From Chloroflexota bacterium (GTDB lineage: Bacteria > Chloroflexota > Ktedonobacteria > Ktedonobacterales > Ktedonobacteraceae): a stretch of DNA of 34,285 nucleotides. Under the pieces are notes generated by a model. It was not told the DNA's origin. It worked only from the letters and a program-made list of their open reading frames with translations, and ran no database searches. Position numbers and translations under genes: made by a program. Positions 1 to 34,285 of this stretch are shown one piece after another; within the stretch, counting starts at the first letter, position 1, and each line of letters begins with the position of its first letter. The stretch is from positions 1 through 34,285 of the forward strand of contig CADDZH010000053.1 of assembly GCA_902812455.1 (NCBI GenBank), in the 5' to 3' direction.

Positions 1-1679
1 ATCTCTCATTCTTCACCTTTTCCATGCTGACCATCACCTTTGCCGAGAACTTGCTGGTGATGTTTGTCGGCTGGGAACTGGTGGGTCTCAGCTCCTACCT
101 GCTGATCGGTTACTGGTTTAACAAGCGGGCCAAGCCAGAGCCACCTGAGGGCCACTTCTTTTCTCCCAGCATCTCTAACGAGCCATACCAGCCGGTGAAC
201 CCCCAATTTGTTTCCAGGGAGGATCGCCTTTCTCCCGCCAGCGCCGCTATCGAGGCCTTCATCACGACGCGCGTTGGCGATACTGGCTTCATAATTGGGA
301 TCATGATCCTGTTTGCCGCCACCGGCACCTTCCAGTTCAGCCAGTTGGCAGTCAGTGTCACGCACATGAACAAATTCCTGCTGACTGCGGCTATGATTCT
401 CGTCTTTTGTGGCGCCATCGGGAAATCGGCCCAGGTGCCGCTCCACGTGTGGCTGCCCCCGGCGATGGAAGGCCCGACGCCCGTGAGCGCGCTGATCCAC
501 GCCGCAACCATGGTTGCTGCTGGCGTCTACATGGTATCGCGTACATTCCCGCTCTTCGCTGCGGCCTATCCTGCCGCGTTTGATGTTGTGGCATGGGTTG
601 GTGGCATTACTGCTCTCTTTGCAGCGCTTGTCGCCCTCGCACAGTACGACTTCAAGCGCGTGCTGGCTTTCTCAACGATCAGCCAGTTGGGCTACATGTT
701 TGTTGGCCTCGGCGTAGCCGGAACCACATACGGCCCAGGCCCCGGCATGTTCCACCTCTTTACGCACGGCTTCTTCAAAGCCCTGCTCTTCCTCGGCGCA
801 GGCAGCGTAATCCACGCCCTGCATCATGCCACCCACCAGGAAGTGCAGGATATGCGCAAAATGGGAGGCCTGGGTTCAAAAATGCCTATCACGGCTATCA
901 CCTGGCTGGTCGCAACGCTGTCGATCTCTGGCTTCCCCTTCTTTGCCGGCTTCTATAGTAAGGAAAGCATTATTGGCCTGGCTTTCGATCATGGCTACTA
1001 TGCTTTGTGGGCCATTACGCTCTTTACAGCAGGCTTAACAGCTTTCTACATGCTGCGCGCCTTTATTCTTGCCTTTGGCGGCAAGGGCGGCTCTTATGGC
1101 GGGCTGATCGGCGGCCCTTACCGGGGTGAACATGAAGAGAGGCTGGAGGAATCGTCAGGGCTATTCACCATCCCGCTGGTCTTGCTGGCAATCGCCTCTA
1201 TTGCCGCCGGTTACTGGTTCGGCATTTACAACTATATCCAGCCCAGTGCTCATCCATTTGACTTTAACGCGCTTTTGAGCGACTGGAAAACGTGGGTGGG
1301 CGTCGCCGTTTCATTAACCGGCCTTGGCTGGGCTTATACACTCTATACGCGATTCGAATTTGCGGCAATAGGAGCTTTCGTGGAGCGCCATGCAGCGCTG
1401 CGTGTCGCGCATCGCATCCTGTTGCGCAAATTTTACGTGGACGAATTCTATAACCTGCTTATCCGCTACGTCGTGCTGGGCGCCTGCCATGTGGCCCAGG
1501 CCTTCGATACCTACATCGTTGATGGCATCGTCAACGGCGTCGCTGAGCTTGTTACCGCGACGGGTCGCGACCTGCGGCGAGTCGAGACGGGTAGAGTGCA
1601 ATCATACATGGTGGGCTTCTTCGGCGGCGTTGCTGTCCTGGCAATCTTTGTGATTGTATTGATTACGTTTGTGAAGTAG
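1..1679 (+). CDS. nuoL: NADH-quinone oxidoreductase subunit L (5' end outside window)
   Basis: This is the large antiporter-like membrane subunit of respiratory complex I, which helps couple NADH or ferredoxin oxidation to proton translocation. The reading frame is open from the first bases, so the N-terminus is missing. The segment GWELVGLSSYLLIGYW near the start and the stretch GKSAQVPLHVWLPPAMEGP with the following VSALIHAATMVAAG are hallmark NuoL sequences. Many hydrophobic helices follow, and the C-terminal part has the expected long amphipathic region and a last helix ending in VLITFVK. A hydrophilic insertion of about 40 residues (roughly nt 120-240, rich in Pro, Glu, Ser) lies between LLIGYWF and AAIEAFITTRVGD, where usual NuoL proteins have a much shorter loop. 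It is followed by nuoM and nuoN in the standard order. The identification is firm. Confidence 0.97.
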   Translation, partial: LSFFTFSMLTITFAENLLVMFVGWELVGLSSYLLIGYWFNKRAKPEPPEGHFFSPSISNEPYQPVNPQFVSREDRLSPASAAIEAFITTRVGDTGFIIGIMILFAATGTFQFSQLAVSVTHMNKFLLTAAMILVFCGAIGKSAQVPLHVWLPPAMEGPTPVSALIHAATMVAAGVYMVSRTFPLFAAAYPAAFDVVAWVGGITALFAALVALAQYDFKRVLAFSTISQLGYMFVGLGVAGTTYGPGPGMFHLFTHGFFKALLFLGAGSVIHALHHATHQEVQDMRKMGGLGSKMPITAITWLVATLSISGFPFFAGFYSKESIIGLAFDHGYYALWAITLFTAGLTAFYMLRAFILAFGGKGGSYGGLIGGPYRGEHEERLEESSGLFTIPLVLLAIASIAAGYWFGIYNYIQPSAHPFDFNALLSDWKTWVGVAVSLTGLGWAYTLYTRFEFAAIGAFVERHAALRVAHRILLRKFYVDEFYNLLIRYVVLGACHVAQAFDTYIVDGIVNGVAELVTATGRDLRRVETGRVQSYMVGFFGGVAVLAIFVIVLITFVK

Positions 1680-1683
1680 GGCC

Positions 1684-1812
1684 CTGATTATGGGTTTTAA
1701 CAAAAGGATCCAGTACCAGTGATGACCGGGATGAAGGCCGATGAATCGGCGGTGGGCACGATAAATCGGCCCCTACATCATTGTTGGATAATTTTGTTGA
1801 TGTGCATTATCG
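1684..1812. repeat. MITE-like element, family 1 copy 1, in nuoL-nuoM gap
   Basis: The left end (CTGATTATG...AACAAAA) is an imperfect inverted match to the right end (AATTTTGTTGATGTGCATTATCGG, last bases near 1812). The interior at 1736-1777 carries the core module GGCCGATGAATCGG...CGATAAATCGGCCCCTACA. Two other elements of 127 and 129 bp with the same ends and core occur at 17362-17488 and 30744-30872. The copy fills most of the 151-bp space between nuoL and nuoM, whereas the nuoM-nuoN gap is only 25 bp, so it looks like an insertion into the operon. No coding capacity is seen. Confidence 0.75.
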
Positions 1813-1830
1813 GCCCAAGAGGATAAAGCT

Positions 1831-3450
1831 GTGATATTTACGAGTGATCTGACATGGATTATCTTCCTGCCGGTGCTGGGCGCGCTGGCGGTGATTATTA
1901 CGCCGAGAACGATGGCGCGCTGGTTGGGGCTGCTCTTTAGCGCCGCCACCTTTGCGCTTTCTGTGGCAATATTTGTGCGTATTGCTGCCAACGGCTACAA
2001 TTTCGGCGATCTCTACCATTTGCCGGATTATATTCACCTGCCCTGGATCAATATCTTGCTAGGGCCAATCCATTTCAGGATAGACTACTTCCTGGGCGTT
2101 GATGGCCTGAGCCTGCCCCTGGTCGCTCTCAACGCGCTCCTCACCATGCTCAGTATTATCGGTGGCTGGGAGAAGAACCGCGTCAAGGAGTATATGTCCT
2201 TGCTGCTCATCCTGGAAGCCGGCGTGATGGGCGTGTTCCTGTCGCTGGATCTGCTGCTCTTCTTCCTCTTCTGGGAAGTCGAGCTGGCCCCGATGTTCCT
2301 GCTGATAGGCATGTGGGGCTATGACACCCCGAAGCACGGCATGCCTGGGCGCATCTATTCTGCCTGGAAATTCCTGCTCTACACATTCTTTGGCAGCGTC
2401 TTCATGCTCATCGGCATCCTGGTGCTTTACTTCAGGGAGGGCGGCCTGACGGCAAGCATGCAATGCCTCTCGGCAACGACCATCACACCGGCTATGCAAT
2501 GCCCTTTCCCAACGCCGCATATCCTGACAGGAAGCACGCTCATACTGGGCATCCCCATCACGCTCCAGTTGCTCACCTTCTTACTGGTTTTCCTGGCCTT
2601 TGCCATCAAGATACCGATGTTTCCGTTCCATACGTGGCTACCCGATGCGCATACCGATGCGCCGACCGAGGTGAGTGTGATCCTGGCCGGTATTCTGCTC
2701 AAGATGGGAGGCTATGGCCTGATCCGCATCTGCCTGGGGCTTTTCCCGGCAGGGGCGCATGAATTCGCCGGCTGGTTGGCCGTCCTTGCAGCCATTAATA
2801 TCCTGTATGGCGCTGGCATCACCCTGGTGCAGTCCGATATGAAGAGGCTTATCGCCTATTCGAGCGTGAGCCATATGGGTGTTGTGCTGCTCGGCGTGGC
2901 AGCCGCGGCTGGCAGTGGGGCAGACACAGCTTTCCGCATGGCAGCGTTGACAGGCGCAACCGTTCAGTTGATCAGTCACGGCCTGATTACCGGCTTGCTC
3001 TTCTTCTGTGTCGGTGTGATCTCCGATCACGCCCATACACGCGAAATTGCTGTTTTCGGCGGTATTGCCAGGAGAATGCCTTTGCTGGCAACGCTCTTTA
3101 CTTTTGCAGGGCTGGCATCGCTTGGCCTGCCCGGCCTGGCAGGCTTTGTGGCAGAGTATATGGCCTTCACGGGCAGCTATAAGATCTGGCCGACGGTCAC
3201 CATCTTCTCCGTCTTTACCATGATCCTCACCTGCGCCTACCTGCTCTGGATGCTCAAGCGCGTCTTCTACGGCCCATTCAATACGCGCTGGAACCACCTC
3301 TTTGACGCTACCTTGCGCGAGACCATTCCATTGGTCTCGCTGTCGGCCTTCATCGTGTTTGTCGGCATCTACCCTGCATTTCTGATCAGTATTCTCACTC
3401 CCACCCTGACCCAGCTTGTACATGTGGCAGGGGTGGCCATTCATCCATAG
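1831..3450 (+). CDS. nuoM: NADH-quinone oxidoreductase subunit M
   Basis: This is the second antiporter-like membrane subunit of complex I. The protein has 539 residues, about the usual size. Typical features are the FFLFWEVELAPMFLLIGMWG segment with the conserved membrane glutamate, and AFAIKIPMFPFHTWLPDAHTDAP with the conserved lysine, followed by SVILAGILLKMGGYG. A hydrophilic loop with CLSATTITPAMQCPFPTP precedes the latter and is longer than in many homologues. The start is GTG at 1831 with AAGAGGA at 1817-1823 as ribosome binding site; no better in-frame start lies upstream because the repeat element ends at 1812. The gene belongs with nuoL and nuoN in one transcription unit. Confidence 0.97.
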   Translation: MIFTSDLTWIIFLPVLGALAVIITPRTMARWLGLLFSAATFALSVAIFVRIAANGYNFGDLYHLPDYIHLPWINILLGPIHFRIDYFLGVDGLSLPLVALNALLTMLSIIGGWEKNRVKEYMSLLLILEAGVMGVFLSLDLLLFFLFWEVELAPMFLLIGMWGYDTPKHGMPGRIYSAWKFLLYTFFGSVFMLIGILVLYFREGGLTASMQCLSATTITPAMQCPFPTPHILTGSTLILGIPITLQLLTFLLVFLAFAIKIPMFPFHTWLPDAHTDAPTEVSVILAGILLKMGGYGLIRICLGLFPAGAHEFAGWLAVLAAINILYGAGITLVQSDMKRLIAYSSVSHMGVVLLGVAAAAGSGADTAFRMAALTGATVQLISHGLITGLLFFCVGVISDHAHTREIAVFGGIARRMPLLATLFTFAGLASLGLPGLAGFVAEYMAFTGSYKIWPTVTIFSVFTMILTCAYLLWMLKRVFYGPFNTRWNHLFDATLRETIPLVSLSAFIVFVGIYPAFLISILTPTLTQLVHVAGVAIHP

Positions 3451-3475
3451 GTAGAAGGGAGGGAAAGGAGTTTTT

Positions 3476-5029
3476 ATGAATCAGCCAATTGTTGCCGGTG
3501 ATCTGTACCTGCTATCGCCAGAGTGGTCGCTCACGCTGGTAGCCCTGGTGGTCATACTGGTTGATCTATTTGTCAAAAAGCGCGCCGTGACGGTTACGGT
3601 GGCGTTCGTTGGCCTGTTTATTCCAGCCGCTCTGGCTATCTCGCAGGCGGTCACTCTCTCAGGGACTCATCACGCCTTCTTCCATATGCTGGTGATCGAC
3701 CAGTACGCCATCTTCTTTGAGATCGTGTTCCTGATCATTGCCGCCGTGATGATCATGGCTTCCTACAGCTATATGGGCAAATATGTCAGGGCTGACGGTG
3801 AATTTTACGCGCTCCTGCTTTTCTCTGTGACCGGCATGATGCTGCTGGCAAGCACAAGCGAACTGATCTCCCTGTATATCTCGCTGGAGCTAACCAGCTT
3901 CCCGCTTTATGTCATGGCCGGCCTGATTCGCACGAGCGAGAAATCGGCGGAAGCGTCCGTCAAGTATGTGCTGTTGGGGGCCATGTCCTCGGCAATCCTA
4001 CTCTACGGTTTCGCGCTTCTCTATGGCCTGACAGGTACAACCGATCTGGCGAGTATCGCCAGCATCATTAAGAGCGGCATCCATACGGGAAACGTGATCA
4101 CCTCGCTGCAGGGTAACTTTATGGAGCTGGTGGCCTGCATAGCAGTTTTGGCCGGTTTCGGCTTCAAAATCTCGGCGGTTCCGTTTCATATGTGGGCGCC
4201 AGATATCTACGAGGGAGCACCAACCCCGGCCACAGCGTTTTTCTCGGTTGGTTCCAAGGCGGCGGGCTTTGCCGGGTTGATCCGCATCTTCATCGATGGA
4301 GGTGTCGGGCAGGTCAACCTTGCAGCGCTGGTCACAGTGATCTCGATTGTGGCCATCCTCACCATGACGCTGGGTAACTTCGTTGCCGCCGTGCAGACCA
4401 ATGTCAAGCGCATGATGGCTTACTCCAGCATTGCCCAGGCCGGCTATATTCTCGTCGGTTTCACTGCCAGCTTTGCCGGGAACAGCTCGATTGGCAATGC
4501 TGCTGTCCTGTTCTTTATCCTCGTCTATGTGCTGACAAACCTGGGCGCATTCTCCGGCATCATTGCACTGGCGAACGCGACGGGCGGTGAGCGCATCGAG
4601 GATTTCCGGGGATTGGCCAGACGAGCGCCGCTGCTCAGCGCGGGTACCGCACTGTGCTTGCTTTCTCTGGGTGGTATACCGCCGATGGCAGGATTCATGA
4701 GCAAGGTCTTTATCTTCCTGGCTGCGCTGGGACAGGGGGAAACGCTGATCGGCCAGGGGCAGGTGTTAACGGGCACCTGGTTGATCGTCCTGGTGGTGGT
4801 CGCCCTCATCAATACTATCGTCTCCCTGGTCTACTATGGCCGGGTGGTGAAAGCTATGTACTTTGATGCGCCGCTCAAGGAAGAGCACATCGTTACGCCG
4901 CTTGGCCTCGGCTCATCCATTGCGCTGACCACAGCAGCGCTGATCGTGATCACGTTCATAGCCCAGGTGATTCTGGCGCTGGCCAGCCCGGCAGCCACGA
5001 GCCTGCTTGCATTTCTGGCGGGGAGGTAG
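3476..5029 (+). CDS. nuoN: NADH-quinone oxidoreductase subunit N
   Basis: This is the third antiporter-like membrane subunit of complex I, 517 residues with about 14 hydrophobic segments. Family hallmarks are LYISLELTSFPLYVMAG, VKYVLLGAMSSAILLYG, and GFKISAVPFHMWAPDIYEGA followed by PTPATAFFSVGSKAAG. The start ATG at 3476 has a strong AAGGAG at 3465-3470. It lies 25 bp after nuoM, which supports co-transcription. It ends 11 bp from the convergent stop of the nucleotidyltransferase-fold gene; no hairpin plus T-run terminator is visible between the two. Confidence 0.97.
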   Translation: MNQPIVAGDLYLLSPEWSLTLVALVVILVDLFVKKRAVTVTVAFVGLFIPAALAISQAVTLSGTHHAFFHMLVIDQYAIFFEIVFLIIAAVMIMASYSYMGKYVRADGEFYALLLFSVTGMMLLASTSELISLYISLELTSFPLYVMAGLIRTSEKSAEASVKYVLLGAMSSAILLYGFALLYGLTGTTDLASIASIIKSGIHTGNVITSLQGNFMELVACIAVLAGFGFKISAVPFHMWAPDIYEGAPTPATAFFSVGSKAAGFAGLIRIFIDGGVGQVNLAALVTVISIVAILTMTLGNFVAAVQTNVKRMMAYSSIAQAGYILVGFTASFAGNSSIGNAAVLFFILVYVLTNLGAFSGIIALANATGGERIEDFRGLARRAPLLSAGTALCLLSLGGIPPMAGFMSKVFIFLAALGQGETLIGQGQVLTGTWLIVLVVVALINTIVSLVYYGRVVKAMYFDAPLKEEHIVTPLGLGSSIALTTAALIVITFIAQVILALASPAATSLLAFLAGR

Positions 5030-5040
5030 TTCCAGGGCCC

Positions 5041-5886
5041 CTACAGGCCGGCATCTTCGAGGGCTTGTTGTAAAAGATCGGCAACATCCAGCACGATGGC
5101 CCATCTTTGAAGATAGGCCACATCGAGATTGGCGCCTTGCACTTTGAGCACGCCGAGCACATCGTTCCACTGGCGATCCGATACTTCGCCGCCCATCTTA
5201 TACCATTCCAATTTATGCAGAATAGTATCTTCCGGCGAAGCCATGTAAAAAGGGCGGGCTCCCTCAACCAGCGTTTCTTTTCGCATCCTGCGGAACTCTT
5301 CCTGATCAAATAAGCGGGCCTTCGGTATGAATATATCGACCTTCAGCATAGTGCCAAAGTGGATGGCGTTAAACGATGCTCTTCGCCTGATGGCATCCCT
5401 GACTGCATCCGCGTCGATGTAATAATCCGGCTCAAGGCGCTTCACCAGAGGCTGGACGTGCTCCAATTTCAGATCGGCAACAATATCAAGGCTACTACTC
5501 GCACTAATGCTCCCATAAAATGAGCTGGCAACAGATCCGCCGATGTGATAATTTATGCCGAGGTCTTCTAAAGCTTCGATAATGGGCGTCATTGCAGTAA
5601 CTACAAGCTCTATATTTGATTCCTTCACTGCTTTTTCCCCTTTTGCCAATACCTCTCGTAGCCTATCTGCTAGCGCTTGTCCATAGTTATTGGCAACAAA
5701 GATTAACCTGACCTCTTCTTCGCTCGCCTGTGGATGCCGTTTGCGAATACCCTGCTTATTGATTCCTATGAGGAATTGGCTCCAGGCCTGTAAAAGAGCA
5801 AATCGCTTGCTGATCGGCGCCTTTCGGATGAGTTCTATCTGTACGCGTTCTGCTTCGGGGCTGGTGTCTATCGATTGTGTTCTCAT
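5041..5886 (-). CDS. Nucleotidyltransferase-fold protein fused to a small helical domain
   Basis: The C-terminal two thirds (about residues 95-281) resembles small proteins of the AbiEii/minimal nucleotidyltransferase superfamily. It has GGS at 116-118, then SLDIVADL (D134, D138) and KVDIFIPK (D184), in the order expected for the nucleotidyltransferase acidic residues. It ends with ILHKLEWYKMGGEVSDRQW and DVLGVLKVQG, a familiar tail of this group. Residues 1-80 (EAERVQIELIRKAPISKRFALL, IRKRHPQASEEEVRL) resemble a separate short protein that is often the upstream neighbour of such nucleotidyltransferases in Chloroflexota and Cyanobacteria, so this looks like a fusion of the pair; that rests on memory of the family and needs a search. 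It starts 6 bp after the kinase gene stop, so the two are probably co-transcribed. Substrate is unknown; a toxin or antitoxin role is possible but not shown. Confidence 0.72.
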   Translation of the reverse strand: MRTQSIDTSPEAERVQIELIRKAPISKRFALLQAWSQFLIGINKQGIRKRHPQASEEEVRLIFVANNYGQALADRLREVLAKGEKAVKESNIELVVTAMTPIIEALEDLGINYHIGGSVASSFYGSISASSSLDIVADLKLEHVQPLVKRLEPDYYIDADAVRDAIRRRASFNAIHFGTMLKVDIFIPKARLFDQEEFRRMRKETLVEGARPFYMASPEDTILHKLEWYKMGGEVSDRQWNDVLGVLKVQGANLDVAYLQRWAIVLDVADLLQQALEDAGL

Positions 5887-5892
5887 CGTTGA

Positions 5893-8013
5893 TCACCCAT
5901 GGTACGTCACCCACTGGATTTGCAAGTTATAGCCATAACTCACTACCAGGACTTTAGCATAATTGCCATCGGTGGTGTGAACAGCAAACACATCGCCGTT
6001 CACGAGCTGGTTTGTGGAGTCGTCATTGCCATCAATGGAGTTTGTGCTATAGCTTTCGTCCTGCAACTGGTCAAAGGTGATCGAATTAAAATCCACGACG
6101 CCCAGGTTCACAATCTCTGCGCCATTGATCGGATCCATGGTGCGCACGGTACTGGTATGCTGATCCCAGAAGACATCGGCTTCTGATGTAGAAGTTTGCT
6201 GGCCCTGGTCGAAATCGAACTCGTAGGTTCCCTGTATGGTACCAGAACTACTTGAAATGATGGGATGGGCAGCGGTTGCCGTGGCTGTAGCATTCGCGTT
6301 AGCCTGGGCTGTGGCTGTGGCGTTGGCATTGATATTGTTCTGGGTAGCGGCTGTTGCTGTGGCATCGGCGCTATTTTGCGCGTTCACGGTTGCGCTGGCC
6401 TGGGCATTGGCAGTGGCCGTAGCTTGAGAACTGTTGAGAGAGGAGTTGGTGGCCTGGGCGATAGCTGTGGCGGTTTGAGCAGTCAAGGTGCCATTGCTCT
6501 GGAACGTGGCCGTAGCATTGTTCGCCAGGGCTGTTGCGGTGGCATTGCTATTGTTAGCAGAAGAGTTGACATAAGAGGAATAAAGGATGAATCCTGCGCC
6601 TCCCAGGATGAGTAAAATGACCAGGGCAATAGTCAGTATGATCAGGGCTGAGGGAGTTCTGCGTCGTGGAGGTGGTTGAGGGCCTTGAGAGCCGGCCACG
6701 CTTTCATCGTAGAACAGCGTTCTCCCATCGGAAGGCGGTGGTGGCATGATTCTGTTGCCTGCAGGCCTCTCGCTATGGCTTAAAATAGTAGGCATGCCGC
6801 TCATAACCGTTCTTCCACCAGCCAGATAAGCGGTAGGCTCCTCTTCCTGGAGTGCTTTATCCCCGCCTGCAGGCAGCGTGGCATATTCTGAGTCGCCGGG
6901 CGCAATGTTCACCGTAATGAGCATGGGGATGACGGCACCGGCTCCGCTCCCGGAAGGGTCGCGGCCTTGAACCTTGATAACCTGGTTATTGTGAACACCT
7001 GCCGGAAGCTCCACCCGTACTTTGCGCCCGTTTGCCAGAGTCAGCGTGCGACTCGTACCATTGATAGCCTCAGCATTGCTAATGGCCAGTGCTGCCTGGA
7101 TAGGGGCCTCTGCCTGTACTCCTTGTGGCTGCACAATAGTTGAGCCAGCGCTCACCACTGCCTTCTGGAAAGCATCAGCGAAGGCTGCAACGGTAGGAAA
7201 ACGATTTTCGGCCTTCTTTGCCATCGCTCTGAGCACTACTGCATCGATATCTTCATGGAGAGCAGGATTCACGCTGCTGAGCGGCAATGGTGCTACATTG
7301 AAGTGCTGGAACATCATCTGGCTGGGGCCACCCTCAAAGGGAGGACGCCCGGTTAGTAGTTGATAGGTCATCACTGCGAGGGAGTATTGATCGGATGCCG
7401 GAACAGGATTGCCTTCCCATTGTTCCGGGGCCATGTAGATAGGGGTGCCACGAATGGCCTGGCTGGAGCCTGAAGTACCTAGCGTCAATTTGGCGATGCC
7501 AAAATCAGCGAGGAGGAGATCGGGAAGCCGCGAGCCGGTGCGCCGCAGCAAGAAATTTTGGGGCTTGACATCCTGGTGAATGATCCCGTTATCATGCGCA
7601 TGCTGGAGGGCATCAGCCGCCTGCCGCACAACATGCGCAACATCCTCCGCAGGCAGGATAGCGTTTTCGCTGTGCTGCTGTATCCAGGTAGCAAGCGAGC
7701 CGTCGGGACAATAAGGCATAACCATGTAGGCCAGTAACGTTCCATTTACCTTTTCCTCGCCGAAATCGAAGAGAGGCAAGATATTCGGATGATTGAGCCG
7801 GGCGATAGCTTTGGCTTCCCGTTCAAAAAGGCGGGAGGCCTCCTGGCTACCAATAGAGGAACCAGAATAAGGCACAGCCTCGGTGCGAATAACTTTGATC
7901 GCGACCTGCCGGTTGATGCGGGTATCATCCACAAGATAGACTTCTCCCATGCTTCCACTACCCAATGGCCGCAGGACACGATAACGGCCTTGTTGCAGGG
8001 TCTCAAGTGGCAT
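5893..8013 (-). CDS. Transmembrane Ser/Thr protein kinase with Ala/Thr/Asn-rich stalk
   Basis: Residues about 10-285 form a Hanks-type kinase: GSGSMGEVY glycine loop (18-26), catalytic Lys40 in VAIKVI, HQDVKPQN (146-153) with Asp148, DFG at 170-172 and APE at 195-197. The catalytic loop is HQD rather than HRD, so it is a non-RD kinase. Residues about 318-372 contain VRVELPAGVHNNQVIKVQG, which resembles the C-terminal beta domain of DnaJ. A proline-rich stretch and an arginine cluster precede one membrane helix at about 455-480. Outside follows a low-complexity Ala/Thr/Asn stalk (about 483-588) and a beta-rich C-terminal domain of about 115 residues that is not recognised. The layout suggests a sensor kinase whose outer domain perceives a signal. 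The start ATG at 8013 has GCGAGG upstream. The downstream nucleotidyltransferase-fold gene is 6 bp away. Confidence 0.92.
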   Translation of the reverse strand: MPLETLQQGRYRVLRPLGSGSMGEVYLVDDTRINRQVAIKVIRTEAVPYSGSSIGSQEASRLFEREAKAIARLNHPNILPLFDFGEEKVNGTLLAYMVMPYCPDGSLATWIQQHSENAILPAEDVAHVVRQAADALQHAHDNGIIHQDVKPQNFLLRRTGSRLPDLLLADFGIAKLTLGTSGSSQAIRGTPIYMAPEQWEGNPVPASDQYSLAVMTYQLLTGRPPFEGGPSQMMFQHFNVAPLPLSSVNPALHEDIDAVVLRAMAKKAENRFPTVAAFADAFQKAVVSAGSTIVQPQGVQAEAPIQAALAISNAEAINGTSRTLTLANGRKVRVELPAGVHNNQVIKVQGRDPSGSGAGAVIPMLITVNIAPGDSEYATLPAGGDKALQEEEPTAYLAGGRTVMSGMPTILSHSERPAGNRIMPPPPSDGRTLFYDESVAGSQGPQPPPRRRTPSALIILTIALVILLILGGAGFILYSSYVNSSANNSNATATALANNATATFQSNGTLTAQTATAIAQATNSSLNSSQATATANAQASATVNAQNSADATATAATQNNINANATATAQANANATATATAAHPIISSSSGTIQGTYEFDFDQGQQTSTSEADVFWDQHTSTVRTMDPINGAEIVNLGVVDFNSITFDQLQDESYSTNSIDGNDDSTNQLVNGDVFAVHTTDGNYAKVLVVSYGYNLQIQWVTYHG

Positions 8014-8240
8014 ATACTAACCTCGCTTGCTCATCGTGTATATTGATGCACGCCCTAAAACAACATTTATTCGCACCACTTCACGTGAAACATCCGTGCA
8101 TTGAGTATAGCATTGTTTTGCTCAACTGTACAGGTGTGGATAGCAAGGAACCCTGTCCAAGAGGACAGGTAAGCAGCCAGGAACTTTATGATACAATAAT
8201 AAGCCATGAATTCTGAAAAAGCATTAGAAAGAAGATGTGT
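8014..8240. promoter_or_regulatory. Divergent intergenic region with an inverted repeat
   Basis: This region separates the kinase and the exporter and must hold both promoters. A perfect 7-bp inverted repeat with a 4-nt loop, CCTGTCC-AAGA-GGACAGG, lies at 8152-8169. Its location about 70 nt before the exporter start fits an operator, but a hairpin in a leader is also possible. No convincing -35/-10 pair was assigned. Confidence 0.35.
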
Positions 8241-9800
8241 ATGAAGAAACCTGAGTATAAATGGATCGCACTCTCGGTTACAACTATTGGCTCACTTATG
8301 GTAGCCCTTGACTCCACCATTGTTATTTTGGCCCTGCCAAACATGCTCCAGGACTTGCATTCTGACCTTGTGCGTATGACCTGGATTATCATGGGCTATA
8401 TTCTGGTAAGCACGGTGTTGCAACTGACCTTTGGGCGCATGGCAGATATGTTTGGGCGGGTGAGGATGTATAACCTGGGTTTCATTGTGTTTACAATTGG
8501 CTCTGTGCTTTGTGGGCTGGCACAGAGCGACTCTATGCTGATCGGCTCGCGTGTTTTACAAGGGGCCGGTGGGGCTATGCTTGCCGCCAACGCCATGGCC
8601 ATTATTACGGAGGTCTTCCCCGCAAACCAGCGCGGGCAGGCGATGGGGATCAACGCCATCACCTGGGGCGCTGGTAGTGTGCTCGGCCCGGTGCTCGGTG
8701 GGCTTATCCTGGCGGTTGCGAGTTGGCGCTGGATCTTCCTGGTCAATCTGCCCATTGGCATTATCGGGACGCTGGCAGCCTATGTACTTCTACACGATAT
8801 CGCCCCCAACCCACGTGGAGAGCGTTTCGATGTGATCGGGGCTGTACTTTTCAGTGTTGCCCTGCTCTGCCTCTTGCTTGGGATTACCGGAGGTATTGGT
8901 TCGGGATGGCTCTCGCCCCCCATTCTAGCCCTGCTCGTCATAGGTGCCATTACACTCGTCGTGTTTATTATTCGCGAGCGGCGCGTGGCATACCCGATGC
9001 TTGACCTGCATCTCTTTGACAATCGCCTGTATGCGCTCTCCGTTGCCGCGGCGACGCTGCAATCGCTGGCGATCTTCGCAGTGAATTTCTTGCTGGTTTT
9101 CTACTTGCAGGGAGTACGCGGCTATAGCCCTTTGACCACGGCATTCCTCATCCTGCCTTTGTCTATTCTCGTATCTGTTGTCGGGCCACTGGGTGGACGA
9201 TGGGCAGATCGGGTTGGCGGGGCCATTCCGGCAACGCTGGGTCTGGCCTTGCAGTCTGTCGCTTTGCTGGTACTGGCTTTCCTGACTCCCACTACTCCTT
9301 ACCTGATTCTGGCCCTGGCCCTGGTTTTGATGGGTATTGGCGGTGGCCTCTTCTGGTCGCCGAACACCAGCACAACGATGGGCGCTGCACCCCGTAACAG
9401 GCTAGGGGTGGCATCGGCAACATTGAATACAATGCGCAATGTTGGCATGGTCTTCAGTTTTGCCGTTGCGCTGGCCGTCGCGGCAGGCTCGATGCCGGCT
9501 GCATTGGTGAACCAGGTCTTTCTGGGCACGGTAGGTCACCTGGCGCCCGCCATCTCGCTCGCCTTTACCAGCGCCATGAGCCATGCCTTCATGGCTTCGA
9601 TTGCCATCTGCCTGATCGCACTTGGCTGCTCGGCTGTGCGCGGAGGGAGACGGGTACGCCCAACGCCGGCGCAACCTGAGCCTGCTAGCGTTGCTTCCGG
9701 CCCTCCTACAGTGCAGCCTGTAGGGCAACCAGTCGAGAGCGTCTCAAGCCAGCACAATGCGGCTCAACAGAGCGGTAGGGTGTCTTTGAATAGGGATTAA
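8241..9800 (+). CDS. MFS drug exporter, DHA2 (14-helix) family
   Basis: This is an inner membrane proton-coupled efflux permease of the EmrB/QacA type. The N-terminal motif LMVALDSTIVILALPNM is the DHA2 signature in the first helix (LDxTIVNVALP), and FGRMADMFGRVR is the loop 2-3 motif A. RVLQGAGGAMLAANAMAI and GITWGAGSVLGPVLGG-like segments of motifs B and C follow. About 14 hydrophobic segments can be counted, and the last 50 residues are a hydrophilic Pro/Gln/Ser-rich tail. The start is taken as ATG 8241 because GAAAGAAG (8227-8234) is well spaced from it; the ATG at 8235 lies directly on that site. Substrates cannot be predicted. No adjacent regulator gene is present; an inverted repeat upstream may be an operator. 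Confidence 0.93.
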   Translation: MKKPEYKWIALSVTTIGSLMVALDSTIVILALPNMLQDLHSDLVRMTWIIMGYILVSTVLQLTFGRMADMFGRVRMYNLGFIVFTIGSVLCGLAQSDSMLIGSRVLQGAGGAMLAANAMAIITEVFPANQRGQAMGINAITWGAGSVLGPVLGGLILAVASWRWIFLVNLPIGIIGTLAAYVLLHDIAPNPRGERFDVIGAVLFSVALLCLLLGITGGIGSGWLSPPILALLVIGAITLVVFIIRERRVAYPMLDLHLFDNRLYALSVAAATLQSLAIFAVNFLLVFYLQGVRGYSPLTTAFLILPLSILVSVVGPLGGRWADRVGGAIPATLGLALQSVALLVLAFLTPTTPYLILALALVLMGIGGGLFWSPNTSTTMGAAPRNRLGVASATLNTMRNVGMVFSFAVALAVAAGSMPAALVNQVFLGTVGHLAPAISLAFTSAMSHAFMASIAICLIALGCSAVRGGRRVRPTPAQPEPASVASGPPTVQPVGQPVESVSSQHNAAQQSGRVSLNRD

Positions 9801-9887
9801 GCGCGAGGACTTAGCTGGTACTTGCTCTTTTAAGTGGCGTCCACTATCATAGGTCATGAGATCATGTGCAGATGAAAGGAGTAGCTT

Positions 9888-10403
9888 ATGGCAATGATAC
9901 AACATGTTGTGGCGGTGGGCGTCTTTACGGACCGTGTGCAGGCGCAACGTGCCATAGACGCATTGCGGCGCGCTGGCTTCAGTGATGATGAGGTTGGCTT
10001 TTTAACACGCGCCGAGGTAGCGGACACAGGAGAGCAGGTAGCAGGCGATGCAGCCAGCGGTGCAGTTGGAGGCGGGCTTATTGGAGGAGTGCTGGGAGCG
10101 GCAGCGGCACTCCTTATTCCAGGATTTGGACCCGTGCTCGCGGGCGGCATTCTGGCTGCCGTATTAGGTGGCGCAGCGATTGGTGCAGCGGCTGGAGGCC
10201 TCATCGCCTCTCTGGTAGGCATGGGTATATCGGAGGCCGACGCCCGCTTCTACCAGCAAGAATTAGAGGCTGGCCGCACCATTGTGACGGTGAAGACAGA
10301 GAGCGGATATGATGAGGCAGTTGCCATCTTACGCCAGTATGGAGCATATGATGCAACAACACGGCCAGGTATCATCAATCCTCCCGAATCTCTGAGGCCA
10401 TGA
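9888..10403 (+). CDS. General-stress-like protein with glycine zipper
   Basis: The 171-residue protein begins with a ferredoxin-like segment VVAVGVFTDRVQAQRAIDALRRAGFSDDEV and ends with another (RTIVTVKTESGYDEAVAILRQYGA), as in the YflT/general stress protein 17M-type domain. Between them is a long Gly/Ala-rich hydrophobic stretch (about residues 55-108) of glycine-zipper character, which suggests membrane association or oligomerisation. The start ATG at 9888 has a strong AAGGAG about 6 nt upstream. It lies 87 bp after the exporter and could be co-transcribed. A short inverted repeat CATGA-GA-TCATG is found at 9855-9866. Function is not established; related proteins are often induced by salt or heat stress. 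Confidence 0.75.
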   Translation: MAMIQHVVAVGVFTDRVQAQRAIDALRRAGFSDDEVGFLTRAEVADTGEQVAGDAASGAVGGGLIGGVLGAAAALLIPGFGPVLAGGILAAVLGGAAIGAAAGGLIASLVGMGISEADARFYQQELEAGRTIVTVKTESGYDEAVAILRQYGAYDATTRPGIINPPESLRP

Positions 10404-10406
10404 AGT

Positions 10407-10970
10407 CTACTGGCCCACAGGCTCATCCGGGAAAGTGATATTAGACCCCCAGGGAGCGGGCTGATCGTGCTCCTCTATCTCTTGATAGAGGGGCGATTCG
10501 GCCATTTGAGCGAATTCTCTCAAGCGCGGTAATACCGGCAGCTCGCGTCCCAATTGCTGGAGCAAACCTGCCAGGCCTCCTCCTGGTACTTCCTCAACGC
10601 TCATTTGTACAATCCTGGAGTCGTCAAACGTATATAAGGCGTGTACCTGTGGCAAGGAAACAGCGAGGCCGGTCGCCTGTATCAAGGGGACTCCTAACAT
10701 TGGCAAGGCAAGGTCATGAGAATGAGTGCCGCTTATTTGAATGAGCGATTCTACCTTATCCCCTTCTTCATGAACATCACTCAAATTATATGAGAAGTCT
10801 GGCATAGCATCTTCCAGCTCGCTCTGGATGGCTAAAAACTCCTCCCTATCGATGGGCTGTTGGGTCCAACCACTGAAGGTAAAGTTATCGGCCATGTAAT
10901 GAGCGGCCAGAGCCTGGTCTCCCGATTGCAATGCCGTTATGAATGCTTTCACGATCTCAGTTTTATTCAT
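10407..10970 (-). CDS. NTF2/SnoaL-like fold protein
   Basis: The 187-residue protein opens with EIVKAFITALQSGDQALAAHYMADNFTFSGW, the typical first helices of SnoaL/NTF2-like proteins in which a cone-shaped pocket binds small molecules. LAIQSELEDAMPDFSYNLSDVHEEGDKVESLIQISGTH is the matching beta-sheet section. The start is chosen at ATG 10970 because GTGAGGGAAAAG lies directly upstream; a longer frame to 11003 lacks such a site and would add 11 residues. The C-terminal 50 residues, with GGGLAGLLQQLGRELP, are outside the fold. Family members are enzymes such as polyketide cyclases or ester cyclases, or simple binding proteins; which applies here is unknown. It ends 3 bp from the convergent stress-protein gene. 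Confidence 0.72.
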   Translation of the reverse strand: MNKTEIVKAFITALQSGDQALAAHYMADNFTFSGWTQQPIDREEFLAIQSELEDAMPDFSYNLSDVHEEGDKVESLIQISGTHSHDLALPMLGVPLIQATGLAVSLPQVHALYTFDDSRIVQMSVEEVPGGGLAGLLQQLGRELPVLPRLREFAQMAESPLYQEIEEHDQPAPWGSNITFPDEPVGQ

Positions 10971-11054
10971 GGTATCTTTTCCCTCACTTACGATACGATG
11001 CAATACATGCTTTGCGAATTAGGCCTTTATCCTTTGGTGTGATCTACGAGGGCA

Positions 11055-11097
11055 GGCCGATCAATCGGCGGTGGCCACGATAAATCGGGCCCTACGG
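11055..11097. repeat. Dispersed GATAAATCGG core module
   Basis: This is a solo copy of the core module GGCCGATCAATCGG-CGGTGGCCACGATAAATCGG-GCCCTACGG found in family 1 MITE-like elements. The ends are inverted (CCGAT...ATCGG) and can fold. It lies between the NTF2-like and the F420 oxidoreductase genes without the surrounding MITE ends. Confidence 0.8.
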
Positions 11098-11137
11098 CTT
11101 ACCTGCAAGGATGGAGAGCCTGCAAATTTCTTCTCTA

Positions 11138-11220
11138 ACGTGTACACGTATAACACTTGAAGAAAGGTATGCTTAGAAATAAGCATCTTTATGCGCGTAA
11201 GCGCAATGAGGTGTTATACT
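11138..11220 (+). promoter_or_regulatory. Nested inverted repeats upstream of F420-type oxidoreductase
   Basis: A 12-bp palindrome ACGTGTACACGT (11138-11149) is followed by an outer 8-bp arm TATAACAC (11149-11156) that pairs exactly with GTGTTATA (11211-11218). Inside are two perfect hairpins: ATGCTTA-GAAA-TAAGCAT (11169-11186), extendable by AAAG/CTTT with a 2-nt bulge, and TGCGC-GTAA-GCGCA (11192-11205). Both loops fit GNRA. An extended -10 TG-T-TATACT at 11212-11220 overlaps the outer arm. Either this is a structured leader RNA transcribed from TATAAC near 11149, or the repeats are operator DNA at a promoter starting near 11227. The sequence alone does not decide. Confidence 0.5.
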
Positions 11221-11263
11221 ATAGCCTAGATAGTCATGAAAGGAAGCAGAGAGGAGCGACAAG

Positions 11264-12196
11264 ATGAAGTTTGGCGTATTTCTACCGATTTCGGGCCGCG
11301 CTACCGGGCCTGATACCCTGAAAGAGGCGGCGCAAAGTGCGGAAGCTCAAGGCTTCGAGGCAGTCTGGTCGGCCGATCGCGTGGTCACTCCCTGGCAGAT
11401 CAATACCTTCTATCCATACAGCGAGAATCACGAGTTTATTGTTCCGCCCGATAGACCTTTCCTGGATTCGTTCACCTGCCTGGCCTTCCTGGCTGCCTGC
11501 ACCGAGAAGATCAGGCTGGGCATCAGCGTACTGGTACTGCCCTATCGCCATCCCCTCTACTGGACGCGAGTGGCGGCTTCTATCGAACGGCTATCCAATG
11601 GACGGCTGATCATGGGTATCGGCGTCGGGTGGATGGAAGAGGAGTTTGCGGCCCTGGGAGTGCCATTCAAGGATAGGGGCAAAATGACCGATGAGCAACT
11701 CGAGATCGTTGCTCACCTCTGGAGCGAGGAGCATATCAGCTACAACGGCCAGTTCTATCGCTTCCAGGATGTGGCCTTTTATCCCAAGCCGATCCAGCAG
11801 CCGCGCATCCCGATCTGGGTCGGTGGTGAGGGTATTGCGGCACAGCGACGTACCGCGAAGTATGGCGACGCCTGGTTTCCATACTATATCACGATCACAC
11901 CCAAAGAGTTACGGGCAGGCTTTGATAATGTCTTGCGTATGGCTGCAGAGTATGGACGCGACCCACAGCAAATCCACTTTACTGCCTGCCGGCAGATCGA
12001 AGTGACGCGCGAACCTATCCCGCAAGATGAGAACTACCTGCGCGGCACGCCACAGCAACTGGTGGAAGCGCTCAAACCCTACCGCGACATTGGGCTTGAG
12101 CACCTCGCCCTCCAGTTCATCGTTCCGCGCTGGCCAGAGCGTGTGGAGCAGATCGAGCGCTTCGCCCAGGAAGTGATGCCTCACTTCCGGGAGTGA
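11264..12196 (+). CDS. LLM-class F420-dependent oxidoreductase
   Basis: The 310-residue protein is a bacterial luciferase-like TIM barrel of the group using coenzyme F420. It begins MKFGVFLPISGRATGPDTLKE, with AEAQGFEAVWSADRVV next, then LAACTEKIRLGISVLVLPYRHPL and GRLIMGIGVGWMEEEFAALGV, all standard for the TIGR03619-like subfamily. The segment IPIWVGGEGIAAQRRTAKYGDAW closes the barrel. Flavin versus F420 use is inferred from subfamily resemblance; F420-using enzymes are common in Chloroflexota. The substrate is unknown. The start ATG at 11264 is preceded by AGAGGAG about 8 nt upstream. The gene stands alone and sits behind an unusual inverted-repeat region that is likely its control element. 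Confidence 0.88.
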   Translation: MKFGVFLPISGRATGPDTLKEAAQSAEAQGFEAVWSADRVVTPWQINTFYPYSENHEFIVPPDRPFLDSFTCLAFLAACTEKIRLGISVLVLPYRHPLYWTRVAASIERLSNGRLIMGIGVGWMEEEFAALGVPFKDRGKMTDEQLEIVAHLWSEEHISYNGQFYRFQDVAFYPKPIQQPRIPIWVGGEGIAAQRRTAKYGDAWFPYYITITPKELRAGFDNVLRMAAEYGRDPQQIHFTACRQIEVTREPIPQDENYLRGTPQQLVEALKPYRDIGLEHLALQFIVPRWPERVEQIERFAQEVMPHFRE

Positions 12197-12311
12197 TCTT
12201 CCTCTCTGCTTCTGGGGGCTGTTCCAATAGGCGGTTTTGCAGGGTAGGATAGCCAGAGACGAAACACCAGCCAGAGCAGGGAAGGGAGTGATGGCACAGG
12301 ATGGGAGCGAT

Positions 12312-12330
12312 GGCAGAGGCAAGCTCTGCC
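12312..12330. terminator. Possible hairpin between convergent genes
   Basis: GGCAGAG-GCAAG-CTCTGCC forms a perfect 7-bp stem with a 5-nt loop in the gap between the oxidoreductase and the convergent pRiA4b-like gene. It has no T-run on either strand, so a terminator role is only suggested by location. The rest of the 12197-12382 gap shows nothing recognisable. Confidence 0.3.
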
Positions 12331-12382
12331 ACTACGGGGGATGGCTATGCGAGCCGTGGGCTGCCCCTTCCTTTGATTGATC

Positions 12383-13561
12383 TTAGCCGGTGTAGCCGCA
12401 CACGCCTGTTCGGGGGGAATTGACGACCGGTAAGAACCACTCTACATCCCCTACCTTCTTTGCGCATCTATCGCATAATGCCCCTTCCCAGGCAGAGAAG
12501 TAGCCAGGCTCGATCTTTGTTGCAGGCTTGCCGCACTCACGGCAAGGAATTACTGGCGGCAGGTTCCTGGCAAGGATACGCACGGGGTCTTCACTCTTCC
12601 AGAAGTACCCTTCGCGTTCGGAGATAACTCTCAAGCGCAGATCGGTTGTCGAGCCAAAATCATACTCATAGCTGAACTTATCACCAACCTTCAACACCCC
12701 GCGCAGCTCGTATCCCATATCCTGTTCTTGTGGCAGCACAAAATCTGCTAAGAGGGGAAACTGGAACATCGTATGCAGGGCGGACGCCACTTGTTCCAAC
12801 TGCTTGCGCACTTCAGGCGGCATGGCTGCCTCACCCTCGCTCTCGCCTTCAGGTGCTTCGGCCTGCAGGCGCTTTTCGATAAGCTCTAAGAAGCGCTCTT
12901 TGAATTCCTCTACCGGCATATTGGCAGCGCTTGTCTGAAACTCATCCGACAAAAGCGTATTCAAACTCTGCACCATTTCACGCGGTGACATATTCTGCAG
13001 GTCAATACCTGCCAGGTTCTGCTCTTCAGCCTCTTCTGCTCGCCCCTCTAGCTCTGACTCATCGTCGCCGTAAAATTCCTCGTTATCCTCCTCATCTTCC
13101 TCATCCTCTTCTTCGTACTCCTCGTACTCCTCTTCGCTGGCGGCTCCTTCAGCGCCATCCGGGCCTTCTAATTCTGTATTCACCAGGGAAAATCCCCCAT
13201 AAATATCCTCTTGCGCCTGCGAGAGATAGGATGTTTTGCCGATCTTGAACGCGCTCAAATGCCCGCAGCACTCCAACCAGGTATCTCTCAAGAAATCATC
13301 GAGGTCGTAGAGGGTATATAAGGCCGGCAGTTCAAGATACATCCAGTACATAGGAAGATAGGTTCCTTCAACAAGTATCTGGAATAATTTCGTCTTGCGC
13401 GGCTTCTGGGATTGCGCCGCCTTTGCTGCCTCTGCTTCGATACTCGCTTTCCGCTCTTTACAATATTTCAGGTGCTGTGTCATTTTGGACTTATCAACCT
13501 CTGCATGGCAGAAGTTGCATACACCTTTATAGGTCTCTTTTGTTGCTGTTTCTTTGGCCAT
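12383..13561 (-). CDS. pRiA4b ORF-3-like protein flanked by zinc-binding motifs
   Basis: The 392-residue protein has a zinc-finger-like motif CNFCHAEVDKSKMTQHLKYC at 15-34 and a second CRECGK...CDRCAKK at 340-366. Between them are two halves of a plasmid pRiA4b ORF-3-like domain: LFQILVEGTYLPMYWMYLEL with DLDDFLRDTWLECCGHLSAF (59-105), and KFSYEYDFGSTTDLRLRV (295-312), whose YDFG is the family hallmark. The halves are separated by an insertion of about 180 residues with a very acidic stretch (about 143-185, mostly Glu and Asp). The family is frequently found near mobile elements but its function is unknown. The zinc motifs and the acidic linker suggest binding to nucleic acid or protein. It is a single gene in its own unit; start ATG at 13561. 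Confidence 0.72.
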   Translation of the reverse strand: MAKETATKETYKGVCNFCHAEVDKSKMTQHLKYCKERKASIEAEAAKAAQSQKPRKTKLFQILVEGTYLPMYWMYLELPALYTLYDLDDFLRDTWLECCGHLSAFKIGKTSYLSQAQEDIYGGFSLVNTELEGPDGAEGAASEEEYEEYEEEDEEDEEDNEEFYGDDESELEGRAEEAEEQNLAGIDLQNMSPREMVQSLNTLLSDEFQTSAANMPVEEFKERFLELIEKRLQAEAPEGESEGEAAMPPEVRKQLEQVASALHTMFQFPLLADFVLPQEQDMGYELRGVLKVGDKFSYEYDFGSTTDLRLRVISEREGYFWKSEDPVRILARNLPPVIPCRECGKPATKIEPGYFSAWEGALCDRCAKKVGDVEWFLPVVNSPRTGVCGYTG

Positions 13562-13650
13562 AATTTGTCTCCCAATGCTACTATTCTTTCTGAGGGCATG
13601 CCCTAATGCAGTATATCACGCATGTCCAGGTTTACCGAGCAGATCCAGCA

Positions 13651-13695
13651 GGGCCGATCAATGGGCGAGGGGCGCAATGAATTGGGCCCCTACGG
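13651..13695. repeat. Diverged core module
   Basis: GGGCCGATCAATGGGCGAGG followed by GGCGCAATGAATTGGGCCCCTACGG is a diverged copy of the dispersed core. The central words have changed (ATTGGG for ATCGG) on both sides, so part of the inverted symmetry has been kept. It lies just upstream of the acetyltransferase gene. Confidence 0.65.
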
Positions 13696-13737
13696 CTTGC
13701 TCACCGTGCCGGCGTTTGCTATACTGCTTGTAACACC

Positions 13738-14301
13738 ATGAAAGTTCATAGGAGAACAGAGACAACGAGAGTAACGATCAGGCCTGCGCGCCTGGAAGAT
13801 GCCGCCGGGATCGCGAAGGTCTATGTGGAGGGATGGCGTACAACCTACCCGGGGATCGTGCCCGCTGAGTACCTTGCCAGCATGTCTTATGAGAAGCATA
13901 CCAATCGCTGGAGAGGTATTCTCAGTTCCTCCGACGGCTTTGTCTACGTAGCAGAGGATGGGCCGGGCCATATTGTGGGCTTCATCTGGGGAGGGCCGGT
14001 CCATGTAGGCGCGCCAGAATACAAGGGCGAATTGCATGTTATTTATGTGCTCAAAGGCTATCAAGGCCAGCATATTGGCCGGCGCCTGGTGCAAACGCTC
14101 GTCAAAAAGCTCCTGGAGGAGGGTATCGATTCTATGATTGTATGGGTAATTTGCGCCAATCCTTTCCGCCGGTTTTATGAAAGGCTGGGCGCAAAACTGG
14201 TGAAGATTGCTTCCTATCGCATTCCTGATACCGGTATTACCCTCGATGACTGCGGCTACGGGTGGAACGATATACATACCCTGCTCGACGAGCAGCAATA
14301 A
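13738..14301 (+). CDS. GNAT family N-acetyltransferase
   Basis: The 187-residue protein has the GNAT order: IRPARLEDAAGIAKVYVEGWRTTY at the N-terminus, FVYVAEDGPGHIVGFIWGG in the central strands, and the acetyl-CoA-binding segment KGYQGQHIGRRLVQTLVKKL (about 115-135, Q/RxxGxG/A type). VWVICANPFRRFYERLGAKLV closes the fold. It would acetylate an amine of a small molecule or protein; the substrate is unknown. No clear ribosome binding site precedes ATG 13738, so the exact start is less certain. The downstream hydrolase starts 13 bp after the stop, which suggests one transcription unit. Confidence 0.85.
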   Translation: MKVHRRTETTRVTIRPARLEDAAGIAKVYVEGWRTTYPGIVPAEYLASMSYEKHTNRWRGILSSSDGFVYVAEDGPGHIVGFIWGGPVHVGAPEYKGELHVIYVLKGYQGQHIGRRLVQTLVKKLLEEGIDSMIVWVICANPFRRFYERLGAKLVKIASYRIPDTGITLDDCGYGWNDIHTLLDEQQ

Positions 14302-14314
14302 AAGGAGATTGAGA

Positions 14315-15289
14315 GTGCCTTTGAGAAAGAATCTCTTGCTGTTGCTGGGAATATCTGCTTTAGGATTGCCAGTTGCCGGGCTGCTCTATCAAGCTATCGC
14401 CAGCGCCATTGATGCGCGCAAGTACCCACCACCGGGCCAGCTTGTAGAGGTAGGGGGCCATCGCCTGCATCTTTATTGCATGGGAAAAAAGACAGATAAA
14501 CCAACTGTCATTCTTGAGGGCGGTTTGCCCGCCACCTGTCTTGACTGGTGCAAAGTGCAGCCTGAGATAGCTCGCTTTACGCAGGTCTGCTCCTATGATA
14601 GAGCCGGCTTTGGATGGAGCGACTATGTAGCAGGACGGCGCACAGGCCAGCAAATAGTAAAGGATCTGCATACTCTGCTGGCTAATGCCGGTATTCCAGG
14701 CCCATACATCCTGGTCGGGCACTCCTTCGGCGGCTTATATACACGCTACTTCGCTGCTACCTATCCAGGTGATGTGGCGGGTCTCGTCCTGGTCGATTCA
14801 ACTCCCGAGGACTTACACCAACAAATGCCCGAACTTGCAAAGGAGAACAGGACTCTCCAGGTCACAATGACAGCAATGGCATACCTGGCTCCCTTCGGCA
14901 TACCCCGTATGTTCTTGCAAGCCGGACAGACGCCCATTAATAAGTTGAGCTATCCACCCGAAGTTTTGCCCGTCGTAAAAGCGCTTTACGCCCGACCACG
15001 TTTCTTTAAAGCAAATTCCAACGAGCTGGCTGGTTTCGACGCGACCATTGTCCAGGTGCGCGAAAGCAGGCGTAAAGCAATGTTCGGCTCTTTGCCGCTG
15101 GTCGTCCTCACGCAGCGTCCAGAAACAGAGTATGGAGATGAACATGCCGCCGGGATATGGCACACACTCCAGAAAGAATTGCTAAACCTCTCCTCCAATA
15201 GCAGGCAGATCATTGCCGAACGCAGTGGCCACTATATTCAGCTTGAACAACCGGAACTGGTGATTGATGCGATTACGTCTATGCTTTGA
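14315..15289 (+). CDS. Membrane-anchored alpha/beta hydrolase
   Basis: The 324-residue product has an N-terminal hydrophobic helix (LLLLLGISALGLPVAGLLY, about 7-25), suggesting a membrane anchor or signal sequence. The hydrolase domain follows: GGHRLHLYCMG, an oxyanion segment VILEGGLPATCLDW (65-78), the nucleophile Ser137 in GHSFGG, LVLVDSTPED after it, and His306 in SGHYIQLEQPELV as the likely catalytic histidine. The start is GTG at 14315, chosen because AAGGAG (14302-14307) sits 7 nt before it; a longer frame from 14207 would overlap the acetyltransferase. Substrate is unknown; esterase or thioesterase-type activity is plausible. It is tightly linked to the GNAT gene and the following lipoprotein gene. 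Confidence 0.85.
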   Translation: MPLRKNLLLLLGISALGLPVAGLLYQAIASAIDARKYPPPGQLVEVGGHRLHLYCMGKKTDKPTVILEGGLPATCLDWCKVQPEIARFTQVCSYDRAGFGWSDYVAGRRTGQQIVKDLHTLLANAGIPGPYILVGHSFGGLYTRYFAATYPGDVAGLVLVDSTPEDLHQQMPELAKENRTLQVTMTAMAYLAPFGIPRMFLQAGQTPINKLSYPPEVLPVVKALYARPRFFKANSNELAGFDATIVQVRESRRKAMFGSLPLVVLTQRPETEYGDEHAAGIWHTLQKELLNLSSNSRQIIAERSGHYIQLEQPELVIDAITSML

Positions 15290-15293
15290 TAAG

Positions 15294-16127
15294 ATGCAGG
15301 TCAAACGGACCTTGAACATCCAGATGCCTCTGGCGTTCATACTTTGCTTTCTCGCGGCCTGTGGCGCATTGCCATCTGTGACGGTCAATGGCACGCCGGT
15401 GATATCGCCCTCCAGTCCATCCAGCCAGGCCACGCCGCAGCTCAATATGTGGTACAAGGCGGCGCCGGGCGTCGATATTCGCTATGAAGACTGGAAAGGC
15501 CCTGGCGGCGACGAAGATACGGTCACTATCGTTCGTTTCGATTTGCATTACGTTGCGTTGAGTGTCGCCTACCAGCCTGATCATCCTTTGCTCATGAAGG
15601 AGTGGATGCAGCAGGAGCATGCCATTGCCATCATCAACGGTGGTTACTTCGATGCCGATGACCATGCTACGGCCCTGGTTGTCTCTAACGGGCAGGCTTT
15701 CGGGGAATCGTACAACGGCTTTGGCGGGATGCTCTCGGTTGATGCCCAGGGGCAGACCACCCTGCGCTCGCTGCAACAGCAGCCCTATGATCCTGGTAAC
15801 GAGCAGTTGGAGCAGGCGACCCAATCATCTCCCATGCTGGTGCTGGATGGCAAAGCCACGCAATTTTCCTCGGATGCCTCAAGCTCGCGTCGCAGCATTG
15901 TGGCTATGGATAAGCAAGGACGCCTGCTCTTCATCGTTAGCCCCAACAATGCCTTCTCGCTGGGTGAGCTGGCGGACCTGCTCGTCTCTTCAGACCTCTC
16001 CATAGTAGCGGCCCTTAATCTTGATGGCGGCGCCTCAACCGGCCTGTATGTGAACGCGGGTCGCCAGCACATCGCGATTGACTCGGCGACAAGATTGCCA
16101 TTGGTTGTGGTCGTCAAAACGAGGTAA
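15294..16127 (+). CDS. Lipoprotein with phosphodiester glycosidase (NAGPA-like) domain
   Basis: The 277-residue product has a lipoprotein signal peptide: basic MQVKR, hydrophobic MPLAFILCFLAAC with the lipobox LAAC (Cys23). The mature part contains AIAIINGGYFDADD, VVSNGQAFGESYNGFGGMLSV, SSRRSIVAMDKQGRLLFIV and ALNLDGGASTGLYV, in the order typical of phosphodiester glycosidase (NAGPA/DUF2233) domains. Such enzymes cleave sugar-phosphodiester bonds in glycans or wall polymers; the substrate here is unknown. The start is ATG 15294, 4 bp after the hydrolase stop; it lacks a good ribosome binding site and may rely on translational coupling. An earlier ATG at 15264 overlaps the hydrolase and would put extra residues before the signal peptide. 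Confidence 0.85.
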   Translation: MQVKRTLNIQMPLAFILCFLAACGALPSVTVNGTPVISPSSPSSQATPQLNMWYKAAPGVDIRYEDWKGPGGDEDTVTIVRFDLHYVALSVAYQPDHPLLMKEWMQQEHAIAIINGGYFDADDHATALVVSNGQAFGESYNGFGGMLSVDAQGQTTLRSLQQQPYDPGNEQLEQATQSSPMLVLDGKATQFSSDASSSRRSIVAMDKQGRLLFIVSPNNAFSLGELADLLVSSDLSIVAALNLDGGASTGLYVNAGRQHIAIDSATRLPLVVVVKTR

Positions 16128-16130
16128 GTT

Positions 16131-17240
16131 TCATTTATTTACAAGTGGCAATGTGAAATGGAAGGTTGCGCCTTTCCCTTTTTCGCTCTCTACCCAGAGC
16201 CGGCCATGATGCCGCTTGATGATCTCATTGGACAGGTATAAGCCGATGCCTAGCCCGGCAAAGGTTTTTTCCTCCGCACTGGTGATCTGGTAGAAGCGCT
16301 CGAAGATCTTCTGCTGGTGCTCCCTGGCTATGCCGATGCCAAAATCCTGCACGCTCACGTGGGCCTCGCTCTCGCTGGCTGATAGCCGGATAATCACAGT
16401 ATCCGCTCCAGGAGAATACTTGATGGCATTGGTAAGCAGGTTGATGAGCGCTTGCCCGATGCGGTCTCGATCTGCAACCACCTGGACGTGGGTTTGCTCC
16501 TCAAGCAGCAGGCGGTGAGTACGGCTCGTTCCCTGGACGTTTCCCATCACTTCCTGCACCAGTTGCGCCAGGTCAAACGGTTCTTCGTGGTATTCGAGCT
16601 TGCCGGTCTGTATGCGCGAAATATCGAGCATTTCATTGATGAGCCTGGTTAGCTTATCGATTTGTTTATCCATTCTGTCCAGCAAGCTCAGGGCTTCTTC
16701 ATCTCCCTCTTTGAGGAAGCGGCGCTGGAGCAAATTGGTGAAGCCTTTCAGGCTGGTGATAGGCGTTTTCAGTTCATGGCTGGCCATGCCAATGAACTCG
16801 TCTTTGCGCTGTTCGAGTTCCTTGCGTTCGGTGATATCGCGGAAATTGCCAACAATAGCGCCTACCTTGGGATCGTGCAGGAGATTGGTTCCTACCCCTT
16901 CCATCCAACGAATGCTTCCATCTTTATGCGGCGAGCGATATTCGACTGTCACGCTGGTTGCGGGGTCTTGCATGAGCGCAGCGAAGGCCTGCATGGTTTG
17001 CTCACGATCATCAGGATGGACAAATTCAAAGGGAGTACGGCCCAAAAGCTCTTCTGGAGTGTGGCCAAGTATACGTTCTATGGAGGGACTGACATAGCGC
17101 ATGATCCCTTGATGGTCAAGTAGCACGATCGCGTCAAAGCTTTTTTCAATGAGGGCGCGGAAGAGCTGCTCGCTTTGCCGGAGCGCTTCTATGCTCTCCG
17201 GCTGCTCCTGCTCGCCAGCTTCTGTTGATATGCGTTCCAT
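16131..17240 (-). CDS. PAS-domain sensor histidine kinase (orphan, cytoplasmic)
   Basis: The 369-residue protein starts with a PAS domain (about 22-140: FRALIEKSFDAIVLLDHQG, RYVSPSIERILGHTPEELLG, EFVHPDDREQTM, with a PAC segment GNFRDITERKELE). The kinase core has the H box GMASHELKTPITSLKGF with phospho-acceptor His155, the N box INLLTNAIKYSPG with Asn271, the G1 box DFGIGI at 299-304 and the G2 box GLGIGL at 329-334. No membrane helix is present, so sensing should be in the cytosol. No response regulator lies next to it, which makes it an orphan kinase. It ends 3 bp from the convergent lipoprotein gene. The start ATG at 17240 has GAAAGAAA upstream. Confidence 0.93.
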   Translation of the reverse strand: MERISTEAGEQEQPESIEALRQSEQLFRALIEKSFDAIVLLDHQGIMRYVSPSIERILGHTPEELLGRTPFEFVHPDDREQTMQAFAALMQDPATSVTVEYRSPHKDGSIRWMEGVGTNLLHDPKVGAIVGNFRDITERKELEQRKDEFIGMASHELKTPITSLKGFTNLLQRRFLKEGDEEALSLLDRMDKQIDKLTRLINEMLDISRIQTGKLEYHEEPFDLAQLVQEVMGNVQGTSRTHRLLLEEQTHVQVVADRDRIGQALINLLTNAIKYSPGADTVIIRLSASESEAHVSVQDFGIGIAREHQQKIFERFYQITSAEEKTFAGLGIGLYLSNEIIKRHHGRLWVESEKGKGATFHFTLPLVNK

Positions 17241-17361
17241 TTTCTTTCAGTAGACAACTTCGTTAACTCCTTTATGCCTGAGCGTAATATAGCATCTTAA
17301 GGTGGCCAAGACAACTGAACAAAGCGATTCTACTAAAAACAGGGACTTGGACAGGCAGACG

Positions 17362-17488
17362 CGATAATGAGCTTTAATAAATTCATTGGGGTTATTGTGG
17401 GTTGCATGTAGGCCGATCAATCGGCGGTGGGCACGATACATCGGCCCCTACAGGTATCCCGGCATGATTTTATGAAGGTTCATTATCG
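17362..17488. repeat. MITE-like element, family 1 copy 2
   Basis: The ends are imperfect inverted repeats of about 20 bp: CGATAATGAGCTTTAATAAA on the left and TTTTATGAAGGTTCATTATCG on the right. The interior carries the core TGTAGGCCGATCAATCGG...CGATACATCGGCCCCTACA (17408-17452), and the right end is followed by another module end, GGGCCCCTACGG (17488-17499). It fills the gap between the histidine kinase and csaA. No coding capacity is seen. Confidence 0.78.
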
Positions 17489-17545
17489 GGCCCCTACGGT
17501 TCGGCTTCTATCCCAGCCCCTTATTTTTGGTAGAACCCTTCCAGG

Positions 17546-17881
17546 TTAAAACATCTTGCCACCAAGAGGAACTTCTCTGGTAGGCGCCAGCAGGATCACC
17601 TCGCCGTTGGCAGCGGGCACGCCCAGCGTGAGCACCTCGGAGATGAACGGCCCGATTTGTTTGGGAGGGAAATTGACGACCGCCACAATCTGCATACCAA
17701 GCAGTTCTTCTTTTGGATAATTTGTAACCTGGGCAGACGAACGTTTGATGCCGATCAAGGGGCCGAAGTCGATAGTTAGCTTGTAGGCAGGCTTGCGGGC
17801 CTGCGGGAAGTCCTCAACCTCGATGATCCGCCCAACGCGAATATCAACTTTCTCAAAATGGTCGTATGTGATCATGGCCAT
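17546..17881 (-). CDS. csaA: CsaA-like tRNA-binding-domain protein
   Basis: The 111-residue protein consists of one OB-fold tRNA-binding domain of the CsaA type, which is also appended to methionyl-tRNA synthetases. Diagnostic parts are FEKVDIRVGRIIEVEDFPQARKPAYKL, the IGIKRSSAQVTNYPKEELLG segment, and FISEVLTLGVPAANGEVILLAPTREVPLG near the end. Length is normal for the family. CsaA proteins act as dimers and have been described as secretion-related chaperones in Bacillus and as tRNA-binding proteins. The gene lies 17 bp after the nucleotidyltransferase-fold gene on the same strand and is probably co-transcribed with it. The start ATG at 17881 is followed by another ATG two codons later that is also possible. 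Confidence 0.92.
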   Translation of the reverse strand: MAMITYDHFEKVDIRVGRIIEVEDFPQARKPAYKLTIDFGPLIGIKRSSAQVTNYPKEELLGMQIVAVVNFPPKQIGPFISEVLTLGVPAANGEVILLAPTREVPLGGKMF

Positions 17882-17898
17882 CTCACTCGAACCAGAAT

Positions 17899-19077
17899 TC
17901 AGAGCAGGCGGCGTATAGCCTGATAGCGCTCGGCAAATCGTTGGGGTGTAACACGGGGGTATCGGCCTTTTCCTAGCTGTGCCAGCACCTCCTGATATGC
18001 CTTGTCAAGTTCATCAAGCGTGATGATTCCCTGTTGAACAAGCAGCTTCACATCGGCGATGTCACGATTATTCCCCCGCTCTATCTTGCTCAGGGCGATA
18101 CTATAGAAGTCAAAATAGAACACATCAATCGACCCATAGCGACCTACAAAGCGAGCCTGAGCCTCCCATTGCGAAGGAAGGGGCATAAAATCCCCGGGAG
18201 CAGCAAACTCTATATTGATCTGCAAGCGTTCTATCAGCTTCTGAATAGCCACGATCAGGTCGCCTTCATTAGCCCCGTTTACCTGTACATCAATGTCTTC
18301 GGTAAAGCCGGAACGCACCCCTGAATGGACAAGAGCGGCTCCTCTCACTAGATAGAGGCGCCCAGGTTTATGAAAAGTTCGCCCTAATTCCTGAAGAAAA
18401 GACTCGATAGTTGTCTTATCCACACTACGTCGCATACTCATACATGACTCCTGCCCTTGACGTTCTTCTTCTGTTGACAGCAGGCGAGTAAGCACCGGCA
18501 AGGAAACTTTGTTATTATGACGCTTAATTTCTTCCTGAAAGAGAAGCTGGTCTACTTGATTCTGCCAATCACCAAGAAACGTGAATGGCAACCCCGTTCG
18601 CCTCTGCTCGGCATCTTGCAGCGCTAGAAGTCCACATACGCCATCATGTAAAGCTGGTGGCGGCAAGTGCCGCTCCTGCCAGAGATAGGCGAATGGCTGT
18701 TCGGGAAAATCAGGAGGATGCCCTAGAGCGATTGCCAGGCGTACTGACCATAATCTCTGGAGATAAAGTGTTGCCAGCGTGAGAACAGCAAGACGCTCTG
18801 CAACCTCCGGCTCACTTTCACGAAGAGCCTGTTGGACTGCTCCGGCAAGCTCCGGGTGTAATAGAAGCAGCGAAATGATAGCATCGCGTACACGTGGGTG
18901 CTCTTCACACCGGGCTAAACGCTGGAGTAGCACAACTGGCGATTGCTGATCTACTTTGGAGCTTTGATCAGCAGGCTCCAGGCCCACAAGATAGTGTACT
19001 CCCCAGGCGCGGAGCAGAGCGATGAGTTCGTCGACCTCGCTCGATGAAATTGACACACGACCGGCTGTTGTATCCAT
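17899..19077 (-). CDS. Helical-repeat protein fused to a nucleotidyltransferase-fold domain
   Basis: The C-terminal part from about residue 213 (MSMRRSVDKTTIESFLQELG) resembles DUF6036-type nucleotidyltransferase-fold proteins: GRLYLVRGAALVHSG (239-253) and GFTEDIDVQV (257-266) with acidic residues D261 and D263, then YGSIDVFYFDFYSIALSKIERGNNRDIADVKLL, a typical tail. The position corresponding to the usual GG has Arg245-Gly246, so the active site may be altered. Residues 1-205 are mostly helical with leucine-rich pairs (RDAIISLLLLHPELAGAVQQAL) and look like HEAT-type repeats; no family is recognised there. An internal Met near 213 suggests that two formerly separate genes were joined. GGAGG precedes ATG 19077. 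It is followed by csaA. Function unknown; nucleotidyltransferase toxins or antitoxins are one possibility. Confidence 0.68.
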   Translation of the reverse strand: MDTTAGRVSISSSEVDELIALLRAWGVHYLVGLEPADQSSKVDQQSPVVLLQRLARCEEHPRVRDAIISLLLLHPELAGAVQQALRESEPEVAERLAVLTLATLYLQRLWSVRLAIALGHPPDFPEQPFAYLWQERHLPPPALHDGVCGLLALQDAEQRRTGLPFTFLGDWQNQVDQLLFQEEIKRHNNKVSLPVLTRLLSTEEERQGQESCMSMRRSVDKTTIESFLQELGRTFHKPGRLYLVRGAALVHSGVRSGFTEDIDVQVNGANEGDLIVAIQKLIERLQINIEFAAPGDFMPLPSQWEAQARFVGRYGSIDVFYFDFYSIALSKIERGNNRDIADVKLLVQQGIITLDELDKAYQEVLAQLGKGRYPRVTPQRFAERYQAIRRLL

Positions 19078-19206
19078 ACCCCTCCAGCTTGCTCAAATCT
19101 CACAGCAGGATTTACCAATAGATGCAGTATCAAAGTACTGCTATCTCATTTTACAATATACAGAGAAGAACCCTCTCATTGTTCACCTCCAGAAGGGGGA
19201 CATGTG

Positions 19207-20658
19207 CTAGTACGCTCTGGCGAAAATGGCTTCGCATGTGGCCGGCTTGCCAGTATAGAGGCTCTTCCCGTGGACGCCACCCTCCGGCTGATCAAACGGG
19301 ATCACACGCAGCGTGGCCTTAGTCTCCTCTTTGATGGCCAGTTCTGCCTCGCTATCCTCGGCCCATTTCACGCGCACAAAGCCCCGCTCCTCGGCTATGA
19401 TGCGCTTGAACTCCTCGTAGCTGTCGGTATAATGCGTATTCTCTTCCCTGAACTTGAGTGCCCGTTGGAAGAGCGCCTTCTGTACTTCCTCCAGCAATGC
19501 GGGCAGGCGCGCCTCCAGGGCTTCCACCTTTACCGCTTCCTTAGCCCGGTTGTCACGGCGTACCAGCGTCACGCTCTCGTTCGCCACATCGCGCGGCCCG
19601 ATCTCCATGCGCACAGGCACGCCGCGCAGTTCCCATTCGTTAAACTTCCAGCCCGGCGTGTTCTCGCTCCTATCAACGGTGAAGCGAACTTTGCCCTTCA
19701 GCATCTTCTCCACGCGCTCTATCATCGCATTGACCGCCGACTGCTCAGCATCCCTACGCCAGATCGGGATCACCACAACCTGGTACGGTGCGAGACGCGG
19801 CGGCAAGATCAACCCGGCATCGTCGCCATGCACCATGATCAGGCCCCCAATCAGCCGCGTGCTGGCTCCCCAACTGGTCGTGGCACAGTACTTGCGCTGC
19901 CCATCGCTATCCAGGAACTGGATATCAAAGCTTTGCGCGAAGTTGTGGCCGAAGTTGTGGCTTGTCCCTGCCTGCAAGGCCTTGCCATCGCCCATCAGCG
20001 CCTCGATAGAATATGTGCGCATAGCGCCAGCAAATTTCTCATTTTCGCTCTTGCGCCCGGCAATGACCGGCATGGCCGCGTCCTCTTCGGCAAAGGCCCG
20101 GTAGACATCGAGCATCATCAGCGTGCGCTCCTCGGCCTCCTCGATAGTGCGGTGAGCGGTGTGGCCTTCCTGCCACAAAAATTCGGCTGTGCGCAAGAAC
20201 AGGATCGTGCGCTTCTCCCAGCGCATCACATTATTCCACTGGTTAATCAAGAGAGGCAGATCGCGATAGCTCTGTATCCACCTGGCGTAGGTGTGGCCGA
20301 TAATGGCTTCGCTGGTCGGTCGAATGGCATAAGGCTCTGCCAGCTCTTCGTTGCCGCCGCGCGTGACCCAGGCCACCTCTGGTGCAAAGCCTTCCACGTG
20401 CTCGGCCTCCCTCTCCAGGAAGCTCTTGGGGATAAGTAGCGGGAAGTAAGCATTCACCACGCCGGTCTCTTTGAAACGCGCATCCATCAGGCGCTGGATG
20501 TTTTCCCAGATGGCATAGCCATACGGCTTGATGATCATACAGCCGCGCACAGGCGCATAGTCAGCCAGGTCTGCTTTGCGCACCACCTGGTTATACCACT
20601 GTGAAAAATTGTCTTCCTGGTCAACAAGTTCTTCGACGTACTTTTCTTCGCCTGCCAT
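19207..20658 (-). CDS. proS: Prolyl-tRNA synthetase, archaeal/eukaryal-type short form
   Basis: The enzyme charges tRNA-Pro with proline. The 483-residue length, the absence of the bacterial editing insertion and the C-terminal end ...AY-stop all fit the archaeal/eukaryal-type ProS. Class II motifs are seen: VNAYFPLLIPKSFLEREAEHVEGF (motif 1 side), YAIRPTSEAIIGHTYARWIQSYRDLPLLINQWNNVMRWEKRT (motif 2), and WGASTRLIGGLIMVHGDDAGLILPPRLAP (motif 3), then an anticodon-binding domain and a zinc-type C-terminal domain. The start ATG at 20658 is downstream of a T-box leader (20719-20985), so the gene is likely controlled by uncharged tRNA-Pro. This type of ProS is known from some bacteria besides archaea. 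Confidence 0.96.
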   Translation of the reverse strand: MAGEEKYVEELVDQEDNFSQWYNQVVRKADLADYAPVRGCMIIKPYGYAIWENIQRLMDARFKETGVVNAYFPLLIPKSFLEREAEHVEGFAPEVAWVTRGGNEELAEPYAIRPTSEAIIGHTYARWIQSYRDLPLLINQWNNVMRWEKRTILFLRTAEFLWQEGHTAHRTIEEAEERTLMMLDVYRAFAEEDAAMPVIAGRKSENEKFAGAMRTYSIEALMGDGKALQAGTSHNFGHNFAQSFDIQFLDSDGQRKYCATTSWGASTRLIGGLIMVHGDDAGLILPPRLAPYQVVVIPIWRRDAEQSAVNAMIERVEKMLKGKVRFTVDRSENTPGWKFNEWELRGVPVRMEIGPRDVANESVTLVRRDNRAKEAVKVEALEARLPALLEEVQKALFQRALKFREENTHYTDSYEEFKRIIAEERGFVRVKWAEDSEAELAIKEETKATLRVIPFDQPEGGVHGKSLYTGKPATCEAIFARAY

Positions 20659-20718
20659 GTGTTTGTTCCACCTTTCCTTCTTGCTTGATTGATTGAATTA
20701 CAAGATGAGAATGAGCAT

Positions 20719-20746
20719 AAAAAAACTCGCCCTTGTAAAGGACGAG
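20719..20746 (-). terminator. T-box-controlled intrinsic terminator of proS leader
   Basis: The minus strand carries a GC-rich stem CTCGTCCTT-TACA-AGGGCGAG (with one G-U pair) followed by TTTTTTT (20725-20719). This is the alternative to the antiterminator helix formed around GGTGGTACCACGGG. Confidence 0.9.
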
Positions 20747-20985
20747 ATTATTACCCGTGGTACCACCTTCATTGAATTGCGCCTCGCGGCACAATTCCAC
20801 TCACGCGGTCTTTGTTCTGCACCCATGCGCAGATAACCGCTCCTCCTGCTAACGGTGAGGCTCCGGCCAGTTTCTCACTGGCGCTCTCAGGTGGGTTCGG
20901 CGCGGTATCGCCTACCGGCTTGCACTCTCCCGGCTCGCTGCCCGGCTACTCCATCGCCTACTGATCCTGATCGGCGCGTTTGCTG
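20719..20985 (-). ncRNA. T-box riboswitch of proS (specifier CCC, proline)
   Basis: On the minus strand the leader reads through a Stem I region with AGGATCAGTAGGCG and GCGAGCCGGGAGAGTGCAAGCCGG (distal loop type of T-boxes). It then has GAA-CCC-ACCTGAG with the specifier CCC at 20895-20893, a central helix CCAGT-GAGAA-ACTGG, and the T-box proper, AAGGTGGTACCACGGG at 20754-20769. The last contains the conserved tRNA acceptor-end bulge sequence GGTGG.ACC. A terminator follows immediately. Uncharged tRNA-Pro should pair with the specifier and its CCA end with the bulge to allow read-through into proS. The CCC specifier agrees with the gene downstream. Exact 5' limit is an estimate. Confidence 0.93.
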
Positions 20986-21050
20986 TCTTTATTTGTGCTA
21001 AGAATACATCACAACGGAGAAGATGTCAAGCGCAATTTGCTGTTCTTTTG

Positions 21051-21102
21051 AACCGGCAGTGGACACGATACATCGGGTTCCACGATAAATCGGGAACCTA
21101 CA
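21051..21102. repeat. Dispersed core module, variant with GGTTCC
   Basis: AACCGGCAGTGGACACGATA then CATCGGGTTCCACGATAAATCGG and GAACCTACAG is a variant in which the GGCCC words of the core are exchanged for GGTTCC and GGAACC, keeping self-complementarity. A similar variant is found at 33358-33390. It occupies the start of a longer frame running into the HD gene, which therefore is taken to start later. Confidence 0.7.
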
Positions 21103-21173
21103 GCTATTTCAGGCATTTTGGGTTCCAGAGCATATTGACAATAAGGGTAAACTACATTCATCAGGACAAAGGG

Positions 21174-21752
21174 ATGAACGAGCGCATCGATTACGAGAAA
21201 ATCTTTACCCCTCAGGGCATGCTTGGTCATGTCTCCAAGCACCCTGACCTGGATTTCTTGATGAATATCTTCAACATCCCCAGGGTGTACAGCGTCTCCG
21301 GCTTTGGCACATGGAATGTTGGCCAGCATACGGTTGCCGTCGCTTTTCTCGCCCTCTACTGGTCCTCATTTCACTCCTACCCGCCCGAAAAACGCGACCG
21401 GCTCGTCACCCTGGCGCTGGTTCATGATGTGCATGAGGCCGTTATCGGGGATATCCTGCCGTTCTTCAAAACGGCTGCTGTCAAAGAGGCCATTGAGGCT
21501 ATCCAGCAGGATATCCTGCATGCCTTTGGTATCGAAGAAGATCAGGCGCTGCGTGACGAACTCAAACTGCTTGATATGATTGCTTTCCTCTACGAAATTA
21601 GCCAGTCTTCTCCCAGAGGTATCGATCCATCGAAGCGCAAGCTACTCAAGCAGATGTATGCTCGCCAGAAAGAGGAGATTTTCGCTTACGCCCAGAAGGC
21701 CGGCATGGATCAGAAGACCGTGCAAGATTTTCTTAAATCTCTTAAACTTTAA
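21174..21752 (+). CDS. HD-domain phosphohydrolase, YfbR-like
   Basis: The 192-residue protein has the HD-type metal ligands in NVGQHTVAVAFLALY (first His) and LVHDVHEAVIGDILPFF (His-Asp then Glu and Asp), with a conserved later Asp in LKLLDMIAFLYE. This order matches YfbR-type 5'-deoxynucleotidases and related HD hydrolases that act on nucleoside monophosphates; the substrate is inferred only from family resemblance. The start is ATG 21174, chosen because the frame from 21048 crosses a dispersed repeat; RBS AGGACAAAGGG is weak. It is divergent from the T-box and proS. Confidence 0.85.
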   Translation: MNERIDYEKIFTPQGMLGHVSKHPDLDFLMNIFNIPRVYSVSGFGTWNVGQHTVAVAFLALYWSSFHSYPPEKRDRLVTLALVHDVHEAVIGDILPFFKTAAVKEAIEAIQQDILHAFGIEEDQALRDELKLLDMIAFLYEISQSSPRGIDPSKRKLLKQMYARQKEEIFAYAQKAGMDQKTVQDFLKSLKL

Positions 21753-21769
21753 GCATATCCACTATTGTG

Positions 21770-21858
21770 CTGTCAACCTTCAGGAGGTGGATAACATGTA
21801 GTGGCCTCCCTTGTGGGGGCCAGGTTTTTATTCATCAAATGACATTGACGCAGCACTA
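21770..21858. repeat. Left member of a 10-kb-spaced inverted repeat
   Basis: 89 nt match the reverse complement of 31803-31892 (90 nt). Shared parts are CTGTCAACCTTCA, a 29-nt perfect block at 21796-21824 with GTAGTGGCCTCCCTTGTGGG inside, and GCACTAC at the far end; the segments between differ. Translated, both copies read a CSGLPCGGQ peptide, which could be a zinc motif remnant of a transposase N-terminus, but this is uncertain. The PLD gene stop codon lies in its end. Confidence 0.75.
21801..21829 (+). terminator. Possible intrinsic terminator after HD gene
   Basis: GGCCTCC-CTTGT-GGGGGCC forms a 7-bp stem with one T-G pair and is followed by AGGTTTTTATT. It is well placed to end transcription of the HD gene. 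It lies within the 29-nt block of the inverted repeat; the other copy lacks the T-run. Confidence 0.55.
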
Positions 21859-22995
21859 CGCGCTTTGCGAATCTGACCAGTCCTGCTGGAAAGTCTGCTG
21901 GAGGGTACTCAAAACGCCTTTATCTGAGACGATGATCCCCAGTTCCCGGTTCTGATCCAGCGATTCCGTAGAGATGTTCTCTGAACCAACAAAGGCTTTG
22001 CTGCTATCTACCAGGATCATCTTCGCGTGCATATAGAGATGCGTATCCTCACGAACCTGCACTCCTCCCGAGGTGATGGTAGCAATTCCCTGGCTGTTGC
22101 TGTCTCCCGATGAGCCACTCGGAGCCGGCAGGATCACCTCGACCTTGACGCCGCGCTTTACCGCATTGATGAGGGCCTGCTCGATACCGCTATCCTGCAT
22201 CTCCTCCGCCTCGATGAGTAGCGTATGGTGGGCGCTGTTAATCAGGGAGGTGAAGTCGTTCCGCGAATTGACCGGGCTAACAACGAGATTGGGATCGTTG
22301 AAATGGGCCGTTGTACGATTCCAATCAGCCTGGAAAATGGCGCTAACTGCCTGCACATCCTGCGGAATGCTATCGACAATGTCATATTCACGATTAGTGA
22401 CGCTGCTACTGCCGCCAAGAGCCGAGAGGGTAAAATTTGAGGTCATGATGAAGGCCGTCTTTCCGTCAATAATCATGCCCTTCTCATGCGTCAAAGAGAA
22501 GGCCGGGTCGGTGGTCTCTGTTTTAACGCCGGCTGCGCTCAGCTCACTCAATGTGCTTGAGCTACTCCCGCCTATGGGATGTGGCTCCAGCATGACGCGC
22601 ACATCTCTTCCCTGCTGAGCAGAGGCTTCCAGGGCGTTGATCACATCGTGATCGGTCAGCAGGTACATCTCCACCCAGACCGATTTCTGTGCCCCTCGAA
22701 TAGCGTTGATAATAAAACCATCGCCCGCTTGAGGCTCGACAAACACCTCCACGCCATGCACCCCGGCGCCCGGATTGCAATTTGCCTGGCACTGGCTGCT
22801 ACCTGGTAGGCCCCCACCAGTACTGATCCCCCCACTACCATTGAGGCCAGGAATGGAAATGGGAATATTAGAAATGCTGATGGTATGCCTTCCCAGGAGG
22901 AAGTACAATGCCAGAATGATAAGTAGGAGAACAATACCGCTTCCAAGAGTAGAACGAGCCGACCTTCTATACGATCTTCTGTATCTTCGAGGCAT
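21856..22995 (-). CDS. Membrane-anchored phospholipase D-like protein
   Basis: The 379-residue protein has an Arg-rich N-terminus (MPRRYRRSYRRSAR) and one membrane helix (about 19-35), then a Gly/Ser linker. Two HKD motifs mark the phospholipase D superfamily: THEKGMIID (H170, K172, D177) and MHAKMILVD (H323, K325, D330). They carry the following Asn and Ser/Glu positions in TSNFT and GSENIS. Such enzymes include cardiolipin synthases, nucleases and other phosphodiesterases; here the catalytic domain is predicted outside the membrane. No head-group can be assigned. The gene is divergent from the BNR-repeat protein. Its last codons and stop TAG lie in the end of the inverted repeat at 21770-21858. 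Confidence 0.9.
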   Translation of the reverse strand: MPRRYRRSYRRSARSTLGSGIVLLLIILALYFLLGRHTISISNIPISIPGLNGSGGISTGGGLPGSSQCQANCNPGAGVHGVEVFVEPQAGDGFIINAIRGAQKSVWVEMYLLTDHDVINALEASAQQGRDVRVMLEPHPIGGSSSSTLSELSAAGVKTETTDPAFSLTHEKGMIIDGKTAFIMTSNFTLSALGGSSSVTNREYDIVDSIPQDVQAVSAIFQADWNRTTAHFNDPNLVVSPVNSRNDFTSLINSAHHTLLIEAEEMQDSGIEQALINAVKRGVKVEVILPAPSGSSGDSNSQGIATITSGGVQVREDTHLYMHAKMILVDSSKAFVGSENISTESLDQNRELGIIVSDKGVLSTLQQTFQQDWSDSQSA

Positions 22996-23027
22996 GTACG
23001 CACCTCCCGGTCGTTATTTGCCACACG

Positions 23028-23094
23028 TGTCATCCTGAGCGCAGAAGGATCTCGTTCGAGGGACAGCGGATGCTTCGCTTCGCTCAGCATGACA
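23028..23094. repeat. CATCCTGAGCG-type dispersed repeat
   Basis: TGTCATCCTGAGCGCAGAAGG on the left and GATGCTTCGCTTCGCTCAGC ATGACA on the right are inverted to each other. Such CATCCTGAGCGAAGCGAAGGATC-type units are widespread in environmental bacterial genomes. Short frames on both strands through it (SEAKHP, CHAERSEAS) are translations of the repeat and not genes. Confidence 0.75.
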
Positions 23095-23191
23095 AGTTAG
23101 GTAGCCTTCCAGTTTTCGAAGAAGCTCTAAGACTTCTCTACTAAAGAAAACGATACAATCGCCACGCAAGTATACGCGCTTCTTCGTCGCC

Positions 23192-23244
23192 TGTAGGGGC
23201 AAGGGGTAGGGCGGCATGGTGCGGAGGCCTTGCGCTTGCCCTCG
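23192..23244 (-). repeat. GCAAGCGCAAGG repeat, copy 1
   Basis: TGTAGGGGCAAGGGG ... CCTTGCGCTTGCCCTCG is the reverse complement of units at 26625-26677 and 29597-29648. All share the end CTTGCCCCTAC and an inner GGGCAAGC(G/A)CAAGG. It lies between the PLD gene and the BNR-repeat gene. Confidence 0.7.
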
Positions 23245-23310
23245 CGCTCCATATGCTACACTATAGTATGCTGTCTTTAGAATCAAGCAAGCAGAAAAGG
23301 AGAACATCTC

Positions 23311-26300
23311 GTGAGTTCCACAAGTCAATCGTATGGTAGCCAGCAAACCGAGCAAACCTCAAACATGACACCTGCTTCAGATGGTGATACCCGGCCCCGT
23401 TTCTTTACCTCGCTCGAGTGGAGATCAATCGGGCCGTATCGCGGCGGGCGCGTCGTCGCGGTGGCAGGCGACCCGCAACATGCGGAAGTGTTTTATTTCG
23501 GTTCGACGGGAGGTGGTGTCTGGAAGACAAGCGATGGCGGAGTATACTGGGAGAATTGCTCCGATGGCTTCTTCAAGCGAGCCTCGGTTGGTGCGATAGC
23601 CGTTGCGCCCTCCGATCCCAACGTCATCTATGTTGGCATGGGCGAGACCTGCATTCGTGGCAATGTCTCTCATGGCGATGGCGTCTACAAGTCAACCGAC
23701 GCAGGGAAGACGTGGACGCACCTGGGCCTGGAGGACACGCGGCACATTGGCAAGATACGCATCCATCCCCAGAACCCCGACCTGGTATACGTTGCCGCAT
23801 TGGGGCACGCTCATGGGCCGAACAGGGAGCGGGGCATCTATCGCTCTCACGATGGCGGCAAGACCTGGGAGCACATCCTGTTCCGCGATGAGGATACCGG
23901 CTCTCACGACCTCGCCATGGATCCGAATAACCCGCGTATCCTGTACGCTGCCTTCTGGCGAGCAAGGCGATTGCCACATACCCTGCAGAGCGGCGGCGAA
24001 GGCTGCGGTATCTTCAAGTCAACCGACGGCGGGGATACATGGACTGAGATTACGCATAACAAGGGACTGCCGGAAGGAGCGGTAGGCAAGATCGGCATTG
24101 CCGTTTCAGGTGCAAAGCCAGATCGTGTCTGGGCCAATATCGAGGCCGAGAATGGCGCACTCTTCCGCTCTGATGATGGGGGCAACACGTGGGAGAGGCT
24201 CAGCGACGATCGCGACCTGCGCCTGCGTCCCTGGTACTACATGCATATTTACGCCGACCCGCAGGATCCGGAGACTGTCTGGATACTTGACGAGAAATGC
24301 TTCAAATCGACAGATGGCGGGAAGACCTTTTTCAGAGTTACCACTCCTCACGGAGATCACCACGACCTCTGGATCGACCCGCGCAATCCGCAGCGCATGA
24401 TCATGGGGGATGATGGCGGAGCAAGCGTAACCTTCAACGGCGGAGCAAGCTGGTCATCAATCTATAACCAGCCTACAGCCGAGTTCTATCACGTCACGAC
24501 CGACACCCAGGTGCCCTATCGCGTCTATGGAGCGCAGCAGGACAACAGCACCATCACTGTTCCCAGTCGCTCGCGGCTCGCAGCCATTGCCCTGGCCGAT
24601 TATTATGAGGTTGGCGGCGGTGAGAGTGGCTATATCGCGGTACGTCCTGACGATCCAAATATTGTGTACGCGGGAAGCTACCTGGGATATCTCACACGCT
24701 ATGACCATCGCACCGGGCAGTTGCGCGATATTACCGTCTGGCCGGAGATAACACAGGGAGCACCGGCAAAAGATGCCAGGTATCGTTTCCAGTGGACATT
24801 CCCGATCCTCCTCTCGCCTCATGATCCGAACGTCCTCTACGCTGCCGGCAACCACGTGTTCTGCTCAACAGACGAGGGAGGCAGTTGGGAGGAGATCAGC
24901 CCTGACCTGACACGCAACGACAAGAGCAAGATGGAGCCTTCTGGCGGCCCTATCACCAAAGACAATGTCGGCACCGAATACTATGGAACGATCTTTGCCT
25001 TCGCCGAGTCGCCACTGGAGCGCGGGCTGTTCTGGGCAGGCTCGGACGATGGGCTGGTGCATATCTCGCGCGATGGCGGCAAAAGCTGGCAGAATGTGAC
25101 TCCCGCAGACCTGCCCGAGTGGGCGCTGATCAGCATCATCGAGCCGTCGCCGCACGATCCGGCAACAGCCTATCTTGCCGCAACCCGCTACAAGCTCGAC
25201 GATTTCCAGCCCTATCTCTACAAAACCAATGACTATGGTAAAACCTGGACGAAGATTACGACCGGCCTCGCGGAGAATGTCTTTACTCGCGCGATCCGCG
25301 AAGACCCTGAGCGGCGTGGGCTGCTTTTCGCGGGAACTGAGACCGGCGTGCATGTTTCTTTCGACGATGGCGCACACTGGGAACCCTTGCAGTTGAACCT
25401 GCCAGCCGTGCCCATCCATGACCTCGTAATCAAGGATAGCGATCTGGTTGTGGCGACACATGGGCGCTCGTTCTGGATTCTGGATGATATTTCGCCGCTA
25501 CGCCAGTTGACAGATGAGGTACGTAGCGCCACGATCCACCTGTTCACGCCGCGCCCGTTCACTCGCTTCGCGGCGAGCGGTGGCTACCACTATCCGGCCA
25601 CCAAAGGCAAAAACTACAAGCACACAGGCGCATTCGTTGTCACCTACCGCCAGGAAGAGAAGCCCAGCGGCGAAAAAGTGGACAAATACCTCGATGCCGG
25701 GCAAAATCCACCCGATGGCGCTATCATCCACTACTTCTTCAAGGAGAAGCCGGAGGGTGAAGTTACACTTACGTTCCTCGATCAGAACGGCAAAGAGATC
25801 AAACGCTTCTCAAGTGAGGAAAGCAAGGAGCAAAAACAGGAGACGCCTGGAACCGGTGAGACGGGAGCCGGGAGCAAAGAAAAGAAAGATGAAAAAAAGG
25901 AGCCGCGCGTGCCAAAGGAGGCAGGTGCAAACCGCTTCGTCTGGAATACGCGCTATGCTGATGCCACCAAGATCGAGGGAGATGGTGGCGAAGATATGAA
26001 AGTTGAACCGCCTGTCCCTCCAGGAACCTACCAGGTGCGGCTTAATGTTGGCGATCAGAGCTATACAGCTTCCTTCGAGGTCCGCAAGGACCCGAACACA
26101 GCAACCACGCAGGAGGAGCTACAGGCGCGCTTCGAGCTGATGATGGCGATTCGCGACAAGGTCTCGGAGAGCCATAGCGCCATCAACACGCTGCGCGATA
26201 TGCGCAGGCAGGTCGAGGAGTGGGAACGGCGTGCCAAAGGAAACGATGCCTATGAAGCGATAGCAGAGCTGGGGAAGCAGATCAAGCAAAAGCTGGCTGC

Positions 26301-26577
26301 GATCGAGGAAGAGTTGTTCCAGGTCAAGGCCAAGGACCAGATGGATGTACTGGATTATCCCATGAAGCTCGACGCTAAACTCATCTACCTGTTCACCGTG
26401 GTTTCCAGCGCAGATGCCGCGCCAACACGTCAATCCGAGCGGGTCTTCAAAGAACTCTCGCAGCGATTGGATGAGCAGATCCAGCGGCTGCGCGACCTGG
26501 TTGGTACAGAGATAGCGACATTCAACAAGCTGATCCGGGAATCGAGTTTGCCGGCCATCGTTTCGACCGTAGCCTGA
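23311..26577 (+). CDS. Sortilin/VPS10-like BNR (Asp-box) repeat protein
   Basis: The 1088-residue protein has about ten Asp-box motifs of the type S-x-D-x-G-x-T-W: KSTDAGKTW, RSHDGGKTW, KSTDGGDTW, RSDDGGNTW, KSTDGGKTF, CSTDEGGSW, SRDGGKSW, KTNDYGKTW and others. These indicate one or two large beta-propellers as in the VPS10/sortilin N-terminal domain. After the propeller region come a proline- and lysine/glutamate-rich linker (about residues 820-880) and a helical coiled-coil-like C-terminal part (SESHSAINTLRDMRRQVEEW). It resembles a bacterial family of roughly 1000-residue WD40/YVTN/BNR-like proteins of unknown function. No signal peptide is visible in the N-terminus (MSSTSQSYGSQQTEQTSNM). 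The start is GTG 23311 with AAGGAG at 23297-23302. The stop TGA overlaps the terminal repeat of the next element. Confidence 0.9.
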   Translation: MSSTSQSYGSQQTEQTSNMTPASDGDTRPRFFTSLEWRSIGPYRGGRVVAVAGDPQHAEVFYFGSTGGGVWKTSDGGVYWENCSDGFFKRASVGAIAVAPSDPNVIYVGMGETCIRGNVSHGDGVYKSTDAGKTWTHLGLEDTRHIGKIRIHPQNPDLVYVAALGHAHGPNRERGIYRSHDGGKTWEHILFRDEDTGSHDLAMDPNNPRILYAAFWRARRLPHTLQSGGEGCGIFKSTDGGDTWTEITHNKGLPEGAVGKIGIAVSGAKPDRVWANIEAENGALFRSDDGGNTWERLSDDRDLRLRPWYYMHIYADPQDPETVWILDEKCFKSTDGGKTFFRVTTPHGDHHDLWIDPRNPQRMIMGDDGGASVTFNGGASWSSIYNQPTAEFYHVTTDTQVPYRVYGAQQDNSTITVPSRSRLAAIALADYYEVGGGESGYIAVRPDDPNIVYAGSYLGYLTRYDHRTGQLRDITVWPEITQGAPAKDARYRFQWTFPILLSPHDPNVLYAAGNHVFCSTDEGGSWEEISPDLTRNDKSKMEPSGGPITKDNVGTEYYGTIFAFAESPLERGLFWAGSDDGLVHISRDGGKSWQNVTPADLPEWALISIIEPSPHDPATAYLAATRYKLDDFQPYLYKTNDYGKTWTKITTGLAENVFTRAIREDPERRGLLFAGTETGVHVSFDDGAHWEPLQLNLPAVPIHDLVIKDSDLVVATHGRSFWILDDISPLRQLTDEVRSATIHLFTPRPFTRFAASGGYHYPATKGKNYKHTGAFVVTYRQEEKPSGEKVDKYLDAGQNPPDGAIIHYFFKEKPEGEVTLTFLDQNGKEIKRFSSEESKEQKQETPGTGETGAGSKEKKDEKKEPRVPKEAGANRFVWNTRYADATKIEGDGGEDMKVEPPVPPGTYQVRLNVGDQSYTASFEVRKDPNTATTQEELQARFELMMAIRDKVSESHSAINTLRDMRRQVEEWERRAKGNDAYEAIAELGKQIKQKLAAIEEELFQVKAKDQMDVLDYPMKLDAKLIYLFTVVSSADAAPTRQSERVFKELSQRLDEQIQRLRDLVGTEIATFNKLIRESSLPAIVSTVA

Positions 26578-26729
26578 TGAATTTTGACACCCGAAGAGGG
26601 GAATGGCATGGAGGGGAGGAGCGTGAGGGCAAGCACAAGGCCCCCACAGCACCTCCCTGCCACTCCTTGCCCCTACAGGTTACGAAAGCGTTTCCTCGTT
26701 ACCGGTTTTGATCGGAAAAGTTCATCAGG
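26573..26729. repeat. MITE-like element, family 2 copy 1
   Basis: The left end CCTGATGAATTTTGACACCC and the right end GATCGGAAAAGTTCATCAGG share an inverted repeat of about 11 bp (CCTGATGAA with a mismatch just inside). A GCAAGCACAAGG-type module (26625-26677) is nested inside. The related element at 33157-33327 has the same ends but a different inner module. The left end overlaps the stop codon of the BNR-repeat gene. Confidence 0.7.
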
Positions 26730-26763
26730 CGACGACCCTTCCGCAATGACCTGTTTCGGGTGT

Positions 26764-26880
26764 CATATCAAATACGTTTAAATGATGATTCTTTGGGGAC
26801 ACCCCAAACCCCGGCAGGAGGGCCTGCGGCCCTCCTGCACCTCCTGCTTGTTCCGTCTGTATTTAACCGGATTTGATATC
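26764..26880. repeat. MITE-like element, family 3
   Basis: The ends ATATCAAATACGTTTAAA and (inverted) GATATCAAATCCGGTTAAA share about 16 of 20 bases. Inside are two perfect hairpins, TTTGGGG-ACA-CCCCAAA (26792-26808) and GCAGGAGGGCC-TGC-GGCCCTCCTGC (26814-26838). No open reading frame of note is present. Only one copy lies in the window, so the element status rests on its structure. Confidence 0.6.
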
Positions 26881-27005
26881 AAAAAGCCCTCGCGCTTCCC
26901 AACCTACCACGATTTCCTAATATACAGCCCGATTGTACACAAGATGCAGGAGTTTCCCGTTTGATCAAATGAAGCCTGGAAATTCAGTAGCGGGAGGTAG
27001 ACCAC

Positions 27006-28247
27006 CTGGCAAATCGGCAGCAACTGCATCTTGTCCTGCAAGGTTCGCATATCTGGAATACGTGGAGAGAGCAACATGCAGATAGCCTCATCGATCTGAG
27101 CGGGGCTTATCTTGCTCAAAAAAATCTCAGCGAGACCAACCTCTACAGGGCCGATCTGGGTGGGGCTAATCTGCGCCAGGCACAGCTTAAGGGAACCAAC
27201 TTGAGCGGGGCCAACCTGTACCGTGTGGACTTGAGGGAGGCCGATCTGCGTCGCGCTCATCTGAGCGGGGCCGATCTCCGAGAAGTCAATCTCTACTGTG
27301 CAGACCTCAGAGAGGCCGACCTGCGCTATGCTCGCTTGAATTGGGCCGATCTTCGAGAAGTGAACCTGAGCGGGGCCTATTTGAATGGGGCTAATCTCTC
27401 CCAGGCCGACCTGCACCAGGCCAATCTGAGCGGAGCAGATCTGAGAAAGGTGGATCTGCTGGGCGCGAACTTGCGCCAGGCCAACCTGAGTAGGGCCAAT
27501 CTCTCTCAAACAGACCTTGGGGGAGCGCTCTTCAATGAAGCTACTCTCTTTCAAGCGAACCTCAGCCAGGCCATCCTCAGTGGCGGGTTCTTCACGAAGG
27601 TTGACCTCAGAGAGGCTAACCTCAAGGAGGCCATCTTGCGCGAGGCGAACCTTCATGGAGCAATCCTTTATGGTGCGAACCTCAGAGGAGTAAGCCTCTC
27701 CGGCGTGAACCTCAGCGGCATAGATCTCAACGGAGTAGATCTGCGGGGAGCTGACCTGCGGGGAGTGCCTCTCAAGGGGATCGATCTCAGAGGAGCGAAT
27801 CTCAGTGGCGTCAATCTCAGCAGTATGGATCTCAGCGGCTTCGATCTGAGAGGATTCGACTTAAGCGGAGCACATCTCGTTGAAACAAACTTGAGCGAGG
27901 CCAATCTGAGCCATGCCTCGTTGAACAGAGCCGATCTCAGCCAGGCCTTGCTCCTCAAAGCTGATCTCAGTGCCGCCAGCCTTCAAGAAGCCATGCTCAG
28001 AGATGCCGACCTCAGGCAGGCCGATTTAAGATCGGCTGACTTGCGTAGAGCCAATCTGAGTGGAGTCAATCTTCGAGAGGCGAACCTGAGCGGGGCTAAC
28101 TTACGCGGCGCAGACCTCTACATGGCCAACCTCAGCAGTGCCGACTTGAGCGGGGCCGATCTGAGCGAGGCCGATCTGAGGGGAACACTCCGCATCAACA
28201 CTAACCTCACGGGAGCCAACCTCACACGAACCCTCTTCGGCCCGTAG
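27006..28247 (+). CDS. Pentapeptide-repeat protein, apparent CTG start
   Basis: The frame encodes about 75 consecutive A(D/N)LxX pentapeptides (for example GADLREVNLYCADLREADL), which fold into a right-handed quadrilateral beta-helix. Repeats and a familiar N-terminal segment (VLQGSHIWNTWREQ, then IDLSGAYL) continue upstream of the first ATG at 27201. The next in-frame stop upstream is TAG at 26988. No ATG, GTG or TTG occurs before the repeat region, but CTG at 27006 begins LANRQQLHLVLQG, matching the usual MANxxHLxxLLQG start, and GGGAGG (26992-26997) lies 8 nt before it. So either CTG is used or an original ATG was lost and the gene is silent or starts later. 413 residues from CTG. Some pentapeptide proteins mimic DNA and inhibit gyrase; that is not implied here. 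Confidence 0.82.
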   Translation: MANRQQLHLVLQGSHIWNTWREQHADSLIDLSGAYLAQKNLSETNLYRADLGGANLRQAQLKGTNLSGANLYRVDLREADLRRAHLSGADLREVNLYCADLREADLRYARLNWADLREVNLSGAYLNGANLSQADLHQANLSGADLRKVDLLGANLRQANLSRANLSQTDLGGALFNEATLFQANLSQAILSGGFFTKVDLREANLKEAILREANLHGAILYGANLRGVSLSGVNLSGIDLNGVDLRGADLRGVPLKGIDLRGANLSGVNLSSMDLSGFDLRGFDLSGAHLVETNLSEANLSHASLNRADLSQALLLKADLSAASLQEAMLRDADLRQADLRSADLRRANLSGVNLREANLSGANLRGADLYMANLSSADLSGADLSEADLRGTLRINTNLTGANLTRTLFGP

Positions 28248-28292
28248 GTTCCCGATGATGATGTTTACCAACCAGGATCGGTCATACCCGGA

Positions 28293-28436
28293 GAACGGGC
28301 GGGCGACCATCAAGGCCCACCACCCCGCTCCACAGCCGCCCTCGCCCCTACGATATACGGATCGGCCTGCCAGGGGGAACGGGCGGGCGACCATCAAGGC
28401 CCACCACTCCGCTCCACAGCCGCCCTCGCCCCTACG
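28293..28436. repeat. 84-nt-period tandem repeat, two units
   Basis: Two near-identical 60-nt units (28293-28352 and 28377-28436) begin GAACGGGCGGGCGACCATCA, continue AGGCCCACCAC(C/T)CCGCTCCAC, and end CGCCCCTACG. They differ at only one or two positions and are separated by 24 nt of unrelated sequence. The ends resemble the CCCCTAC ends of the other dispersed modules. The remaining part of the 28248-28477 gap shows nothing recognisable. Confidence 0.85.
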
Positions 28437-28477
28437 GGCTACGAGATTGGACAAGTTCAAAATCGGCCCAGATGCCC

Positions 28478-29557
28478 TTAACCCGAATACAAGTCAAGGG
28501 CTGCTGTGCTCACCTCTTCCACTGGAATAGCTGCGACGAATGAAGGGCGGTGGTCGCAGGGCCTCTGGCTGCGATCAGTTCCACAGGCGGGGCAGCGCAC
28601 ATTCCAGGAAACGAGCGGGCGGTGGCGCGAACGGGTGAGCAGCCCGGCAGTCACCAGGTTGAAGCACCAGAAGATGCCTACTGTTGGCGTTCCTACTGAT
28701 GCAGCCAGGTGCAGCGGCCCGGAGTCGTTGGCAACCAGCAGGCGGCAGCGGCTGAGCAGCCCGGCAAGCCCTCCAAGCGTAAGACAGCCACAGAGCGGTT
28801 GCGCCCTGGCTCTCATCGCCTGAACAACTGCCTCGACAGGCTGCTTCTCTTCTGGTGTACCGGTAACGAGCACATGCGCGCCGGCGGCCGCCAGGGCATC
28901 TCCCACTGCCGCAAATTTTTCCGGCGGCCATTGCCGCTGCGGGTCTTGAACTCCCGGATGGATCGCTACCAGGGGCTGTCCCTCCTCAGGGACAGCACGC
29001 CTGGCCTCGGCAATATCATTTTCCACAAGCGCAATACGCGGCTCCAGCACAATGGGCGTTGCACCCACCAGCGAGACGACCTCAAGATAGCGCAGGATCT
29101 CCGGCTGGAAATAGATGTACGGAAGCCAGCGATCGAGCGGAGCCGCGCCAGGCGTTTTCAGACCAGCCGTGACGCGAGCGCCCAACTGCAAGATGAACAG
29201 GTTAGAATGCTTGCCGCCGCCATGCAATTGCAAAGCCAGGTCAAAACGCTCTTCCCTCATGGCCTGGAAGAAACGCTCCTGCCCGGCAGCATGCTCCGCC
29301 AGCTCAGCATCCTCGCCCTCACTCACACCCCTATACGAGGGAACAACGACTACCCGGTCAACGGGGCCGGGCCTTCCCTGCAGAAAATTCGCATGCCACG
29401 CTTTCGCAAGGAGAACGATTTCCGCCTGCGGATATGCCGCGCGCAAGGCCTCCAGCGCGGGAAGAGTAAAGAGAAAGTCGCCCAGGCCATTAGCGCGCAA
29501 CACGGCTATTTTACGCACGCCTGGGATTTTCTCACCGAGCTGTTGAAACATATGCAT
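28478..29557 (-). CDS. Glycosyltransferase family 9 (heptosyltransferase-like)
   Basis: The 359-residue protein has the two Rossmann-like halves of the ADP-heptose:LPS heptosyltransferase family: IAVLRANGLGDFLFTLPALEALRAAYP at the N-terminus, LQLHGGGKHSNLFILQLGA, VAIHPGVQDPQRQWPPEKFAAVGDAL as the nucleotide-sugar domain entry, and LLVANDSGPLHLAASVGTPTVGIFW, the family signature. The sugar donor and acceptor are unknown; Chloroflexota generally lack lipopolysaccharide, so the acceptor may be another cell-surface glycan. A Cys-rich stretch (CPACGTDRSQRPC) lies near the C-terminus. ATG 29557 is followed two codons later by a second ATG. A gene for a 6-phosphogluconate dehydrogenase is upstream on the same strand, separated by a repeat. 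Confidence 0.9.
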   Translation of the reverse strand: MHMFQQLGEKIPGVRKIAVLRANGLGDFLFTLPALEALRAAYPQAEIVLLAKAWHANFLQGRPGPVDRVVVVPSYRGVSEGEDAELAEHAAGQERFFQAMREERFDLALQLHGGGKHSNLFILQLGARVTAGLKTPGAAPLDRWLPYIYFQPEILRYLEVVSLVGATPIVLEPRIALVENDIAEARRAVPEEGQPLVAIHPGVQDPQRQWPPEKFAAVGDALAAAGAHVLVTGTPEEKQPVEAVVQAMRARAQPLCGCLTLGGLAGLLSRCRLLVANDSGPLHLAASVGTPTVGIFWCFNLVTAGLLTRSRHRPLVSWNVRCPACGTDRSQRPCDHRPSFVAAIPVEEVSTAALDLYSG

Positions 29558-29596
29558 TTATCGCCGCCAGGATCGTCTGCTCCTGCACCAAAAGGA

Positions 29597-29648
29597 CGAG
29601 GGCAAGCGCAAGGCCCCACACCACTCCATACCACTCCTTGCCCCTACT
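29597..29648 (+). repeat. GCAAGCGCAAGG repeat, copy 3
   Basis: CGAGGGCAAGCGCAAGGCCC ... CCACTCCTTGCCCCTAC is a direct copy of 26625-26677 in the same orientation and inverted relative to 23192-23244. It separates the glycosyltransferase from the dehydrogenase stop at 29650. Confidence 0.75.
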
Positions 29649-29649
29649 T

Positions 29650-30675
29650 TTAGGATGTCTCGTCTTTCTCCAGGTGGCCGCCGAACTCGTAGCGCATGGC
29701 CGAGAGGATTTTATCGGCAAAGTCAGCCTGACCACGCGAGCTAAAGCGCTCATAGAGTGCCGAACTCAGCACAAATACCGGAATGCCCTCGTCGATAGCA
29801 GCAGCTATTGTCCAGCGCCCTTCGCCTGAATCTGAGACATGGCCCTTAAAATCACTGAGATTGGGATCTTTGAGGAGCGCGGTGGCCGTGAGGTCGAGCA
29901 GCCAGGAACCAATGACGCTACCACGACGCCAGACTTCCGCGACATCCGCCAGGTTGAACTCATACTGGTAATATCCCGGATCGCTCAATGGCGCCGTTTC
30001 GGCATCAATATTCTGCTGCTGTAAGCCAATATTGGCGTGGCGCAGGATATTCAGTCCCTCGGCATAGGCCGCCATGACGCCGTACTCAATGCCATTGTGA
30101 ACCATCTTGACGAAGTGGCCAGCTCCATGCGGGCCGCAGTGCAGGTAGCCGTGCTCTGCCGTACCACCAACTTTCTCTCGCCCAGGAGTACGCGTCGTTG
30201 CCTCCACGCCAGGAGCCAGGGTCGCGAAGATCGGGTCGAGGCGCTTCACGACCTCATCTTCGCCGCCGATCATCAAGCAGTAACCGCGTTCAAGGCCCCA
30301 AATGCCGCCGCTTGTTCCGATATCAAGATAGTGGATGCCGTGCGGTTTGAGCTTCTCCGCGCGCCGGATATCATCATGGTAGTAGGAGTTGCCGCCATCA
30401 ATGACGACATCATCTTCGGAAAGCAGTGGTATCAATTGATCCAGCGTATCATCTACGGATGCCGCCGGTACCATCAGCCAGATAGCGCGCGGGGTAGAAA
30501 GTTGATGCACAAGGTCTTCCAGCGAGCTCGCTCCTGAAGTGATGGCTCCCTCTTTCAGGCGTCCCTGCACAGTGCTTGCATGACGAGCATAGCCAACGAC
30601 GGTATGACCATCGCGCAGCAGGCGCTTGGCCATATTCGCCCCCATGCGTCCAAGTCCAACCAATCCAAGTTGCAT
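29650..30675 (-). CDS. gnd: 6-phosphogluconate dehydrogenase, decarboxylating (short form)
   Basis: The enzyme oxidises 6-phosphogluconate to ribulose 5-phosphate plus CO2 in the pentose phosphate pathway. The 341-residue protein is of the shorter YqeC/GndA-like form. The N-terminal dinucleotide-binding motif is LGLVGLGRMGANMAKRLL; VIDGGNSYYHDDIRRAE, GGIWGLERGYCLMIGG and GHFVKMVHNGIEYGVMAAYAEGL carry conserved substrate and catalytic residues. The start is ATG 30675, since the protein then begins MQLGLVGLGRMG and GAAAGGAAGAC lies upstream; the frame continues to 30762 without support. NAD versus NADP preference is not decided. The neighbour glycosyltransferase may share the transcript. Confidence 0.93.
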   Translation of the reverse strand: MQLGLVGLGRMGANMAKRLLRDGHTVVGYARHASTVQGRLKEGAITSGASSLEDLVHQLSTPRAIWLMVPAASVDDTLDQLIPLLSEDDVVIDGGNSYYHDDIRRAEKLKPHGIHYLDIGTSGGIWGLERGYCLMIGGEDEVVKRLDPIFATLAPGVEATTRTPGREKVGGTAEHGYLHCGPHGAGHFVKMVHNGIEYGVMAAYAEGLNILRHANIGLQQQNIDAETAPLSDPGYYQYEFNLADVAEVWRRGSVIGSWLLDLTATALLKDPNLSDFKGHVSDSGEGRWTIAAAIDEGIPVFVLSSALYERFSSRGQADFADKILSAMRYEFGGHLEKDETS

Positions 30676-30743
30676 ATTGTCTTCCTTTCTTTTCTTTGTT
30701 ACTAAGCGGTGTATTCGGAAAATACGTTGATGTTGACGAAAGC

Positions 30744-30901
30744 CGATAATGAATGTTAACAAATTAATTAGGGTAATATGAGGGATTGCCTTTGAGCCGA
30801 TAAATCGGCGGTGGGCGCGATCAATCGGCCCCTACAGTTTTCCTCCGAGTAATTTGTTTATCTTCATAATCGGCAGTGGGCGCGATAAATCGGCCCCTAC
30901 G
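30744..30901. repeat. MITE-like element, family 1 copy 3, with adjoining core module
   Basis: The left end CGATAATGAATGTTAACAAATT and the right end AATTTGTTTATCTTCATAATCG (ending near 30872) match inverted at about 18 of 22 bases. The element (129 bp to 30872) carries the core GCCGATAAATCGG...CGATCAATCGGCCCCTACA at 30796-30836. A second module follows directly at the right end (CGGCAGTGGGCGCGATAAAT then CGGCCCCTACG to 30901). Confidence 0.8.
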
Positions 30902-30959
30902 AACTTGTCGAATGCTCCACTAAGGGGTTTCCCTACTATGACCACGAACCAGCCTGCAA

Positions 30960-30988
30960 TGTAGGGACAGGGCTTGTCCCTGTCCTAC
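30960..30988. repeat. GTAGGGACAGGG hairpin module
   Basis: GTAGGGACAGGG-CTTGT-CCCTGTCCTAC forms a perfect 8-bp stem (30965-30972 with 30978-30985). It belongs to the same group with GTAGGG/CCTAC ends but has a different core. A related unit GGGCAGGACAGGCACAAGGC...GTCCCTACA is at 33214-33243. Confidence 0.7.
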
Positions 30989-31029
30989 TATCCTCCCCTC
31001 CAATCAGGCCTGCTTGCCGCCCCTGTTCC

Positions 31030-31134
31030 TAGGGTAAGGGCAGGGCTTCACCACGTTGTGGCCGTCCCCTGACGCTATTATACGGCAAATCAGGATAGGG
31101 GTGGCCACGATGTGGCGAAGCCCTATCCCTACCA
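31030..31134. repeat. Inverted pair of GTAGGGATAGGGCTTC modules
   Basis: The left unit TAGGGTAAGGGCAGGGCTTC...TTGTGGCCGTCCCCTGA and the right unit CAGGATAGGGGTGGCCACGA...GCGAAGCCCTATCCCTACCA are inverted copies of one module. Each unit itself has inner inverted parts (CCAC...GTGG). They cut off the coding of the methyltransferase remnant to the right. Confidence 0.7.
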
Positions 31135-31259
31135 TATACGTCTGCGCGTGTGGAGACATTGTACAGCGTAGTGGGCATGAAAGAACAGGCATCCCCCTGA
31201 GCATGCACCTGAGCGGCTTCGTTCCACCATTCCCGATTGATTTGCATGTAATCATCCAC
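31135..31259 (-). pseudogene. Remnant of a class I methyltransferase gene (N-terminus)
   Basis: The minus-strand frame starting at ATG 31259 reads MDDYMQINREWWNEAAQVHA then QGDACSFMPTTLYNVSTRAD, which resembles the beginning of SAM-dependent methyltransferases that start DYIxxNRxxWDEAAxxHAxG. After about 38 codons it runs into the repeat modules at 31030-31134, and no SAM-binding motif GxGxG follows. It is taken as a truncated gene fragment. It begins 12 bp after the stop of the small regulator-like gene. The assignment is by short similarity only. Confidence 0.5.
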
Positions 31260-31271
31260 AATAGAAACTCC

Positions 31272-31712
31272 TCACTCTTCGTTGGTTTTATCCTGGCTTT
31301 CTTCATCAAGAGGAAGTGAGAGTTGCTGCTTCATATAAGGCGGAAACTGCCTCTGGTCGATGTGGATCGCTCCCATCTTCGCTAACTGCTCATAGGCAGC
31401 TCTCACTTCAGCGGGGCGGAGACCTAAGCGCTCGCTGACGCTCTTGATGTAGACCACTTCCCTGCCGGCACCGGATGCATGCTCTTCCGCAATATGCTGG
31501 GCCTGACGGTAGAGAAGATCGATTGCCACTGCTCGCACGGTCAGGCTCACATCAGGAGTTAATAGTATTCCCATAAGTGCTTGGAGCAGGCTGCGATACT
31601 CAAGACACGCCTGGAGCTGTTCATGAGGCGGTAGTTGCTCAAGCTCTTGTGGGGTCATATGGATATAGTGATAGGAAGTATCTGGGCCTGGCGCTGCTTC
31701 ATCCTGCGGCAT
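31272..31712 (-). CDS. Small protein with putative winged-helix segment
   Basis: The 146-residue protein is not recognised as a named family. Residues about 85-120 (REVVYIKSVSERLGLRPAEVRAAYEQLAKMGAIHID) look like a helix-turn-helix/winged-helix segment. The N-terminal half contains HMTPQELEQLPPHEQLQACLEYRSLLQALMGIL and is helical. The C-terminus is polar (QQLSLPLDEESQDKTNEE). A role in transcription or as an accessory factor is possible but only inferred. ATG 31712 is preceded by an AAGGAGAGG-like site (from GGTGAACCTCTCCTT on the plus strand). The methyltransferase remnant followed in the same direction, so it may once have been an operon partner. Confidence 0.6.
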   Translation of the reverse strand: MPQDEAAPGPDTSYHYIHMTPQELEQLPPHEQLQACLEYRSLLQALMGILLTPDVSLTVRAVAIDLLYRQAQHIAEEHASGAGREVVYIKSVSERLGLRPAEVRAAYEQLAKMGAIHIDQRQFPPYMKQQLSLPLDEESQDKTNEE

Positions 31713-31802
31713 GGGTGAACCTCTCCTTGTTGCTCTTTTTGATTCTATGGCGTCTGGCTAATTATACCCTATGTTATTGACGAAATAATTCAACTATCGG
31801 CT

Positions 31803-31892
31803 GTAGTGCACGGTCAATCTTCATGTGATCGATGGTTGCCTGGCCCCCACAAGGGAGGCCACTACATATGACCGCTCGCATGAAGGTTGACA
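31803..31892. repeat. Right member of a 10-kb-spaced inverted repeat
   Basis: 90 nt are inverted relative to 21770-21858. The 29-nt perfect block is at 31839-31867, and CTGTCAACCTTCA (on the minus strand) at 31880-31892. It abuts a core module and the IS1-type remnant on the right. It could be an end of a transposable unit. Confidence 0.75.
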
Positions 31893-31897
31893 GAGTA

Positions 31898-31931
31898 GTA
31901 GGGGCCGATAAATCGGCGGTGGCCGCTATCC
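31898..31931. repeat. Core module fused to transposase remnant
   Basis: GTAGGGGCCGATAAATCGG-CGGTGGCCGCTATC is the left part of the core module; its right half is replaced by the transposase sequence. This suggests recombination or deletion at the module. Confidence 0.7.
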
Positions 31932-32307
31932 TAAAAAAGCCTTGACAGCGATTGGGCAGAGCATTCACCCCCAAGCTTTGCGCCCAATCCTTGAACTCGA
32001 CGAGCTGTGGTCATTTGTCGGCTCCAAAGGCCAGCAGGTCTGGATTTGGGTTGCCTTGGAACGCCAAACGCGCCGGATTGTTGGTCTGGCCTTTGGTGAT
32101 CGTACCACCGAAACGTGTCGCAAGCTGTGGGAATCGCTCCTGCCTGGCTATCGCAAACGTGCGATATGCTCTAGTGACTTCTGGGAGCCCTATGCGAAGG
32201 TGCTGCCATCCAAGCGCCACCGTCCGGTTGGGAAGGAAACAGGTGAAACCGCGCATAATGCGGCTATAGGCCGTAATATCCAGCCCCATGGCGCACTCCA
32301 TCAGTAA
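31918..32307 (+). pseudogene. IS1-family transposase remnant (InsB-like part)
   Basis: The frame contains LRPILELDELWSFVGSKG, VWIWVALERQTRRIVGLAFG and DRTTETCRKLWESLLPGY, then AICSSDFWEPYAKVLP and KRHRPVGKETGETAH, matching the catalytic half of IS1-type transposases. After GETAH the similarity is lost and the frame ends at 32305-32307, so the C-terminus is missing. The first half (InsA, zinc ribbon and HTH) is absent; only VAAILKK joins on. At 31933-31939 an A-AAA-AAG run lies where IS1 elements use a -1 frameshift, with VAAILKKP-stop in one frame and ILKKALTAIG in the other. It is taken as a dead fragment. Confidence 0.82.
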
Positions 32308-32553
32308 TGAAAGTGAGCCCGAAGATGAGAGTCAGCGGCTATCTGAGATTGTACCACCGTTCGGGAGGGATGGGCGCCCAACGCAATGCCATTCACCCGC
32401 GCCGCCGTTCTAGATCGGGAAAACATTCGTGTGCTTCCAGATGCCAAAAAACGCCTGATCTCGCTCGACGCGCAGCGGCGTCGGGTGGAACGACTTGTGA
32501 GGATGCTGCATTGCCTCTTCATCGTGTCGGAATCCGCTTGCCGGTGCACTCTG
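32308..32553. other. No recognisable gene
   Basis: Between the transposase remnant and the monooxygenase-like gene there are short overlapping frames on both strands, including one of 73 codons from 32386 (with KKRLISLDAQRRRVERLVRM), but none has a ribosome binding site or a family match that I recognise. It may be degraded DNA. Confidence 0.4.
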
Positions 32554-32859
32554 CTAGGGCGATTCGGCGACGACGTGAAACGCCCCCGGGGTGGCCTCCG
32601 TGCATAGTCCCTCGAGCCTTTTGATTCCCTCCCTGGCATGATGGTCGTTTCGCATGACTTCCACCGCTTCCATGCTATTCCATGGAACAAATGAGTAGAA
32701 CAGAGTGGGGTCCGACGTACTCTGGATGAGAACTCCCTTGCCGGGAGGATCGGACAGCGCATGGAAGGCCTCTCCTAGGTCCTTCCATGCGCTGATGAAC
32801 GCTTGTTGTCGACCTTCTTGCACGCGCCACGCGGCGAGCGTGTATACCATTTCCTTCAT
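32554..32859 (-). CDS. ABM-like (antibiotic biosynthesis monooxygenase fold) protein
   Basis: The 101-residue protein begins MKEMVYTLAAWRVQEGRQQAF, continues ISAWKDLGEAFHALSDPPGK and LIQSTSDPTLFYSFVPWNSMEAVEVMR, the order of the dimeric alpha/beta ferredoxin-like ABM domain. Members oxidise small aromatic compounds, degrade haem, or have no known activity. The start is ATG 32859, with GGAG about 10 nt upstream; a TTG at 32874 in the same frame is less likely. An inverted repeat TTGACATTCGTCAA lies at 32922-32935 upstream and may be an operator. The substrate is unknown. Confidence 0.8.
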   Translation of the reverse strand: MKEMVYTLAAWRVQEGRQQAFISAWKDLGEAFHALSDPPGKGVLIQSTSDPTLFYSFVPWNSMEAVEVMRNDHHAREGIKRLEGLCTEATPGAFHVVAESP

Positions 32860-32921
32860 GATTCGGTGCTCCAAGATTGAGTTCGGCTTGGTACAAGCAT
32901 AGCATCCTAACTAGAAGTAGT

Positions 32922-32935
32922 TTGACATTCGTCAA
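32922..32935. promoter_or_regulatory. Possible operator of the ABM-like gene
   Basis: TTGAC-ATTC-GTCAA is a perfect 5-bp inverted repeat about 60 nt upstream of the ABM-like start. On the minus strand the TTGAC arm could also be read as a -35 element. Nothing else recognisable is seen from 32936 to 33156. Confidence 0.3.
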
Positions 32936-33156
32936 TCTATACCGATCTCACAGGATGTGCGCCCGCCTATTCCTCTGCCCATGATAGCACGGAGGTCAAG
33001 GACGCATCCGGGCTGGCAAGATTATACTAGCCGAAATCAGAGTGCCGCAGCGGCGGCAAGTGATGGCGAACAACAGGTTCTCCCGTGCGATCCTGTTCGC
33101 GCCTGGATACTATAGTTCAGTTCAGTTTGAGCCACTACCCCCATCCACCCCTTGTC

Positions 33157-33327
33157 CCTAATGAACTTTGACGACCGAAACAGGGAATAAGGAGCTCCCT
33201 CTCGTGGACCCCCGGGCAGGACAGGCACAAGGCGCTGTCCCTACAGCCTTTCCCTATTCGGGTGTCAAAAATCATCAGGGACGATCCAGTTCCTCATTCC
33301 CTCATGTGATCGGAAAAGTTCATCAGG
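33157..33327. repeat. MITE-like element, family 2 copy 2
   Basis: The left end CCTAATGAACTTTGACGACC and the right end GATCGGAAAAGTTCATCAGG are inverted over about 13 bases with one mismatch. An inner inverted pair (ACCGAAACAGGGAA at 33173-33187 and TTCCCTATTCGGGTGTCA near 33249-33266) surrounds a GTCCCTACA-type module (33214-33243). The ends match those of 26573-26729, including GATCGGAAAAGTTCATCAGG on the right. Confidence 0.7.
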
Positions 33328-33339
33328 TGATTGGCGGCT

Positions 33340-33390
33340 TATTTTGTTAACCTACATAATCGGGTTCCACGATACATCGGGAACCTACGG
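33340..33390. repeat. Half of a family 1 element with GGTTCC-type core
   Basis: TTATTTTGTTAACCTACATAATCGG resembles the right end of family 1 elements (AATTTTGTTGATGTGCATTATCGG), and is followed by GTTCCACGATACATCGGGAACCTACGG. The left end is missing; it directly follows the family 2 element. Confidence 0.6.
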
Positions 33391-33454
33391 TACCCTGTGT
33401 GGTTGCATTATGTGTTGTGGCGGTCGGTGGTTGTGCAGCTAAAGGGTGATCATA

Positions 33455-34285
33455 TCAAGATTGAGACGATTGGGACGGTGGGACACCAAAATTATTGGAA
33501 AGTGTGTTGAAGGGAGGCTGCTGCAAGCAGGGATGGTCAGGCAGGGTGTAGAGGCCACGCGCAGGAGAGACGAGCTTGCCGGAGTGACAGAGGCGCTGGA
33601 GGGTCTTGCGAATGGCCTCATAGCCGGCAGGAACCTGCTCGACCAGTTGCACAGCCGTCATGGGAGCCGGATGGGCGCGTAAGGCGGTCAAGATGTCGTG
33701 CTGGGTGAGCGTGAGGCGCTCGTGGGAGGTGAGGGCAGGCGAGGTGAGAGCGCCAGCAGGCGGCTGGTGCCAGCAGATGATGGGAGCCGCCAGGGTGGAA
33801 GGCTCGGTGCCAATGCTGAAGGAGAGCGTGGAGGGTGAGGAGGCCGCCAGGCTGTGCTTGGGGGTCACGAGCAAGCGCAGGGAGTCGTCCACGGGATCAG
33901 CTTCAGGGTCAGGGTCAGGGGCGAGCAAGAGCGCGCTATGCACCGAAGGCAGGCCAGGCAGATGCTGCAGGCGAGCCGGGTCCAGGACTTTGGGGAGCGA
34001 GCGGGTCAGGGGACGGATGAGGACGATGGCGCAGTTAGTCTCTTGGGCGAGCAAGGTGAGTTGAGGCACCAGGCGACGAAAGAGGGCGTCGCGAGCCAGT
34101 TCGGGGATGTCGAGGATGACCAGGTGGGCGTGCGAACGATGGATGACGGCTTCGAGCAGGGGCAGGTCGCTGACCAGGGAGAAGGGGCGATGGCTGAGCA
34201 TGGTCGAGGGAGTCTCAGAATCAGTGGAAGCAGCAGCACTTGCGTGTTTGGAAGCTGAGGGAGCGGAGGGAGCCGAGACGGGGAC
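33455..34285 (-). CDS. RepA-like AAA ATPase, C-terminal part (cut by window edge)
   Basis: The frame is open to the right edge, so the N-terminus with the Walker A motif lies outside. The visible part contains HLVILDIPELARDALFRRLV and PQLTLLAQETNCAIVLIRPL, resembling the Walker B and sensor region of RecA-like RepA/AAA_25 ATPases found in plasmid and prophage replication and in primase-helicase proteins. LPGLPSVHSALLLAPDPDP and LRLLVTPKHSLA follow in the expected order. Near the C-terminus a winged-helix domain is likely (LTQHDILTALRAHPAPMTAVQLVEQVP, then YEAIRKTLQRLCHSGKLVSPARGLYTLP). An ATG at 34201 is probably internal, and the codons before it are Ser/Ala/Pro-rich. It suggests that an integrated mobile element begins at this edge. 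Confidence 0.68.
   Translation of the reverse strand, partial: VPVSAPSAPSASKHASAAASTDSETPSTMLSHRPFSLVSDLPLLEAVIHRSHAHLVILDIPELARDALFRRLVPQLTLLAQETNCAIVLIRPLTRSLPKVLDPARLQHLPGLPSVHSALLLAPDPDPEADPVDDSLRLLVTPKHSLAASSPSTLSFSIGTEPSTLAAPIICWHQPPAGALTSPALTSHERLTLTQHDILTALRAHPAPMTAVQLVEQVPAGYEAIRKTLQRLCHSGKLVSPARGLYTLPDHPCLQQPPFNTLSNNFGVPPSQSSQS

Follow-up and report, generated by a model that had tools for sequence, protein, structure and literature searches.

The gap of 293 bp between a leftward SnoaL-like gene and a rightward gene for an F420-dependent oxidoreductase (start at 11264) harbors a nest of inverted repeats, in which a 9-bp outer repeat encloses two hairpins and is preceded by a 12-bp palindrome. 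This study confirmed that the nest is real and that all the elements named for it are there. Though the feature is real and tidy, its likeliest function is an ordinary one. None of the relatives searched has it, and the 3' arm of its outer repeat reads as a promoter; we tentatively favor, at a little under an even chance, an extended -10 promoter with dyad operators placed between the two divergent genes. The window, as used here, is the whole stretch of 34,285 nucleotides that was analysed, and the features under discussion are as follows.

11138..11149, no strand: 12-bp palindrome ACGTGTACACGT, with a two-base overlap with the 5' arm
11148..11156, forward strand: 5' arm of the outer inverted repeat, GTATAACAC, 9 bp
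11169..11186, forward strand: hairpin or dyad 1, ATGCTTA-GAAA-TAAGCAT (7-4-7)
11193..11206, forward strand: hairpin or dyad 2, TGCGC-GTAA-GCGCA (5-bp stem, 5-4-5)
11211..11219, forward strand: 3' arm of the outer inverted repeat, GTGTTATAC, 9 bp
11212..11220, forward strand: predicted extended -10, TGTTATACT (TG-T-TATACT), most of the 3' arm plus one base
11248..11256, forward strand: ribosome-binding site region AGAGAGGAG, purine-rich, read from the sequence
10407..10970, reverse strand: SnoaL-like protein gene (PF12680 and PF07366, matched on 10407-11003), divergent from the oxidoreductase gene
11264..12196, forward strand: downstream gene for an LLM-class F420-dependent oxidoreductase of the TIGR03619 family, 310 aa (Pfam PF00296, NCBIfam TIGR03619)

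Gene setting

The oxidoreductase matched TIGR03619 with 239.2 bits against a cut-off of 166.9, and the identity that had been given to the downstream gene from the letters alone was correct. Judged by the closest relatives of this protein, which align from its residue 1 or 2, the contig is Ktedonobacteria-like; the nearest proteins are up to 87% identical and derive mostly from metagenome contigs (best 120 of 1234). The SnoaL-like gene probably starts at the ATG at 10970, the list of open reading frames extending it to a TTG at 11003. Toward the SnoaL-like gene, two more dyads, GCCGAT-CA-ATCGGC and CGAT-AA-ATCG, were noticed at 11056-11087 with their centres 20 bp apart, which is two helical turns; a direct repeat (D1) lies there, the dyads themselves being read from the sequence, and they may form a tandem operator for that side.

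Architecture of the nest

The earlier note had described an outer stem of 8 bp; the stem is present, but its arms are of 9 bp (11148-11156 and 11211-11219), and with one G-U pair the outer RNA stem becomes 11 bp (11148-11158 with 11209-11219). The two hairpins with GAAA and GTAA loops lie inside the outer repeat as had been reported, the stem of hairpin 1 being lengthened by AAGG/CTTT beyond a one-base bulge, and the palindrome likewise stands ahead of the stem, overlapping its left end. The 72 nt from 11148 to 11219 are predicted to fold into a three-way junction. On one and the same strand both loops conform to GNRA, and wobble pairs account for 2 of the 27 pairs, both of them favoring the forward strand (-27.9 versus -21.8 kcal/mol). 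The segment is AT-rich, with a GC of 0.375, and lies beside a GC-richer block, and its arms, TAACAC...GTGTTA, have TA on both outer sides.

Promoter-like sites and possible dyad operators

Promoter-like sites were scored with simple, unfitted weights of the E. coli type. On this scale TGTTATACT reached 9.99, which is the best score in the gap on both strands and is equalled or exceeded at 23 of the 68,470 positions of the window, itself included. The first base of its hexamer is at -49 from the start codon, and no -35 is recognisable. Transcription of the oxidoreductase gene is therefore predicted, from this site, to start at about 11228, downstream of the whole structure, so that the junction would fall outside the mRNA and the leader would be of 36 nt. 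The second-best site in the gap, TGGTATCTT at 10973 on the forward strand, scored 8.32, a value reached by 91 of the 68,470 positions; it sits at the start of the leftward gene, and its transcript would contain the structure. Forward-strand sites between 10973 and the structure scored 5.87 at most, and a stricter scan that needed both hexamers found no promoter.

The nearest relative among the 47 genomes of the class examined (locus L094 in genome G022, 80% protein identity) possesses a similar site at a near-equal distance, TTGCCC-17-TACACT with TG, whose hexamer is at -45 as against -49 in the window, and it does so without the structure. Among the 7 relatives scored, a strong site at this distance was observed only in L094, with a weak one in L003 (5.97, at -53), and of 19 relatives searched with a simple pattern, two showed a TATA-like site, namely L094 and, at -170, L100. 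For two Ktedonobacteria genomes, mechanical gene calling gave 183 and 167 upstream regions, in which TATAMT is over-represented at 25-75 nt ahead of the called starts (19 versus 3.6 expected, and 19 versus 2.8); a similar excess continues through the bins as far as -150 and -125, and it therefore backs AT-rich promoter gaps more than an exact position.

On these grounds, the segment may serve as a promoter and operator region in the gap that separates the SnoaL-like gene from the F420-dependent oxidoreductase gene. The 3' arm of the so-called outer stem would then be most of the extended -10, one without a recognisable -35, and the inner dyads would have their centres about 28 and about 50 bp ahead of the predicted start, spaced by 22 bp or about two helical turns, with the palindrome centred about 84 bp ahead of it. 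One or more dimeric transcription factors, encoded elsewhere, might bind these dyads and repress or activate the oxidoreductase gene, and the outer pairing would be partly coincidental or an extra half-site pair. Dyads of the 7-4-7 and 5-4-5 kind are usual operator shapes. Outer arms with 54 nt between them are an unusual operator geometry, and other points, too, count against the promoter with dyad operators: the closed stem nest is rarer than operators alone need explain, and the same-strand GNRA loops and wobble pairs hint at RNA. A Pfam scan of 28 proteins of the window recognised no DNA-binding regulator; its one match with a regulator's name, TrmB on 21856-22995, falls on a PLD-like domain.

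The operator array around an extended -10, which the earlier note had offered as its second model, fits better than its first, with the best site of the gap in the 3' arm and a similar one in L094, but the palindrome that it had singled out is not enriched in the class: exact ACGTGTACACGT occurs at 5 sites in 5 of the 47 genomes, as against 17 sites for the backwards control. The exact hairpin-1 pattern, ATGCTTAN4TAAGCAT, was found in 0 of 47 genomes, and a class-wide operator dyad was rejected on both counts. Divergent twin promoters in the two arms were also rejected; the minus-strand arm, TGTTATACG, lacks the last T and is outside the top 12 sites. As for an intrinsic terminator, 0 were found in 10700-11700, and none is expected since both flanking genes are read outward from the gap. 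If the region is a promoter with dyad operators, it is routine and adds to the regulated genes known from the large LLM/F420 oxidoreductase group of Ktedonobacteria.

Fold stability and chance

The RNA fold of 11148-11219 is of -27.9 kcal/mol on the forward strand, compared with -11.83 (sd 2.48) for shuffles, so that z is -6.48 and none of 200 shuffles equals it; on the minus strand the values are -21.8 kcal/mol and z -5.46, and the DNA folds of the two strands gave -16.6 and -15.2 with z -6.77 and -5.85, all of these z values being flattered by boundaries that were picked on the stem. Over the wider 165 nt of 11100-11264, z was -2.32, and 5 of 200 shuffles were as good. Comparable GC-corrected folding of a 72-nt stretch was noticed in related DNA, with mechanically called genes, in 4 of 62 divergent gaps, in 9 of 50 convergent ones and in 23 of 223 between co-directional genes, and in 73 of 66,440 forward-strand windows stepped by 12; among the stepped windows of our own stretch, the GC-corrected residual was as low or lower in 9 of 22,810 and the raw energy as low in 892 of 22,810.

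The branched nest was counted with criteria that were taken from the feature itself after it had been seen, namely 9-bp arms 40-90 apart around two hairpins with 4-nt loops and stems of at least 5 bp, one of at least 7. So defined, it occurs once in the 34-kb window; it is absent from 800 kb of two related genomes of Ktedonobacteria, taken as 40 stretches of 20 kb each, and from 100 shuffled windows and 20,000 shuffles of the 293-nt gap. On these gap, stepped-window and nest counts, stability alone is not exceptional for the group and the branched nest is unusual. Twenty-five strong folds elsewhere, viewed by eye, were mostly long single hairpins of the terminator type, and that at L132 branches too. 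The window's strongest GC-corrected folds are at 26596-26673 and 32722-32802, the former just past the end of a BNR-repeat gene (23311-26577), where it may be a terminator.

That three unrelated, short and common dyads merely happened to be nested in an AT-rich promoter gap, and were then singled out by a pattern-seeking reader, appears unlikely to us. Every part is common in the window, which holds 11 palindromes of 12 bp (that at 11138-11149 included), 13 nine-bp inverted pairs at the nest spacing (shuffle mean 6.25), and 47 hairpins with 4-nt loops and stems of at least 5 bp, 7 of them of at least 7 bp. With the hairpins held fixed and the 38-nt flanks shuffled, an enclosing 9-bp arm pair arose in 149 of 20,000 trials; the comparable folds in related gaps, and a first-stage selection across many windows, point the same way. 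The full nest, on the other hand, is absent from the shuffles and the related DNA, and as a whole it looks rarer than chance would give. One copy of the palindrome with two mismatches (TCGCGTACACGT) lies at 18884-18895, and two or more such matches arose in 4 of 100 shuffles; hairpin 1 has no second occurrence in the window with up to 3 mismatches.

A possible structured RNA

The forward strand might instead specify a structured RNA, either a cis-acting leader of an oxidoreductase mRNA whose start lies upstream of 11138 or a small RNA of its own. The three-way junction would gate the ribosome-binding site; that site can pair with 11128-11136, closing the whole structure. We consider this rather unlikely. 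The stability of the fold (z -6.5, 0 of 200 shuffles) and the wobble pairs favor it, as do the loops, since GNRA, read on either strand, occurs in 3 of the window's 47 hairpins of at least 5 bp and 2 of those 3 are here on one strand, but wobble pairs are few at two of 27, and GNNA loops are stable in DNA hairpins too. In the fold of the full region TTCTTCTCT (11128-11136) does pair with AGAGAGGAG (11248-11256) around the junction, but a nine-pair helix of this kind is ordinary, 30 of 218 related genes having an equal one, and the longest Watson-Crick run to the zone is 5; a hidden ribosome-binding site was rejected accordingly. The site at 10973 is the one fair candidate start for a transcript that would contain the structure, but it scores below TGTTATACT (8.32 versus 9.99), its place is the start of the leftward gene, and the forward-strand sites that follow are those of 5.87 or less.

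Searches for relatives of such an RNA came back empty. Rfam gave no match at the gathering score in the window and none at E up to 5 in 10980-11290, which bears out the earlier statement that no known riboswitch class is recognisable. A covariance model (R1) found nothing at E up to 1 in 47 Ktedonobacteria genomes, G022 among them, and nothing at E up to 0.5 in 400 Chloroflexota genomes, two overlapping sets, and since it was built on a single sequence with strict filters and no positive control, its empty result shows little. With the predicted start past 11220 and the outer repeat missing, at up to one mismatch, from loci L001-L100, the three-way-junction RNA that had been put forward at the outset is not supported. 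Cores of the hammerhead and of the purine riboswitch were not seen by eye and had no Rfam match, and an integron attC site (GTATAAC/GTTATAC) was dismissed for having no unpaired spacer, no second box pair and one mismatch per core.

We know of no riboswitch for coenzyme F420. Among the matches listed by a narrow search of the open-licence literature, none had both coenzyme F420 and riboswitch in its title or abstract, a weak argument that there is none; in the same literature nothing was returned for Ktedonobacter with transcription start site, and the only match for Ktedonobacter with riboswitch concerns, as listed, Earth's oxygenation. If the stems were transcribed and covarying, they would form an unknown RNA element beside an F420 enzyme. 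The most specific version is a lineage-restricted three-way-junction leader whose GNRA loops could make tertiary contacts and which responds to a metabolite or to temperature in controlling access to the oxidoreductase's ribosome-binding site; it would be a new regulatory RNA class, but is in our view very improbable.

Distribution in related genomes

In G022, DNA similarity to the window sets in no earlier than about 11249, right ahead of the start codon, and in the other class genomes that match this gene at about 11253 or later, with up to 6 candidates scored per genome; this agrees with the extended -10 promoter with dyad operators that we prefer. The structure is absent from the upstream DNA of L001-L003, L094, L096, L097 and L100, the outer repeat with up to 1 mismatch is in none of the loci L001-L100, and the exact outer repeat is in 0 of the 47 Ktedonobacteria genomes. 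A blastn search with 11100-11263 gave short matches only, in 5 of the 47 class genomes at E up to 0.1, which were judged to be chance, and no full-length match. The one at L089 (E 3.6e-4, 86% over 37 nt, covering hairpin 1 by half and hairpin 2 in full) was taken as chance because it looks by eye like coding DNA right behind a gene of sigma-factor type. Weak matches to 11105-11134, GCAAGGATGGAGAGCCTGCAAATTTCTTCT, were found in several Ktedonobacteria genomes (L082, L085, L090, L091, L093); these were rejected as a shared element, being mostly coding-looking by eye with no common structure visible.

An absence of this kind from relatives would also be expected of a small non-autonomous insertion, resembling a miniature inverted-repeat transposable element (MITE), that landed in the gap between TA bases as TAACAC...GTGTTA and brought or overlapped the -10. 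Its inverted repeats with TA on both outer sides and its AT-rich composition beside a GC-richer block agree with this, but such an element ought to have copies, and there is no second one in the 34-kb window, no exact outer repeat or full-length blastn match in the 47 class genomes, no match in the plasmid and phage collections, and no viral contig with the exact two-hairpin pattern. Likewise, no transposase was found among the 28 window proteins scanned, and we regard an insertion as distinctly improbable.

Two observations were made in G022 itself. In a divergent gap of that genome (L152, about 15485-15579), two tandem dyads TATGC-N5-GCATA lie just after a TATACT-like site; they are possibly an operator pair, and their half-site resembles that of hairpin 1 with a different spacing. 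The genome also harbors several very long near-perfect hairpins of about 20 to 40 bp, differing in sequence, apparently intergenic and long for terminators, for instance at L153 3481, L155 17089, L156 7177 and L158 6361, with GC-corrected z down to about -10.

Comparison with known systems

The nest shares with three-way-junction riboswitches of the purine type a closed stem with two hairpins in 72 nt, but here no core matches by eye or in Rfam and the predicted start is past the structure. With the long, terminator-like intergenic hairpins of Ktedonobacteria it has in common a strong GC-corrected fold in an intergenic gap; those, however, are mostly single long stems, whereas the nest consists of three short stems between divergent starts. 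Like a MITE with a TA target site, it has a terminal inverted repeat beside TA, but without a second copy in the 34-kb window. We prefer the likeness to extended -10 promoters of the sigma-70 type with dyad operators. No regulator was recognised among the proteins scanned and the spacing of the outer arms is unusual for an operator, but the predicted arrangement otherwise agrees: TG-N-TATACT lacking a clear -35, dyads near -28 and -50, a 36-nt leader, a purine-rich ribosome-binding site and, in TGTTATACT, the TGn followed by a TATAAT-like hexamer, suitably spaced from the start codon, by which such promoters are recognised.
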